From positions 1,240,001 through 1,304,000 of the forward strand of contig CABDVE010000001.1 in the NCBI GenBank assembly GCA_901420285.1: DNA of 64,000 nt, given 5' to 3'. Position numbers and translations under genes: made by a program. This document shows positions 1 to 64,000 of the stretch, one piece after another. The number at the start of each line of letters is the position of its first letter. The stretch's first letter is position 1. Under the pieces are notes generated by a model. That model saw only the letters and a list, made by a program, of their open reading frames with translations, was not told where the DNA came from and did not search any database. The stretch comes from Stutzerimonas stutzeri. GTDB lineage: Bacteria; Pseudomonadota; Gammaproteobacteria; Enterobacterales; Pasteurellaceae.

Positions 1-54
1 AGAAAATAGAAGAATTTAATTTATTATCACTAAAGGCCAAGCAATAAAATAAAC

Positions 55-534
55 TTATTCTTCATCAACCACATCCATAAATTCCGCCCCCAGCAATTTA
101 GCCAGATCTTTCGGAGCTAATTCCACACTCAAACCTCGTTTTCCACCGGATACATAAATCGTCTCGAATTCCAATGCGGTGCTGTTTATGAAGGTCTTTA
201 AATGTTTTTTCTGGCCTAGCGGGCTGATTCCGCCCACTAAATAACCGGTGCTTTTTTGTGCGCTCTCTTTATCTGCCATTTCCACTTTTTTTGCGCCGAC
301 AGATTTGGCGGCTTTTTTCAAGCTGAGCATATTGGATGTCGGCAACACGAAACAGGCGAGTTTTTTCTGGTCGCCATTTTCCGCGACAAGTAAGGTTTTA
401 AAAGAACGATGGGGATCGATGCCTAATTTTTCCGCCGCTTCGTCACCGAAATGCGTGTTATGCGGATCATGATCGTAAGTATGCGGAATAAAAGGAACTT
501 TTTGTTTTTTAAGTAAATCAATTGCGGGTGTCAT
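55..534 (-). CDS. ybaK: Cys-tRNA(Pro)/Cys-tRNA(Cys) deacylase YbaK
   Basis: This 159-residue protein is a trans-editing enzyme of the YbaK/EbsC family. It hydrolyses Cys-tRNA(Pro) formed by mistake by prolyl-tRNA synthetase. Visible family marks are the lysine of RSFKTLLV (K46) and the glycine loop VGGISPLG (residues 100-107). The length is that of the H. influenzae homologue. The start ATG has AGGAAA just upstream. It stands alone and diverges from usg. One AATGCGGTGCT repeat at 173-183 encodes Ser-Thr-Ala-Leu in reverse. No clear terminator is visible in the 54 bases beyond the stop. Confidence 0.93.
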
Positions 535-592
535 TTAATTTCCTATCGGTATTTTGTAGAATAATGCGTTTTATTTTACAGCGGAGAAAAAA

Positions 593-1552
593 ATGGACGC
601 AAGTCTAAATATTGCCATTGCAGCGGAGTTTGAATTGGCAGAAAAAATCGTCGAAAGCCTTGAACAAAGCGAATTAAATATCGGTACGCTAGCGATCGTC
701 GAAATTTACCCTTTTGAAGAAGAACAGGGCGTTCGTTTTAACAATCAAAGCGTGATGCAATATTCTTTGCAAGAAATGGATTGGTCAAGGGTCAATTATT
801 TATTGTTTGCAGGCGATATCAAATCTGCCCCTCATATTGCTGCCGCGGCAGAAAACGGTTGTGTGGTGATCGATATGAAAGGTGTATGCGCCGTACTTTC
901 CGATGTTCCGACAGTGGTGCCGGGCATAAATGAAGCAGATTTAGTGGAATTGAGACAGCGTAATATCGTGAGTTTGCCGGATCCGCAAGTCAGTCAGCTT
1001 GCTTTGGCGATTTATCCGGTGTTGCAAAGTGCGAATATCGGTGAGGTTTTTGTTACTTCCTTGCTGCCGGCTTCTTATCAAAACGGGGAAATCGTGAATC
1101 GGCTTGCCGGTCAAACCGCGCGTTTGCTTAACGGTATTCCGTTAGACGAAGGCGAAACACGCTTAGCCTTTGACGTGCAGCCACAAAATGTGCGGGCTTT
1201 GCCGCAGCAACTGCAAAAGATTTTTCCTCAATTGAATGCGGTGCTGTTTCACGCAGTGAATGTTCCGGTGTTTTACGGGTTAGCTCAGAAAGTGACAATA
1301 GTTTCCGATTATGCAATCGATTTTAAACCGCAAGATAACGATAACGCGTTTTTACAGTATCATGAAGATCTTGTGACGCCGGTGACGAATGGTGAAATCG
1401 AAAGTGTGGAAGGGAGGGCAAAATTACATGTTAGCCAGATGAGTGCGTTGGAAAACGGCATGGAATTTTGGACGGTCGCCGACGAACAACGTTTTAACTT
1501 GGCATCGCTTTCGGTGAAATTATTGGAAGCGATTTATCGCAAAGGTTATTAA
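593..1552 (+). CDS. usg: USG-1 protein, aspartate-semialdehyde dehydrogenase-like, probably non-catalytic
   Basis: This 319-residue protein has the overall pattern of aspartate-semialdehyde dehydrogenase and matches E. coli Usg. The N-terminal dinucleotide loop (GATGAVG in true dehydrogenases) is lost; the protein begins LNIAIAAEFELAEKI instead. The catalytic-cysteine region reads LPDPQVSQL with no cysteine, as in E. coli Usg (VPDSLTSQL, from memory). It is therefore unlikely to act as a dehydrogenase and its role is unknown. GGAGA precedes the ATG. It is followed 30 bases later by the purine permease, in the same direction. A repeat copy at 1235-1245 encodes Asn-Ala-Val-Leu. Confidence 0.85.
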   Translation: MDASLNIAIAAEFELAEKIVESLEQSELNIGTLAIVEIYPFEEEQGVRFNNQSVMQYSLQEMDWSRVNYLLFAGDIKSAPHIAAAAENGCVVIDMKGVCAVLSDVPTVVPGINEADLVELRQRNIVSLPDPQVSQLALAIYPVLQSANIGEVFVTSLLPASYQNGEIVNRLAGQTARLLNGIPLDEGETRLAFDVQPQNVRALPQQLQKIFPQLNAVLFHAVNVPVFYGLAQKVTIVSDYAIDFKPQDNDNAFLQYHEDLVTPVTNGEIESVEGRAKLHVSQMSALENGMEFWTVADEQRFNLASLSVKLLEAIYRKGY

Positions 1553-1582
1553 TTTAGGGCTATTAATTTTTAAGGAATCATT

Positions 1583-2878
1583 ATGTTAGAACGACTTTTT
1601 AAATTGCATGCAAAAGGCTCTACCACCAAGACAGAAATTATTGCGGGTATTACGACCTTTTTTACCATGGTTTACATTGTTTTTGTCAACCCGTCCGTAT
1701 TGGGAGACGCGGGTATGGATAAGCAAGTCGTCTTCGTCACCACTTGCTTGATTGCCGGACTCGGTACTATCGCCATGGGGCTGTTCAGTAATTTGCCGAT
1801 TGCTTTAGCGCCGGCCATGGGCTTAAACGCATTTTTTGCTTATGTGGTGGTGGGCAAGCTCGGTTATTCGTGGCAAATCGGTATGGGCACAATTTTTTGG
1901 GGCTCAGTTGGCTTATTCGTATTAACGTTGTTCCAAATTCGTTATTGGTTAATGGCGTCCATTCCGTTGGCGTTACGCGTAGGTATCGGCGCGGGAATCG
2001 GTTTTTTTATCGCGCTGATCGGTTTTAAAAATATGGGGCTTGTAGTAGCCAACCCGGCTACTTTAGTCGCACTCGGTGATTTGCATGATCCGAAAGTACT
2101 GCTTGGTATATTGGGATTTTTCATTATCGTGGTGCTTGCCGCGCGTAATATTTTCTCTGGTGTGTTGATTTCAATCGCCGTCGTCACCGGTTTAGCTTTA
2201 TGGTTGGACGATACAGTCACGTTCCATGGCGTCATTTCGATGCCGCCGGCGTTGGATGCGGTGCTCGGTAAAGTGGACATCGCCGGCGCGTTAGATACCG
2301 CTTTGCTCGGTATTATTTTCTCTTTCTTGCTGGTCAACCTGTTCGACTCTTCCGGTACGTTGCTTGGCGTAACAGACAAAGCGGGCATCAGTGACGAAAA
2401 AGGACGTTTCCCAAAAATGAAACAAGCGCTTTTCGTGGATAGCATTAGTGCCGTGGGCGGTTCGTATATTGGCACATCCGCCATCAGCACTTACATCGAA
2501 AGCGGCGCCGGTGTTTCTGTCGGCGGGCGCACCGGTTTAACGGCAGTTACCGTCGGCGTGTTATTTTTGCTTACTATTTTCTTCTCGCCGCTTGCCGGTG
2601 TGGTTCCGGCTTACGCCACCGCCGGCGCATTGGTTTATGTAGGGATTTTAATGGCATCCAGCCTGATCCGCGTGCAATGGGACGATTTAACCGAAGCCAC
2701 GCCGGCATTTATCACTGCCGCTATGATGCCGTTTACTTATTCCATTACGGAAGGCATCGCGTTTGGTTTTATCAGCTATTGCATTATGAAAATTTGCACC
2801 GGCCGCATTAAAGAAATCAATGCCCCGGTTTGGGTCGTGTCGATTTTATTTATTGCGAAATTTGTTTGGGTTGGTTAA
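1583..2878 (+). CDS. NCS2-family purine (adenine/guanine/hypoxanthine) permease
   Basis: This 431-residue inner-membrane transporter belongs to the AzgA-like branch of the NCS2 family, which takes up purine bases by proton symport. It begins in the family manner (TEIIAGITTFFTMVYIVFVNP) and has a dozen or more hydrophobic segments. The conserved block LVNLFDSSGTLLGV lies near residue 255 and the SAISTYIESGAGVSVGGRTG region near residue 300. Length is normal. AAGGAA lies before the ATG. A hairpin terminator follows. The exact substrate (adenine versus guanine/hypoxanthine) cannot be read from the sequence. Confidence 0.9.
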   Translation: MLERLFKLHAKGSTTKTEIIAGITTFFTMVYIVFVNPSVLGDAGMDKQVVFVTTCLIAGLGTIAMGLFSNLPIALAPAMGLNAFFAYVVVGKLGYSWQIGMGTIFWGSVGLFVLTLFQIRYWLMASIPLALRVGIGAGIGFFIALIGFKNMGLVVANPATLVALGDLHDPKVLLGILGFFIIVVLAARNIFSGVLISIAVVTGLALWLDDTVTFHGVISMPPALDAVLGKVDIAGALDTALLGIIFSFLLVNLFDSSGTLLGVTDKAGISDEKGRFPKMKQALFVDSISAVGGSYIGTSAISTYIESGAGVSVGGRTGLTAVTVGVLFLLTIFFSPLAGVVPAYATAGALVYVGILMASSLIRVQWDDLTEATPAFITAAMMPFTYSITEGIAFGFISYCIMKICTGRIKEINAPVWVVSILFIAKFVWVG

Positions 2879-2895
2879 AACGGATTTAAATTCAG

Positions 2896-2931
2896 AATAA
2901 AGGAAAGTCTGCGGGCTTTCCTTTATTATTG
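2896..2931 (+). terminator. Rho-independent terminator after the purine permease
   Basis: AATAAAGGAAAG (2896-2907) pairs with CTTTCCTTTATT (2916-2927) around a short GC-rich loop, 18 bases after the permease stop. The stem end is T-rich. Confidence 0.75.
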
Positions 2932-2985
2932 GCTTTTGTTTGTGTTAGACTTTCACCGTTTTTACAGAATCAATAAGGAGATCCG

Positions 2986-3342
2986 ATGCAAAATATTCTA
3001 TTTATCATTCATTCCGCGCCTTATGGTGACGAACATTTTTTTAGCGCATTACGTCTTGCGCTACAAATTCAAGAGCAACACAAAAATGCGGTGAATTTGA
3101 AGCTATTTTTAATGTCCGATGCGGTGCTCGGCGGACTAGCAAAACAAAATCCCGGCGAAGGCTATCATTTACAGCAAATGTTGGAAATTTTAACGGCGCA
3201 AGGGGCCACGGTGAAACTTTGTAAAACCTGCACCAATGCACGCGGTCTCACCGAATTGCCGTTAGCGGAAGGCGTCGAAATCGGCACACTGATTGAACTT
3301 GCCGATTGGACGGTGGAAGCGGATAAGGTAATTAACTTTTAA
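2986..3342 (+). CDS. ychN: DsrE-family protein YchN
   Basis: This 118-residue protein belongs to the DsrE/DsrF sulfur-relay fold and aligns almost end to end with E. coli YchN (APYG, LRLAL, FLMSDAV, NPGEGYHLQQMLEIL, VKLCKTC, GVEIGTL). Cys78 in KLCKTC is the conserved candidate sulfur-handling residue. Its precise cellular role is not established. AAGGAG lies before the ATG. It is a single-gene unit with its own terminator. Confidence 0.9.
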   Translation: MQNILFIIHSAPYGDEHFFSALRLALQIQEQHKNAVNLKLFLMSDAVLGGLAKQNPGEGYHLQQMLEILTAQGATVKLCKTCTNARGLTELPLAEGVEIGTLIELADWTVEADKVINF

Positions 3343-3350
3343 TAAACAAA

Positions 3351-3382
3351 AATGGCTTACGCAAGGTAAGCCATTATTTTTT
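3351..3382 (+). terminator. Rho-independent terminator after ychN
   Basis: AATGGCTTAC (3351-3360) and GTAAGCCATT (3366-3375) form a perfect 10-bp stem with a 5-base loop, followed by ATTTTTT. Confidence 0.88.
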
Positions 3383-3519
3383 CTGAATAGATTCATTCCA
3401 CTTCTTTATGGCAGCCTGTGCCAATGAAATAAGGCTTGGTAATAAAATCACCTTAATACATAGCTAAAATAGCCGTTAACTTCTAAAATAAACGCACTTA
3501 TTTTCTAACCCTAAAAACC

Positions 3520-6500
3520 ATGACAAATCCCATTCCGCTTAACCCGGTCACATTACCATTAAATCAAGTAAATTTAATTGAAGCCTCAGCCGGCACAGGA
3601 AAAACCTACACTATCGGTTCGCTTTATCTTCGACTTTTGTTACAAGCCGGCGAGCCTCGATTCGTTCGTCCATTAAACGTGGAAGAAATTTTGGTGGTGA
3701 CCTTTACGGAAATGGCGACGGAAGAATTAAAACAAAAAATCCGCGAACGCCTTACCGATGCCATTCGGAAACTTTCCGCTTATGCGCAAGATAAGGACGA
3801 ATCCGTCTTTGCCAATGACGCGTTTCTTGCCGATTTGCATAAAACCCTCGACGATCTACCGCTTGCCATTCGACGTTTAAAACTTGCCGAACAAAATATG
3901 GATCTTGCTGCAATTTTTACCATTCACGGTTTCTGTCGTCGTATGCTAATGCAATATGCGTTCAATTCCGGTGTGCATTTCAATTTGGAATTAGTCAAAG
4001 ATCAGTCGGATTTGCTTAAACAATTTGCCAACGAATTTTGGCGCGAGCATTTTTATCCGCAACCCTTTGCCATTGCGAATTTTATCGCCGCCGAATTGGG
4101 TTCACCCGATGCGGTGCTGGCGCTGTTGAAGTCGGATTTGGGGCGGGATCTGTGGGTAGATACGGATTATCACGAAGCCTTATCCTTATCGACCGATGAA
4201 TTTTTGCGCCAATATCTTGGCGGAGAACTTGCCGCCGTGCAAGAAATCAAGCAATTATGGGCTTCCAATGCGGTGCTCATTGGCGATCTCATTTTTGCCG
4301 AACTCAATAAAAATTATTCCAAAGGCGTAAAAAAATCGCTTAATCGTAAAATTTATCAAGCCAAGCGCACGCAAAATTGGCTCACGCAAATTAATCAATG
4401 GGCGGAAAATCCACACGATTATGTCGTGCACGATAAATTGCGCGGCTATTTCGTGCAATCCGCTTTCGCACAACATGCAGAAGAAGGCGCGGTGCCTTTG
4501 ACTGCACCGATTTTCAGCGAACTGGAAACGCGCGTCAAGGCACTGCTTGAGCCCGATTTATTGCGCAAATTGATCCTTTATCATTATCGCCAAGGCATTC
4601 GACAAAAACTGTTTGAACACAAGCGCAATCATCAAGAAAAATCTTTCGATGATTTGCTACGTTTGTTATTTGAGGCTTTGCAAAGTGAACGGGGGGAACA
4701 ATTAGCGGAAATGATCCGGTTCCAATATCCTTTTGCCATGATCGACGAATTTCAGGATACGGATGCGCAACAGTATGCCATTTTTTCTAAAATCTATCGC
4801 GAAAATTCGGCGGAAAACAGCGGCTTTATTATGATTGGCGATCCGAAGCAGGCGATTTATCGTTTTCGCGGTGCAGATATTTTCACTTATTTCAAAGCCG
4901 CCGAGCAGGCGGACGAACGGTTTAATTTAACTAAAAATTATCGTTCCGAACAAAATGTAGTGAACGGTGTAAACGCGCTATTCGGTTTTTCGTCGTCGCC
5001 TTTTGTTTATGACGATATCGAGTTTTCGCCGGTGGATGCGCGCGAAGATCATCGTCGATTTTATTTGCAAGGCGAACGTGAGCCCGCCTATCGATTTTAT
5101 TTAACCTCGGACTCCCTCGATAGCACCGCATTGGCGCGCAGCTGTGCCGTTTCGATTCAGCATTGGTTGAAAAGTGCGGCGCAAAAGCAAGCATTTTTTC
5201 AATGCGGCGACGATATTAAACCTTTGCAAGCGGCAGATATTGCCGTGTTGGTGCGCGATAAAAACGAAGCGGCCTTAGTGAAAAACGAATTGCAGCAATT
5301 AGGCATTGCCTCCGTTTATTTATCAGATCAAAGTAGCGTATTTGATAGCCTCGTCGCGAAGGAATTGGTATTTGTGTTGAAAGCCTGTTTGCAAGTCACC
5401 GAACGATCGATTTTAAATGCCATCGCCACGGCATTATTCGGCCTAAATGCGGCGGAAATTCACCAAATTCGGCATTCGGAACAAGATTGGCAACGCTGGG
5501 CGGATAGTTTTGCTCGCTATCAACAAACTTGGCAATATCAGGGCGTGTTGCCGATGTTGCATCAATTATTATTGGAACAAAGCATTGCCGAACGTTTGTT
5601 AAGTCGGCCAACGGGCGAACGGGATTTAACGGATTTTTTACATTTGGCGGAAATTTTACAACAAGCGGCAATCTTAAATGACAGTGAAGCTGCGCTAGTT
5701 AATTGGCTCGAACGACAAATTCAAGGCGAGGGCAGACAGGAAGCGCAAATTCGGTTAGAAAGCGAACGTCAATTAATCAAAATTGTGACAATACACAAAT
5801 CCAAAGGGCTGGAATACGATTTGGTATGGTTGCCGTTTCTAGCTGTACCGAGCCGTGATCCGGGCAAAGCGAACAATAAAACCAAAGACTTCAATCTTTA
5901 TTATTCCGCAACGCAAGACGCGATTTTGTGGGATATGCAAAATCGCCATTCGGCGGAATTGTACCGCGAATCTTTCGCCGAAGAACTGCGTTTGCTGTAT
6001 GTGGCGTTGACCCGTGCGAAATATCAAATGGCGTTTGCCTTGCCGACGCAGTTTGAGAAAAAATGGAACCCGTTGCTTTATGTGTTAACACAAGGTGAAA
6101 TCGGCGAGGCTTCGGATTTACCGCAAGCATATGCCGCTGAGCCGTTGCTTGAGGCGTTTAAAGCGCGGATGCCAAGCGTGCAAATTAGTGCGGCCGAAAG
6201 TTTAGTAAAACTGCCACCGTTAGCTTTATCCGAACAACAAGAAACGTTGTGCGTGGCGCAATTTCACGGTGAAATCGAGCAAAATTGGCACGTCACCAGT
6301 TTTACCGCCATTGAACGGGCTCATCGTTGGCAAAATGACTTTGCTGAAAGTAACGTGCTGGATGAAAATACATCGAAAAGCGCTATGGTTTTTGATGAGG
6401 CAAAAGATTACGACGGGCAAATTGAATCGGAAACTTTGCCGAATTCACTTGCGGTTTCTTCTGAATCAAGAACGGAACCGAGTGGTTTAGATTTACCGCA

Positions 6501-7173
6501 CGGTACGCAAACCGGCACGTTATTGCATCGCTATTTGGAAAAAAATGATTTTGGTGCGTTAGCTGATAAAACCGCGCTTGAAAAACTTTGCCAAGATTTG
6601 CAGTTGGATGAAGCTTTTGTGACACCGTTACAAAAATGGTTTGAGCAAATTGCATACACGCCTTTTTCGACGGATCCGACGCTCTATCTTGCCGCTTTGG
6701 CCGCGCAAGATTGTATTAAAGAAATGCCATTTTATTTGGCGATTCGTGAGCATTTTAAGGTTGCCGATTTTAACCGAGCGCTGCAAGCCCATCACCATTT
6801 GCCAAGCGAACCATTGCGATTTGACGATATTCAAGGCATGTTGCGTGGCACCATCGATTTGGTTTTTCGTCATCAAGGCAAATATTATTTGCTGGATTAC
6901 AAATCTAATTTCCTCGGTGAAAATACGGCGGATTACGCGCCGTCGGCATTGCAAAAAGCCATGTTACATCATCATTACGATTGGCAATATTTGCTGTATT
7001 GCTTGGCGTTACACCGTTATTTGAAACGTGTCGATCGTGATTATGATTACGAACGCGATTTTGGCGGCGTATTTTATTTGTTCTTGCGCGGTATGAATGG
7101 TGAAGCTCAATCCGGCGTGTTTTTTGATCGCCCGAGCGTGCAATTGATGCAAGCTATAGAGGAGGCGTTTTAA
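3520..7173 (+). CDS. recB: Exodeoxyribonuclease V beta subunit RecB
   Basis: This is the 1217-residue 3'-5' helicase and nuclease subunit of RecBCD, which repairs double-strand breaks and degrades linear DNA. The helicase motifs are complete: Walker A EASAGTGKT (about 22-30), TIHGFCRRML, DEFQDTDAQQ, GDPKQAIYRFRGAD, TIHKSKGLEYDLVWLPF and LLYVALTRAK. The C-terminal nuclease keeps GTLLHRYLE (about 1000), GTIDLVF (about 1110) and LDYKSN (about 1125). Length is slightly above the usual 1180-1210. No Shine-Dalgarno is visible before the ATG. The stop overlaps recD by one base. recC is not adjacent, as in H. influenzae. Repeat copies lie at 4268-4278 and 5122-5132. Confidence 0.96.
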   Translation: MTNPIPLNPVTLPLNQVNLIEASAGTGKTYTIGSLYLRLLLQAGEPRFVRPLNVEEILVVTFTEMATEELKQKIRERLTDAIRKLSAYAQDKDESVFANDAFLADLHKTLDDLPLAIRRLKLAEQNMDLAAIFTIHGFCRRMLMQYAFNSGVHFNLELVKDQSDLLKQFANEFWREHFYPQPFAIANFIAAELGSPDAVLALLKSDLGRDLWVDTDYHEALSLSTDEFLRQYLGGELAAVQEIKQLWASNAVLIGDLIFAELNKNYSKGVKKSLNRKIYQAKRTQNWLTQINQWAENPHDYVVHDKLRGYFVQSAFAQHAEEGAVPLTAPIFSELETRVKALLEPDLLRKLILYHYRQGIRQKLFEHKRNHQEKSFDDLLRLLFEALQSERGEQLAEMIRFQYPFAMIDEFQDTDAQQYAIFSKIYRENSAENSGFIMIGDPKQAIYRFRGADIFTYFKAAEQADERFNLTKNYRSEQNVVNGVNALFGFSSSPFVYDDIEFSPVDAREDHRRFYLQGEREPAYRFYLTSDSLDSTALARSCAVSIQHWLKSAAQKQAFFQCGDDIKPLQAADIAVLVRDKNEAALVKNELQQLGIASVYLSDQSSVFDSLVAKELVFVLKACLQVTERSILNAIATALFGLNAAEIHQIRHSEQDWQRWADSFARYQQTWQYQGVLPMLHQLLLEQSIAERLLSRPTGERDLTDFLHLAEILQQAAILNDSEAALVNWLERQIQGEGRQEAQIRLESERQLIKIVTIHKSKGLEYDLVWLPFLAVPSRDPGKANNKTKDFNLYYSATQDAILWDMQNRHSAELYRESFAEELRLLYVALTRAKYQMAFALPTQFEKKWNPLLYVLTQGEIGEASDLPQAYAAEPLLEAFKARMPSVQISAAESLVKLPPLALSEQQETLCVAQFHGEIEQNWHVTSFTAIERAHRWQNDFAESNVLDENTSKSAMVFDEAKDYDGQIESETLPNSLAVSSESRTEPSGLDLPHGTQTGTLLHRYLEKNDFGALADKTALEKLCQDLQLDEAFVTPLQKWFEQIAYTPFSTDPTLYLAALAAQDCIKEMPFYLAIREHFKVADFNRALQAHHHLPSEPLRFDDIQGMLRGTIDLVFRHQGKYYLLDYKSNFLGENTADYAPSALQKAMLHHHYDWQYLLYCLALHRYLKRVDRDYDYERDFGGVFYLFLRGMNGEAQSGVFFDRPSVQLMQAIEEAF

Positions 7174-9134
7174 TGTTAAGCCTGTTAAAAGAACTGAACG
7201 AACGGAACATTATCAGTCACGGCGATTATTATTTCGCCAAATTGATTGCCGATAAACAACCGACGGACTTACCGGAACCGGTAAAAAATTTGGCGATTTT
7301 ACTCGCTGCCCTGTGCAGTTGGCATTACGCGCAAGGCAATACCTGTATCCTGTTGGAACCGGCGTTAGCGGGCAATTTGTTCGGTTTGGCCTATCGCGTT
7401 ACGGAACGGAATTATCTGCTCGATATTCAGCATCGCATTTGGCACCGCATTGAAACCTTGCCGGTTGAGCAATGGCAAAAGCGGCTGCGTGGTCATCCGG
7501 CGTTTACTGAAGATCCTCTTGTGAATGCTGCGCCCTTGGCGTTTCAATTCGACGCGTTGTATTTTTATCGCGCTTGGCAAGATGAATATCGCATCGCGCA
7601 ATATATAAAAAACGCCTTGAAAAGCGAGCCCCGTTTGCCTTTTTCTGTACCGCAAATTCGCGAAAAATTAGCGGCTTATTTCCCGCAATCTGATTTTTCC
7701 GCAACAACAAATATTATTGATTGGCAAAAAGTCGCGGTGGCTACGGCGATTAAAAGCCCGTTTTGCGTAATTACCGGCGGCCCTGGCACCGGTAAAACGA
7801 CCACGGTAACCCGTTTGTTGTTGGTGTTGCAGGAATTGTATCAACATCAATTGCATATCAAATTGGTGGCACCGACGGGCAAAGCAGCCTCGCGTTTAGA
7901 AGAATCAGTGCAAAGTGCCTTGCGTTTTTTAAGCCGCCAAATGGCGTTGCCTGAGGCGTTAGTGCAATCTGTACCGCAAAACGCATCGACTTTACACAGT
8001 TTGCTCGGCATTAATGCATTTAACGACAATACGCATCATAACGCGCGTAATCCGTTGCAATTAGATGTGTTGGTGGTGGACGAAACTTCGATGATTGATT
8101 TGCCGTTAATGGCGAAATTGATTAACGCATTAAAACCCGAAACACGCTTAATTTTATTGGGCGACCAAGCACAATTAGCTTCCGTAGAAGCCGGTGCGGT
8201 GCTCGGCGAATTGGCGCAGTGGCGTCATCAACCTTACAGCCGTGCGCAGGCAGATTATTTGCGCGAAACCAGCGGTTATACGGTGCCAAGCACGGAAAAT
8301 GCGAATCTGTTGCGCGATGCTTTATGCCATCTTACGTTTAGTCGCCGTTTTGATAAAAATTCCGGCATCGGCAAATTAGCCGAGCAGATTCAGCGCGGCG
8401 CAGCAGAAGAAAGCCTCGAATTATTCGGACAATATCCGGAATTGCATTTTCAGGCTTTCAATACGGAAAATGAGGCCGAATTGGTGCGGCGGGTGGTGCA
8501 AAGTGCGGTGCAAAATTATCGTGTTTTTTTAACGCAATTGCGTCGTTTACAGTTGGAAAAGCGGGACTTTAATGCACTTAATCAGGAAGGCGAAAGTTAT
8601 GCGGAAGCGATTCAAGCGCTGTTTAATTCGACAAGATTTTTGACTGCGCTGCGCAGCACCGCATTGGGCGTAGAAAATCTTAATCGGGAAATCGCATTGG
8701 CGTTGCGTGGCGAAAATTTACTGCGATTTCGCCACGAACAAGATTGGTATATCGGCAAGCCGATTATGATTACGCAAAACGATCATAATGTGCGCTTGTA
8801 TAACGGCGACATTGGCTTGTGTTTGGCGCATGGCAAAGTGTGGTTTGGCAAGCGTGAAGTGCCGACCAGTCGCATTCCGGCGCATGAACCGGCGTTTATG
8901 ATGACGATTCATAAATCCCAGGGTTCGGAATTTGAGCACGCGTTAATGGTGCTGCCGACGGAACCGAATCCTGTATTATCGCGCGAATTAGTGTTTACCG
9001 GCGTGACTCGCGCGAAACAACGCCTCACCGTTTTCGCCGACGAAAAAATCTGGAAAATGGCACTGTGTCAAACGGTAAAACGGCAAAGCGGATTAGGAAA
9101 ATTATTAGAACGGTTAATCTCAATGGATGATTAA
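7173..9134 (+). CDS. recD: Exodeoxyribonuclease V alpha subunit RecD
   Basis: This 653-residue protein is the 5'-3' helicase subunit of RecBCD. It has a RecB-interacting N-terminus, Walker A GGPGTGKTTT (about residue 203), VVDETSMIDL (Walker B), LLGDQAQLASVEAG, and the C-terminal motifs MMTIHKSQGSEFEHALMVLP and VFTGVTRAK. Its ATG uses the last base of the recB stop (TAATG), with GAGGAGG just upstream inside recB, so the two are translationally coupled. A repeat copy at 8655-8665 encodes Ser-Thr-Ala-Leu. Confidence 0.96.
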   Translation: MLSLLKELNERNIISHGDYYFAKLIADKQPTDLPEPVKNLAILLAALCSWHYAQGNTCILLEPALAGNLFGLAYRVTERNYLLDIQHRIWHRIETLPVEQWQKRLRGHPAFTEDPLVNAAPLAFQFDALYFYRAWQDEYRIAQYIKNALKSEPRLPFSVPQIREKLAAYFPQSDFSATTNIIDWQKVAVATAIKSPFCVITGGPGTGKTTTVTRLLLVLQELYQHQLHIKLVAPTGKAASRLEESVQSALRFLSRQMALPEALVQSVPQNASTLHSLLGINAFNDNTHHNARNPLQLDVLVVDETSMIDLPLMAKLINALKPETRLILLGDQAQLASVEAGAVLGELAQWRHQPYSRAQADYLRETSGYTVPSTENANLLRDALCHLTFSRRFDKNSGIGKLAEQIQRGAAEESLELFGQYPELHFQAFNTENEAELVRRVVQSAVQNYRVFLTQLRRLQLEKRDFNALNQEGESYAEAIQALFNSTRFLTALRSTALGVENLNREIALALRGENLLRFRHEQDWYIGKPIMITQNDHNVRLYNGDIGLCLAHGKVWFGKREVPTSRIPAHEPAFMMTIHKSQGSEFEHALMVLPTEPNPVLSRELVFTGVTRAKQRLTVFADEKIWKMALCQTVKRQSGLGKLLERLISMDD

Positions 9135-9186
9135 AACAGCACCGCATTGAAACCCCGTATATGGCGGCTTTCAATGCGGTGCTGTT
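9135..9186. repeat. AATGCGGTGCT hairpin 1 (after recD)
   Basis: A perfect 18-bp inverted repeat: AACAGCACCGCATTGAAA (9135-9152) and its complement (9169-9186), around a 16-base loop CCCCGTATATGGCGGC. It begins directly after the recD stop, so it can act as its terminator, though the T-run is short. The loop is the same as in the copy at 10222-10276. Confidence 0.9.
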
Positions 9187-9347
9187 AGGAGACTTCAATT
9201 CGTTTTGTGTTTAACCCGATATCTACGCGGGCCGAGGCAAATAAAAGGATTAGCCGGCTTAATGTGATTCTTCAGCGTTGTTTTACTTGACGAGAGAACG
9301 CATCCATAGATTCTGAAAGGAAGTGATAGAAGTTAAACAGAAGCGAT

Positions 9348-9376
9348 AAAAAACCTACCGGCCGGTAGGTTTTTTT
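9348..9376. terminator. Terminator after dps (symmetrical)
   Basis: A self-complementary sequence: ACCTACC (9353-9359) and GGTAGGT (9364-9370), with A-runs on the left and T-runs on the right. It works for dps on the minus strand, whose stop is 12 bases away, and could also stop plus-strand transcripts. Confidence 0.85.
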
Positions 9377-9388
9377 ATTTTACAAGCA

Positions 9389-9871
9389 TTAAGCGTGGCA
9401 AGTTTGACAAGCGGCTTGGAACATCCAGACAAGTTTTTCTTGTTCTTTAATGTAGTCGCTCATTTGAGAGTTCGTCCCTTCATCGCCTGCTTCACCGGCA
9501 AGTTCAAGAATTTCACGTTGTTGTTCAAGTAATACTTTTAAACCCGCTAAGGTGCCCGATAAACAGTCCTGTGCGCTGCTTACCGCGATTTCTTCTTTAA
9601 TACGTGATGCTTTTAAATATTGGCTGTAAGCATTATTCGGCGTGTAACCTAAGGTTAAGATACGTTCGGCCACTTCATCCACTTTATTGATTAAATCCGT
9701 GTAGATTTCCTCAAATTTAGCGTGTAATTCAAAGAAGTTTACGCCTTTAATATTCCAGTGATAACCGCGCACGTTGGTGTAGAAAACTTGGTAAGTTGCA
9801 AGAAGATCGTTTAATTTGCCCGCAAGTTCTGCAGATTGTGCTTTATCTAGTCCGATAGATGTTTTTGACAT
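9389..9871 (-). CDS. dps: Dps-family DNA-binding ferritin-like protein
   Basis: This 160-residue protein is a mini-ferritin that stores iron and protects DNA in starvation or oxidative stress. Ferroxidase ligands stand at the family spacing: H38 (GYHWN), H50 (FELHAKF), D65 and E69 (DEVAE). The start chosen is the ATG at 9871. A longer frame begins at 9886, but its codons contain the Shine-Dalgarno GGAGGAA that serves 9871. The C-terminus ends CQTCHA, two cysteines and a histidine that are not a general Dps feature. Single gene with its own terminator. Confidence 0.92.
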   Translation of the reverse strand: MSKTSIGLDKAQSAELAGKLNDLLATYQVFYTNVRGYHWNIKGVNFFELHAKFEEIYTDLINKVDEVAERILTLGYTPNNAYSQYLKASRIKEEIAVSSAQDCLSGTLAGLKVLLEQQREILELAGEAGDEGTNSQMSDYIKEQEKLVWMFQAACQTCHA

Positions 9872-10312
9872 TGTATTTTCCTCCATATTTAGTTGATTAA
9901 TTTTGTTCTAAGCTTCTTTGCTTTGATGGGGCACATTATACGTAGGAATTATGTGGGGTAAAATGGCTTTGCCGGATAGAATTAATAGGTGATTTATATT
10001 GAATTATTAAAAATTTTTAAATTTTAACGATTGATTAATATTCAAGGATAGAATTCAATTCAGGAATTTTAGACTCACGACAACGAGAGCGGGCTTATTA
10101 CGTTACTTTTTAAAGTCTCGACAAGTCACTGAACGTTGCCAAGATTTCGATTTGATGTCGGTAAAACCGGTTTTGCATTTATTACCGATTGCCGTTTGTT
10201 ATAGCCATACTGCGATCCCACAAAATAGCACCGCATTGAAACCCCGTATATGGCGGCTTCAATGCGGTGCTATTTTTGATGTTCAGCAATAGACTTAATG
10301 TAAGGAAACGTT
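9872..10312. other. 441-bp gap between dps and the end of the urease operon
   Basis: It holds the dps promoter region next to 9871 and the hairpin repeat at 10222-10276. The middle (about 10080-10210) reads like degraded coding or spacer sequence with no open frame I can support. No RNA gene is recognisable. Confidence 0.5.
10222..10276. repeat. AATGCGGTGCT hairpin 2 (beyond ureD)
   Basis: A perfect 19-bp inverted repeat: AAAATAGCACCGCATTGAA (10222-10240) and its complement (10258-10276). The 17-base loop ACCCCGTATATGGCGGC matches hairpin 1, 1.1 kb away. It lies 37 bases past the ureD stop on the minus strand, with T-rich flanks in both directions. Confidence 0.9.
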
Positions 10313-11146
10313 TTAGGCTTTTTTTACTTGCAGATAGTTGGCAAGCGTGCCGAAAAGTTGCTGAATTTGTTCGGCGCGATGTCCCAGCGCTCGTACTGTT
10401 ATGCCCGCTTGATGAAGCAACGATGCGCCGACCAACATGTTTTTTTGATTTCCGATAATGGCATGAATTTCTTGTAATCGGTCTTTTAAGTCTGCCGCGT
10501 TTTTTGCTAAGTTCAAATAAATCAGCGAGCCTTGGTGAGAATAATTTTCCATTTGGCTTAAGGCGGTCAAATTCATTTGAGCGGGTAGCCACTGAATACA
10601 ATCGCTTACCAGCGGGCATTTTTGGCCGTTATTTTGCCACGCTACAATTTTTAAATGGGAAGAAAATTGACGAAAAGCAAAGCGCTCATGAGTTAACACG
10701 CGTCCGATTGCCACGATTTCGCCGTAAATTAACTCACTGTTTTCGCTCATTTCAATTTGAGTTTTTTGTTTGAATGCCGAATCTTTGTGTAGCACTAACG
10801 GATGCGGTAAATAGAACAATCGGCTGTTTTCGGCTAATTGAATCTGCGTAATCTGCTCGGCAAGATCGCCTTCATTCATTGCCTGCACGCGGGTAAACGC
10901 CTGGGTGTTCAACGAAAGTGTGCTTGCCTTTGTAAGCTGAATTTGAATATCCAATCGATCTCCGCCTAACAAGCCGGGGGACGACGACATCAGCACCGCA
11001 TTCAATCCGTCACGCCAATGTTCGCCGTAGTTTGGCAACGTCATTAGCTTAAACGGCGGCGTGGCGAAACACTCGGCAAGTTGGGTTTTGCCGTTGGCGG
11101 AGAGTTTGGTAGAAAGTTTGAGCTTGCTGTTCATTGCATTTTGCAC
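10313..11146 (-). CDS. ureD: Urease accessory protein UreD (UreH)
   Basis: This 277-residue chaperone binds the urease apoprotein and, with UreF and UreG, helps deliver nickel. UreD features are KLSTKLSANGKTQLAECFATPPFKLM near the start (seen as shorter blocks KTQLAEC and PPFKLM), the SSSPGLLGGDRLDIQI block, and LFYLPHPLVLHKDS. It is the last gene of the operon, as in H. influenzae (where it is called ureH). The reading begins with GTG (11146) preceded by AGGA; an ATG four codons later is an alternative. A repeat copy at 10992-11002 encodes Asn-Ala-Val-Leu. Confidence 0.93.
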   Translation of the reverse strand: MQNAMNSKLKLSTKLSANGKTQLAECFATPPFKLMTLPNYGEHWRDGLNAVLMSSSPGLLGGDRLDIQIQLTKASTLSLNTQAFTRVQAMNEGDLAEQITQIQLAENSRLFYLPHPLVLHKDSAFKQKTQIEMSENSELIYGEIVAIGRVLTHERFAFRQFSSHLKIVAWQNNGQKCPLVSDCIQWLPAQMNLTALSQMENYSHQGSLIYLNLAKNAADLKDRLQEIHAIIGNQKNMLVGASLLHQAGITVRALGHRAEQIQQLFGTLANYLQVKKA

Positions 11147-11164
11147 AAATAGTTAATCCTGTTC

Positions 11165-11186
11165 TTCCCTCCGCTTACGGAGGGAA
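11165..11186 (-). other. Intercistronic hairpin between ureG and ureD
   Basis: TTCCCTCCG (11165-11173) and CGGAGGGAA (11178-11186) make a perfect 9-bp stem with a 4-base loop. There is no T-run, so it is more likely an mRNA-processing or stability element than a terminator. Confidence 0.55.
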
Positions 11187-11191
11187 CCTAT

Positions 11192-11827
11192 TTATCGAAC
11201 TAACGACGGCGGTTCTTCCACGTTCTTTAACAACGCGTATTTTTCAATCCAGCCGATCACGCCGTCCAAATTTTCTTTTTTCATTAAATTGGTAAAGATA
11301 AACGGCTGACCATTACGCATACGGCGAGCATCACCTTCCATTACGCTTAAATCCGCGCCTACGAACGGGGCGAGATCAGTTTTGTTGATGACGAGTAAAT
11401 CCGAACGGGTGATACCCGGTCCGCCTTTACGTGGGATTTTTTCACCTTGTGCTACATCGATTACGAAAATTGTCACATCCGCTAAATCGGGACTGAAAGT
11501 GGCCGAAAGGTTGTCGCCGCCTGACTCAATAAATATGATTTCCACATCAGGAAAACGCGTCGCCATTTCGTCCACTGCTTCTAAATTCATCGATGCATCT
11601 TCACGGATCGCCGTGTGCGGACAACCACCCGTTTCCACGCCCATAATGCGTTCCGGTGGAAGCAAACTGTTTTTGGTTAGAAATTCCGCATCTTCTTGGG
11701 TGTAGATGTCGTTGGTAATTACCGCCACGCTGTATTTTGACGCGATTTCTCGGGTGAGTTTTTCAATTAACGCTGTTTTGCCCGCGCCAACAGGACCCGC
11801 CACGCCGATTTTGATGTAGTTACGCAT
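11192..11827 (-). CDS. ureG: Urease accessory GTPase UreG
   Basis: This 211-residue SIMIBI-class GTPase drives nickel insertion into urease. The P-loop [14 protein letters not shown] begins near residue 11. Other marks are [16 protein letters not shown], the metal-binding Cys-Pro-His of [26 protein letters not shown], and the guanine-binding NKTDLAP. Length is normal. AAGGAAAT lies before the ATG. It sits between ureF and ureD. Confidence 0.97.
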
Positions 11828-11930
11828 TTGTTTTTATTTCCTTTGATTTACGTAGGATGTGTGGATGGATTTTGCAATTTACGCACGAAAATCAATTCCG
11901 TGTGTGAACCGGGTACACACCGCCTACAGG

Positions 11931-12638
11931 TTATGACATATATAATCTGGTATAAAGTTGTTCGTGCTGCATTGCCCGAATATCATTCGCAAGAGTTGCT
12001 GCGCCAAGCCATTCTTCGTCGGGTTCAAGGCTTAATTCCACTGCTTGCACCAGTGAATCACGCAAATTAAATAGAATATCCTGTCCGTCCATTTGGCTGA
12101 GTGGAATTAATTTTACACCGTTGGTAATCGCGCTGACGGCTACATTGTAGTAGAACGCGTAGAGCGTATCGGCTTTGCTTAAACCCATCGCTTGGGCGAC
12201 CATGGCAAACACGATCGGGAAGTAGCCTTGCACGCGTTTTTCTGTAATCGCTTGTTGGTATGCGGTGAGTAGTGAGTTCGTTTCATAGCGGATAAAAATT
12301 TTCAGTAATCGAATGCCAAGTTTAAAGCTGCCTTCGCGACTTTCGCGTGCGACTTTGCTGGCAGAAAGTTGCCAATCCAGCTCACATAAGCGGTTGAAAT
12401 TACCTTCGTTCATTGCATCAAACGCGAGTGATAAATAGGCGCCGTCATTGTAAATCCAGTTTTGTAATAGCTGGGCTTGCACATATTCTTCAAGTGTAGC
12501 TTTGCTTGCCACCATACGTTGTTGAACGAAGGTTTCCAAGCCGTTGGAGTGATTAAAACCGCCAATCGGCAGGGTGGGATCGACCAAGTGCAATAATGCG
12601 CCGAGATCCGTCAATGAGCGATTTAATGCTGGTGCCAA
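11931..12638 (-). CDS. ureF: Urease accessory protein UreF
   Basis: This 235-residue helical protein joins UreD and UreG in the urease activation complex. Marks are DPTLPIGGFNHSNGLETFVQ near the N-terminus, and SREGSFKLGIRLLKI and YFPIVFAMVAQAMGL further on. Translation starts at TTG (12638), with GGAGA about 7 bases upstream inside ureE. The two genes overlap by 16 bases, which implies translational coupling. Confidence 0.94.
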   Translation of the reverse strand: MAPALNRSLTDLGALLHLVDPTLPIGGFNHSNGLETFVQQRMVASKATLEEYVQAQLLQNWIYNDGAYLSLAFDAMNEGNFNRLCELDWQLSASKVARESREGSFKLGIRLLKIFIRYETNSLLTAYQQAITEKRVQGYFPIVFAMVAQAMGLSKADTLYAFYYNVAVSAITNGVKLIPLSQMDGQDILFNLRDSLVQAVELSLEPDEEWLGAATLANDIRAMQHEQLYTRLYMS

Positions 12639-13180
12639 TTTCCGTCTCCGTGGTGGTGATAGCCGTGATGATCGTGCGAATGGCTATGAGAATGCCCGTG
12701 ACCTTGCGCTGAGTTCGCCCGCAACGCTTGGCTTAAACGGCGTTCTGCTTTTTGCGGCGCAAATCCCGCCGCTTGTAGCCATTCGAACATCGGTTTGTCA
12801 TATGGCAATGTGACTTCATTGCCATCTAAAAAGAGCGGCGAATGTTTGTTGCCGATTTCATAGCAAGCACGCGCCATTTCAGGCAGGGTTTTCGGCGAAA
12901 GCACAATCACTTCACTTGGCTGAATATCGATTACGATCGCCAAGTCATCGTTAAGAAACACCACGTCATCATGTTGTAAACGTTGCCCTTCTTTAAGCAA
13001 ACGCAACGCCACCTCGCGCCCCGTTTCAGTCGTTTTACGTAAGATGTTACGTTCGCTTTCATACCACTGTAACGGCACGCGTTCAATGGTTTGAGTAGTG
13101 ATTTTGCCTTCGGCGCGAAGTGCGGTTAAATTGCCCAAGATATTTTCTATAACAGGCAGGATTGGCTTGATGATTTTCAT
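12623..13180 (-). CDS. ureE: Urease accessory nickel metallochaperone UreE
   Basis: This 185-residue protein supplies nickel to the urease activation complex. The C-terminus (about residues 159-185) is histidine-rich (GHGHSHSHSHDHHGYHHH and a final WHQH), the nickel-buffering tail seen in many UreE proteins. The central GREVALRLLKEGQRLQHDDV block fits the family. No strong Shine-Dalgarno is visible. It overlaps the TTG start of ureF. A USS (AAGTGCGGT) lies inside the gene at 13118-13126. Confidence 0.95.
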   Translation of the reverse strand: MKIIKPILPVIENILGNLTALRAEGKITTQTIERVPLQWYESERNILRKTTETGREVALRLLKEGQRLQHDDVVFLNDDLAIVIDIQPSEVIVLSPKTLPEMARACYEIGNKHSPLFLDGNEVTLPYDKPMFEWLQAAGFAPQKAERRLSQALRANSAQGHGHSHSHSHDHHGYHHHGDGNWHQH

Positions 13181-13280
13181 ATTATTTCTTTAATTTTACG
13201 AAAGCTCGGGGCAGTACGTATCCAAATTGGATATTAAGTGATTGGTCGATTGGCCAATAATCGCAAAACAGTACCTATCG

Positions 13281-14999
13281 CTAGAACATAAAATACCGCT
13301 GCGCCAATGGCACTTTTTTCGCGGGTTCGCAGGTGATTAACTCGCCATCTACCCGCACTTCGTAACGCTCAGGATCGACAGTGATTTCAGGCGTAGCGTT
13401 GTTTAGCACCAAGTCTTTTTTGCCTACATTACGGCAGCCTTTAACGGCAATGAGCTCTTTTTCTAAGCCGTATTGGGCTTGAATATCCGCTTGTTTGCCG
13501 GCTTCAGAAACGAAAAACACAGCGGTTTGGGCAGTCGCTTTCCCTTGGTTACCAAACATTGGGCGGTAGAGCACTGGTTGCGGGGTTGGGATAGAGGCAT
13601 TTGGATCGCCCATTTTTGAAAAACTGATGAAGCCTTTTTTGATTACGGTTTCCGGTTTTACACCGAAGAACATCGGTTTCCAGAGTACAATGTCGGCGAT
13701 TTTACCCACTTCTAATGATCCAACGTGATCGGCTATACCGTGTGCAATCGCTGGGTTGATGGTGTATTTTGCAATGTAGCGTTTGATGCGGAAGTTGTCG
13801 TTGCCTTCATTGCCGAGTTTGCCGCGTTGCGCTTTCATTTTGTCGGCGGTTTGCCATGTTCGTGTTACCACCTCACCCACGCGCCCCATGGCTTGCGAGT
13901 CAGAACTCATAATCGAGAACACGCCGATATCATGCAAAATATCTTCCGCAGCGATGGTTTCAGGGCGGATACGGCTGTCGGCGAACGCCACGTCTTCAGG
14001 CACGCGTTTATCCAAATGGTGGCAGACCATCAACATATCCAAATGCTCGTCAATCGTGTTTACCGTGAAGGGGCGAGTCGGGTTGGTGGAAGCGGGGAGC
14101 ACGTTCGGATACATTGCTGCCTTGATAATGTCTGGTGCGTGTCCGCCGCCCGCACCTTCGGTGTGGAAGGTATGGATCACGCGTCCGTTAATCGCTTTCA
14201 TCGTGTCTTCTAAGAAACCGCTTTCGTTCAGCGTGTCGGTGTGGATCGCCACTTGCACATCCATTTCATCGGCCACTTTTAACGCTGCATCAATTACTGC
14301 CGGCGTTGCACCCCAGTCTTCGTGAATTTTCAAGCCCAATGCGCCTGCACGAATTTGCTCGCGCAGCGGTTCAAGGGTGGAGCAGTTACCTTTGCCGAAA
14401 AAGCCGACATTCACAGGCAAGGCTTCTGCCGCTTGGAACATGCGTTGTAAGTTCCATGCTCCCGGAGTACAAGTGGTGGCGTGGGTGCCGTCCGCCGGAC
14501 CCGTGCCGCCACCGATCATCGTAGTAATGCCGTTTTCAATGGCGTGCTGTGCCTGTTGCGGACAGATCCAATGGATATGGGTGTCAATCCCGCCCGCAGT
14601 GGCGATTAAATGTGCGCCATTATGTACTTCGGTACTCGCGCCAATAACCATATTCGGGGTTACGCCGTCCATCGTATCAGGATTACCGGCTTGACCGATG
14701 CCGACAATACGTCCGTCGCGAATACCGATGTCTGCTTTGATGATGCCGAGTTTGGCATCAATAATCATCACGTTGGTGATTGCCAAATCCAACACGCTCG
14801 GATTGTCGCGCGTTGCCGTGCCGGATTGCGCCATACCGTCACGTACGCTTTTACCGCCGCCAAATTTGCATTCGTCGCCTTTGGTCAATAAATCTTGCTC
14901 AATAGTTGCCCATAAATCGGTGTCGCCCAAACGCACGCTATCGCCCACGGTCGGCCCGTAAGTCGCCACATATTGGCTTCTTGAAATCGTTAATGCCAT
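13281..14999 (-). CDS. ureC: Urease alpha subunit UreC
   Basis: This is the 572-residue catalytic subunit, which hydrolyses urea to ammonia and carbamate. The dinickel ligands are all present at a constant +7 offset from the Klebsiella enzyme: H141, H143, carbamylated K224 (GLKIHEDWG), H253, H279 and D367. The mobile-flap residues C326 and H327 ([13 protein letters not shown]) are intact. ATG codons lie at 15002 and 14999; 14999 is preferred because the family begins MALT and AGGGGG is better spaced. ureB ends 9 bases upstream of the first ATG. A functional enzyme is expected. Confidence 0.98.
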
Positions 15000-15008
15000 C
15001 ATCGCCCC

Positions 15009-15314
15009 CTATAATTTACCGCTAATTTCATTATGGAAACCATAAATCACTTGGTTTCCGCCAAAGGCAACCAGTTCTACCGTCTTGACTTCGCCCGGTT
15101 CAAAACGCACCGCATTGCCAGACGGTACGTTTAAACGCATACCGCGCGCCAATGAGCGGTCAAATTCAAGGGCATGGTTGGTTTCAAAAAAGTGATAGTG
15201 TGAACCGACTTGGATCGGACGATCGCCCTTGTTCACCACATCAATTTTCACAGTCTTTCGCCCCACATTGGCATGAATGTTGCCTTCGGCTAGTTTGTAT
15301 TCGCCTGGGATCAT
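15009..15314 (-). CDS. ureB: Urease beta subunit UreB
   Basis: This 101-residue structural subunit of urease begins [13 protein letters not shown] and carries the family blocks [11 protein letters not shown] and [18 protein letters not shown]. Length is typical for the separate bacterial beta subunit. AGGAT lies before the ATG. It sits between ureA and ureC in the operon. Confidence 0.97.
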
Positions 15315-15382
15315 ATTGTTTAAATCCTTCTATTTTTAAATTTGCACGAAATGCCCTCTCTTTGCTAAAAGGGAACTTCTTT

Positions 15383-15685
15383 TTATCTAATTGGGTTATG
15401 TACCGTTACCAATTTCGTACCATCCGGAAAGGTCGCTTCAATCTGTACTTCGTGCACCATTTCTGGGATGCCTTCCATAACATCTTCAACACTTAATAAT
15501 GTTGCGCCATATTGCATTACCTCCGCTACGCTCATGCCATCGCGCGCCGCTTCTTGCAAGTGGCTGGCGATGTAGGCGATGGCTTCCGGATAATTTAATT
15601 TTAGCCCGCGCGCTTTGCGTTTTGCCGCCAGTTCGCCCGCGAGGAAAAGCATCAGCTTTTCTTGTTCTCTGGATGTTAGATGCAT
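15383..15685 (-). CDS. ureA: Urease gamma subunit UreA
   Basis: This 100-residue structural subunit begins [20 protein letters not shown] and has the family blocks [37 protein letters not shown] and [14 protein letters not shown]. Length is exactly typical. AAGGACG precedes the ATG. It follows the urea transporter by 22 bases, so it is probably the second gene of the transcript. Confidence 0.98.
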
Positions 15686-15707
15686 GTTTGCCGTCCTTTT
15701 ATTGATT

Positions 15708-16607
15708 TTACGGATTAAAAAAATTGCTGAGTTTTTGTGAACTTAAGGTACTGTGATCGACTTTATTTTTAAACCATAACATTAGCCAAGCCGTCACAAT
15801 AAACCCGATAGTATAAGGAGCGAGGCCCGTTTTCGCCACGCCAAATTGAATCACTACGGTCAATGCGGTGCCGGTGAGCACATAAACAAAATCTCGTAGC
15901 CGTTTGCCGGCAAAGGCACACGCCAATAAAATCGCGGAAAAGCCATAAATGCCGTTTGCTAGTCGATTTGGTTCAATGTCGAACAAGCAAGTGGCAAAGA
16001 ACGAGCTGAAAACAGCTGCCGTCATGCCCCACATTGCCGCCCGAGGAGAATTGATTGCGATGGCAAGAAATAACAGCAAGCCGGTAATTAAATCGGCGCC
16101 AAAATTAACTTCCGCCCAAGCGTAAAAAGGTTGCTTGATGGCATCTAGCGTTGTGGTGTGATCCGCTAAATTTGGTGTAGTTTGCGATAAACCGAACAAA
16201 CCAAAGTGCGCTATACCTTGGCAAAATAGCCAACAAGTCGCAACAAAAGGAAAGGTGTAAGCGGTGAGGTTTCGTTTGGTGAATTCACGCATGAGAAGCG
16301 TGGAGAGCACCGCATTGAAGGCGCCTAGCGCAAGGATTAAAGGCGATAAGCCGGTTAGTCCGAAAGTGAAGATTGTGCACATAAAAGCTAGGCTGGCGTT
16401 GAAGCCGTATAAACCTTGTTTAATTTCGTTTTGTGGATAGTGCAATAGGATAGCCGATGCGGTGCCGATGAGCGAGCCGAGTAAACAACTTAAGCCTAGT
16501 GCCCAGTGACTAAAAAACATGGCGATAGCGATGATAAGTCCTGATAAACCGTTTTCTTGTAAAAAGATTTGTCCGATTCCGACAAGGACGATTTTTATAA
16601 ACCGCAC
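15708..16607 (-). CDS. Urea transporter (UT/Yut family)
   Basis: This 299-residue membrane channel of the urea transporter family supplies urea to the cytosolic urease. It shows the family's two-fold repeat, with [11 protein letters not shown] (first half) and [13 protein letters not shown] (second half), and many hydrophobic segments. Translation begins at GTG (16607), with a canonical AGGAGG 7 bases upstream. As first gene of the urease operon it matches the arrangement in Actinobacillus pleuropneumoniae, but no nickel or cobalt transport genes stand beside it. A repeat copy at 16306-16316 encodes Asn-Ala-Val-Leu. Confidence 0.93.
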
Positions 16608-16704
16608 AAAAATGCCTCCTAAAAAGTAATGCTTTTGAAGTTTAGGGAGATTTCATTAAAACTCAAAGTGTTTATAGTTAAAATTTTAAAGAAAGAAGAT
16701 TTAA

Positions 16705-16721
16705 TTTAGATTTTATCTAAA
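16705..16721. promoter_or_regulatory. Perfect palindrome upstream of the urea transporter/urease operon
   Basis: TTTAGAT-TTT-ATCTAAA is a perfect 7+3+7 inverted repeat, about 100 bases before the operon start, in a very AT-rich stretch. It could be an operator. It does not look like a NikR site. Confidence 0.35.
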
Positions 16722-16785
16722 AATATTAACTTATTTTTATATTCGTATTGATAACATCGTTTTCTGTTAATTTTTCCTTAAAAAC

Positions 16786-16814
16786 AAAAAGCGCATACCG
16801 AGATGCGCTTTTAT
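16786..16814. terminator. Terminator after aspC
   Basis: AAAAAGCGCAT and ATGCGCTTTTA form a stem around ACCGAG. On the minus strand it ends in a T-run, 17 bases past the aspC stop. It also separates aspC from the urease operon. Confidence 0.85.
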
Positions 16815-16830
16815 GTATGTTTTGCTTAGA

Positions 16831-18021
16831 TTAAAGCACTTTCACAATACTTTCACACAAATAACGGATATTGTCTTCCGTAATGCCCGCCACGTTGATA
16901 CGGCCGGAACGCACGGCGTAAATGGCGAATTCTTCTCTGAGGCGATCGACTTGTTCTGGCGTTAAACCGCTGAAGGAAAACATGCCGTTTTGTTCCATAA
17001 TAAAGCCGAAATCCTGTTTTGCGTCGTATTCTTTCAGAAGTTGCACAAATAAATGGCGCATTTTTTTGATGCGTTCGCGCATTTCGGTCAGTTCGTTTTC
17101 CCATTCTTGGCGAAGTTGCGGATCGTTTAATACGGTCGCGACTGTTGCGCCACCGTGCGATGCCGGGTTGGAGTAGAGCGTGCGGATAATGGATTTCACT
17201 TGAGTTAATGCGGTTGCAGCAATGTCTGAATTTTCTGCCACCAAAGTGAAGGCGCCCACGCGTTCGTTATATAAACCGAAATTTTTCGAGAACGAACTGG
17301 CGACCAATAATTCTTTGTGATTGGCGGCAAACGTGCGTAAACCGACCGCGTCTTCATTTAAGCCGTTGGCTAAGCCTTGATAAGCAAAGTCGAATAATGG
17401 CAACCAGCCGTTTTTTACGGAAAGCTCGGCCAATTGTTTCCACTGTTCCGGCGTTGGATCGATCCCCGTCGGGTTATGGCAGCAGCCGTGGAAAAGCACC
17501 ACATCGCCTTCATTGGCATTGCTTAAATCGGCGATTAAGTTGTCCCAATCCAATGCTTTACGTTCGGCATCGTAATAATGATATTCGCGAATCGTCATAC
17601 CCACCGCATTGAAAATTGCATTATGGTTCGGCCAGGTCGGCGTGCTGATCCAAACGTTTTGCGCTTTGGTTTGGCGTTTGATAAATTCGGCCGCAATGCG
17701 AAGTGCGCCCGTACCGCCTAAGCTTTGCACGGTTCTGGCGCGATCTTGCGCAATAATTTGGCTATCTGCGCCGAAAAGAAGTGCTTTGGTGCGTTGATTG
17801 TAATCGGCGATACCATCAATGCCGAGGTAATTTTTGCTGTTTTCTTTCGCCAATAAACGCGTTTCGGCTTCTTTCACGGCGCGCATAATCGGCGTTGCGC
17901 CTTGTGCGTCTTTATATATGCCGATACCTAAATTGATTTTATTTGCACGAGTTTCTGATTTGAATGCTTCGCCTAAGCCTAAAATCGGATCCGCCGGCGC
18001 GGCTTTGATATTTTCAAACAT
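16831..18021 (-). CDS. aspC: Aromatic/aspartate aminotransferase AspC
   Basis: This 396-residue PLP enzyme interconverts aspartate and 2-oxoglutarate with oxaloacetate and glutamate. It belongs to class I aminotransferases: N-terminus [36 protein letters not shown], and the PLP lysine in [15 protein letters not shown]. The final arginine of the substrate site lies in SGRINVAG. Length equals the E. coli enzyme. AGGAAAACG is upstream of the ATG. Single gene with its own terminator. It could also use aromatic amino acids (TyrB-like); aspC is the closer reading. Confidence 0.95.
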
Positions 18022-18115
18022 AGCGTTTTCCTTCTTTTGATGTGTGTTATGGAAATTTATTTGCTGTTCTTATACTGCAACCTTTTGCCTTTAGCAAGCA
18101 AAAACGCCGCAAAAT

Positions 18116-18163
18116 TTAACCGCACTTTAAGGAGGTTAATCCGCCTTAAAAAAGTGCGGTTAA
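18116..18163. terminator. USS-pair terminator after purK
   Basis: TTAACCGCACTTT (18116-18128) pairs with AAAGTGCGGTTAA (18151-18163). Each arm holds an exact DNA uptake signal (ACCGCACTT and AAGTGCGGT). The stem is 8 bases past the purK stop. Confidence 0.85.
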
Positions 18164-18171
18164 AAATGAAT

Positions 18172-19272
18172 TTATTTTAATTGCTCAATTGCCCAGTTTA
18201 GGCCGGATTGATAATCATCCGGTAACTCACCACGCAGTTTTTCCAATAGCTGAATCAAAATGGTTTTATCCGGATGCGTCAAATTAATATGACCGACTTT
18301 ACGCCCCGGGCGTACTTCTTTGCCGTACCAATGCAGCTGCGCGAACGGCGTGTTGAGCCATTGTGCGTTGTGTTCCGTGCCGATTAAATTGACCATCACG
18401 CTCGGCGCGAAAATTTGTAATTGCGGCGTAGGCAAATCGAGCAGAGCACGTAAATGCAATTCAAATTGGCTTATGGAACAACCGAACTGCGTCCAGTGGC
18501 CACTGTTATGCACGCGCGGCGCCAGTTCATTAATCAGCAATTGATCGCCAACCACAAAACATTCCATCGCCATCACACCGACATAATTAAGCTTATCCAT
18601 AATTTTGCCTAGCATGGCTTCCGCTTGTTTTTGCTGCGCGGGTTGTTGAGCAAACTGTTGCGTCAATGCGGTGCTCACAACGCTATAGCGCAAAATGCCG
18701 TTTTGCTGCAAATTGTGCGTGACCGGATAAAAACGTTTTTCACCGTTTTTGAAACGCGCGCCGACAATCGATACTTCGTAATCGAAGGGAATAAATTTCT
18801 CCGCAATTACTTCGCCGAAAAGCTCGTCGCTAATCTCATTTTTATTTTCATCATCGATAATCCACTGCCCGCGACCGTCATAACCGCCCGTACGGCGTTT
18901 TACTACGACTTTTTCGCCGATAGTTTGGAATACGTCCGGCCATTGATGCTTGTCTTTTAATAAACACCAAGGCGAAGTGGGAAGTATCAATTCGTCCAAC
19001 AGCGATTTTTGCGTGAAACGATCGGCTAATAAACTGAACACGTTTTGATTCACAAAATTTTTATGATTGCCGAGGAGTTCGGTTAACGGCGTTTTTTCCC
19101 AACGTTCGATCTCCGCCGTGAGCACCGCATTCGGCGGTAAATCAAACAGCGGCGCATCGAATGCCAGAGGCTCGACTTGAATATCCAACGGCGCGCCGGC
19201 GTAGCGCAACATGCGGCCTAATTGACCATTGCCGAGTACGTAAACAGGGGGATAGAGAGAGGATTTTTGCAT
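18172..19272 (-). CDS. purK: N5-carboxyaminoimidazole ribonucleotide synthase PurK
   Basis: This 366-residue ATP-grasp enzyme makes N5-CAIR from AIR, bicarbonate and ATP in purine synthesis. Marks are VYVLGNGQLGRMLRYAG at the N-terminus, KRRTGGYDGRGQWI (glycine-rich ATP loop), MECFVVGDQLLINELAPRVHNSGHWT, and the C-terminal HWYGKEVRPGRKVGHINL. It is co-transcribed behind purE, with a USS pair in the 72-base gap. Repeat copies at 18665-18675 and 19121-19131. Confidence 0.96.
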   Translation of the reverse strand: MQKSSLYPPVYVLGNGQLGRMLRYAGAPLDIQVEPLAFDAPLFDLPPNAVLTAEIERWEKTPLTELLGNHKNFVNQNVFSLLADRFTQKSLLDELILPTSPWCLLKDKHQWPDVFQTIGEKVVVKRRTGGYDGRGQWIIDDENKNEISDELFGEVIAEKFIPFDYEVSIVGARFKNGEKRFYPVTHNLQQNGILRYSVVSTALTQQFAQQPAQQKQAEAMLGKIMDKLNYVGVMAMECFVVGDQLLINELAPRVHNSGHWTQFGCSISQFELHLRALLDLPTPQLQIFAPSVMVNLIGTEHNAQWLNTPFAQLHWYGKEVRPGRKVGHINLTHPDKTILIQLLEKLRGELPDDYQSGLNWAIEQLK

Positions 19273-19306
19273 GAGGTTTCTTCTTATGAAAATGAATGAA
19301 AAAACA

Positions 19307-19327
19307 ACCGCACTTTGAAAGTGCGGT
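19307..19327. repeat. USS inverted pair between purE and purK
   Basis: ACCGCACTT (19307-19315) and AAGTGCGGT (19319-19327) are exact uptake signals with a 3-base loop. Since purE and purK are expected on one transcript, this may act as a weak attenuating terminator. Confidence 0.8.
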
Positions 19328-19344
19328 CAGTTTTCTAAATGTTT

Positions 19345-19842
19345 TTAAACGCGCGGATCCGGATTATCCAGCACCGCATTGGTTTGATTTTCGCGGAACG
19401 CTTGCAAGCGCGAACGCAATTCGCCATCCCAAGCCGCTAAAATTTGTGCTGCTAACAGAGCCGCATTGGCGGCGCCCGCCGGGCCGATGGCTAATGTGCC
19501 GACCGGAATGCCTTTCGGCATTTGCACGATGGAATACAGGCTGTCCACGCCGCTTAGCATGGAACTTTTGACCGGCACGCCCAAAACGGGGACGAGGGTT
19601 TTTGCGGCAATCATGCCCGGTAAATGCGCGGCACCGCCGGCGCCGGCAATGATGACTTTATAACCGTTTTGCTGCGCGTTTTCGGCGAACGTAAAGAGTT
19701 TGTCCGGCGTGCGGTGGGCGGAAACGATTTCCACGTGATAAGGCAGTTGAAGCGTATCCAAAATTTGCGCGGCTTCCTGCATGGTCGCCCAATCGCTTTT
19801 GGAGCCCATAACGATGGCGATTTGTGGTTGATTGGCTGACAT
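19345..19842 (-). CDS. purE: N5-carboxyaminoimidazole ribonucleotide mutase PurE
   Basis: This 165-residue enzyme converts N5-CAIR to CAIR. Family marks are [46 protein letters not shown], and [18 protein letters not shown]. Length is typical of class I PurE. It is the first gene of purEK with a PurR box upstream. The last codons contain a repeat copy (19370-19380, encoding Asn-Ala-Val-Leu). Confidence 0.97.
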
Positions 19843-19877
19843 TGATTTGCTCTCAATATAAAGAAAAAACGGGCGTA

Positions 19878-19914
19878 GAATAGCATAATTTCGCTGCTTT
19901 GAGCAAACGTTTGC
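19878..19914 (-). promoter_or_regulatory. purEK promoter with PurR box
   Basis: GCAAACGTTTGC (19903-19914) is a perfect palindrome matching the core of the PurR consensus ACGCAAACGTTTGCGT. On the minus strand TTGCTC (19901-19906) as -35 and TATTCT (19878-19883) as -10 are 17 bases apart, so the box covers the -35. Repression by PurR when purines are plentiful is expected. Confidence 0.8.
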
Positions 19915-20001
19915 CTTCGCTTGGGGAAGGAAAATCTCATTGCAAGTTGAGTCGTAAAATTTTATTCTAGGCGCGGTTTTTTTGTTAGAAAAGAGCAGAT
20001 T

Positions 20002-22611
20002 ATGTTAGCCAAGGCAAAATATAGAAAAGATTATAAACAACCTGATTTCACTGTAACGGATATTTATTTGGATTTTCAACTGGATCCAAGACATACCGTT
20101 GTCACGGCGACCACAAAATTCAAACGTTTAAATAAAAATGCGACAACCCTTCGCTTAGACGGTCATAGTTTCCAATTCGCCTCAATTAAATTTAACGACA
20201 AACCTTTCACCGCTTATCAACAAGACGGTGAAGGTTTAACGCTGAATTTAACAGGCAAAAGTATGGACGAATTTGAGCTGGAAATTGTGACGATTCTTGT
20301 TCCTGCCGAAAATACCTCATTACAAGGTTTATACCAATCCGGCGAAGGCATTTGTACCCAATGCGAAGCAGAAGGCTTCCGTCAAATCACTTATATGCTG
20401 GATCGTCCTGACGTATTGGCGCGCTATACAACCAAAATCACGGCCGATAAAACCAAATATCCGTTTCTACTTTCCAATGGGAACCGCATTGAGACCGGTG
20501 ATTTAGCCGATGGTCGTCACTGGGTGGAATGGAATGACCCGTTTCCGAAACCAAGCTATTTATTTGCTTTAGTGGCGGGCAATTTTGATTTATTGCAAGA
20601 CAAATTCGTTACTCAAAGCGGCAGAGAAGTGACGTTGGAACTTTATGTGGATCGCGGCAATCTCGATCGTGCCGATTGGGCGATGGAAAGTTTGAAGAAA
20701 GCGATGAAATGGGACGAAGAACGCTTCAATTTGGAATACGATTTAGACATTTATATGATTGTCGCCGTGGATTTCTTCAACATGGGCGCAATGGAAAATA
20801 AAGGCTTAAATATTTTCAACTCGAAATTTGTGCTCGCCAATCCACAAACCGCGACGGATGACGATTATCTCGCCATTGAAAGCGTCATTGCGCACGAATA
20901 TTTTCATAACTGGACGGGTAACCGCGTAACTTGCCGTGACTGGTTCCAACTAAGCTTAAAAGAAGGCTTAACGGTTTTTCGTGATCAAGAATTTTCCTCC
21001 GATACCGGTTCTCGTGCGGTAAATCGTATTAACAATGTAAAATTCCTACGTACCACGCAATTTGCCGAAGATGCAGGGCCGATGGCGCACCCGATTCGTC
21101 CGGAAAAAGTGATTGAAATGAATAATTTCTATACTGTAACGGTGTATGAAAAAGGCGCGGAAGTGATTCGTATGTTGCACACCTTATTAGGCGAGCAAGG
21201 CTTCCAAAAAGGTATGGCGCTTTATATCGCCGAAAATGACGGTAAAGCGGCGACTTGCGAAGATTTTATTTCCGCAATGGAACGTGCAAACGATTTTGAT
21301 TTAACCCAATTTCGTCGTTGGTACAGCCAATCCGGTACGCCGGAATTATTCATTAGCGATGCTTACGACGAACAAACGCACAGCTATCGTCTGAAGGTGT
21401 CTCAATTTACACCGCCGACCGCCGATCAAATGGAAAAAGTAAATTTGCATATTCCGGTTAAAATCGCTTTGTATGCGCAAGACGGCACCAAACAAATGTT
21501 GCAATGTAATGGCGAACCGTTGAGTGAAGTATTAAACGTTACTGAAAAAGAGCAAATATTCGAATTTCACGGCATATACGGCCGTCCGGTGCCTGCCTTG
21601 TTGGCGGATTTTTCCGCACCGGTGAAATTAGATTACGCTTTCACCACGGAGCAGCTTCTTGTTTTATTGAAATTTGCCGAAAATTCTTTCGTTCGATGGG
21701 ATGCAGCACAAATATTATTTGTGAATGAATTACGACGTAACGTAGCGCATTTTCAACAAAACGAAGAATTTGAAATTTCTCCGCAAATTTTAGTGGCACT
21801 CTCCCAAGTGTTAGATCATTACGAAGAAAATGTTGAACTCGCTGCGTTAATTTTAACTTTACCGAGTAATCTTGAATTTGCCGAAAATTTCAAAACCATT
21901 GATCCGGACGGTATTACGGCAGCGCGTGAGTTTATGTTGCGCGCGATAGCGGAATATTTGAAAGAGCCGTTGCTCAAAACCTATAATTACATCCGCTTAG
22001 AAGACTACCGTGTCACACAGCAAGATATAGCCCTTCGTGCTATGCGTAACTTGTGTTTAAGCTATTTGGCATATACGTCACTTGGTAATAATATTGTGCA
22101 GAAACATTACAATTCTGCCGACAATATGACAGACAAGCTTGCCGCGTTGAGTGCCGCCACCAGCACCGCATTGGCTTGTCGCGATACGTTGCTTGCTGAT
22201 TTTGAGCAAAAATGGCAACACGATGGCTTGGTCATGGATAAATGGTTCGCTTTGCAAGCCACCCGACCGGATGAAAATGTATTAGAGGTTGTGAACCGTT
22301 TGATGGATCATCCAAGTTTTAATTTCAACAACCCAAATCGTTTACGTGCATTGGTGGGGAGCTTTGTTAATCAAAATCTCAAGGCTTTCCATAAAATAGG
22401 CGGTTCAGGATATCGCTTCCTAACGGATATTTTAATCAAATTAAATGACAGCAATCCGCAAGTGGCTGCGCGTTTAATTGAGCCGTTAATTCACTTTGCC
22501 CGCTACGATGCACAACGCCAAACTTTAATGAAACGTGCGTTAGAGCGATTAAGTACGGTGGAAAATCTTTCTAAAGATTTATTTGAGAAGATTGAAAAAG
22601 CGTTGCAATAA
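20002..22611 (+). CDS. pepN: Aminopeptidase N (PepN)
   Basis: This 869-residue zinc metallopeptidase of family M1 removes N-terminal residues from peptides in the cytosol. The exopeptidase motif GAMEN is in [15 protein letters not shown]. The zinc site is H298-E-Y-F-H302 with E321 (LKEG) 18 residues later, one off the E. coli numbering (297/301/320). Length matches the E. coli type. It diverges from purEK. A repeat copy at 22162-22172 encodes Ser-Thr-Ala-Leu. Confidence 0.97.
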
Positions 22612-22665
22612 GTCGAAGGGTCACATTAGGACAGGTTTTATACCTGTTCCAAGAGATAAACAAGT

Positions 22666-23685
22666 ATGTATCAGTTATTTCGTCAGGCGATTTTCCAAAT
22701 GGATGCGGAAAAGGCGCATAATTTTACTATTCAATGTTTGAAACTGGCAGGAAAGCCTTGGTTCCAGTCGCTTTTAAAATCCTTAATCGGTACGCCGAAA
22801 GGTTCGCCAAAAATGGTGATGGGCGTGCTTTTTCCGAATCCGATCGGGTTGGCAGCGGGTGCCGATAAAGACGGTGAGGCGATTGACGGCTTTGGTGCGT
22901 TGGGGTTCGGTTTTATTGAAGTGGGCACGGTAACGCCCCTTGCGCAAGACGGCAATGCCAAACCGCGCCAGTTTCGTTTGATCGAAGCAGAAGGTATTAT
23001 CAACCGCAACGGTTTCAATAATAAGGGCATTGATTATTTAGTCGAAAATGTAAAAAACGCCCGTTATAAAGGCGTAATCGGCGTTAATATCGGCAAAAAT
23101 AAGCAAACGCCGTTGGAACACGGTAAAGACGATTATATTTTTTGCTTGAATAAAGCCTATAACTACGCAGGCTATATTACCGTGAATATTTCATCGCCGA
23201 ATACGCCGGATTTGCGCCGGTTGCAATACGGCGATTATTTCGATGATTTACTACAAAGCATTAAGGCGCGTCAGGCAATTTTGGCGGAGCAATATAACAA
23301 ATACGTACCGATTACGGTGAAAATTGCACCGGATTTATCGGAAAGTGAATTGGTGCAAATTGCCGATGCCTTGGTGCGTTATAAAATGGACGGCGTCATT
23401 GCGACCAATACCACTATTTCACGTGACACTGTCGCGGGATTAAATAATGCCGAGCAACAAGGCGGCTTAAGCGGCAAGCCGTTACAACACAAAAGCACAG
23501 CGGTTATCAAGCGTTTGCACAAAGAATTGAAAGGGCAGATTCCAATTATCGGCAGTGGTGGCATCGACGGCGTGTCAAACGCGCAAGAAAAAATTGCCGC
23601 GGGAGCCGAGCTATTGCAAGTGTATTCCGGCTTAATTTATCAAGGCCCGAAATTGGTCAAAGAATTAGTAAACGCAATTAAATAA
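22666..23685 (+). CDS. pyrD: Dihydroorotate dehydrogenase (quinone), class 2
   Basis: This 339-residue FMN enzyme oxidises dihydroorotate in pyrimidine synthesis and passes electrons to the quinone pool at the inner membrane. The N-terminal helical region ([21 protein letters not shown]) is the membrane-associated part that defines class 2. Marks: [37 protein letters not shown], the catalytic-serine region [14 protein letters not shown], and [15 protein letters not shown]. Its stop overlaps the next ATG by one base. Confidence 0.97.
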
Positions 23686-24509
23686 TGACGAAAAAATACG
23701 ATTTACATTGCCACAGCACCGCATCGGACGGCGTACTTTCACCGCGAGAAGTGGTGCTGCGTGCATTTGAACAGGGCGTCAATGTACTGGCGTTATGCGA
23801 TCACGATACCGTTGCGGGTATTGATGAGGCTAAACAAACTGCCGATGAAATTGGCATAGCGCTGATTAGTGGTGTAGAAATCTCGACAGATTGGGAAGGG
23901 CGTGGCATTCATATTGTTGGACTGAATTTTGATAAAATGCATCCGAAAATGCTCGCCCTTTTGGAAAACCAAAAAATACTACGCGAAAAAAGGGCGTTAG
24001 AAATTAGTGCAAAATTGGAAAAAGTGGGTATTTCTAATGCCTATGAAGGCGCCAAAACCCTTGCAGATGGCGAAGTTACGCGCGCTCATTATGCCCGATA
24101 TTTGGTACAAATCGGCAAAGTTTCAAATGACGGCCAGGCATTTAAACGCTATTTAGGACCGGGCAAATCCGCTTTCGTGAAAGCCGAATGGACGAGTATT
24201 CCCACAACTATTGAAACTATTCATGCCGCCGGTGGAATAGCGGTTATTGCCCATCCGTTACGTTATAACATGACGGGAAAGTGGGTGCGCCGACTAATCG
24301 CGGATTTTAAAACCTGGGGCGGTGATGGTGTGGAAATAGCGGATTGCGGTCAAACGAAGGACCAACGTCAGATATTGGCGCGTTGGGCGAATGAATTTGA
24401 TTTGTTGGGTTCTGTCGGATCGGATTTTCATTTCCCTTGCGGCTGGGTGGAATTAGGCAAGAATTTGGCATTGCCGGAAGGTGTAAAACCTGTTTGGGCA
24501 GAATTTTGA
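23685..24509 (+). CDS. rnm: PHP-domain phosphoesterase, RNase AM type (YciV/TrpH)
   Basis: This 274-residue protein belongs to the PHP family of the YciV type; the E. coli homologue is a 5'-3' exoribonuclease and 3',5'-nucleotide bisphosphatase. Metal-binding motifs are visible: DLHCHSTASDG, LCDHDTVAG, ISGVEIST, AHYARYLV, VIAHPLRY and VGSDFHFP. It is coupled to pyrD by a one-base overlap (TAATG). Confidence 0.88.
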   Translation: MTKKYDLHCHSTASDGVLSPREVVLRAFEQGVNVLALCDHDTVAGIDEAKQTADEIGIALISGVEISTDWEGRGIHIVGLNFDKMHPKMLALLENQKILREKRALEISAKLEKVGISNAYEGAKTLADGEVTRAHYARYLVQIGKVSNDGQAFKRYLGPGKSAFVKAEWTSIPTTIETIHAAGGIAVIAHPLRYNMTGKWVRRLIADFKTWGGDGVEIADCGQTKDQRQILARWANEFDLLGSVGSDFHFPCGWVELGKNLALPEGVKPVWAEF

Positions 24510-24634
24510 TGGTTTTTCTAAACTCATATGGCATTCCGCCTGATGAATGAATCACTTTTATTTTGTTTTGACGCGGACTAAGCGGCTTTTCCTGTTACGG
24601 TTAAATTCGAATACCGGCCGGAAAACGGAAGGTA

Positions 24635-24689
24635 AAAATAGCACCGCATTGAAAGCTTGTGGGATAAGGCTTCAATGTGGTGCTATTTT
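24635..24689. repeat. AATGCGGTGCT hairpin 3 (between trpH/rnm and dacB)
   Basis: AAAATAGCACCGCATTGAA (24635-24653) pairs with 24671-24689, with one mismatch (right arm AATGTGGTGCT). The loop (AGCTTGTGGGATAAGGC) resembles that of hairpin 9. It lies between two convergent genes, 21 bases past the dacB stop. Confidence 0.88.
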
Positions 24690-24709
24690 AACAAGTCGTT
24701 TTTAGACGT

Positions 24710-26149
24710 TTAGTCTTTGTAGAGCGCGTTATAAAGTGCGCTTTCAAACTGTACTAACGGGCCGCGTTTCGTTTTGCTTTCGAGTTCACCGGTAGAGTAG
24801 CCGTTAATAAATTGAACGAAAGCGACTTTTTCACCTCGGGCGTTGTTCATAAAACCGGCTAAGTTATATACGCCTTTCAGCGAGCCGGTTTTAGCGATAA
24901 CGTTTTTTACTAACGGCGGATTAATTAAACCGCCACGACCGCTGATGGTACCGTCCACTCCGGCGATGGGAAAGGTTTCCATTAAATGAAGTTTGTCTTC
25001 GTTGCGGGCGATGTATTCCAGCACGGAAAGCATGGTTTTCGGCGCAACAAGATTGTGGCGCGAAAGGCCGGAGCCGTCGGCTAAGATGCTGTTGCCGAAT
25101 TTGATGCCTTGTTTTTGTAATATGGATTTTACTGCGAGGGTGCCGAGTTGGAAGGAGGCGGGGCGTTTGTAGTAATGGTAGGCGACTGCGCGGAATAGCG
25201 AGTCGGCAATTTGATTATCGGATTTTTTCATCATTTTTTTCAATAAATCCGGTAGCGGTTTGGAAAAATGTTGCACGAGCAATTGACCTTGCTGCATTTT
25301 TTGCGGTTGCAAAACTTTGCCATTAAATTCAATGCCAAGACGTTTTAATTGGCGTTGAATAATGGCCGCGGCATAGGCATCGGGATCTTGCACGGCGAAA
25401 CTTAAACCAAAGGGTTTGGTTTGACGCGCTAAACAGCCTTTTACTTGGTAGCGATTATTATCGTGCACCACTACGTCCAATTGGCAATAAGGCGCTTCGT
25501 TGCTATCCGCGATATAAACTTGCCCGAACACTTGAATGGGGAATTGCGCCGGTACATTAATTTTAACGGTTTCACCCGGTGCTTGATTGGCATCAAGTTC
25601 TGCGTAGAAACAGTTGTTATCGATATTAGCGGCGGAAGGCGGTGAGTTGAAACACATCGTGAGATCATTCCAAATCCAACCTAAGCCACGGTCGTGACTG
25701 GAGAAAACCGATGTATCTAACACTAAATCGCCGTTAATTTTATTCACGCCTTGTTTTTTCAATTCGGCGAGTAAGTCGTAAAGTTGTCCGCTAGTGAGAT
25801 CGGGATCGCCGGTAAAGCGGACGATTAAGTTGCCGTCCAAATCACCGTTTTGGATTTTTCCGTTAGTGAGTAATGCAGTATCAAATTTGAATTCGTCGCC
25901 TAATACTAATTTTGCCGCCACGGCGGTAAATACTTTTTGGGTACTTGCCGGCAACATAAAGGTGGAACCATTGTAATCAATGACAATTTTATTTTGATCG
26001 ATATTTTTTGCGATAACTGCAGTGCTGGCGCCTTCCGGCAAATTCGCGATCAAGGGGGCAACGTTCACTTCTGCGACTGCGTTAAAAGAAAGTCCAAAGG
26101 AAATAAAAAGGGTACGAAATAGGGTTGAAATTAAAGGTAATCGAGTCAT
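24710..26149 (-). CDS. dacB: D-alanyl-D-alanine carboxypeptidase/endopeptidase DacB (PBP4)
   Basis: This 479-residue periplasmic penicillin-binding protein trims and cleaves peptidoglycan cross-links. It has an N-terminal signal peptide (about residues 1-26). The active-site motifs are S69-T-Q-K72 (PASTQKVFTA), SDN (KKSDNQIADSLFRA) and KTG (IAKTGSLKGVYNL). Length and order fit class C low-molecular-mass PBP4. It diverges from greA. Confidence 0.95.
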   Translation of the reverse strand: MTRLPLISTLFRTLFISFGLSFNAVAEVNVAPLIANLPEGASTAVIAKNIDQNKIVIDYNGSTFMLPASTQKVFTAVAAKLVLGDEFKFDTALLTNGKIQNGDLDGNLIVRFTGDPDLTSGQLYDLLAELKKQGVNKINGDLVLDTSVFSSHDRGLGWIWNDLTMCFNSPPSAANIDNNCFYAELDANQAPGETVKINVPAQFPIQVFGQVYIADSNEAPYCQLDVVVHDNNRYQVKGCLARQTKPFGLSFAVQDPDAYAAAIIQRQLKRLGIEFNGKVLQPQKMQQGQLLVQHFSKPLPDLLKKMMKKSDNQIADSLFRAVAYHYYKRPASFQLGTLAVKSILQKQGIKFGNSILADGSGLSRHNLVAPKTMLSVLEYIARNEDKLHLMETFPIAGVDGTISGRGGLINPPLVKNVIAKTGSLKGVYNLAGFMNNARGEKVAFVQFINGYSTGELESKTKRGPLVQFESALYNALYKD

Positions 26150-26325
26150 ATTTGCGGGTTTTGGTTGCTATTTTTTTTTAGGCGAACAATAATAGCCACC
26201 GAATGAATGAGTGTAAACCTGATTTACCCATTTTATCGATTTTGTTTAACACTTTAGTGGACTGCGGCAAAATTCTCGGATTTTGCCGTGGTTTTCTTTT
26301 TGACTAAATTTTAAGGAAACAGGCT

Positions 26326-26802
26326 ATGAAACAAATCCCGATGACCGTTCGTGGTGCTGAATTGTTAAGAAAGGAATTAGATTTTTTGAAAAATGTACGT
26401 CGTCCGGAAATTATTAAGGCCATTGCGGAAGCCCGTGAACACGGTGATTTAAAGGAAAACGCGGAATATCACGCAGCACGCGAGCAACAAGGTTTCTGCG
26501 AAGGTCGTATTCAAGAAATTGAAGGTAAACTCGGTAATGCGCAAGTGATTGATGTGACTAGGTTACCAAATAACGGCAAGGTGATTTTCGGTGCAACGGT
26601 GGTTTTAGTGAATACCGATACTGATGATGAGGTGACTTATCAAATCGTGGGAGATGACGAAGCGGATATTAAGGCCGGCTTAATTTCGGTGAATTCGCCG
26701 ATTGCACGCGGTTTGATCGGAAAAGAACTAGATGATACCGTGAATATCGTTACACCGGGCGGCACGGTGGAATTTGAAATTATTGAAGTGAATTACGAAT
26801 AG
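26326..26802 (+). CDS. greA: Transcription elongation factor GreA
   Basis: This 158-residue factor rescues backtracked RNA polymerase by stimulating transcript cleavage. The N-terminal coiled coil carries the acidic tip motif [16 protein letters not shown] (D and E essential in the family). The C-terminal domain has the FGATV and [15 protein letters not shown] blocks. AAGGAA precedes the ATG. Confidence 0.97.
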
Positions 26803-26809
26803 TTAAACA

Positions 26810-26835
26810 GTAGGGGCGCATGTATTTGCCCCTAC
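26810..26835. repeat. GTAGGGGC/GCCCCTAC hairpin between greA and yhbY
   Basis: GTAGGGGC (26810-26817) pairs with GCCCCTAC (26828-26835). It lies between the convergent ends of greA and yhbY. There is no T-run. It looks like a small dispersed palindrome rather than a standard terminator. Confidence 0.6.
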
Positions 26836-26846
26836 AACGATAATAA

Positions 26847-27146
26847 TTATTTACGCGGAAGCTGAATTTTAGCCTCTTCGCTCGGGCGATAAAGGACCAA
26901 AATATGGCCGATGGTTTGCACCTTTGAGGCTTTTGTTTCACGTACAATTGCATTGATGATTAATTGTTTGGTTTCGCGCTCGGCACCGGCAATTTTTATT
27001 TTGATAAGTTCATGATAATCAAGCGCATTGTCAATTTCGGCCAATACGCCTTCGGTCAAACCGTTGTTGCCGAGCATAACCACTGGATTAAGATGGTGTG
27101 CAAGGCCTTTAAGAAATTGTTTTTGTTTGGTTGATAAGGTTGTCAT
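26847..27146 (-). CDS. yhbY: CRM-domain RNA-binding protein YhbY
   Basis: This 99-residue protein is a single CRM domain, associated with pre-50S ribosome assembly. Marks are LSTKQKQFLKGLAHHLNPVV, GNNGLTEGVLAEIDNALDYHELIKIK, and the GHILVLYRPS end. E. coli yhbY also lies beside greA and divergent from rlmE, as here. AAGGAATCC is upstream of the ATG. Confidence 0.95.
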   Translation of the reverse strand: MTTLSTKQKQFLKGLAHHLNPVVMLGNNGLTEGVLAEIDNALDYHELIKIKIAGAERETKQLIINAIVRETKASKVQTIGHILVLYRPSEEAKIQLPRK

Positions 27147-27170
27147 AAGGAATCCTATAGCAATAAATAA

Positions 27171-27215
27171 TGAGGAGCTATCAATGCGGTGCTTTCCGCA
27201 CTTTTAAACTCCTCA
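27171..27215. repeat. Nested hairpin combining one AATGCGGTGCT copy with a USS-like arm
   Basis: TGAGGAG (27171-27177) pairs with CTCCTCA (27209-27215), and inside it TGCGG (27185-27189) pairs with CCGCA (27196-27200). The inner left arm is part of an exact AATGCGGTGCT (27183-27193). The right arm reads TCCGCACTT, a USS with its last base changed. It lies between yhbY and rlmE, which diverge. Confidence 0.65.
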
Positions 27216-27286
27216 GGTCTTGAATTCGGCAGATTGTATCCAAATATAGGCGAAACTACTACAAAAATGATATAAAAACAGAAATT

Positions 27287-27916
27287 ATGGGAAAGAAAAA
27301 ACGTTCGGCGAGTTCTTCTCGCTGGCTAAATGAACATTTTAAAGATCCGTTTGTGCAGAAAGCTCATAAACAAAAACTGCGTTCGCGTGCTTATTTTAAG
27401 CTTGATGAAATTCAACAAACGGATCATTTATTTAAGCCGGGTATGACGGTGGTTGATCTCGGTGCTGCGCCGGGTGGTTGGTCGCAATATGCGGTGAGCC
27501 AAATCGGCGGTAAGGGCAGAGTGATTGCTTGCGATATTTTAGAAATGGATCCGATAGTCGGGGTGGATTTTTTACAGGGCGACTTTCGTGATGAGAAAGT
27601 ATTGAATGCCTTGTTAGAGCGCGTCGGTAAAGACAAAGTGGATGCGGTGCTGTCCGATATGGCACCGAATTTCAGCGGAATGCCGTCGGTAGATATTCCG
27701 CGAGCGATGTATTTGGTGGAACTCGCCTTGGATATGTGCAAACAAGTGTTGGCAAGCAAAGGCAGTTTCGTGGTAAAGGTATTCCAAGGTGAAGGTTTTG
27801 ACGAATATTTGAAAGAGATACGCGCTCTTTTTAATATCGTGAAAGTCCGTAAACCAGAAGCGTCGCGCGGGCGTTCGCGTGAAGTTTATATTGTGGCGAT
27901 GGGGTATAAAGGCTAA
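27287..27916 (+). CDS. rlmE: 23S rRNA (uridine-2552 2'-O) methyltransferase RlmE (FtsJ)
   Basis: This 209-residue heat-shock methyltransferase acts on U2552 of 23S rRNA. The catalytic K-D-K set is visible in YFKLDEIQ (K38), [11 protein letters not shown] and [10 protein letters not shown]. The AdoMet loop is [13 protein letters not shown]. Length equals the E. coli enzyme. It sits directly upstream of ftsH, the conserved order. A GATGCGGTGCT near-copy at about 27644 falls in the conserved Asp-Ala-Val-Leu stretch. Confidence 0.97.
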
Positions 27917-27997
27917 TCGCTCCGATAGCTTTTCAGCGTTGGCAATATATAGTATCTTGTGTCGAATTTATTAACTTAAGGAAAGGCAGGTTAAACT

Positions 27998-29911
27998 TTG
28001 AACGATATGGTCAAAAATTTAGTCCTTTGGATTGTGGTTGCGGTCGTTATGATGACAGCATACCAAAGCTTCAACGGCTCTTCGGCAGAGAGTTCTACCG
28101 ATTATACGACTTTTGTTTATGACGTAAGCAATGGTCAGGTAAGAGAAGCACGTTTTGATACCAACGAAATTACGGTAACCAAAAATGACGGTTCTAAATA
28201 TATGACCGTTATGCCACCGTTGGAAGATAAGAAATTATTAGATGACTTACTTAGCAAGAAAGTTAAAGTGGAAGGCACACCCTTTGAAAAACGCAGTTTC
28301 CTTTCACAAATCTTAATTTCTTGGTTCCCGATGCTATTCCTTGTAGGCGTTTGGATTTTCTTCATGCGCCAAATGCAGGGTGGTGGCGGGAAAGCTATGA
28401 GCTTCGGTAAAAGCCGTGCGAAAATGCTTAATCAAGATCAGATTAAAGTGACTTTTGCCGATGTGGCGGGTTGTGACGAAGCAAAAGAAGAAGTGGGCGA
28501 AGTAGTTGATTTCTTACGCGATCCGAATAAATTTCAAAATTTAGGCGGTAAAATTCCAAAAGGAATTTTAATGGTGGGACCTCCTGGGACCGGTAAAACC
28601 TTGCTTGCCAAAGCCATTGCCGGCGAAGCGAAAGTGCCATTCTTTACTATTTCCGGTTCCGATTTCGTTGAAATGTTCGTTGGTGTCGGGGCCTCCCGCG
28701 TGCGTGATATGTTCGAACAGGCGAAGAAAAACGCGCCTTGCTTGATTTTTATTGATGAAATCGATGCGGTGGGACGTCAACGCGGTGCTGGTTTAGGCGG
28801 TGGTCATGATGAACGTGAACAAACTCTAAATCAAATGTTGGTGGAAATGGACGGGTTCGGTGGCAATGATGGTGTTATCGTTATTGCGGCGACCAACCGT
28901 CCGGATGTGCTTGATCCGGCATTGACCCGACCGGGACGTTTTGACCGCCAAGTAGTTGTAGGCTTGCCGGATGTACGAGGACGCGAGCAAATTTTAAAAG
29001 TTCATATGCGTAAAGTACCGGTAGCCGATGATGTTGATGCGATGACATTGGCGCGCGGTACGCCGGGCTATTCCGGTGCAGATTTGGCAAACTTGGTGAA
29101 CGAAGCGGCGTTGTTTGCTGCACGTATGAACAAACGTACTGTCGGGATGCTTGAGTTTGAAAAAGCGAAAGACAAAATCAATATGGGGCCGGAGCGCCGC
29201 ACCATGATCATGACCGACAAGCAAAAAGAATCCACTGCTTATCACGAGGCTGGTCATGCGATCGTCGGTTATTTGGTGCCGGAACATGATCCGGTGCATA
29301 AAGTAACGATCATTCCACGCGGTCGTGCTTTAGGTGTTACTTTTTTCTTGCCGGAAGGCGATCAAATCAGCATTAGCCAAAAACAATTGGAAAGCAAACT
29401 TTCTACGTTATATGCGGGGCGTTTGGCGGAGGAGTTGATTTACGGTGAAGAAAATATTTCTACCGGTGCGTCTAACGATATTAAAGTGGCGACTAATATT
29501 GCCCGTAATATGGTGACGCAATGGGGCTTTTCCGACAAACTCGGGCCGATTCTTTATTCCGAAGATGAAGGCGAAGTGTTCTTAGGGCGTTCCATGGCGA
29601 AAGCCAAACATATGTCTGATGAAACCGCTCATGTGATTGATGAAGAAGTTCGTGCGATTGTGAATCGCAATTATCAACGTGCGAAACAGCTGCTTATCGA
29701 CAATATGGATATCTTACACGCGATGAAAGATGCGCTGGTAAAATATGAAACTATTGAAGAAGCGCAAATCAAGCAATTGATGAAGCGTGAGCCGGTGACT
29801 CCACCGCCAGGTTGGGAAGAACCGAAAACGTCGCAAGCGGCTTATGCAAGCACAACGACTGAAATAAAATCAGAAGAAACGCCGCTTGAAAATTCAAAAG
29901 ATTCCGAATAA
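27998..29911 (+). CDS. ftsH: ATP-dependent zinc metalloprotease FtsH
   Basis: This 637-residue inner-membrane AAA+ protease degrades membrane and regulatory proteins. Two N-terminal membrane segments (about 4-22 and 105-123) flank a periplasmic domain. AAA motifs: [13 protein letters not shown] (about 194), LIFIDEID, and the arginine-finger region [10 protein letters not shown]. The zinc site HEAGH lies near 416. The TTG at 27998 has GGCAGG 7 bases upstream. An ATG at 28007 (MVKNLVLW) aligns with the E. coli start and is an alternative. The acidic C-terminal tail is normal. Confidence 0.96.
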
Positions 29912-29917
29912 TCAAAC

Positions 29918-29950
29918 AAAGCCTTTCCAAACGGAAAGGCTTTATTTTTT
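29918..29950 (+). terminator. Rho-independent terminator after ftsH
   Basis: AAAGCCTTTCC (29918-29928) and GGAAAGGCTTT (29933-29943) form an 11-bp stem with loop AAAC, followed by ATTTTTT. Confidence 0.92.
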
Positions 29951-30024
29951 CTTATTGTTTTTTTCCCTCCTTGATTTCGTTATAATTCCGCACCTCAAAC
30001 TCACCTTAGAAAATCACCGTTTTT

Positions 30025-30852
30025 ATGAAAATTTACGCCAATGGCAAATGTCTGGACTTATCCGCACCTCAAATTATGGGAATTTTAAATTTCACCCCTG
30101 ATTCATTTTCGGACAGTGGGCGATTTTTTCGTCTCGACAAAGCGCTTTTCCAAACGGAGAAAATGCTTAATGAGGGTGCTGCAATTATTGATATTGGCGG
30201 CGAATCTACTCGTCCTATGGCGGAAGAGGTCTCCGAGCAAGAAGAGTTGCAGCGTGTCGTACCTTTAGTGGAAGCGGTGCGCCAGCGTTTTGATTGTTGG
30301 ATTTCGGTAGATTCTTCCAAAGCGCTTGTGATGCGCGAAGCGGCAAAAGTCGGTATGGATTTAATTAATGATATTCGTGCATTGCAACAACCGAATGCCT
30401 TGCAAGCCGCCGCAGAGCTTGGCTTGCCTGTTTGCATTATGCATATGCAAGGCCAACCGCGCACCATGCAAGCAAATCCAAAATATACGGATGTCGTGCA
30501 AGATGTGTTGGCATTTTTGCGGAACCGTTCGGCAGAATGCATTGCGGCAGGCGTACGTAAAGAAAATTTAATTTGGGACGTGGGCTTCGGATTTGGTAAA
30601 ACCGTGCAACACAATTATCAATTATTGCAGCGATTAACCACCTTTTGTGAAGACGGTTATCCACTATTGGTAGGATTATCGCGTAAATCAATGATTGGTG
30701 CGGTGCTGGATAAACCGGTTGAAGAACGTCTTATCGGCAGTGCGGTTGGCGCCTTAATTGCGGCGCAAAACGGTGCGAGAATTTTGCGCGTGCATGATGT
30801 GGCGGCTACGGCGGACGCGCTTAAAGTTTGGCAGGCAACAATAAATGCTTAA
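30025..30852 (+). CDS. folP: Dihydropteroate synthase FolP
   Basis: This 275-residue TIM-barrel enzyme joins p-aminobenzoate to dihydropterin pyrophosphate in folate synthesis; it is the sulfonamide target. Marks: MGILNFTPDSFSDSG, DIGGESTRPMAEEVS, ISVDSSKALVM, LINDIRAL, CIMHMQGQPRTMQ, and the C-terminal GLSRKSMIG and VHDVAATADAL. The usual PxA at GESTRP is retained, with nothing to suggest an acquired resistance allele. No clear Shine-Dalgarno is visible. It precedes glmM, the conserved order. Confidence 0.97.
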   Translation: MKIYANGKCLDLSAPQIMGILNFTPDSFSDSGRFFRLDKALFQTEKMLNEGAAIIDIGGESTRPMAEEVSEQEELQRVVPLVEAVRQRFDCWISVDSSKALVMREAAKVGMDLINDIRALQQPNALQAAAELGLPVCIMHMQGQPRTMQANPKYTDVVQDVLAFLRNRSAECIAAGVRKENLIWDVGFGFGKTVQHNYQLLQRLTTFCEDGYPLLVGLSRKSMIGAVLDKPVEERLIGSAVGALIAAQNGARILRVHDVAATADALKVWQATINA

Positions 30853-30889
30853 TTATTTAGAAAAGAGAAGAAATTAAAGGAATTTCATT

Positions 30890-32224
30890 ATGGAAAATCG
30901 TAAATATTTCGGTACTGACGGCGTACGCGGTAAAGTCGGCAGTTATCCCATCACACCTGATTTCGCGCTTAAACTCGGCTGGGCGGCGGGCAAAGTGTTA
31001 GCTTCGCAAGGATCAAAAACCGTGTTAATCGGAAAAGATACGCGTATTTCCGGTTATATGTTGGAATCCGCATTGGAAGCAGGGTTAGCTGCGGCAGGGT
31101 TATCCGCGGCATTCACCGGCCCGATGCCGACGCCGGCCATTGCTTATTTAACCCGTACTTTTCGAGCAGAGGCGGGCATTGTGATTTCTGCTTCGCATAA
31201 TCCTTATTACGACAACGGAATTAAGTTCTTTTCTGCACAAGGCACAAAATTGCCGGATGAAATTGAAGAAGCAATTGAAAGTATGCTTGAACAACCGATG
31301 GATTGCGTTGAGTCGGCAGAGCTGGGGAAAGCCAGCCGTATTAATGACGCGGCAGGACGTTATATCGAATTTTGTAAAAGTACTTTTCCGGCACATTTAG
31401 GCTTGGAAGGTTATAAAATCGTGGTAGATTGCGCAAATGGTGCTACTTATCATATCGCACCGAATGTATTGCGCGAATTAGGCGCGGATGTTATCGAAAT
31501 TGGCTGTGAACCGAATGGTGTGAATATCAATGAACGATGCGGTGCGACCGATGTACGTGCATTGCAAGAAAAAGTATTGGAAACCAAAGCGGATCTCGGC
31601 TTGGCTTACGATGGCGACGGCGACCGCATTATGATGGTGGATCACCTCGGCAACAAAGTGGATGGTGACCAAATTCTCTTCATCATTGCCCGTGAAGCTT
31701 TGCGATCCGGTCAATTAAAAGGTGGTGTAGTCGGCACCTTAATGAGCAATATGAGCCTTGAAATCGCGCTTAAAATGCTTGGTGTGCCTTTTCTCCGCGC
31801 GAATGTAGGCGATCGTTATGTGCTTGAAAAAATGCAGGAAAACGATTGGACCTTGGGAGGGGAAAATTCCGGTCATATCATTATTTCCGATAAAAATACC
31901 ACCGGCGATGGTATTGTCGCCTCCTTAGCCGTGTTAGCGGCGATGGCAAAACATAAACTTTCGTTAAACGAATTGGCCGGCGCGGTGAAATTATTCCCAC
32001 AAGTATTAATTAACGTGCGTTTTGCCGGCGGTGAGAATCCACTTGACAGCAATGCGGTGAAAGTGGCGGCGGCCGATGCGGAAAAACGTTTGGCCGGTAA
32101 AGGCCGAATTTTGTTGCGCAAATCCGGTACTGAACCGTTGATTCGCGTAATGGTGGAATGCCAAGACGGCGAATTAGCGCAACAATGCGCGGAACAAATC
32201 GCCGAAGCCGTAAAAGCAAATTAA
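30890..32224 (+). CDS. glmM: Phosphoglucosamine mutase GlmM
   Basis: This 444-residue enzyme converts glucosamine-6-phosphate to glucosamine-1-phosphate for UDP-GlcNAc synthesis. The phosphoserine is S102 in [13 protein letters not shown]. The magnesium loop is [11 protein letters not shown], the sugar loop GGENSGHII, and the phosphate-binding C-terminus [14 protein letters not shown]. Length is typical. AAAGGAA precedes the ATG. It follows folP by 37 bases, likely on the same transcript. Confidence 0.97.
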
Positions 32225-32232
32225 TACATTTT

Positions 32233-32263
32233 GACCGCATCTTTAAGGTGCGGTCGATTTTTT
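32233..32263 (+). terminator. USS-derived terminator after glmM
   Basis: GACCGCA (32233-32239) pairs with TGCGGTC (32249-32255), followed by a T-run. The arms look like decayed uptake signals (CCGCATCTT, AAGGTGCGG). Confidence 0.75.
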
Positions 32264-32284
32264 GGTTAAAGTTAGGAAAGCTAC

Positions 32285-32764
32285 GTGAAAATTTTTATTA
32301 TGCGTCACGGTGAAGCCGAAGTAATGGCGAAAACGGACAAAGCGCGTCGTTTAACGGAATACGGCAAAAAACAAGCCTTTGCGCAAGGGCTTTGGCTTGC
32401 GAAACAGTTAAACGCGACCGCATTGGAACGCGTGTTGGTCAGCCCTTATCAACGGGCGCAGGAAACCTTCGAACAAGTTAATCGCGCTTTTGCGGGTGAA
32501 CTCTCGTCGCTACAAGAAATTTGGGAAGGTATTACGCCTTACGGCAACGCAGAATCGGTGGCAGATTATCTTTCCGTATTGGAAAATGAGGGAATGAAAA
32601 ATATTTTGCTCATTTCTCATTTGCCTTTAGTCGGCGAGATCGTCGCCGAGCTTTACGGCAAGCGTAATCCAATTAGTTTTTATCCGGCGACGCTCGCGCA
32701 AATCAATTATAAAGACGGAAAGGGTGAAATTTTAAATTATCACTACCCGACGGAGATATTGTAA
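32285..32764 (+). CDS. sixA: Phosphohistidine phosphatase SixA
   Basis: This 159-residue protein of the histidine-phosphatase superfamily removes phosphate from phosphohistidine; E. coli SixA acts on phosphotransfer proteins. The catalytic RHG motif is MRHGEAE (H8). The second conserved histidine is in LLISHLPLVGE. It starts with GTG (32285), preceded by AGGAAAG. Length is typical. Confidence 0.93.
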   Translation: MKIFIMRHGEAEVMAKTDKARRLTEYGKKQAFAQGLWLAKQLNATALERVLVSPYQRAQETFEQVNRAFAGELSSLQEIWEGITPYGNAESVADYLSVLENEGMKNILLISHLPLVGEIVAELYGKRNPISFYPATLAQINYKDGKGEILNYHYPTEIL

Positions 32765-32853
32765 ATCGATACGTAGTAATGGCGAAAATGCACAAAATAC
32801 TCTGAGGCGGCAAGCGTTTTTGGCTTGCTCTTGGCGTCGAATTTGAACTTGCT

Positions 32854-32895
32854 AAATAGCACCGCATTGGAAGCCGCTCCAATGCGGTGCTATTT
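32854..32895. repeat. AATGCGGTGCT hairpin 4 (beyond sixA)
   Basis: AAATAGCACCGCATTGGA (32854-32871) and its exact complement (32878-32895) make an 18-bp stem with a 6-base loop. It lies 90 bases past the sixA stop, followed by T-rich sequence. The 90-base spacer contains a small GCAAGC/GCTTGC hairpin. Confidence 0.92.
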
Positions 32896-32998
32896 TGATA
32901 CTTCGATAGACGCGCTAATGCACAGTAGTTTTAGTTTTTAGCGTAATATCGGCGAATTTTTATAACGAACAGTAGAGATGTTGAAAAGGGAAAACAAA

Positions 32999-33265
32999 AT
33001 GTTGTGTAGTATTTATAAAAGTCCCAAAAAACCGGGAAGTTATCTTTATGTGCCGATGCGTGATGATTTTTCCGCCGTGCCGGATGCATTACTAAGCCAT
33101 TTCGGTAAACCCGAATTGCTTATGATGTTTAATCTTGCCGGCAATAAACCGCTTCACAATGCCGATAAAGCGGAAGTTTGTAAGAAACTTGAGGCACAAG
33201 GGTTTTATTTACAAGTACCTAAGCAAGACGATGGATTATTTAATAGTTTGAGTGAGATCAAATAA
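32999..33265 (+). CDS. ycgL: YcgL-family protein
   Basis: This 88-residue protein matches the YcgL family (UPF0745), cytosolic and of unknown biochemical role. Marks: [30 protein letters not shown] and [12 protein letters not shown] longer frame opens at 32978, but the family begins MLC at 32999. GGG of AAAAGGG lies 9 bases before that ATG. Confidence 0.88.
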
Positions 33266-33392
33266 TCGATTAATTCTTGTCTGAAAGGTGCGAAATTTTG
33301 CGTTAGCTCAAATTTCTCGTAAAAAAACTCTTTTAGAATCGGCGCTCTTTTAGGCCATAGTTTAAGCCTAATAAAATTTAAAGGAGAGGAAA

Positions 33393-34118
33393 ATGAGCAG
33401 CTTTTTTATTACCGGGATTGATACCAATGTCGGTAAGACGACGGCTTGTCGCGCGATTATTCAAGCTTTGCAAAATAAAGGCGTGAATATTGTCGGTTTT
33501 AAACCGATTGCTTGTAGTTCGGAAGAGAGCGTTTATCCTGTCGAGCAAACTTTCACGTCGGATTATGATAATAAAGAAAATTACGATGTACTGACCTTGA
33601 TGGATTCAACCAAACAGGCGGTAAGTTACGAAGAAATTAACGCTTATACTTTTGATCACACTTTGCCAATGTTGGTTGAAGCCAAAGAACGTATAAAGTT
33701 GGCTAAAATCAATCAAATGCTTGATGAATTAACTCAAAAATATCAATCAGTTGCGGTGGAAGGGTCGTTTGGTTTGTTGACGCCGATGGCTGAAGGTAAA
33801 ACTTTTGCCGATTGGGTGAAATCCCGCAAAATGCCCGTGGTGCTTGTAGTTGGCATTAAAGATGGTTGTATTAATCACGCATTATTAACTGTGCAAGCCA
33901 TTCAGAATCTAGGCGTTCCATTATTAGGCTGGGTGGCAAATCGTATTAATCCGTTATTAAGTCATTATGCGGAAATCGTAGAATTTCTTGAAAATCATAT
34001 TGATGCACCGCTATTAGGTAAAATTCCTTACGTTCATCGCCCGGAAACCCAAGAACTCGGACATTATTTAACCAATATTGAGCGTTTACTGTACATGCAA
34101 ACGGAACAGGCCAAGTAG
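33393..34118 (+). CDS. bioD: Dethiobiotin synthetase BioD
   Basis: This 241-residue ATP-dependent enzyme closes the ureido ring to form dethiobiotin, the step before biotin synthase. The P-loop is GIDTNVGKTTACRAI. Other marks are GFKPIACSSE, VEGSFGLLTPM, and GWVANRINP. It stands alone, away from any bio operon, like the second bioD of H. influenzae. AAAGGAGAGG precedes the ATG. Confidence 0.94.
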   Translation: MSSFFITGIDTNVGKTTACRAIIQALQNKGVNIVGFKPIACSSEESVYPVEQTFTSDYDNKENYDVLTLMDSTKQAVSYEEINAYTFDHTLPMLVEAKERIKLAKINQMLDELTQKYQSVAVEGSFGLLTPMAEGKTFADWVKSRKMPVVLVVGIKDGCINHALLTVQAIQNLGVPLLGWVANRINPLLSHYAEIVEFLENHIDAPLLGKIPYVHRPETQELGHYLTNIERLLYMQTEQAK

Positions 34119-34143
34119 AAAAGCAAGTAAAAAAAATAAGTAA

Positions 34144-34177
34144 AAAAGAAGTGCGGTAAATTTACCGCACTTCTTTT
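34144..34177. terminator. Bidirectional USS-pair terminator between bioD and can
   Basis: A 34-base perfect palindrome centred at 34160/34161, containing AAGTGCGGT (34149-34157) and ACCGCACTT (34164-34172), with A-runs on the left and T-runs on the right. It serves both convergent genes and overlaps the can stop by two bases. Confidence 0.92.
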
Positions 34178-34862
34178 ATTCAACATTATGTGCTTTTTTC
34201 AAAATATCCTCTTCTTCCAGCGTTAATAAACGCGCAATAGCATTGCGATAAGAAATCTCCAGGGATTCACGACTGGTCGCCATTACGCCTTGATCGACCA
34301 AAAATCCGTCATTCACATCATAAACCCAACCGTGCAACGATAATTTTTGACCGCGCTCCCATGCGCTTTTCACGATGGACGAGCGACCGAGATTATAAAC
34401 TTGTTCCGCTACGTTAATTTTGGTCAACATATCCGCACGTTTTTCCGGCGACAGTTTGCCGAGCAAATGCCCGTGTTTGAACCAAATATCGCGAATATGC
34501 AACAGCCAGTTGTTAATCAAACCGAGATCTTGATCCGCCATCGCCGCTTTAATACCACCGCAATTCGTATGCCCGCAAATGATAATATGCTCGATATTCA
34601 GCACATCTACCGCATATTGCACCACGGAAAGACAATTGAGATCCGTGTGAATGACTTGGTTTGCCACATTGCGATGAACAAAAAGCTCGCCCGGTTCGAG
34701 ATTAGTGAGTTTTTCTGCCGGCACGCGGCTATCGGAACAACCGATCCAGAGATAATGCGGTGTTTGGTGATCGGCAAGTTCTTTGAAATAGGTGGAATTT
34801 TCCTCTTTCATGCGTTGCGCCCAGCTTAAATTGTTGGCGAAAAGTTGCTCGATTTTGTTCAT
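34176..34862 (-). CDS. can: Beta-class carbonic anhydrase Can
   Basis: This 228-residue zinc enzyme interconverts CO2 and bicarbonate. The zinc ligands are C42, D44 (WIGCSDSR), H98 and C101 (CGHTNCGG), exactly as in the E. coli enzyme. The start chosen is the ATG at 34862 (MNKIEQLF), which aligns with the family and has AGGAA 8 bases upstream. A longer frame opens at 34901, but it falls in the asnS terminator hairpin. Confidence 0.96.
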
Positions 34863-34892
34863 GGTACTTTCCTTAAAAATCATGAAAAAAAT

Positions 34893-34920
34893 TGACCGCA
34901 CTTTATTACAAGTGCGGTCA
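34893..34920. terminator. USS-pair terminator after asnS
   Basis: TGACCGCACTT (34893-34903) pairs with AAGTGCGGTCA (34910-34920); both arms carry exact uptake signals. On the minus strand it is followed by a T-run, 21 bases after the asnS stop. Confidence 0.9.
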
Positions 34921-34940
34921 GAATTAGGTCTGTTTTAAAA

Positions 34941-36344
34941 TTAAAAATTCGCGTTTCTCGGTGCGCGTGGGAACGGGATAACGTCACGAATATTTTGTAC
35001 GCCGGTTACATAAACGATTAAACGTTCAAAACCAAGACCGAAACCGGAATGTGGCACAGTGCCGTATTTGCGCAGATCGCGATACCACCAGTAATCTTCC
35101 GGGTTTAATCCCATTTCTTCCATACGTTTATCAAGGACTTCTAAACGTTCTTCACGTTGCGAACCGCCGATAATTTCGCCGATACCCGGCGCTAAAACGT
35201 CCATTGCGGCCACAGTTTTGCCGTCGTCATTTAAACGCATATAGAACGCTTTAATGTCTTTCGGATAGTTTTTTACCACTACTGGCGATTTGAAATATTC
35301 TTCAGCCAAGTAGCGTTCGTGTTCAGAAGAAAGATCAATGCCCCATGACACCGGGAATTCGAATTTTTTACCGGATTTTAATAATATCTCGATCGCATCG
35401 GTGTAGTCGATTTGAGCAAAATCGGCATTAATAAAGTTTTCCAAACGCGTAATCACATCTTTATCGACGTGTTTTTCAAAGAATTTTAAATCGTCTCGGC
35501 GTTCATTAAGAACCGCGCGGAATACGTATTTCAACATATCCTCGGCCAGTTTGGCGTTATCGGCGAGTGTTGCGAAAGCTACTTCCGGCTCAATCATCCA
35601 GAATTCCGCCAAATGGCGTGTGGTGTTGGAGTTTTCGGCACGGAAAGTCGGGCCAAACGTATAAATTTTGCTTAAGGCGCAAGCGTAAGTTTCGCCGTTT
35701 AATTGCCCTGAAACCGTTAAGAAAGATTCTTTGCCAAAAAAATCTTGACTGAAATCTACTTTGCCTTTTTCGTCGCGAGGCAAGTTTTCTAAATCTAGGG
35801 TTGAAACCCGAAACATTTCACCGGCGCCTTCCGTATCCGATGCGGTGATGAGCGGCGTTGCCACCCAATAAAAACCTTGTTCGTGGAAGAAACGATGAAT
35901 CGCTTGCGCTAAACAATGGCGGACGCGGGCAACGGCACCGATGATATTGGTACGTGGGCGTAAATGAGCTACTTCGCGTAAATATTCGATAGAATGACGC
36001 TTCGCTGCCATCGGGTAAGTATCAGGATCTTCAACAAATCCTGTTACTTTGATGTTTTGTGCTTGCAATTCGACCGCTTGACCTTCGGCCGGCGATTCGA
36101 CGACTTGACCGGTAACAATTACGGAACAGCCCGTAGTTAGGCGTAAAATTTCACTTTCGTAATTTTCAATATCATTGTTGACGATCGCTTGAATCGGATC
36201 AAAACATGAACCGTCATACACGGCTAAGAAGGATAAACCAGCTTTAGAATCGCGACGAGTGCGCACCCAACCACGCACAGTGACGGTTTCGCCAATCGCC
36301 ACGTTTCCTTGTAACACATCGACAACGGATGCAACTTTAGACAT
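34941..36344 (-). CDS. asnS: Asparaginyl-tRNA synthetase AsnS
   Basis: This 467-residue class II synthetase charges tRNA-Asn. The N-terminal OB-fold (about 18-100) begins [14 protein letters not shown]. Class II motifs include [21 protein letters not shown] (seen in two adjoining parts) and the final [15 protein letters not shown]. Length equals the E. coli enzyme. It diverges from sohB. Confidence 0.97.
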
Positions 36345-36487
36345 ATAAACCTCAACTCATTAGGGCGTAAAAAAATGCGCCTAGTTTACCTTAAATCGCA
36401 AAATTTTCCATAAAAACTTATGGCCTTCATGACCAACTTAAGTAGAATAGCGCGCCTATAATCAATAACAATCTGTAGGGAGTTTTT

Positions 36488-37546
36488 ATGTGGTCGGAAA
36501 TTTTAGTCGGTTACGGCATTTTTATTTTGGAAATTTTGACGCTATTTGTTGTTATCGCGGCGATTACGGCGTTTATTATTTCGGTACGTCGACACAGAGC
36601 CAATGAGCAAGGCGAATTAGTTATAACGGACTTATCGGCGCATTTGCAAGATACGGTAAAACAGTTGCGTGATTTTCAGTTATCCGAAGAAGAATTAAAG
36701 CAGCAAGAAAAAGCCGAAAAGAAAGCGGAAAAACAAAAACATAAGGCATTAAAAGATAAACTGAAAAAAGGCGAAGTGCTTGATGAGACAAAACCCTGCC
36801 TTTATGTTTTAGATTTTAAAGGCGATCTGTACGCCTCCCAGAGCACCGCATTGAGAGCAGAAATTTCGGCGATTGTCAGCGTAGCAAAACCGCAAGATGA
36901 AGTTTTACTGCGTTTGGAAAGTGCGGGCGGCATCGTTTACGGTTACGGCTTGGCCGCTTCGCAATTGGCGCGTTTAAAACAAAAGGGGATTAAATTAACC
37001 GTTTCGGTGGATAAAGTGGCCGCCAGTGGCGGTTATATGATGGCCTGTGTGGCGGACAAAATCATTGCCGCGCCCTTTGCGGTGATCGGCTCGATTGGCG
37101 TGGTGGCACAGGTACCGAATATTCATCGTTTACTAAAAAAACATGATGTGGATGTTGACGTGATGACGGCAGGAGAATTTAAACGCACGGTGACAATGCT
37201 CGGTGAAAATACCGAAAAAGGTAAACAAAAATTCCAGCAAGAACTAGAAGAAACACACCAATTGTTTAAGCAATTTGTTAGTCAATATCGACCAAAATTG
37301 AATATTGATCACGTGGCCACGGGTGAGCATTGGTTTGGTTCGCAAGCTTTGGAATTAGGGCTGGTGGATGAGATTTCGACCGGTGATGATATTTTGTTAG
37401 AAGCAATAAAAGATAAATCTGTGATTGGCATCGCTTACAAAGTGAAAAAACCGTTATTGCAGAAACTCGGACGTCAAGTAGAAGAAAGCGCCGATGCGTT
37501 GATTCAACGTTATATGCACAAAAATACACAGGATTTTATGCGTTAA
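36488..37546 (+). CDS. sohB: Signal peptide peptidase-like protease SohB
   Basis: This 352-residue protease of the S49 family is anchored by an N-terminal membrane segment (about 8-36). A lysine-rich linker (KAEKKAEKQKHKALKDKLKK) follows. The catalytic serine is in VDKVAASGGYMMACVAD and the lysine in AGEFKRTVTML. Length is near that of the E. coli protein. TAGGGAG precedes the ATG. A repeat copy at 36842-36852 encodes Ser-Thr-Ala-Leu. Confidence 0.95.
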   Translation: MWSEILVGYGIFILEILTLFVVIAAITAFIISVRRHRANEQGELVITDLSAHLQDTVKQLRDFQLSEEELKQQEKAEKKAEKQKHKALKDKLKKGEVLDETKPCLYVLDFKGDLYASQSTALRAEISAIVSVAKPQDEVLLRLESAGGIVYGYGLAASQLARLKQKGIKLTVSVDKVAASGGYMMACVADKIIAAPFAVIGSIGVVAQVPNIHRLLKKHDVDVDVMTAGEFKRTVTMLGENTEKGKQKFQQELEETHQLFKQFVSQYRPKLNIDHVATGEHWFGSQALELGLVDEISTGDDILLEAIKDKSVIGIAYKVKKPLLQKLGRQVEESADALIQRYMHKNTQDFMR

Positions 37547-37725
37547 ATTTTGTAAAAATATTGTAAATGAAGTGCATTAGATGAGGCTTTTATTTACAAA
37601 ATCGGTATTTATGATTAGTATAAGCGTCGAAACTTTTATAGTTTCTTTATTCTAATTCAATAGTTTAATGGTGTTTTTCTTAATATTAGGAATTGCACTT
37701 TAATCGTTAAATAGAAGGTAAAAAC

Positions 37726-38565
37726 ATGAAATTGTCTCGTATTTTATTATCTGCTGCGGCAATAGCGAGTTTAGCGGCTTGTGGTAATTTAAGTGAAGTC
37801 ACTGCGGAAGGGATGCCGGAGTACAAAAATGTTAATGGCGTTGAGGTTCCTCAGTTGGTATGGCCGAAAATTAATGGCGGTCAATCCGGTACCTGGCCGA
37901 ATTGGGATAATGTTCGGATGATCGAACGCGGTATGAACAAAAAACAATTGTACGCGCTAATCGGTCAACCGCATTTCTCCGAAGGATTATACAATGTAAG
38001 AGAATGGAATTACGTATTTAACTATCGTGAAAACGGTGCACACAAAATCTGTCAATATAAAATCTTATTTGACAAAAATTACCAGGCACAAAGCTTCTTC
38101 TGGTATCCAAACGGCTGTAACGATAACACCTCATTTACTTTGAGTGGTGATTTCTTATTCAATTTTAATGAGGATAGTCTTACCCCTCAAGGTAAAGAAA
38201 TGGTTGATAACATTGCGCAGCAATTGAAAACATCAAATGCAAAAGATGTTAAGGTTGCGGGGTTTACCGATCATTTAGGTTCTGATGCTTATAACATGGA
38301 GCTTTCGCAACGTCGTGCAAACCGTGTTAAAGCTCGTTTGGTAGAGAATGGTGTGGTTGCACAAATCACAGCTATCGGTTACGGTAAAAATTATCAAGTG
38401 AAAGTTTGCAACGGATATGCGCATTTAAGCCAAGAAGAAAAAGACTGCTTGCGTCCTAATCGCCGCGTAGAAATTACTTCAAGCGGTTCTTCGCTGAAAT
38501 TGCAACAAGAAGGGGCAAATGTAAACGGCGGATTACGCGGCCCGAGTCTGCTCTATCAAAAATAA
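37726..38565 (+). CDS. OmpA-family lipoprotein with BamE/SmpA-like N-terminal domain
   Basis: This 279-residue outer-membrane lipoprotein has a signal peptide with lipobox SLAAC (Cys19). Residues about 60-135 resemble a BamE/SmpA domain (RGMNKKQLYALIGQPHFSEG). The C-terminal half is an OmpA peptidoglycan-binding domain: FLFNFNEDSLTPQG, the Asp of GFTDHLGSDAYN, and the Arg of LSQRRANRVKARL, which bind diaminopimelate in the family. It probably tethers the outer membrane to the wall. GAAGGT precedes the ATG. The exact gene name is not clear; it is not the Tol-Pal lipoprotein, since no tol genes are near. Confidence 0.85.
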   Translation: MKLSRILLSAAAIASLAACGNLSEVTAEGMPEYKNVNGVEVPQLVWPKINGGQSGTWPNWDNVRMIERGMNKKQLYALIGQPHFSEGLYNVREWNYVFNYRENGAHKICQYKILFDKNYQAQSFFWYPNGCNDNTSFTLSGDFLFNFNEDSLTPQGKEMVDNIAQQLKTSNAKDVKVAGFTDHLGSDAYNMELSQRRANRVKARLVENGVVAQITAIGYGKNYQVKVCNGYAHLSQEEKDCLRPNRRVEITSSGSSLKLQQEGANVNGGLRGPSLLYQK

Positions 38566-38580
38566 TTCTAACCCAAAAAC

Positions 38581-38614
38581 AGCACCGCATTGAAACCCAT
38601 TCCAATGCGGTGCT
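38581..38614 (+). repeat. AATGCGGTGCT hairpin 5 (after the OmpA-like lipoprotein)
   Basis: AGCACCGCATTG (38581-38592) pairs with CAATGCGGTGCT (38603-38614), with a 10-base loop and a following ATTTTTT. It is 15 bases past the lipoprotein stop and 20 bases from the convergent kinase-like gene. A good terminator for the plus strand. Confidence 0.92.
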
Positions 38615-38634
38615 ATTTTTTATCTACAAATTAA

Positions 38635-39498
38635 TTAGCGTTCTAACAGCTTATCTAATGTTTTTTGCGTGAGATGAACATAATTTCCTAAAAAACGTTG
38701 GCTGAAATTCAATAAATAATAAAGTTGATAAATGTGTTTTCTTTCCGCGTAACCTTCTCGGTCTATCGGGAAAGCGCGATCATAATTTTCGTAGAATTTT
38801 ATCGGGAATGGTTCAAAAAGTTCACTGAACGCGAGATCGCATTCTCTATCGCCCCAATAACAAGCCGGATCATAAGTAGCGGTTTCGCCATTTACAATAC
38901 AAACGTTTTCAATCCATAAATTGCCGTGTAAAAGAGATGGCTTCGGATTATGTTTGGCTAGTTTTTTAGCTACCGATTGAACGATTTGATCGATATTGCC
39001 GAAATCCAAACCTTTATCTTTACAAAGCTGCAATTGCCAACCAATACGTTGTTCACTAAAAAATTTTGCCCAGCTGGCATGCCACTTATTTGGCTGATGA
39101 ACGGAACCTAACCAAGTATCAAAATCCAATCCATAATATTTTGTACCGGAAACCTGATGCAACCGGGCTAACTGAGTACCGAAATCTTCGGTTAATGAAG
39201 ATTGTTGCGAAATAGGAAGTGCTTCAAGAAGAAGAAAACTGTGATTTGACGAACACCCGACGCCATAAACCATGGGAAGTCGAAATGCGTTTATTTTACG
39301 TAACATCTCAAGTTGATCGGCCTCGGCTCGAAACATGGAACGATAGGAGCGTTCATTGGCTTTGACGAATACCGCTTGAATACCGTCGCTAATAATCCAA
39401 GCTTCATGAATTTCGCCGCGGTGAACGCATTCTTTTTCTTTAATTAAGTAATAAGCACCGAATTGATCTGCTAAGACTTGAGAGATCGATTTCCACAT
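38635..39498 (-). CDS. Fructosamine-kinase family protein (YniA-like) with altered catalytic motif
   Basis: This 287-residue protein has the aminoglycoside/fructosamine kinase fold. The E. coli relative YniA has the Brenner motif HGDLW; here it reads LLHGNLWIEN with Asn193 in place of the catalytic Asp. The downstream metal motif YDPACYWGDRECDLA (D210) is intact, and so is the N-terminal nucleotide region (VFVKANERSYRSMFRAEA). It could be a very slow kinase, a pseudokinase, or use another base. It is otherwise full length and uninterrupted. Confidence 0.85.
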   Translation of the reverse strand: MWKSISQVLADQFGAYYLIKEKECVHRGEIHEAWIISDGIQAVFVKANERSYRSMFRAEADQLEMLRKINAFRLPMVYGVGCSSNHSFLLLEALPISQQSSLTEDFGTQLARLHQVSGTKYYGLDFDTWLGSVHQPNKWHASWAKFFSEQRIGWQLQLCKDKGLDFGNIDQIVQSVAKKLAKHNPKPSLLHGNLWIENVCIVNGETATYDPACYWGDRECDLAFSELFEPFPIKFYENYDRAFPIDREGYAERKHIYQLYYLLNFSQRFLGNYVHLTQKTLDKLLER

Positions 39499-39685
39499 AG
39501 CTACCTCCTAAATACAACACAACAATTCCGTTTTTATTCTATTGAAATTAATAAAGATTTCTGTGATGAAGGTCAAAATTTTCATTATTTATTGACTCGG
39601 ATTAAATCCAAGGAATTCAAATAAAAACGTGATTTTTTAATGTATAGGTATTATTATTAGCGCCATTTTAAGCAATGGAAATTAG

Positions 39686-40687
<1,002 letters not shown>

Positions 40688-40737
40688 TGACTTCGGCCAA
40701 AAACGATAGAAATCACAATTTTGAAGGATAAAGAATA

Positions 40738-43125
40738 ATGAAATTTAGCGAACAGTGGGTAAGAGAATGGGTTAATCCGGCAATTTCGACCGAACAATTA
40801 TGCGAACAAATTACCATGCTCGGTTTAGAAGTGGACGGTGTGGAAAAGGTGGCGGGCGATTTTACCGGCGTGGTTGTCGGCGAAGTGGTCGAATGCGCGC
40901 AGCATCCTGATGCAGATAAATTACGCGTTACCAAAGTTAATGTAGGCGGCGAACGTTTATTGGACATAGTATGCGGTGCACCGAACTGTCGTCAAGGTTT
41001 AAAAGTGGCATGTGCCACCGAAGGAGCCGTGTTGCCGGGTGATTTTAAAATTAAGAAAACCAAATTACGCGGCCAGCCTTCGGAAGGGATGCTTTGCTCT
41101 TTCTCCGAATTAGGCATTGATGTTGAAGCTGATGGTATCATTGAATTGCCGCAAGATGCGCCGATCGGCGCGAACCTTCGCGAATATTTAAGTTTAGATG
41201 ATAAAGCGATTGAAATCAGTTTAACGCCGAATCGCGCGGATTGCTTAAGCATCGCCGGCATTGCACGTGAAATCGGCGTTGCGAATAAACAGCCTGTCAA
41301 TCCGCCACCTTTCAATGCGGTGCCCGTGGCGACGTCCGCTAAAGTAGCAATTGAATTGCAGGCGCCACAAGCCTGTCCGCGTTATTTATTACGCGTGGTG
41401 AAAAAGGTAAATGTAAAAGCCGCATCACCGATTTGGTTGCAAGAAAAATTGCGCCGCTGCGGCATTCGCTCAATTGATCCGGTAGTGGATATCACTAACT
41501 ATATTTTGCTTGAGTTAGGCCAGCCGATGCACGCATTTGATGCGGCAAAAGTGGCTCAACCGGTTCAAGTGCGCTTGGCTAAAGAAGGGGAAGAATTAGT
41601 ATTGCTAGACGGCACAACCGCAAAATTACGACCGAATACTTTGCTTATTGCAGACCAAAACGGTCCGCTAGCCATGGCGGGGATTTTTGGTGGACAAGCG
41701 AGCGGCGTTACTGCCGAAACCCAAGATGTGATTTTAGAAGCTGCATTTTTTGCCCCTTTGGCCATTATTGGCCGCGCAAGACAATATGGCTTACACACCG
41801 ATGCGTCACACCGTTTTGAACGCGGCGTAGATTTTGAGTTGGCACGTAACGCCATGGAACGCGCAACGGCCTTATTACTTGAGATTTGCGGCGGTGAAGC
41901 AGGGGAAATTAACGAGGCCGTCAGCCAGGAATTCTTACCTACAGTAAAAACCGTACGACTTCGTCGCGAAAAATTAGATGCTTTGCTCGGGCACCGCATT
42001 GAAACCGAAACCGTTACGGAAATTTTCCAACGTTTAGGTTTTAACGTTCAATTCGCTGATGATGTTTGGACCGTAACTTCAGCAAGCTGGCGCTTTGATA
42101 TTGAAATTGAAGAAGATCTCATTGAAGAAGTGGCGCGCATTTATGGCTATAACAGCATTCCGAATAACGCCCCGTTAGCGCATTTACGTATGCGTGAGCA
42201 TAAAGAAGCGGATCTGGACTTAGCGCGTATTAAGACCGCATTGGTGGACGCCGATTATCAAGAGGCGATTACTTACAGTTTCGTCGATCCAAAAGTTCAA
42301 ACTTTATTACATCCGAACCAAGCAGCATTAATATTGCCGAATCCGATTTCGCTAGAAATGTCGGCTATGCGCGTTTCCTTGCTCAGTGGCTTGCTCAATG
42401 CGGTGCTATATAATCAAAATCGTCAACAAAATCGTGTGCGTTTATTTGAAACCGGCTTACGTTTTATTCCCGATGCGAAGGCAGAATTTGGCGTGCGTCA
42501 AGAATTCGTGTTAAGTGCAGTCATTAGCGGCTCAGCCAAAAACGAAAGCTGGAACAGCAAAGCAGAATCGGTTGATTTCTTTGATTTAAAAGGTGATTTG
42601 GAAAGTTTGCTTTCTTTAACCGGTGTACGTGACGACATTCGCTTTGTGGCAAAAGCCTTTGACGCGTTGCATCCCGGTCAATCCGCCGCAATTGAATTAA
42701 ACGGCGAAGAAATTGGTTTTATCGGCACAATCCATCCGTTCATCGCACAAAAATTAGGTTTAAACGGTAAAGCGATTGTCTTTGAAATTTTATGGCGCGC
42801 TATTGCGAAGCGTAATCTAGTACAGGCCAAGGAAATTTCAAAATTCCCCGCCAACCGTCGAGATTTGGCGCTTGTAGTGGCAGACGATGTTGCCGCCGGC
42901 GATGTGCTTGAAGCTTGTAAACAGGCCGGTGGTGAGAAACTGACGCAGGTTAATTTATTCGACGTTTATAAAGGTATCGGCATACCGAACGGGGCGAAAA
43001 GTCTTGCCATCAGTTTAATCGTACAAGACAATCAAAAAACCTTGGAAGACGAGGATATTAATGCCGTTATTTCTGCCGTCTTAAATGAAGTTAAACAACG
43101 TTTTAACGCTGAATTAAGGGATTAA
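40738..43125 (+). CDS. pheT: Phenylalanyl-tRNA synthetase beta subunit PheT
   Basis: This 795-residue subunit carries tRNA-recognition and editing domains. It starts with the B1 domain ([14 protein letters not shown]), followed by the tRNA-binding EMAP-like fold ([25 protein letters not shown]), the B3/B4 editing region and the C-terminal anticodon-binding fold. Length equals the E. coli subunit. It follows pheS by 50 bases and precedes ihfA by 3. A repeat copy at 42397-42407 encodes Asn-Ala-Val-Leu. Confidence 0.98.
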
Positions 43126-43128
43126 CTT

Positions 43129-43428
43129 ATGACGCTAACAAAGATTGATATTACGGAATATCTGATTGAGAAATATCAGTTACAAAAATCGGAAGCTAAA
43201 AGTTTGGTAGATAACTTTTTTGAAGAAATTCGTCTATCCCTTGAATCCGGTAATAAAGTGAAATTATCGGGTTTCGGTAGCTTTGAATTACGTGACAAAT
43301 CTTCCCGCCCGGGACGTAATCCCAAAACCGGTGAAAGCGTAGCGATTTCAGCACGTCGTGTCGTTGCATTCAAACCGGGACAAAAACTACGAGCTCGAGT
43401 GGAAAAAGCGATTAAGAATAATCAATAA
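43129..43428 (+). CDS. ihfA: Integration host factor alpha subunit
   Basis: This 99-residue DNA-bending protein pairs with IHF-beta. It has the HU/IHF fold with [20 protein letters not shown] and the DNA-arm signature [26 protein letters not shown]. It begins 3 bases after the pheT stop, the conserved pheST-ihfA operon. The alpha identity follows from RDK and PKTGE features and from the position. Confidence 0.97.
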
Positions 43429-43517
43429 AATAGCCGGAAAAAGCGCGGTTATCTGCGGGGGTTATGCATTTAAATGCATAAAACGATTGCCGATTAGAAG
43501 CATAAATTGATGTGCCC

Positions 43518-43559
43518 AAATAGCACCGCATTGGAACCGCCTCCAATGCGGTGTTATTT
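43518..43559 (+). repeat. AATGCGGTGCT hairpin 6 (beyond ihfA)
   Basis: AAATAGCACCGCATTGGA (43518-43535) pairs with 43542-43559, with one mismatch (right arm AATGCGGTGTT), loop ACCGCC, followed by T-rich sequence. It lies 90 bases past the ihfA stop and about 75 bases before nlpC. Confidence 0.9.
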
Positions 43560-43634
43560 TATGAGAGTAATTTCCGCGTTGTATATTTCGGTTATTTGGA
43601 TCATACTTTTTTATTTATATGTCGAGATAAGAAA

Positions 43635-44126
43635 ATGAAATTTATCAATAGCTTTTTATGTTTTTTTGTAAGTATGCTGTTATTCGCCTGTTCCTCAAAC
43701 CGTTTCGGCGGGGAGGACTATGCCATTAATTATAAAGGCAGTATTAATGATCCGATTATGGCAATCACCTTGTTGAGCGAACAGCAATATGATTGGGCGG
43801 GCACGCCTTATGTATTAGGCGGGCAGTCGCGCAAGGGAATTGATTGTTCGGGATTTGTACAAAAAACTTTTATGGATCGCTTTAACATTGCGCTTCCACG
43901 CACCACAAAAGAGCAAGCTCATCACGGCAAATTAGTGCATAAAGAAGAGATTCAGACTGGCGATTTAGTATTTTTTAAAACTGGACTTGGGCCGAACGGT
44001 TATCATGTGGGGATTTATGTGAAAGAGGATAAATTTTTGCATGCCTCAACGAAAGGCGGGGTAATTTATTCTTCCATGAACTCACCGTTTTGGTCGAAAA
44101 CCTTCTGGCAGGTGAGACGAATCTAA
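43635..44126 (+). CDS. nlpC: NlpC/P60-family lipoprotein
   Basis: This 163-residue outer-membrane lipoprotein is a peptidoglycan endopeptidase of the NlpC/P60 family. Signal peptide and lipobox LLFAC (Cys19). The catalytic triad is C71 (GIDCSGFV), H124 (GYHVGIYV) and H136 (FLHAST). A longer frame opens at 43551 inside the hairpin repeat; the ATG at 43635 is preferred because it begins the signal peptide. Position after ihfA matches E. coli and H. influenzae nlpC. Confidence 0.92.
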   Translation: MKFINSFLCFFVSMLLFACSSNRFGGEDYAINYKGSINDPIMAITLLSEQQYDWAGTPYVLGGQSRKGIDCSGFVQKTFMDRFNIALPRTTKEQAHHGKLVHKEEIQTGDLVFFKTGLGPNGYHVGIYVKEDKFLHASTKGGVIYSSMNSPFWSKTFWQVRRI

Positions 44127-44135
44127 TCGGAATTA

Positions 44136-44170
44136 AAAAAGTGCGGTTGAGCAAATCAGCCGCACTTTTT
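44136..44170. terminator. Imperfect USS-pair terminator between nlpC and the DUF4198 gene
   Basis: AAAAAAGTGCGG and CCGCACTTTTTT form the stem, with TTGA/TCA pairing inside. The left arm holds an exact USS (44139-44147); the right arm differs by one base. It serves both convergent genes. Confidence 0.85.
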
Positions 44171-44186
44171 TTCTTTAATGTTTTTT

Positions 44187-45020
44187 TTAATGATGATGCT
44201 CAGGCTTCGGCGGTAGTTTGGCTAGTCCTTTGCCCACCGGCAAAATCAAGGTGGAGTAGCTTGCGGATTGTTGGCAAACCGTTTGATCGGCAAATGGCGT
44301 TTTATGAATCACTTTGATTTTCCAGATTCCTTCAATTAACGGAATAATATTCACGCGACCTTGGCTATCGGTTTTACCGGAAAAACCTTGTGGTTCGCGA
44401 TGTCCGGTTGACGCCTCCAAATCTTTTACAACCACCGTATCTGCCGTTGCGATCACTGTTTCGCCGGCAAGAGGCATATCGTTATAAAAAATTTGAACAG
44501 GGAAAGGCTCGCCCACTTTGACTTTACTCGGATCTTTCAACGGTACGATTTCAAGCGGCAATCCCACACGGGTCATCGCCATATCAGCATTTACAGGCTG
44601 TTTTCCAACATTCACTAAGCCTTTGCCGAACATTTGGGTTTGTTCGCAATAAACCGCGTTCGGTGTATTTGGCAAATTATCCATTTTCCAACCTTCGGCA
44701 TTTTGCGACCAAAAGGTCGGTTGATAAGTTGCGGTTACCCAATAAGAACCCGCTTTTAACGGTTTTTCGGATTGATATTGATAATTCTCGCCGGTTTGTA
44801 GCAAGGTTTGTTGTTCGCCATCTTGATTAATCATCTTCAGTGGCGCAAAAATGTGCAAACGCGCTTCCGGAATTTTCTCTACATAGGGATAATCGCCATA
44901 AGCCAGTTCTGCTTTTAAAACCGTATCCGCTTTTAATTGCGATGGTGCGGCAACCCAAACTTCATGCGCTTGAGCTGTGCCGGCAAGGAGTAATAATCCC
45001 GCAATAAATGTTTTTTTCAT
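44187..45020 (-). CDS. DUF4198 periplasmic protein, possible NikK-like nickel-uptake component
   Basis: This 277-residue protein has a signal peptide ([18 protein letters not shown]) so that the mature protein starts HEVWV, and it ends EHHH. The fold (DUF4198, GmpA/NikK relatives) includes additional components of ECF-type nickel transporters such as NikK. The C-terminal part has carboxypeptidase-regulatory-like strands ([16 protein letters not shown]). No nikLMQO genes are adjacent, so a nickel role is inference supported only by the urease operon elsewhere in the window. The ATG at 45020 has AGGAAAG; a frame opening at 45113 runs through the promoter. Confidence 0.75.
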
Positions 45021-45088
45021 GTGTTCTTTCCTTTTAAAAATACGTTGAAATAAATGGTAGAAAGTAAATCTTGGAGAGTAGGCGTAAA

Positions 45089-45129
45089 AGTATAGGGAAA
45101 AGCGGGCGTACATTGAAATACTATTTCAA
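45089..45129 (-). promoter_or_regulatory. Promoter and palindromic operator upstream of the DUF4198 gene
   Basis: On the minus strand TTCAAT and TATACT (45089-45094) are 17 bases apart. TTGAAATA-C-TATTTCAA (45113-45129), a perfect 8+1+8 palindrome, covers the -35. It is not a Fur or NikR consensus that I recognise. Confidence 0.45.
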
Positions 45130-45143
45130 GGAATAATTAAATT

Positions 45144-45159
45144 TGTGAGGATGATCACA
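45144..45159. promoter_or_regulatory. CRP-binding site upstream of the DUF4198 gene
   Basis: TGTGA-GGATGA-TCACA fits the CRP core TGTGA-N6-TCACA exactly. Its centre is about 70 bases upstream of the start point predicted from the promoter, a position seen for class I activation. Confidence 0.65.
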
Positions 45160-45255
45160 AAAGCGCAGTGGGTTCTTCATACATTTTAACCAAAGAATCG
45201 TTCATATTGTTGCGCATTGTCTCGCTAAATTGAGGTACAAAAAGTTGAGGTGTAA

Positions 45256-45298
45256 AAATAGCACCGCATTGGACTGCTTCCAATGCGGTGCTATTTTG
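45256..45298. repeat. AATGCGGTGCT hairpin 7 (beyond uspE)
   Basis: AAAATAGCACCGCATTGGA (45256-45274) and its exact complement (45280-45298) form a perfect 19-bp stem with loop CTGCT. It lies 90 bases past the uspE stop on the minus strand. Confidence 0.92.
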
Positions 45299-45387
45299 AG
45301 TAAAGAATCGGGAAGAGCAAAATTGGTTCAGACTCGCTCAACCTGCGTCATTTCAAGTTGATGCAATAATCTATCGGGCAATTAATC

Positions 45388-46311
45388 TTATTTTTTGGAC
45401 GGTTTAATCGCAAGCAAATTACAGCTTAATTTGCTGATGACGTGTTCAGCGGTGTTACCTAAAAGCGCTGCGGATAACCCCGTGCGTCCGACGGTGCCGA
45501 GAATGACAAGTTCCGCTTCAATTTCTTTTGCGACTTCGGGAATGACCTCTTCAGGGAAACCCTCGCGTACATGGGTGTGATCTTCATCGATCGCGAATTT
45601 TTGGCGAAGCGCTTTCATATTGATTAAATGCTGACCGCGAATGCCGTTTTCATAACTCGAAGTGTTAAATTCCGGTAAATCAATCGCCATATTAATTGGC
45701 GTAACGGGGTAGGCTGCAACAAGGTGAACGTTACCACGGTTGAGATTTTCGGCCAATGACATACCGGTTTCGACTAATTCTTGGTTAAATTTGTCTTGGT
45801 ATTCTTGTTCACCGGATACGTTTACCGCAATGAGAATTCGACGTTGGTGTTTCCAGTCGCCGTCACGCACGATAAGCACAGGCACCGGGCATTTACGCAA
45901 TAATTGCCAATCCACCGGCGTGAAAATCAGCGAGGTAAAACTTTCTTCGTTTTTAGTATATTTCACAACGAGATCGTAGTCGTTTTTTTCTACATCTTCA
46001 CGAATGCCTTCTGCTTCATTGCTGTTCCAAACAATGTGAGATTCAAATTCAATTTGGGGATCGGCGTATTTATCTAAATAAAATTGCACCGCTTGACGAT
46101 GTTGTTCAATGGCGGTTTTATGCATTTCTTCGCGTTCTTCGGAAGAAAGCAGGGCGGACATTTCGTAAGATAAATCGTAAACGGCGAGAAGCGTCGTGAT
46201 TTTCACTTTATCAACATTTTCTTGCTCTTTTACCAAACGTACGGCGCGGGCGAGAGCGTATTGTTTTTCATTGTCGGGATTGAGAACGACTAAGATATTT
46301 TTAAATTTCAT
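45388..46311 (-). CDS. uspE: Universal stress protein UspE
   Basis: This 307-residue protein has two tandem Usp domains (about 1-150 and 155-305), the second ending in LVILGTVGRTGLSAALLGNTAEHVISKL, the ATP-binding signature region. It matches UspE, and lies next to fnr as in E. coli. The ATG at 46311 (MKFKNILVV) has GGAGG 6 bases upstream; a longer frame opening at 46410 is rejected since it runs back into the fnr terminator. Confidence 0.93.
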   Translation of the reverse strand: MKFKNILVVLNPDNEKQYALARAVRLVKEQENVDKVKITTLLAVYDLSYEMSALLSSEEREEMHKTAIEQHRQAVQFYLDKYADPQIEFESHIVWNSNEAEGIREDVEKNDYDLVVKYTKNEESFTSLIFTPVDWQLLRKCPVPVLIVRDGDWKHQRRILIAVNVSGEQEYQDKFNQELVETGMSLAENLNRGNVHLVAAYPVTPINMAIDLPEFNTSSYENGIRGQHLINMKALRQKFAIDEDHTHVREGFPEEVIPEVAKEIEAELVILGTVGRTGLSAALLGNTAEHVISKLSCNLLAIKPSKK

Positions 46312-46390
46312 ATAACCTCCGTGATGGACGCCGATAGCATAAGAAAAAATGGATTCGATAACAAGGAATGAGCCCCGGAAAGTTGATATA

Positions 46391-46418
46391 AAAAAGCGTG
46401 AAAGTTTCACGCTTTTTC
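46391..46418 (-). terminator. Terminator after fnr
   Basis: AAAAAGCGTGAAA and TTTCACGCTTTTT form a 13-bp stem around a single G (effectively a small loop), directly past the fnr stop at 46419. It is flanked by A- and T-runs, so works both ways, and separates fnr from uspE. Confidence 0.85.
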
Positions 46419-47192
46419 CTATTCCGCCATGGTAATTTTAGTTTTGTTGGTACCGGTAAGTTCGACTAAGGCATTGATATCATTAATGATAATGTATTTA
46501 CCTTGTACAGAAAGTACGCCGAGTTTTTGAAAACGACCTAAAAGACGGCTGATTGTTTCCACGGTTAAACCGAGGTAATTGCCGATATCGCTACGTGTCA
46601 TAGTTAGTCGGAATTCTTTGGCTGAGAAACCGCGGGCAGAGTAGCGCTTGGACAGATTATAAATAAATGCGGCCAAGCGTTCTTCAGCATTCATTTTGGA
46701 AAGCAACAAAATCATTTCTTGATCACTTTTAATTTCGCTACTCATTAAACGAATAATTTGTTGGCGTAGTTTAGGCATTTTGCCCGCCAAGTCATCTAAA
46801 ATATCGAAAGGAATTTCACACACCATTGCCGTTTCTAAGGCCTGGGCAAAGCTTGGATGCTGCATATTGTTGATGGCATCAAAGCCCACGAGATCTCCCG
46901 GTAAATGGAAAGAAGTAATTTGTTCTTCGCCGGCTTCACTGATTGTGTAGCTTTTAATGGTGCCGGAACGAATGGCATAAATTGAATTAAGCGAGTCGCC
47001 GGCTTTAAATAAGACTTGGGATTTTTGGATGGGTTTTTTACGTTCGATAATATTATCGAGTTGATCAAGTTCGTGTTCATTTAATGTGAAAGGAATACAT
47101 AGCTGGCTAATACTGCAATCCTGGCAATGGATAGCACAACCTCCTGATTGAACTCGGCGTCCTGCCTTAGTTTCTGAAACGAAATTTTTCAT
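46419..47192 (-). CDS. fnr: Oxygen-sensing regulator FNR
   Basis: This 257-residue CRP-family regulator switches gene expression under anaerobiosis with a [4Fe-4S] cluster. Cluster cysteines are C23, C26, C32 and C125 (three ahead of E. coli numbering), in the block [16 protein letters not shown]. The helix-turn-helix is [20 protein letters not shown] with the E..SR recognition residues. Length is near the E. coli 250. Confidence 0.97.
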
Positions 47193-47274
47193 TTAGCCCT
47201 CAGATTTTATTTAAAAAATAATGTAAAATTGATCTAACGCAAGAATTTTAACACTAAATAGGCATTTTAAGAAG

Positions 47275-47373
47275 ATGGCAACGGAAAAATTAACGAAGAA
47301 AAGACTAGTACAAATTTTAATCATGTTATGTATTTTAATCGGTGCTTTTATTTGGCGATATTTTTTATCTTAA
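47275..47373 (+). CDS. Small hydrophobic protein, 32 residues
   Basis: An ATG at 47275 opens a 32-residue frame with a basic N-terminus (MATEKLTKKR) and one membrane segment (LVQILIMLCILIGAFIW), ending at TAA 47371-47373. It lies between fnr (divergent) and the tRNA gene, downstream of likely promoter sequence. The Shine-Dalgarno (AAGAAG) is weak and close. A single-span small membrane protein is plausible; no family is recognised. Confidence 0.5.
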   Translation: MATEKLTKKRLVQILIMLCILIGAFIWRYFLS

Positions 47374-47469
47374 ATAAACTGTTTTGTTTAAATTTAAATC
47401 AATCAATCAAAATCCTGAAATTTTTACTTGCTACGTGTTTCGATATACGTATAATCTCCGCGTTCCCAA

Positions 47470-47555
47470 GCCTGGGTGGCGAAATTGGTAGACGCAGCGG
47501 ATTCAAAATCCGCCGGTGAATAACCGTGTCGGTTCGAGTCCGACCCTAGGCACCA
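47470..47555 (+). tRNA. tRNA-Leu(CAA)
   Basis: An 86-base tRNA with encoded CCA (47553-47555). The acceptor stem is GCCTGGG/CCTAGGC with one G-U pair. The anticodon loop TTCAAAA gives anticodon CAA, reading UUG. The long variable arm (class II) fits leucine. The T-arm has GGTTCGAGTCC. A Rho-independent terminator follows. Confidence 0.97.
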
Positions 47556-47570
47556 AATCATTAAACATAG

Positions 47571-47596
47571 CCCCGCGTAACTCAACGCGGGGTTTT
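47571..47596 (+). terminator. Terminator after tRNA-Leu
   Basis: CCCCGCGT (47571-47578) and ACGCGGGG (47585-47592) form an 8-bp GC-rich stem with loop AACTCA, followed by TTTT. Confidence 0.93.
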
Positions 47597-47741
47597 GTAT
47601 TTAAACGTTGTTATATTATAACTATCAAATTTAAGCTCAAATTAATCTGAGAGGCGCGAATTTTTAAATGTGGGAGTGTCAGATCAGGTTTGATTTTCTA
47701 CAATTTATTACTATCACCGTGATATATTCAAGATAAATAGA

Positions 47742-47778
47742 AAGGGCGGAGTTCTATAGATTATAGAACTCCGCCCTT
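47742..47778 (-). terminator. Long hairpin beyond the PTS gene, probable operon terminator
   Basis: AAGGGCGGAGTTCTATA (47742-47758) and its exact complement (47762-47778) form a 17-bp stem with a 3-base loop. On the minus strand it is followed by TTTCTATTTA. It lies 72 bases past the stop of the EIIBC gene. Confidence 0.75.
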
Positions 47779-47850
47779 AAATTAATAGTCTAGATTTTTA
47801 GGGTCAGATCATTTTAACCCTACTTTTTGTTTATCTGCACTGAAATATTG

Positions 47851-49515
47851 TTACATTTTCGGAATTTCAACGCCGGAAGAGAGTAGGTCTTGAATATCCG
47901 ATTTCAGTACATCGGCTTTTGGTCCGTAAATAGCTTGAATGCCCGTACCTTTAACAATAAAACCCATTGCGCCTGCTTGTTTCCAAGCTATTGCATTGCC
48001 CACCAGCTCAGGGTTGTGAACGGTGATACGTAAACGGGTCATACAAGCATCCACCTCGGCAATATTGTTGCGTCCACCAAGAAGGTTGATGATTTGTACC
48101 ACTTGCGCACTGGCATTAGCGACTTTTTTCTCCTCAGTAGGGGCTTCATCAGTGCCTTTCGCATCGTAGTTGCCGTTGCGACCGGTGGTGGCTAAGTTGA
48201 GTTTCTTAATCATGAAATTCGCAATTAAGAAGGTCGCGACCGCAAACACACCGGATACCCAAATGAAGTTGATAAGATCCATGCCGATGCCCGCTTTAAT
48301 CGCCATTGGCGTACGGGTTAAAAACTCAATGTTACCGAATGAGTGAACGCGTAAGTTCACAATATCTGCCATGGCAAATGCGCAACCTTGGATAACCGCA
48401 TAAACAAGGTAAAGCGGTAGTGCAACGAACATAAACATATATTCGATAGGTTCTGTTACGCCGGTTAAGAACACGGCAAGGGCAGAAGAAAGGAAAATCC
48501 CTTTGTAGATGGTTTTCTTATCTGGATCAACGTTCATGTACATGGCGAGCGTAATTCCCATTAGAATACCGCTTGAGCCGATCATTTGACCCACTTTAAA
48601 GCGCGCAGGTGTTACGGTTGAGAGGAGTTCGTTATATTGTGTCATATTGCCCGCGTCTTTCAGGTTGATTAAATCACTGATCCAAGCGAGCCATAATGGG
48701 TCTTGTCCGAATACTTGTTTGCCTTGTTGCATACCGGTTAAGAATTCATAGGTACCGCCCAATGAGGTGTAGTTCATCGGAATGGTGAGCATATGGTGTA
48801 AACCGAAAGGCAGTAAAAGACGTTCTAATGTGCCGTAAACAAAAGGAGCAAGGATAGGTGCGGAGTCTTGTGAGTTGGCAATCCATTCGCCGAAATGATT
48901 GATTCCGGTTTGTACCACCGGCCAGAACACCGCCAACACTAACGATACTAAAACGGAACGGTAAATGACTACGAATGGCACAAAGCGTTTACCATTAAAG
49001 AAGGTAAGTACTTCAGGCAGTTTGCGGAAATTGTAGTAGCTGTTAAAGGTGGTAGCCCCTACAAAACCGGCAATGATCCCTACAAATACCCCCATGTTTA
49101 ATGCAGGTTGTCCAAGGATATTCACAAAGTAGTTGGCTACCGGAATGTCACCTACCAAGATGGTGCTGACATGGGCATTCGGATCGGTCAGCATTTCAAT
49201 TTTTACGCCGAAGAAGTGACCGGTAATTAAGTTGATTAAAATAAAGGCAAGGCCTGCGGCAAACGCACCACCTGCACGCTCATTCGCCCAACTGCCACCA
49301 ATGGCTAAAGCAAATAACAAATGCAGGTTACCGATAATGCCCCAACCGATTTGCGCGATGATATTACCTACACGCGCCAGCCATTCGACATCACTAATTA
49401 ACGGTAATGAGTTACCGATACTCACCATTAAACCTGCAGCAGGCATCACGGCAATCACCACCATCAGGCATTTGCCGAATTTTTGCCAAAATTCAAAACT
49501 GAGCAATTTTTTCAT
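47851..49515 (-). CDS. PTS glucose/maltose-type EIIBC transporter
   Basis: This 554-residue phosphotransferase permease imports and phosphorylates a sugar, probably maltose or a related glucoside given its neighbours. The IIC domain (about 1-430) begins LLSFEFWQKFGKCLMVVIAV and has LPFGLHHMLTIPMNYTSLGG. The IIB domain (about 470-550) carries the phosphocysteine in VDACMTRLRITV. No IIA domain is attached, so EIIA-Glc from elsewhere must donate phosphate. The sequence reads much more like streptococcal MalT-type permeases than enterobacterial MalX (from memory). AGGAGA precedes the ATG. Third gene of the operon. Confidence 0.88.
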   Translation of the reverse strand: MKKLLSFEFWQKFGKCLMVVIAVMPAAGLMVSIGNSLPLISDVEWLARVGNIIAQIGWGIIGNLHLLFALAIGGSWANERAGGAFAAGLAFILINLITGHFFGVKIEMLTDPNAHVSTILVGDIPVANYFVNILGQPALNMGVFVGIIAGFVGATTFNSYYNFRKLPEVLTFFNGKRFVPFVVIYRSVLVSLVLAVFWPVVQTGINHFGEWIANSQDSAPILAPFVYGTLERLLLPFGLHHMLTIPMNYTSLGGTYEFLTGMQQGKQVFGQDPLWLAWISDLINLKDAGNMTQYNELLSTVTPARFKVGQMIGSSGILMGITLAMYMNVDPDKKTIYKGIFLSSALAVFLTGVTEPIEYMFMFVALPLYLVYAVIQGCAFAMADIVNLRVHSFGNIEFLTRTPMAIKAGIGMDLINFIWVSGVFAVATFLIANFMIKKLNLATTGRNGNYDAKGTDEAPTEEKKVANASAQVVQIINLLGGRNNIAEVDACMTRLRITVHNPELVGNAIAWKQAGAMGFIVKGTGIQAIYGPKADVLKSDIQDLLSSGVEIPKM

Positions 49516-49525
49516 GTATGTTCTC

Positions 49526-50317
49526 CTACAATGTAAGCTCGACTTCCAAACCGAAATGGTCGGAAACTACCGGTTTATTTTTGCCATTAAAAACCACCTG
49601 ACTCGATAAAACCCTTTTTGCTTGATTTAAAAAAATATAATCTAAGCGTTTTTCTTCACTGTGGCCTTTCCAGCCATCAATCGCTTTTTCAACAGTAATC
49701 CCACTATCTTTCTGTTCCGCCATCTCAAAAGTATCAAGTAAACCGAGAGATTTAATTTTCTGATAAGCGTTTGAAGCGCTGATTGCATCCGTATTGAAAT
49801 CACCCATCAAAATTTTAAGATTTCGGCTTTGGCTGCGTTCTACGATATTGCGAATGTTGTCCAGTTGATTTTCACCTGCGCAATTCGGCAAGTTGATATG
49901 GCAGGAATAACAATCTACAAGTTGGCCTTGATATTCCACGGTTAAGCCAATAATTTTGCGAGAGAGTATAGAATCGAGGCGCTGATGTTGGCTGCAATAA
50001 AAAGCATCCACGTCATAAACCGGCAAGCGAGTTAAAAAGGCGATGCCTTCGTCATATTTATCGTAGCCAATATGTGAATTGCTCCAAAATAGCGAATATT
50101 TTTGTGTCACTCGTTGATTGATTTTATTCAGTAACACAACGCCATAGTTATCTTGCTTTAATGCTTGTGAAATTAGGGGAGCTGACATTAATTGATTCAC
50201 CTCTTGTAGGGCTACGATGTCGTAGCCCTTTTCAACAATGGTGTCGGCAATGATGTCGATTTTTTTCGCTTGGTTATCTTCTAACCAAGCGTGTACATTA
50301 AGGGTGAGTAGTTTCAT
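49526..50317 (-). CDS. Endonuclease/exonuclease/phosphatase (EEP) family protein
   Basis: This 263-residue protein has the DNase I-like fold: LLTLNVHAW, VALQEVNQ (Glu metal ligand), MGDFNTD (Asp/Asn) and VSDHFGLEVEL (His). The family hydrolyses phosphoesters of nucleic acids, lipids or sugars; the substrate here is unknown. Placement between the glucanotransferase-phosphorylase and the PTS gene, with 9- and 10-base gaps, suggests a sugar-phosphate or regulatory role. AAGGGGAA precedes the ATG. Confidence 0.82.
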   Translation of the reverse strand: MKLLTLNVHAWLEDNQAKKIDIIADTIVEKGYDIVALQEVNQLMSAPLISQALKQDNYGVVLLNKINQRVTQKYSLFWSNSHIGYDKYDEGIAFLTRLPVYDVDAFYCSQHQRLDSILSRKIIGLTVEYQGQLVDCYSCHINLPNCAGENQLDNIRNIVERSQSRNLKILMGDFNTDAISASNAYQKIKSLGLLDTFEMAEQKDSGITVEKAIDGWKGHSEEKRLDYIFLNQAKRVLSSQVVFNGKNKPVVSDHFGLEVELTL

Positions 50318-50326
50318 ACGTTCCCC

Positions 50327-53300
50327 TTAATCCTCACAATGCCAAATATCGGTATTATATTGCGCAATAGTACGATCCGATGAGAAGAAACCGGCTTTGG
50401 CAATGTTATGAATTACTTTTTTGTTCCAGCTATCTTGATCTTCATAATCCGCCAAAATTTGTTCTTTTGCTTTCACATACGCATCAAAATCAATTAAGGT
50501 CATAAACCAGTCTTTATTGAGCAATTCATCATATAAACGTTTTAAACGCGCTTCATTGCCCAGTTTCACCAGCGTAGAATCAAGGATAAAATCGACCGCT
50601 CTTTTAATGTATTTATCCTTTTTATAGTAATCTTTTGAAACATAACCGGCAGTTTCATACAGTTTAATAATGCTTTCTGAATCTTTACCGAAGGTGTAAA
50701 TATTTTTCGCTCCGGCTAATTCGGCAATTTCTACGTTCGCACCGTCCATTGTGCCCAAGGTTAATGCGCCATTCAGCATAAATTTCATATTGCCCGTTCC
50801 TGAAGCTTCTTTTGAGGCAAGGGAAATTTGCTCTGAAATATCTGTTGCCGGAATCAATTTTTCCGCCACGCTAACATTGTAGTTTTCCACTAAATAGACG
50901 TTTAAATACTGATTCACATCCGGATCATTATTGATTAACTCAGACAAGCAAAGAATTAAATGAATAATATCCTGTGCAATCACATAAGCCGGTGCGGCTT
51001 TCCCACCAAAAATCACGGTAATTTTACGTTTTGGCAGTTTGCCCGCTTTGATTTCAAGGTATTTATGAATCACATAAAGCGCATTCATTTGTTGGCGTTT
51101 ATATTCATGGAAACGCTTAATTTGCGTATCGATAATGGAATTCTCATCCAATTCAATGCCTTTATTTTCTTTAAGATAAGTCTTCAGAGCTAATTTATTC
51201 TGGAATTTAATTTCAGCTAATTTTTGATGTACTTTTTTGTCATCTTTAAAGGCAAGCAGTTTTTCCAATTGAGTTGCATCATGTAAGTACTCATCACCGA
51301 TAAGTTGTTTAATATAAGCGGATAACGCTTGGTTAGAAAATTCTAACCAACGACGGAAGGTGATTCCGTTAGTTTTATTATTAAACTTCTCAGGATATAT
51401 TTCATAAAACGCTTTGAGTTCGGAATTTTTCAAAATCTCCGTGTGTAATGCCGCCACACCGTTCACAGAGTTTGAAAAATGAATATCCATATGCGCCATA
51501 TGGACGCGTTTTTGCTTATCAATGATTTGTACATCAGGATTCGGATATTCTTTCTGCACTAATTTATTCAGTTTTTTGATGATCTTCACTAAATGTGGAA
51601 CCACTTCTTCTAAATAAGCTAAAGGCCATTTTTCTAAGGCTTCGGCAAGAATCGTATGGTTCGTGTAGCCCACCATATTACGTACGATTTCTACCGCTTC
51701 TGCAAATTTAATACGATGTTTTTCCGTTAATAAGCGAATCAATTCCGGAATCACCATGGATGGGTGCGTGTCATTAATTTGCACATAGGCATAATCGGCT
51801 AAATCATATAAATTACTGCCACGTTCAATGGCTTCATCAATTAATAACTGCACCGCATTGGAGACCATAAAATATTGCTGATAAATACGTAATAATTCAC
51901 CATTTTTATCGGAATCATCCGGATAAAGGAACAAGGTCAGATTTTCTTTGATTTTTGTTTTATCAAAGGTGATACCTTTTTTAATCAATTTATGATTAAT
52001 GGATTCAATATCAAATAAGTTGAGATAATTTTTGGTGTCTTTTTTGTAACCTAGAATATCAACGCGATCTAATTTAGAGGTTAACGTGAAGTCTTTAAAT
52101 GGTACTTCATAACGGATATTTGTCGGGATTAACCAAGACTCTTTTTCAATCCAATCATTCGGTTCGGCATGTTGCTCATTGTTTTTAAAGACTTGTTTAA
52201 ATAAACCGCAATGGTAATTCAAGCCTACACCTTCCGCATTTAGCCCGAGTGTGGACATGGAATCAATAAAACAGGACGCTAAACGACCTAATCCACCGTT
52301 CCCTAAAGACGGTTCCGGCTCAATATCTTCAATATGGCTTAGTGATTTTCCTGCCTGGGACAATTCATCTTTGATTTCTTGATATACGCCAAGATTGATT
52401 AAATTGTTAGACAGTAATTTACCAATCAAAAACTCCGCAGAAATGTAGTAAACCTTACGTTTAGCCGTATTTTTTCCTTTATTCGCAGCAAGGGTTTTAA
52501 CATAGTTTAATAACTGTACGTAAATGGCATGATCACTTAACTTTTCAAGTTTTTTGTTTGTTGTTTGCTGTACAAATTCACTAAATTTAATCATTATTTT
52601 TTCCTTATTGGCGCGTCCATATAGCTTAGTTATTTGGGTTAAAAAATCTTTTTTGGCGTTGGTTAAATCGCTTTCTTGTATTCGCCATTCCCAGTTTCCA
52701 CCTATAGTAGAAGGAATATTCATTCTTGAGCTGGCAGGCAAATCTAAAATATCTTGCATGGTGGCAATCGCCGTATTACTTACGGTAGCAAATAATTGGC
52801 GAATCATTGCCTGACAAACAGATTCATTTGCAGCACGATGGGTATAAGCATTGATATATTGTTGCTGTTTCGACGTTAATCCGTCATACCAACCGTTTGT
52901 GACATCATTGTCATGTGTGCCGGTGTAGGCAATGCAATGCGGAATGCAATAATGTGGGCTATCCAGGCTTTCACCACTCACATCTTCAAAACCGAATTGC
53001 AAAATTTTCATGCCGGGATAACCGCAATCAACCAGTAATTTCTTCGCTTTTTCATCAATATTGCCGAGATCTTCAGCAATAATCGGCAAATCGCCTAGCT
53101 GTGCTTTTACTGCTTTGAACAAATCATATCCTGGGCCGGGTTGCCAGCTACCATATTTGGCAATGTCTGCTTTACCATCCACTTGCCAATAATCGGAGAA
53201 ACCTTTGAAATGATCGATACGAAGTACATCGTAAATTTTAAAGCTTTCCTCAATGCGATGAATCCACCAAGCATAGCCTTGTTTCTTATGTTCAGCCCAG

Positions 53301-54100
53301 TCATAAAGCGGGTTTCCCCAAAGCTGTCCGGTGGCGCTAAACTGATCGGCAGGAACACCGGCAACGAAAAGTGGATTGCGTTCTTTATCTAATTGAAAGA
53401 GTTCCGGCATTGTCCACACTTCGACGCTGTCTGCCGCCACATAAATCGGCATATCGCCGATAATTTTAATTCCTCTTTGATTAGCGTAATTTTTCAATGC
53501 CAACCATTGTTGGAAAAAGAAATATTGCGTTACTTTGAAATACTGAATTTGCTCTGTCAGCATTGAACGGTATTTTGCAAGTGCTTCAGGGTGACGGGCA
53601 ACAACCTGTTTATCTTCCCATTCTTGTAGAGCCTTATTGCCGAAATGCTCTTTGATTGCCATAAACTCTGCATAATTTTCCAACCAAGTGCGGTTGCTTT
53701 TTTCAAAGTTTTTGAAGGCTGCTTGATGTTTTTTATCGGCGAGGAAATGTTTGACGGCAATTTCTAAGATCGGGCGACGTGCATGAAAAATGCGCTCGTA
53801 ATCTACTTTTGTCGGATCATCGCCAAAATTAACCGAAGCATAATCCGTTTCTTGCAATAAACCCATTTGGGTGAGTAAAGCAAAATCAATTAAATGTGTG
53901 TTACCTGCAATAGCAGAGAAGGATTGATAAGGAGAATCACCGTAGCTGGTGGTGGTTAATGGAAGGATTTGCCAATAGGTTTGTTTCGTTTCAACTAAAA
54001 AATCCACAAAATCATAAGCAGATTGTCCAAAACTACCAATTCCAAATGCATTGGGTAATGAGGTGATATGCATTAAAACACCACTTGACCGAGTAAGCAT
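50327..54100 (-). CDS. malQ-glgP: Fused 4-alpha-glucanotransferase (MalQ) and glycogen/maltodextrin phosphorylase (GlgP/MalP)
   Basis: A single 1257-residue frame. Residues 1-502 are a complete GH77 amylomaltase (start [14 protein letters not shown]; nucleophile region [19 protein letters not shown]). Residues 503-1257 are a complete GT35 phosphorylase, with the PLP region [20 protein letters not shown] in two parts. At the junction (52594) the phosphorylase ATG is preceded by AAGGAAAAAATA, nearly the same as before the malQ ATG (54100), so it looks like a former intergenic ribosome site. The amylomaltase ends LYGR, its usual C-terminus, then ANKEKI joins. A free phosphorylase could still be made from the internal start. 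Both halves read streptococcal. The start at 54160 is rejected for lack of family match. Confidence 0.9.
52592..52608 (-). promoter_or_regulatory. Internal ribosome-binding site and start codon for the phosphorylase half
   Basis: On the minus strand AAGGAAAAAATAATG ends in the ATG at 52594-52592, which begins MIKFSEF, the usual N-terminus of the phosphorylase. Just before it lies GGACGCGCC (52611-52619). Confidence 0.7.
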
Positions 54101-54161
54101 AATTTTTTCCTTCAGAAGTAAAAGTTGTAGAGATTCTAATCTAAATTTTATTTTACACAAT

Positions 54162-54198
54162 AACTTTTACGTAAAAGTTTAAATATTTTCGTAAAAGT
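54162..54198. promoter_or_regulatory. Operator pair between malQ-glgP and gntR
   Basis: AACTTTTACGTAAAAGTT (54162-54179) is a perfect 18-bp palindrome. An imperfect second copy ends in CGTAAAAGT (54190-54198). Being shared by the divergent repressor gene and the operon, they are the likely sites of the GntR protein. A third shorter palindrome, TATACGTATA, lies at 54219-54228. Confidence 0.65.
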
Positions 54199-54213
54199 GT
54201 GATTTTAATCACA
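54198..54213. promoter_or_regulatory. CRP-binding site at the maltodextrin locus
   Basis: TGTGA-TTTTAA-TCACA matches the CRP core exactly. It touches the second GntR-type half-site. Catabolite control by cAMP-CRP is expected, and is a Gram-negative type of control. Confidence 0.75.
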
Positions 54214-54298
54214 AAAACTATACGTATAACTATGAGGTTTTATGGTATTCTATTACAGATTTAAATAAAGGAATAAAAGTAAAAAATGGAGTGAAAAA

Positions 54299-55012
54299 GT
54301 GAGTAAATACAAAGCGGTTTATAACGATATAAAAAGCAAAATAACCGATGGAATTTTACCGCCAAAGCAAGAATTACCCAGTGAAAGTGAGCTTATGCAA
54401 GAATATGGCTTTTCTAAAGATACCATTCGCAAGGCCCTTTCTCTGCTTGAAATGGACGGTTACATTCAGAAACAACAGGGGCGAACTTCTATTGTTCTCG
54501 AACATAATTTATCTACACCTCAACAGCTTTCCGAAATCAAAACCGTTGGTGAGTTGAATCGTCCTTTAACCCATCAAGTGAAAACAACCCTAACCAGTTT
54601 GTATATTGTGCAAGGGGAAGAAGAACTAATGCGGATCTTTAACGTAAATGATCAGATTGATTTTTACCGTATAGGTCGCGTTCGTGAAATTAACGGGGAA
54701 GCGGTGGAATATGAAGTTTCTTATTTTGATCGTCGTATTGTTCCTTTTATTAATCGTGAGATTGCGGAACAATCCATTTATCACTATTTAGAAAGTGAAC
54801 TAGGTCTAAAAATTAGTTATTCACAGCGTGAAATTGCGTTTCGTTATGCTAATGAAGAAGAAAAAAGCACTATGGATCTCGGTGAATATAATATGGTTGT
54901 GAATGTTACCAGCATCACTTATTTAGCCGACGGACGCCCATTTCAGTACGGCAGTATTAGTTATCGCCCCGATAAAATTACCTTTGCTTCCACTGCGAAG
55001 CGACATGTTTAA
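54299..55012 (+). CDS. GntR/HutC-family sugar-responsive regulator (TreR-like)
   Basis: This 237-residue regulator has an N-terminal winged helix (LPSESELMQEYGFSKDTIRK, the typical GntR helix-turn-helix) and a C-terminal UTRA effector domain (about 90-230). It resembles TreR-type repressors of Firmicutes. It starts at GTG (54299), with GGAG 7 bases upstream. It diverges from the malQ-glgP operon and probably represses it until a sugar or sugar phosphate binds. Confidence 0.85.
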   Translation: MSKYKAVYNDIKSKITDGILPPKQELPSESELMQEYGFSKDTIRKALSLLEMDGYIQKQQGRTSIVLEHNLSTPQQLSEIKTVGELNRPLTHQVKTTLTSLYIVQGEEELMRIFNVNDQIDFYRIGRVREINGEAVEYEVSYFDRRIVPFINREIAEQSIYHYLESELGLKISYSQREIAFRYANEEEKSTMDLGEYNMVVNVTSITYLADGRPFQYGSISYRPDKITFASTAKRHV

Positions 55013-55041
55013 AAAATAGCGCTTTTTCTCTTCCACAAAAT

Positions 55042-55077
55042 AAAAAAGCTGAACCTCTTTTGAGATTCAGCTTTTTT
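55042..55077. terminator. Bidirectional terminator between gntR and metE
   Basis: AAAAAAGCTGAA (55042-55053) pairs with TTCAGCTTTTTT, with CCTC/GAG pairing inside. T-runs lie on both strands, serving the two convergent genes. Confidence 0.9.
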
Positions 55078-55101
55078 GTTTTGTGAACAACTATCTGTGA
55101 A

Positions 55102-57375
55102 TTAGGCTAATTCCGCACGTAATTTCTTCGTGACATCTACCATCACTTTTAATGCGGCGATGGTTTCCGGCCAGCCACGGGTTTTTAGGCCGCAGTCCGG
55201 GTTTACCCATAAGCGTTCTTTTGGTACCACTTGTAACGCTTTGCGAAGAAGATGTTCGATTTCTTCTGTGGTCGGCACACGTGGGCTGTGGATGTCGTAC
55301 ACGCCCGGGCCGATGTCGTTCGGATATTTGAAATCACCGAAGGCGGTAAGCAATTCCATGTCGGAACGGGAGGTTTCGATGGTGATCACATCGGCATCTA
55401 GGGCGGCAATGGCCGGTAAAATGTCGTTAAATTCGGAATAACACATATGTGTATGAATTTGCGTGTCATCTTTGCAACCCATTGAACTTAAACGGAAAGC
55501 TTCGCCCGCCCATTGTAAGTAAGCGTCCCAATCGGCGCGTTTAAGCGGTAAACCTTCGCGAATGGCCGGTTCGTCAATTTGGATGACTTTGATGCCTGCT
55601 TTTTCCAAATCTAACACTTCATCAGAAAGCGCCACAGCAATTTGTTTACACACCGTTGAACGTGGAATGTCGTTACGCACGAAAGACCATTGTAAAATCG
55701 TTACCGGGCCGGTCAGCATGCCTTTCATCACTTTGTTGGTGAGGCTTTGGGCATATTGTGACCAACGCACAGTCATCGGTTCTGGACGGGTCACATCGCC
55801 GTAAATGACCGGTGGTTTGACGCAGCGGGAACCGTAACTTTGTACCCAGCCGAATTTGGTAAACGCGAATCCGTCCAACAATTCGCCGAAGTATTCAACC
55901 ATGTCGTTGCGTTCTGCTTCGCCGTGCACTAACACGTCCAAATCTAATTTTTCTTGCTCACGCACCACGAATTCAATCTCTTTTTTCATTGCTGTTTCGT
56001 AATCCGCCAAGCTGAGATCGCCTTTTTTGAAGGCGGCACGGGCATGACGAATTTCCGTAGTTTGCGGGAAGGAGCCGATATTGGTGGTTGGCAGCAACGG
56101 TAGATTTAACCACGCATTTTGTAATTTAATCCGTTCCGCAAATGGCGATTTACGTTGATCGGCATTTTTCGGCAGGTTTGCCAAACGTTCCGCGACACAA
56201 GTGCGGTGGATTTCACGAGAGTTTTTACGCGCGTCGGCTGCCGTTTGGCTAGCATCAAGATCGGCTTGCACAGCTGCTCTGCCTTGCTCAAGTGCGGTCT
56301 TAATGACCCGTAATTCTTGAATTTTTTGTAAGGTGAACGCCAACCATTGATAAAGCTCCGGCTTGTTGGCTTGCAGTTGGGTTTCCACCGCCAAATCATA
56401 AGGCGTATGGAGTAGGGAACAGCTTGGCGCAATCCATAAATGCTCACCTAATTTCGCTTTTAGTGGTTCAACCACATCTAACACTTGGTTTAAGTTCGCA
56501 CGCCAGATATTACGTCCGTCAATCACGCCTACGGAAAGGATTTTGTCGTAATCGGCAAAGGCGGAAAGTTGTTCCGGTGCACGTACCAAATCAATGTGAA
56601 GACCGGCTACCGGTAAGGCTTTCAATAAATTGGCGTGTTCCGCCACGGAGCCGAAATACGTGGCAAGCAAGAGTTTGGCGTTGACTTGTGCCGCAAAAGT
56701 CGCGTAAACCGCTTTATAAGCGGCAATCCATTCTGCCGGCAAATCAAGGGTTAAGGCAGGCTCATCAATTTGAATGTATTCCACGCCTTCAGCGGTTAAC
56801 GCGTTTAAGATGTCTACATAAACCGGCACGAGTTTGTTTAACAAATCGAAACGATTAAACGCCGCGCCTTTTTCTTTTCCTAACCAAAGGAAGGTTAATG
56901 GGCCAACGAGGGTGGGTTTGACGTTATGACCAAGGGCTTTAGCTTCGCGGATTTGTTGCACATAGTGTGCCGGGTTAGCTTTAAATTGAGTGTCCTTGTG
57001 GAATTCCGGCACAAGATAGTGGTAGTTAGTATCGAACCATTTGGTCATTTCAATGGCAAATTGTGTTTTGTTGCCACGCGCCAATTGGAAATATTGATCC
57101 AAGGTTAAGTTTTGGCTGTCGAAATCAAAGCGTGAAGGAATGGCGCCTGTTGCTACTTGTAAATCTAAAATATGATCGTAGAAAGTGAAGTCCGCAACCG
57201 CCACGAAATCCGCGTTTGCATTGGCTTGGTGTTGCCAGTTAATTTCACGCAATTTTTTTGCAATGTCTAATAAATCGGCTTCAGCGATTTCACCTCGCCA
57301 GTAACGTTCTTGGGCAAATTTGAGTTCACGTTTTGCTCCTACACGTGGGAAACCCGATAAATGAAATATTGTCAT
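55102..57375 (-). CDS. metE: Cobalamin-independent methionine synthase MetE
   Basis: This 757-residue zinc enzyme makes methionine from homocysteine and 5-methyltetrahydrofolate polyglutamate. It has two related TIM-barrel halves. Zinc ligands are in [10 protein letters not shown] (His and Cys) and [11 protein letters not shown] (Cys). Length matches the E. coli enzyme. AGGAATT precedes the ATG, and MetJ boxes lie upstream. Two exact USS copies (56199 and 56290) fall within the gene. Confidence 0.97.
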
Positions 57376-57406
57376 GTTAATTCCTCATAAATGTGGTGAT
57401 AAATAA

Positions 57407-57425
57407 TTTAGACGTCTAAACGTCC
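57407..57425. promoter_or_regulatory. MetJ operator (met boxes) upstream of metE
   Basis: AGACGTCT (57410-57417) is a perfect met box, directly followed by AAACGTCC (57418-57425), a second box with two mismatches. The first lies in the 14-bp palindrome TTTAGACGTCTAAA. Repression of metE by MetJ with S-adenosylmethionine is expected. Confidence 0.8.
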
Positions 57426-57591
57426 GTGCGAACTTAGAATGCGTCAATTAAGCTTATTATGCAAATTCATTATTTTCACAAGATTTATGAAATGTTTTAA
57501 TTTTGAATGTTAAACGATAGCGATTTTTCACTGATATCGATTATCCGTCTGATACGATTTTACGATTCCCCACCGACTCATTGAACTCTCC

Positions 57592-57634
57592 AAATAGCAA
57601 CGCATTGGAAGCCGTTTCAATGCGGTGCTATTTT
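57592..57634. repeat. AATGCGGTGCT hairpin 8 (beyond the Fic gene)
   Basis: AAATAGCAACGCATTGGA (57592-57609) pairs with 57617-57634, with one changed base in the left arm (GCAACG for GCACCG). The right arm has the exact motif (57619-57629) and a T-run. It lies 69 bases past the Fic gene stop. Confidence 0.88.
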
Positions 57635-57702
57635 TTGAGGGCACCGGTAAGTGCGTTTGAAATTTTAGTGATTTTGAAAATGGCGAATTGAGTGAAATTT
57701 GT

Positions 57703-58836
57703 TTAAAACCGATATTTCCCTTTTCCTAATCCGTTAGCTTTTTTAATTATGCCGCTAGCCAGCATCTTACGCAGCAATTCCGAGGCCGGGGAAGGGGTGA
57801 GTGAAAGATATTTGATCACGTCTGCACGTGAAAAAACATTATCTTTAACGCATTGATATAGCGTTTGAATATGTCTTTTGGTTTTTTCTGAAAATGCAGA
57901 GCCCTCAAAGTAAATTGTTTTGTCCTGTTTTTCTTCTTCAATGTCCTGTTTTTCTTCTTCAATGTCCTGTTTTTCCTCCCCAATATCCTGTTTTTGTTTT
58001 TTTAGATTTTGAAGATGGTTTGCATAATGAATATGAAGTTGCTGGTTGCTTAATACATGATTTTCATTAAGTAATAAGTTATGAATAAAAAGCACTAAAT
58101 ATTTTGCTGTTTCATGAATACCCTCAGTAATATTATTGTAATTTGCACGCACCAAAGCATTACGAAAATACCAAGAATTATCAGCAAAGTTATCATTGCT
58201 AACCTGAAAACCGAGTGTTTTTAGGTATTTGATAAAAAATACCGCAGTAGTGCGGGTATTTCCCTCTTCAAACACATGAATTTGCCATAATCGGGCAATA
58301 AAAAATGCTAAATGATCGATGGCTTCGTCAATAGAAATCCCTTTGTAACTAAATTTTTGCTCTTGCGCGAGATCATATTCTAACGTTTCTTTCAATTCTA
58401 AGGCGCTGCCGTAAGAAATCGTATCGCCGTTTAAAACCCATTCTTTTTTCGTTATATTGAAAGTGCGAATTTTTCCGGCATGAGGGAATATGCCATTAAA
58501 AAGATATTTATGGATTGATAAATATTGCTGTGCATTAAAGGAAAAAGCCGGTTCTGACAATAAACGGGCAATACGAACTGCCACTTTGTCGGCCTCTTCC
58601 GTACGATCTTCATCATCAGAAATAGGGTTTTGCTGATAATATTGGCTTATCCAATTTTCAGCCGTTTCTATGGTGATTTCACCTTCAATATTTTTGATGG
58701 CGGTATTAATTAAATAATGAGAGGGTTTTAAACCGTCCACATCTTGTAAGCCTATCGCTGTTTTCCATGCGTAGCTTTTTTCTTTTTTTTCCGCATCAAT
58801 ATGGCGAATATATTCTGCAAAGGGATCTTTTATCAT
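57703..58836 (-). CDS. Fic-domain protein with variable Fic motif and tandem-repeat linker
   Basis: This 377-residue Fic-family protein would transfer AMP or another nucleotide to target proteins. The motif, residues 187-195, reads HVFEEGNTR rather than HPFxxGNGR. The catalytic His, acidic residue, Gly-Asn and Arg are kept. Residues about 278-305 are four copies of a seven-residue unit (KQDIEEE-like). The C-terminus (about 330-377) is a winged helix ending GLGKGKYRF. No antitoxin gene is adjacent, and no inhibitory (S/T)xxxE(G/N) motif was identified. A weak Shine-Dalgarno precedes the ATG. Likely accessory. Confidence 0.85.
   Translation of the reverse strand: MIKDPFAEYIRHIDAEKKEKSYAWKTAIGLQDVDGLKPSHYLINTAIKNIEGEITIETAENWISQYYQQNPISDDEDRTEEADKVAVRIARLLSEPAFSFNAQQYLSIHKYLFNGIFPHAGKIRTFNITKKEWVLNGDTISYGSALELKETLEYDLAQEQKFSYKGISIDEAIDHLAFFIARLWQIHVFEEGNTRTTAVFFIKYLKTLGFQVSNDNFADNSWYFRNALVRANYNNITEGIHETAKYLVLFIHNLLLNENHVLSNQQLHIHYANHLQNLKKQKQDIGEEKQDIEEEKQDIEEEKQDKTIYFEGSAFSEKTKRHIQTLYQCVKDNVFSRADVIKYLSLTPSPASELLRKMLASGIIKKANGLGKGKYRF
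57921..58004. repeat. 21-bp tandem repeat inside the Fic gene, four units
   Basis: Units at 57921-57941, 57942-57962 (both identical), 57963-57983 and 57984-58004 (diverged). Each starts TGTCCTG or TATCCTG. Twenty-one bases keep the frame, so copy-number change alters linker length without breaking the protein. Confidence 0.92.
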
Positions 58837-58912
58837 TATCTTAGAGTAAAAGTTCGGTGAAAATATGATGTAATTTTATCTTTATAATTTGCATTCAACA
58901 AATCTAACCTAT

Positions 58913-58947
58913 AAAAAAACCGCACTTTAAAAAGTACGGTTTTTTTA
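58913..58947 (-). terminator. USS-pair terminator after mop
   Basis: AAAAAACCGCACTTT pairs with AAAGTACGGTTTTTT with one mismatch. The left arm has the exact USS (58919-58927); the right arm has one base changed (AAGTACGGT). It is 22 bases past the mop stop. Confidence 0.88.
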
Positions 58948-58968
58948 GAACGAAATGATCGAATTGAA

Positions 58969-59178
58969 TTATTCTACGCCGACCATAACAGAAGTGGCTT
59001 TGATGATGGCATAAGCTTCTTTACCCACTTCTAAACCTAATTCTTTAACGGCAGCTAAAGAAATAGTTGAAGAGATAACATTACCACCGCCGATATCAAT
59101 GTGCACGATTGCATTTACAGAACCGTTTTCAATTGAAACAACTTTACCTTTTAATTGGTTTCTTGCACTAATTTTCAT
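58969..59178 (-). CDS. mop: Molbindin (Mop-domain molybdate-binding protein)
   Basis: This 69-residue protein is a single Mop/TOBE domain (SARNQLKGKVVSIENGSVNA, AIIKATSVMVGV). Such molbindins bind and buffer molybdate in the cytosol as a hexamer. It lies directly behind molA, in the same direction as the molybdate transporter genes, which supports the role. Single-domain length is typical. Confidence 0.93.
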   Translation of the reverse strand: MKISARNQLKGKVVSIENGSVNAIVHIDIGGGNVISSTISLAAVKELGLEVGKEAYAIIKATSVMVGVE

Positions 59179-59234
59179 AACATTTCCTTTGTTGTTAGAG
59201 ATAAAAAGGGAAGGGCATTGTAGCTATTCTTTGT

Positions 59235-59260
59235 ACAAAAACAAAGCACAAAAACAAAGC
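59235..59260. repeat. 13-bp tandem duplication between molA and mop
   Basis: ACAAAAACAAAGC occurs twice in direct succession (59235-59247 and 59248-59260). It lies upstream of mop. It may alter spacing in the intercistronic leader. Confidence 0.8.
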
Positions 59261-59270
59261 ATTTAAGAAA

Positions 59271-60317
59271 TTACTTCAAAGGAGGTAGTCCTTGAAGAAT
59301 TTGTTCGGCATTTTCTTTGCTTAGCGCATAATTGTAATATTTTTTGTAGAAGGCTTGCGTTTTTGCCACCATATCCACGTCTTTAAATAAATTAGGGTGG
59401 AATAATTTGGCCGCCCATAACACTTGAAGCGCCTCTTCCGCACTGTAACGATCCCAAGGGAAGGTACCGGTTGGGTTGACAAATACCCGTTTATTTTTCA
59501 CCGCATTGATACCTTGCCAATTGGCATCTTGTAAAATCTTATCTACGCTGGCCTGCGCATCGGTACTACCAACAATAATCACATCAGGATTGGCTTTTAA
59601 TACATCTTCCATACTGACTTCAACTAAATTAGCTTGGTCTGGAAAGGCATTACGGCCACCGGCCTTATTGACCCAATCTCCAATAATAGATTTACCACCG
59701 TCAATTTTTAGCTGGTTGCTGCCGCTGGAAATATGCAGTACGCTCGGTTTATCTTGCTCCTTCACATCTTTCGTGCGCGCTTCCACAAACGCGATATTGC
59801 CTTCAAGTTCTTGAATATATTCTTGCGCAATTTTAGGTGCATTATCGCCAAGAACATCGGCTGTGATTTTTACCGTTTTCTTTAGTCCGTCAAAATTCTG
59901 AAAACTTACCAAAACACCGGTGAGTCCTGCTTGTTTTAATTCATCAAGCATTTTCGCATTTGAAAGTAATGCCACTTGCGGATTACGTTGTAACAATTCT
60001 TCCATTTGTACCGTTTGTCCGTTAGTCAACGCCGGTACGTTTTTAATGTTCGGATAGACCTCGCCAAACCAAGGATTTTTTTGAATCACATCGGTGGTAG
60101 CGACTAATTTATCCGCACCGCCCAATAATAAGACGATTTGGTTGTTGGCGTGCCATAAATCTGCCACGCGCGTCACTTGAGTCGGAATTTCGATTTGATT
60201 GCCTTTGACATCCTGCACGATTTTGACTTCCTGCACGCTTTTAGCATAAGCGGGAAGACTTAAAAAAGCGGCAAAGGAAAGAGCGATAAGACCTTTTTTT
60301 AATGTATTACGTAACAT
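59271..60317 (-). CDS. molA: Molybdate/tungstate-binding periplasmic protein MolA
   Basis: This 348-residue substrate-binding protein has a signal peptide ending about LSLPAYA. The fold is of the class III (FecB/BtuF-like) type: VTRVADLWHANNQIVLLLGG, NPDVIIVGSTDAQ, and the C-terminal TGTFPWDRYSAEEALQVLW. This matches MolA of H. influenzae (HI1472), which delivers molybdate rather than iron-siderophore. The neighbouring mop gene supports molybdate as the substrate. Confidence 0.88.
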   Translation of the reverse strand: MLRNTLKKGLIALSFAAFLSLPAYAKSVQEVKIVQDVKGNQIEIPTQVTRVADLWHANNQIVLLLGGADKLVATTDVIQKNPWFGEVYPNIKNVPALTNGQTVQMEELLQRNPQVALLSNAKMLDELKQAGLTGVLVSFQNFDGLKKTVKITADVLGDNAPKIAQEYIQELEGNIAFVEARTKDVKEQDKPSVLHISSGSNQLKIDGGKSIIGDWVNKAGGRNAFPDQANLVEVSMEDVLKANPDVIIVGSTDAQASVDKILQDANWQGINAVKNKRVFVNPTGTFPWDRYSAEEALQVLWAAKLFHPNLFKDVDMVAKTQAFYKKYYNYALSKENAEQILQGLPPLK

Positions 60318-60326
60318 AGTTTCTCC

Positions 60327-61121
60327 TTAAAGGTGAGTGATTGCGCAAATTTTGAGTTGTAATTCCGGCACCGCAATCAAACGAAGATCCGTGTGATACA
60401 GTGCGGTCAGATTCTCTTGCGTAATAATTTCCGGTGCGGTACCCGTTTGTAGTTTGCCTTGTTCGTTTAAAATCGCCACACGACTATGAGGAAGGCTACG
60501 GTGCAAAAGCATCGGATGATCGGGATTATGAGTGGTCATGACGATGCTAAAGCCTTGCAACGACAATTCTTTTATCAGCGTCAAGGTTTTAAATACATTA
60601 CCGTAATCCAGCGCGGAAGTCGGTTCATCGAATAAAATCAGTTGTGGCTGTTGCACCAAAATACGCGCTAAATTCACCAGTTGTTTTTCTCCGCCGCTCA
60701 TTTGCATATAAATTTTATCGGCAAAATGACGAATACCAAGCTTCTCCAATGCGTGATCAACCAAAGCAAAATCCACTTCGCTCGGCTTGTCAAATACGCC
60801 TAAATGCGCGGCGCGCCCAAGCACCACATAGTCACGCACTTTATATTGATAAGTTTGCGGACTATGTTGCGATACATAAGCGATTTTTTGTGCAATTTGT
60901 TTTGAAGTTAAGCTGTTGAGCGGTTGGTTTTCTAATAAAATTTGGCCGCTTTTAGGGCTGAGAAGCCCGGCGATACAGTTGAGCAATGTGGATTTTCCTC
61001 GTCCGTTGGCGCCGAGAATGGTTAATAATTCACCTTGTCCAATCTGTAAATCAATGCCGTTTAACAAAGGATGTTCTGCACTGTGCCAAAAATGAAGATT
61101 TTGAATTTGTAACATGCGCAA
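60327..61121 (-). CDS. molC: Molybdate ABC transporter ATPase MolC
   Basis: This 264-residue ATPase powers MolB. Walker A is GANGRGKSTLL, the signature MSGGEKQLVNLARIL, Walker B LILFDEPTSALD, and the switch histidine in TTHNPDHPM. It resembles the FecE/BtuD branch. It lies between molB (4-base gap) and molA. Order molB-molC-molA matches H. influenzae. Confidence 0.9.
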   Translation of the reverse strand: MRMLQIQNLHFWHSAEHPLLNGIDLQIGQGELLTILGANGRGKSTLLNCIAGLLSPKSGQILLENQPLNSLTSKQIAQKIAYVSQHSPQTYQYKVRDYVVLGRAAHLGVFDKPSEVDFALVDHALEKLGIRHFADKIYMQMSGGEKQLVNLARILVQQPQLILFDEPTSALDYGNVFKTLTLIKELSLQGFSIVMTTHNPDHPMLLHRSLPHSRVAILNEQGKLQTGTAPEIITQENLTALYHTDLRLIAVPELQLKICAITHL

Positions 61122-61124
61122 TCC

Positions 61125-62111
61125 TTAATCGACCACTTTTTGTTTAATTAGTACCCAGGCGAAGAATGGCGCACCGATAAAGCCGGTTAGAATGCCTAGC
61201 GGAATTTCTTGAATGTATAAATTACGTGCCAAAGTATCCACCATCAGCAAGAAAATTGCGCCGATTAAGGCCGCCATCGGTAAACTTTTCACGTTATTAT
61301 CGCCAATAAATAAACGCGCAAGATGCGGGATCACTAATCCCAGCCAGCCGATGGTACCGCTTAAACACACGGCGGAAGCGGTCAGCAAGGTCGCTGTACA
61401 AACCATCATACCGCGTTCGAAACGAATATTCGCGCCGATAAGTTTCGCTTCACGATCGCCTAAAGAGAGGACATTAATGCGCCAACGCATAGCGAGTAAA
61501 ACAGCAGTGGTGAGGACAATAATCGGCGCAAGAATCATTAAATTATCGTAGTTGGATTTAGTGAGGCTGCCGAGTTGCCAATAGACGATGTCAGCAAGTT
61601 GCGTTTCAGGATCGGCGAGATATTTTATCAAACCAAGGCTTGCCATCATAAAGCCGGAGACAATAATGCCGGATAGCACTAATACAATGGTGGAATCACG
61701 TTGAATCAAGTGCGGTAAATTCATCGTCAGCAACACGGCAATCAAACCGCCTGTGAAAGCGAAAGTTTGCACGCCGAGCATTCCACTGCCCATTAAAATC
61801 GCAATCGCCGCGCCTACGCACGCACCGTTTGATACGCCTAAAATATCCGGCGAAACCAATGGGTTACGAAAAATACCTTGATAAGTTGTACCTGCCACCG
61901 CAAGAGCGGCGCCGACCAAGATGGCGGCTAAAATGCGCGGTAGGCGAAGATTAAAAATAATATTGTGTTGAATTTCGTTTTGACTGTTGTTTAACAGCGT
62001 GTCAATAACATCTGAGGGAGGAATGGTGTAGCGTCCCCAAGAAAGGGAAAGCAGACAAAGCCCGACAAGTACGACCGAAAGGAACGGAAAATAAAAGGTG
62101 TTTTTCGTCAT
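61125..62111 (-). CDS. molB: Molybdate ABC transporter permease MolB
   Basis: This 328-residue FecCD/BtuC-family permease has about ten membrane segments. Marks: LRLPRILAAILVGAALAVAGT, RNPLVSPDILGVSNGAC, and CLSGTIGWLGLVIPHLARL. It is the first gene of the molBCA-mop operon. A USS occurs at 61708-61716. Confidence 0.9.
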   Translation of the reverse strand: MTKNTFYFPFLSVVLVGLCLLSLSWGRYTIPPSDVIDTLLNNSQNEIQHNIIFNLRLPRILAAILVGAALAVAGTTYQGIFRNPLVSPDILGVSNGACVGAAIAILMGSGMLGVQTFAFTGGLIAVLLTMNLPHLIQRDSTIVLVLSGIIVSGFMMASLGLIKYLADPETQLADIVYWQLGSLTKSNYDNLMILAPIIVLTTAVLLAMRWRINVLSLGDREAKLIGANIRFERGMMVCTATLLTASAVCLSGTIGWLGLVIPHLARLFIGDNNVKSLPMAALIGAIFLLMVDTLARNLYIQEIPLGILTGFIGAPFFAWVLIKQKVVD

Positions 62112-62146
62112 TTAATAAGCAAAAGCGATAAATTTTGAAGGGCTTC

Positions 62147-62168
62147 ATTATATAGAAAAATATATTAA
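62147..62168 (-). promoter_or_regulatory. molB promoter -10 and ModE-like inverted repeat
   Basis: TTATATA-GAAAAA-TATATTAA (62148-62168) is an imperfect inverted repeat of the ModE type, about 40 bases upstream of molB. On the minus strand TATAAT (62147-62152) is a good -10. The -35 is weak. An operator over the -10 would repress when molybdate is plentiful. Confidence 0.45.
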
Positions 62169-62203
62169 GATCTAGAAGTATTTGGCAGGGGGGTCGGAGA
62201 GTC

Positions 62204-62251
62204 AAAATAGCACCGCATTGAAGCTTGTCCGATAAGCTTTCAATGCGGTGC
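62204..62251. repeat. AATGCGGTGCT hairpin 9 (after tusE)
   Basis: Left arm AAAATAGCACCGCATTGAA with AGCTT (exact motif 62209-62219) pairs with a right arm reading AATGCGGTGCC (62242-62252). The loop GTCCGAT lies inside an AAGCTT/AAGCTT pairing that resembles hairpin 3. It lies 11 bases past the tusE stop. Confidence 0.85.
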
Positions 62252-62261
62252 CAAAATGAAC

Positions 62262-62594
62262 TTACAAGCACTTCGCCGGTTTTGGCAAGCCGGCTAATTT
62301 GGTCGCTTGTTTAGCCGGGCCTTCGGGAAATAAACGTTGTAAATAACGGCTGTTGCCTTTATCAGCACCGAGCTTTTCTGCCATCGCTTTTACCAACATC
62401 CGAATCGCAGGAGAGGTGTTGTATTCTTGATAAAAATCGCGCACAAAATAAATCACTTCCCAATGGGCGTCGGTCAGTTCAAGATTTTCCGCTTGCGCGA
62501 TGGCACGCGCCACGTCTTCATTCCATTGCGTGTGGTCGAGCAAATAGCCGTCTTTGTCGGTGGCCAATGCGGTGCTATTTTGGATGTTCAACAT
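62262..62594 (-). CDS. tusE: Sulfur-relay protein TusE
   Basis: This 110-residue DsrC-family protein carries sulfur to MnmA for 2-thiouridine in tRNA. The penultimate Cys109 (PKPAKCL) is the sulfur carrier. Marks: [28 protein letters not shown] in adjoining parts and [24 protein letters not shown]. The N-terminus (NSTALAT) is encoded by a repeat arm (62566-62576). It lies behind ttcA with a one-base gap, both thiolation genes. Confidence 0.95.
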
Positions 62595-62595
62595 A

Positions 62596-63528
62596 TTAAT
62601 TCACTTCTTTGAAACGGATCATTTCATGTTCGGAAAAATCCATTTGTTCTTCATCATCAAGTTGCATTGGCGTGATGCGTTCTTGGTCAAACGCGATGTC
62701 GCCTTCAAGACCGTCTAATGTCTGACCACGTTTGATGCTTTTGAAATCGAATAATTTCGGATCAAGCATATGTGACAGGGTGATATTTTGCATTGCGCCG
62801 AACATGGTTTCCAAGCGTCCCGGATATTGACGATCCCAAGTATTGAGCATTTCTTTCACAACTTGACGCTGCAAATTCGGCTGCGAACCACACAAATTAC
62901 AAGGAATAATCGGGAATTGTTTTGCCTGCGCGTATTTCTCGATATCTTTCTCTTTGCAATACGCCAACGGGCGAATCACGATTTGTTTGCCATCATCGGA
63001 AATCAATTTCGGCGGCATGGATTTTATTTTTCCACCGTAAAACATATTGAGAAAGAGAGTGGCAAGCATATCATCGCGGTGGTGCCCCAATGCGATTTTA
63101 GTGGCGCCAAGCTCCGTTGCGGTGCGGTATAAAATGCCGCGACGCAAACGGGAACAAAGGGAACAGGTGGTTTTGCCTTCCGGAATTTTTTCTTTCACGA
63201 TGCCGTAAGTATTTTCTTGTACGATTTTGTAATCTACGCCGATACTTTCTAAATATTCCGGCAGAACATGTTCCGGAAAACCCGGTTGTTTTTGGTCAAG
63301 ATTTACCGCGATGATATCGAATTTTATTGGTGCGCTTTGTTGCAGATTGCGCAAAATATCCAACAATGTATAACTGTCTTTACCGCCGGACAAACACACC
63401 ATAATTTTGTCACCTTCTTCAATCATGCCGAAGTCGGCAATGGCATTGCCAACATTGCGGCGTAAACGTTTTTGTAATTTGTTGAAATTATAATTTTGCT
63501 TTTTTTCTAATTGAGTTAATTCGGTCAT
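62596..63528 (-). CDS. ttcA: tRNA 2-thiocytidine synthetase TtcA
   Basis: This 310-residue enzyme adds sulfur to C32 of tRNAs with an iron-sulfur cluster. The PP-loop is SGGKDS (47-52). Cluster cysteines include C122 and C125 (TTCSLCSRL) and the later PCNLCG. Length equals the E. coli enzyme. It is the first gene of the ttcA-tusE pair. Confidence 0.97.
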
Positions 63529-63604
63529 GTTTTTTCGCTAATTTATGAAAAGCACACATTATACGTGAAAAACAGGAAAAGTGCGGTTGCGCCAAAAGAA
63601 GATT

Positions 63605-63633
63605 TTTAAGATCCGTGAAAAATCCTGTATAAT
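63605..63633 (+). promoter_or_regulatory. Probable mukF promoter
   Basis: TTTAAG (63605-63610) and TATAAT (63628-63633) are 17 bases apart, 43 bases before the mukF ATG. A USS lies at 63579-63587 upstream. Confidence 0.65.
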
Positions 63634-63675
63634 CAGCCACAATTTTTTGTTCAATTTTAATGCGTTACAACTTCA

Positions 63676-64000
63676 ATGATTGAAACCTCCCAAACAATTC
63701 CCGAACTCGTGTCTTGGGCAAAAGATCGCGAGTTTTCTTTGAATTTACCCACCGAACGCTTAGTTTTTTTGTTGGCGATTGCGATTTATAACAACGAACG
63801 TTTAGACGGCGAAATGCTGGAGGCGGATCTGGTGGATATTTTTCGCCATACGGCAAGTGCCTTTGAACAATCCGCAGATGCCATCGCGACACGCGCCAAT
63901 AACGCCATTAATGAATTAGTGAAACAGCGCTTATTGAATCGTTTTAGCAGCGAGTTTACCGAAGGTTTAGCAATTTATCGTTTAACACCACTCGGCGTAG
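63676..64000 (+). CDS. mukF: Chromosome partition protein MukF, N-terminal part
   Basis: The first 108 codons, cut by the window end. MukF is the kleisin of the MukBEF condensin that organises and segregates chromosomes. The visible part is the winged-helix dimerisation domain: [55 protein letters not shown] and IYRLTPLGV closely match the E. coli N-terminus. No early stop is seen. Confidence 0.95.

Follow-up and report, generated by a model that had tools for sequence, protein, structure and literature searches.

A long-lived malQ-malP gene fusion in Pasteurellaceae that probably forms by small indels and most likely encodes a bifunctional enzyme

Results

In the window (the whole 64,000-nucleotide stretch of DNA that was analyzed), a single minus-strand open reading frame runs from an ATG at 54100 to a stop at 50327 and encodes a protein of 1,257 amino acids and 144.2 kDa, with no internal stops. 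Its first part is an amylomaltase (MalQ) and its second a phosphorylase (MalP). A sequence-only reading of this DNA had placed both enzymes, each complete, in one frame, and the stop-free 1,257-codon frame bears this out. The genes at the locus and the block that holds them are as follows.

50327 to 54100, minus strand: malQ-malP fused open reading frame, 1,257 amino acids, stop-free, with Pfam and NCBIfam matches; same fusion in at least 18 of 140 family genomes
52613 to 54100, minus strand: MalQ half (GH77 4-alpha-glucanotransferase), amino acids 1 to 496, with a C-terminal LYGR; matches to PF02446, NF011078, and TIGR00217
50327 to 52594, minus strand: MalP half (GT35 phosphorylase), 755 amino acids, short streptococcal type by its matches (PF00343; solved relative 4l22; 81 to 82% identity to streptococcal MalP)
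49526 to 50317, minus strand: endonuclease/exonuclease/phosphatase (EEP)-family gene, next downstream; PF03372; near malP in streptococci too
47851 to 49515, minus strand: PTS sugar transporter subunit IIBC, downstream of the EEP-family gene; TIGR02003, 930.9 bits (cutoff, 649.85)
54299 to 55012, plus strand: divergent GntR/UTRA regulator; PF00392 and PF07702; in 7 of 8 listed loci of the Streptococcus suis/S. acidominimus group
47796 to 57504, no strand assigned: Aggregatibacter-like block of ∼9.7 kb, 93.7% identical to Aggregatibacter segnis over 9,756 nt

The Pfam Glyco_hydro_77 match covers residues 10 to 479 (profile positions 1 to 464 of 465) and the Phosphorylase match residues 581 to 1254 (positions 2 to 712 of 713), and this near-full coverage of both profiles indicates that the two halves are complete, as had been claimed. 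The MalQ half exceeded the cutoffs of PF02446 (563 bits against 25), NF011078 (873.8 against 776), and TIGR00217 (324 against 205.65), a full-length match above curated cutoffs that corresponds to the short bacterial type of GH77. Its strings RIDHF at 294, AEDLG at 342, and GTHDND at 394 are what we take to be the catalytic Asp/Glu/Asp motif regions of that family. The MalP half matched GT35 over its full length (PF00343, 846 bits against 27; TIGR02093, 889.5 against 552.9), and its best-scoring solved relative was 4l22 (1,332 bits). The phosphorylase motif string that starts at residue 1098, presumably the pyridoxal-phosphate lysine motif of GT35, aligns with 4l22, and all five catalytic-motif strings searched for in the fused protein were present. 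The same half fell below the cutoffs of the Escherichia coli-type equivalog models for maltodextrin phosphorylase (NF011561; 634.6 against 1273) and glycogen phosphorylase (NF011562; 595.4 against 1546); by these scores it is a phosphorylase of the short streptococcal type and not the E. coli orthologue. Among the 14 NCBIfam models that matched the fused protein, none combines GH77 with GT35. The same genome encodes a second phosphorylase, 41% identical to the fused MalP.

An AlphaFold2 model of residues 1 to 1200 (59-row alignment; mean pLDDT, 84.6; pTM, 0.59) folded most of both halves well, with a helix at residues 481 to 493 that ends MalQ, a helix at 506 to 514 that begins MalP, and, linking the two helices, a coil of low confidence. 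Outside the linker, pLDDT was below 50 at residues 600 to 607, 815 to 818, 909 to 913, and 1100 to 1125, the last of which holds the cofactor-lysine region. No fixed arrangement of the MalQ and MalP domains was found in this model, as its pTM gives no confident placement.

The two halves meet at TAT GGA CGC GCC AAT AAG GAA AAA ATA ATG ATT AAA, within and around which we distinguished the following features.

52595 to 52612, minus strand: linker codons A-N-K-E-K-I; 18 nt in all 18 fused Pasteurellaceae genes; low-confidence coil in the AlphaFold2 model at about residues 500 to 502
52602 to 52606, minus strand: internal Shine-Dalgarno (SD) sequence AAGGA, the former malP ribosome-binding site; duplex of −4.8 kcal/mol with the anti-SD 9-mer
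52597 to 52602, minus strand: run of A from the SD toward the internal ATG, with the final A of the SD common to both; most fused/split length differences lie from here to the ATG
52592 to 52594, minus strand: internal ATG, the former malP start, codon 503; kept in all 18 fused Pasteurellaceae genes
54108 to 54112, minus strand: SD sequence AAGGA before the first start codon, read from the sequence

The ribosome-binding site that the sequence-only reading had seen inside the join is still recognizable, as AAGGAAAAAATAATG differs little from the AAGGAAAAAATTATG that precedes the first start codon. A product initiated at the internal ATG would have 755 amino acids and 86.8 kDa, and the part that precedes it 57.4 kDa; these computed masses, with 144.2 kDa for the whole chain, are close to the 86, 57, and 145 kDa given earlier.

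The locus shares its GntR, EEP, and PTS IIBC genes with a malQ-malP (glgP) set found in S. suis, S. acidominimus, S. cuniculi, and S. plurextorum, to which identities are 73 to 74% for MalQ, 81 to 82% for MalP, and 80 to 82% for the PTS subunit. By gene content and identity the operon is of the Streptococcus type, from which a direction of transfer may be inferred. The Streptococcus pair occupies two reading frames and was split in all 10 close outgroup pairs of our tree; unlike the window, the listed loci of S. suis, S. entericus, and S. plurextorum have the regulator between malP and the EEP gene. In the same 10 outgroup pairs the malQ stop and malP start overlap by 8 nt, which suggests that a single small indel would probably have sufficed from the outset to fuse the pair. 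As annotated, the PTS transporter, EEP-family protein, and GntR/UTRA regulator would fit sugar uptake and its control. The block at 47796 to 57504 probably came from the Aggregatibacter lineage by horizontal transfer: rpoB and its flanks are 82.1% identical to A. segnis over 5,472 nt and 88.3% over a further 1,376 nt, and an rpoB tree groups the window genome with Rodentibacter.

We searched Pasteurellaceae, Streptococcaceae, and Clostridia in a collection of approximately one genome per species, and because few candidates were scored per genome, every count of fusions given here is a minimum. The complete fusion, as a single stop-free frame, was present in at least 18 of 140 Pasteurellaceae genomes, and malQ and malP were adjacent but split in at least 16 more, so that 18 of the 34 genomes found with the pair carry it fused. 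Fused genes occurred in at least 6 of 15 genomes of the window's own genus group (g1), at least 6 of 9 in g5, and at least 6 of 11 in g22. A survey of related strains had been proposed from the sequence; with 17 other carriers in three genus groups, the fusion is not private to one strain. The carriers include the second genome of the window's species (G013), A. segnis, A. kilianii, Rodentibacter ratti, R. mrazii, Rodentibacter sp. Ppn85, and two strains of Haemophilus parainfluenzae, and the pair is split in R. heidelbergensis, H. sputorum, and Actinobacillus porcinus. At the malP locus of G030 (g5), malP is preceded by only the last codons of malQ. Owing to shared ancestry, the 18 fused genes are not independent of one another.

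Outside the family, full-length, stop-free fusions were found in at least 2 of 245 sampled Streptococcaceae (S. macacae and G246) and at least 2 of 196 sampled Clostridia, counts that are biased because the center of each sample (G140 and G142, respectively) was picked as a fused genome and is one of the two. Among the matches listed, 44 more Streptococcaceae genomes had full-length, one-frame matches broken by one to three stops. One more genome of Lachnospiraceae, which brings that family to two, and one of Erysipelotrichaceae were also fused, all three being from uncultured sources. Seven Clostridia loci with long frames (∼1,300 amino acids or more) beside a phosphorylase were examined; six proved to be separate frames, with a glgA-like neighbor in four and a malQ-like neighbor in two as judged by eye, and only G503, already among the full-length matches, was a true fusion. 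G317, another suspected fusion, is split. The fusions in S. macacae, G246, Lachnospiraceae, Erysipelotrichaceae, and G503 have the domain order of the window in one frame; their linkers are different (that of G246 has no ATG in the stretch examined), and they are therefore probably separate events. The MalQ-MalP pair fuses repeatedly, and more often in the examined Pasteurellaceae than in the other samples. We set aside a Fisher test of this difference (18 fused to 16 split, compared with 2 to 234), as the genomes are related, the total of 236 comprises any match, and G140 was chosen as fused.

Comparison of the junctions located the differences between fused and split genes. The spacing between the LYxR codons and the malP ATG is 18 nt in all 18 fused Pasteurellaceae genes and 17 (two genes), 19 (nine), 20 (three), or 22 nt (two) in the 16 split ones, and the segment made up of LYxR, one codon, and AAT does not vary in length among the 34 genomes. 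By eye, the length difference falls only between AGG and ATG, mostly an A-rich spacer, in 11 of the 16 split genes, only between AAT and AGG in four (an extra T that gives AAT-TAA in two, four added bases in two), and at both places in one. The A-run is A6 in the window and reaches at most A8 among the 34 genomes. In 13 of the 16 split genes, the end of malQ, with its stop, extends 1 to 14 nt into the start of malP. With the malP ribosome-binding site seated in the last malQ codons and the two genes overlapping in this way, changes of one or a few bases, mostly between SD and ATG, would bring the genes into one frame at 18 nt, and the same kind of small indel would take them out of frame again at 17, 19, 20, or 22 nt. 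We infer the direction of each such change.

A codon tree of concatenated malQ and malP (47 rows: 34 Pasteurellaceae genomes, one duplicate, and 12 Streptococcus) contained six changes of state forced by well-supported branches, one of which was S. macacae. The single-gene trees (44 rows) gave seven changes for malQ, four of them forced, and six for malP, all forced. On these trees, the fusion state changed several times. In Rodentibacter, a pair of split genes (G002 and G012) is nested among fused ones, so the fusion was either undone there or arose repeatedly. The dS values of malQ and malP are discordant between G086, G087, and G089 in the H. parainfluenzae group, a sign of recombination within the locus; some changes may thus be imports rather than new mutations, and the number of events can be inflated. 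The well-supported clade of seven that unites the window with Aggregatibacter is fused throughout and extends up to a dS of 0.95 (G000 to G033), which argues that the fusion is not recent. With G036 included, a membership well supported only in the malP tree, dS in the all-fused clade is 1.2 to 1.8.

Median dN/dS, computed with our own Nei-Gojobori script, was ∼0.05 in both halves, in fused and split genes alike. Both halves are, by this measure, under strong purifying selection, and since fused and split genes are equally constrained, the fusion could be neutral, with the frame drifting into and out of phase at no benefit or cost because the malP start lies one small indel away. Such neutrality overlaps with the explanation that we prefer and denies only the benefit. 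The mixture of fused and split forms within genus groups, their similar dN/dS, the reversal or repeated gains in Rodentibacter, and the varied split spacers (17, 19, 20, and 22 nt) all speak for it. The supported all-fused clade that reaches a dS of 0.95 speaks against it, as do the low numbers of fusions (at least 2 of 245 Streptococcaceae, next to at least 44 further full-length, one-frame matches with one to three stops, and at least 2 of 196 Clostridia, from samples centered on fused genomes) and the physical association of MalQ/MalP-type enzymes in plants. We regard a neutral fusion as a serious contender, at somewhat below even odds.

The A-run might let split genes yield a fused chain too, by programmed frameshifting or by slippage during transcription, the DNA fusion merely fixing that outcome. 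Five of the eight split g1 genes do carry A7 or A8 at the frame transition, and such transitions are described for neighboring genes with homologues that are fused in other genomes (PMC3711429). However, the split spacers would require shifts in different directions (17 and 20 nt versus 19 and 22 nt), and several have no long A-run, which indicates that there is no conserved recoding signal. We reject a conserved programmed frameshift on these grounds and consider this route as a whole very unlikely.

The sequence-only reading had suggested, as a possible origin of the fusion, a gain of 2 bases in GCGC, found at 52611 to 52614, that removed the TAA stop from a MalQ end of GGA-CGC-CAA-TAA. The arithmetic is correct for the window sequence alone, but this TAA is used by none of the 16 split relatives, and as the segment from LYxR through AAT is constant in length in 34 of 34 genomes, no available comparison supports the gain; the junction lengths make it hardly credible, and we reject it. 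Although the frame hangs on one homopolymer-containing spacer, a sequencing or assembly error in a truly split pair is excluded by the same fusion, in the same 18-nt phase, in 17 other genomes, several of which have different linkers.

The former malP start may still be in use. The retained SD is ordinary in strength. In the window it is equaled at 1 of 20 other in-frame ATGs and at 10% of all codon positions. It is kept in 16 of the 18 fused genes, with duplexes of −4.3 to −7.7 kcal/mol; per gene, 0 or 1 of 18 to 23 other in-frame ATGs has a site as strong, and matches of SD strength lie upstream of 1.4% (G036) to 12.4% of all codon positions. In all 18 genes A-N is followed by AAG (12 genes) or CAG (6 genes), although in these genes AAG makes up 11.6% of Lys codons and CAG 19.5% of Gln codons. 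The junction ATG is invariant, which is weak evidence by itself since the window protein has 22 further Met codons and 17 of these show no variation among the 18 genes either. Taken together, retention of the SD in 16 and of the ATG in 18 of 18 suggests that some free MalP is probably still made, and dual output of the fusion and free phosphorylase is plausible in most carriers. This would not be universal, given that A. segnis (G035) and A. kilianii (G032) have lost the GG of the SD (−0.1 kcal/mol). Their malP half is still constrained. In these two genomes MalP is probably made mainly within the fusion, which would favor a functional fused chain.

Discussion

We favor, with a probability of about 0.78, a genuine and long-lived fusion that arose through recurrent small indels near the malP SD and most likely yields a working bifunctional enzyme, with free MalP a probable second product. 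That the fused chain works as a bifunctional enzyme is the most likely reading of its two conserved halves; we propose both activities in one chain, synergy between them, and internal initiation. MalQ would convert maltotriose and maltotetraose, which phosphorylase uses poorly, to glucose and longer chains, and these chains would then be degraded to glucose 1-phosphate by the tethered MalP.

A counterpart is known from plant plastids, where a GT35 phosphorylase (Pho1) and a GH77 disproportionating enzyme (Dpe1) occur as one particle, as in the bacterial fusion. A sweet potato study describes Pho1 alone as inactive on maltotriose and maltotetraose and the Pho1-Dpe1 complex as active, with a turnover of maltotetraose by Dpe1 that is ∼1.5-fold higher in the complex (PMC5417683). 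In rice, PHO1 and DPE1 are complexed 1:1 according to a February 2026 review, which names the Pho1-Dpe1 interface as an open question (PMC12892837). Solved structures 9lpw, 9lpz, and 9m80 contain both plant chains. The plant complex is non-covalent and made from two gene products, whereas the bacterial fusion is predicted to be one chain. Because plant Pho1 and Dpe1 are physically complexed, the fusion looks like a covalent form of a partnership that exists elsewhere, and by analogy it may work like the Pho1-Dpe1 complex.

Cooperating alpha-glucan enzymes are also joined in one chain in GlgX-MalQ (NCBIfam NF011083), with different partners. Further fusions with different partners, namely, GlgB-MalQ in Neisseria suica and TreS-Mak/Pep2, are mentioned in a published account (PMC11046441). 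We found no earlier description of a MalQ-MalP fusion in the titles and abstract openings of the open-license literature.

Gene fusions are usually regarded as rare and nearly irreversible. We rate the fusing of two operon neighbors as ordinary in itself, and its recurrence, probable reversibility, and match to a plant complex as unusual. A more far-reaching idea, which we consider unlikely, is that the A-rich spacer, through the gain or loss of one or two bases, acts as a reversible switch between tethered and free MalQ and MalP among lineages, perhaps even within a strain, that would tune the use of short maltodextrins and form a counterpart of plant Pho1-Dpe1.

Cell-free conversion of starch would profit from a single chain able to turn maltotriose into glucose 1-phosphate, and the fusion could serve as a natural bacterial model for the poorly understood plant Pho1-Dpe1 complex. 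Within the family, one operon whose sister lineages exist in both states, with the DNA changes between them visible, would make the cost or benefit of tethering two enzymes measurable.

Probable transfer of the malQ-malP block

The fused gene lies within an Aggregatibacter-like block that was probably acquired by horizontal transfer.

47796-57504: 9.7 kb block, metE through the PTS gene, 93.7% identical to Aggregatibacter segnis
53686, 56199, 56290: sites of AAGTGCGGT within the block (3 of the 17 in the window)

Horizontal transfer is suggested by this identity, by the location of both block ends inside the stretch compared with A. segnis, and by the clustering of the carrier genome's rpoB with Rodentibacter. 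The window contains 17 copies of AAGTGCGGT, which corresponds to the DNA uptake signal of Haemophilus type, versus 0.45 expected, an abundance compatible with transfer of the block via natural transformation.

Related loci and complexes

A MalQ-MalP fusion was also observed in one Streptococcaceae genome (L174, genome G246). The printed stretch of its linker contains no ATG, so synthesis of free phosphorylase seems unlikely there. For the plant counterpart, PDB entries 9lpw, 9lpz, and 9m80 in the list of solved structures each include both phosphorylase and DPE1 chains, in contrast to a February 2026 review, which states that the complex still lacks a high-resolution structure (PMC12892837).

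At an Aggregatibacter-group locus (L050, genome G030), malP is preceded by just the final malQ codons and by a ribosome-binding site of the same type. Among three Haemophilus parainfluenzae group loci (L044, L047, and L043 of genomes G086, G087, and G089, respectively), malQ is almost identical while malP has diverged (G087-G086 dS, 0.017 versus 0.245), a sequence pattern that indicates recombination within the malQ-malP locus.
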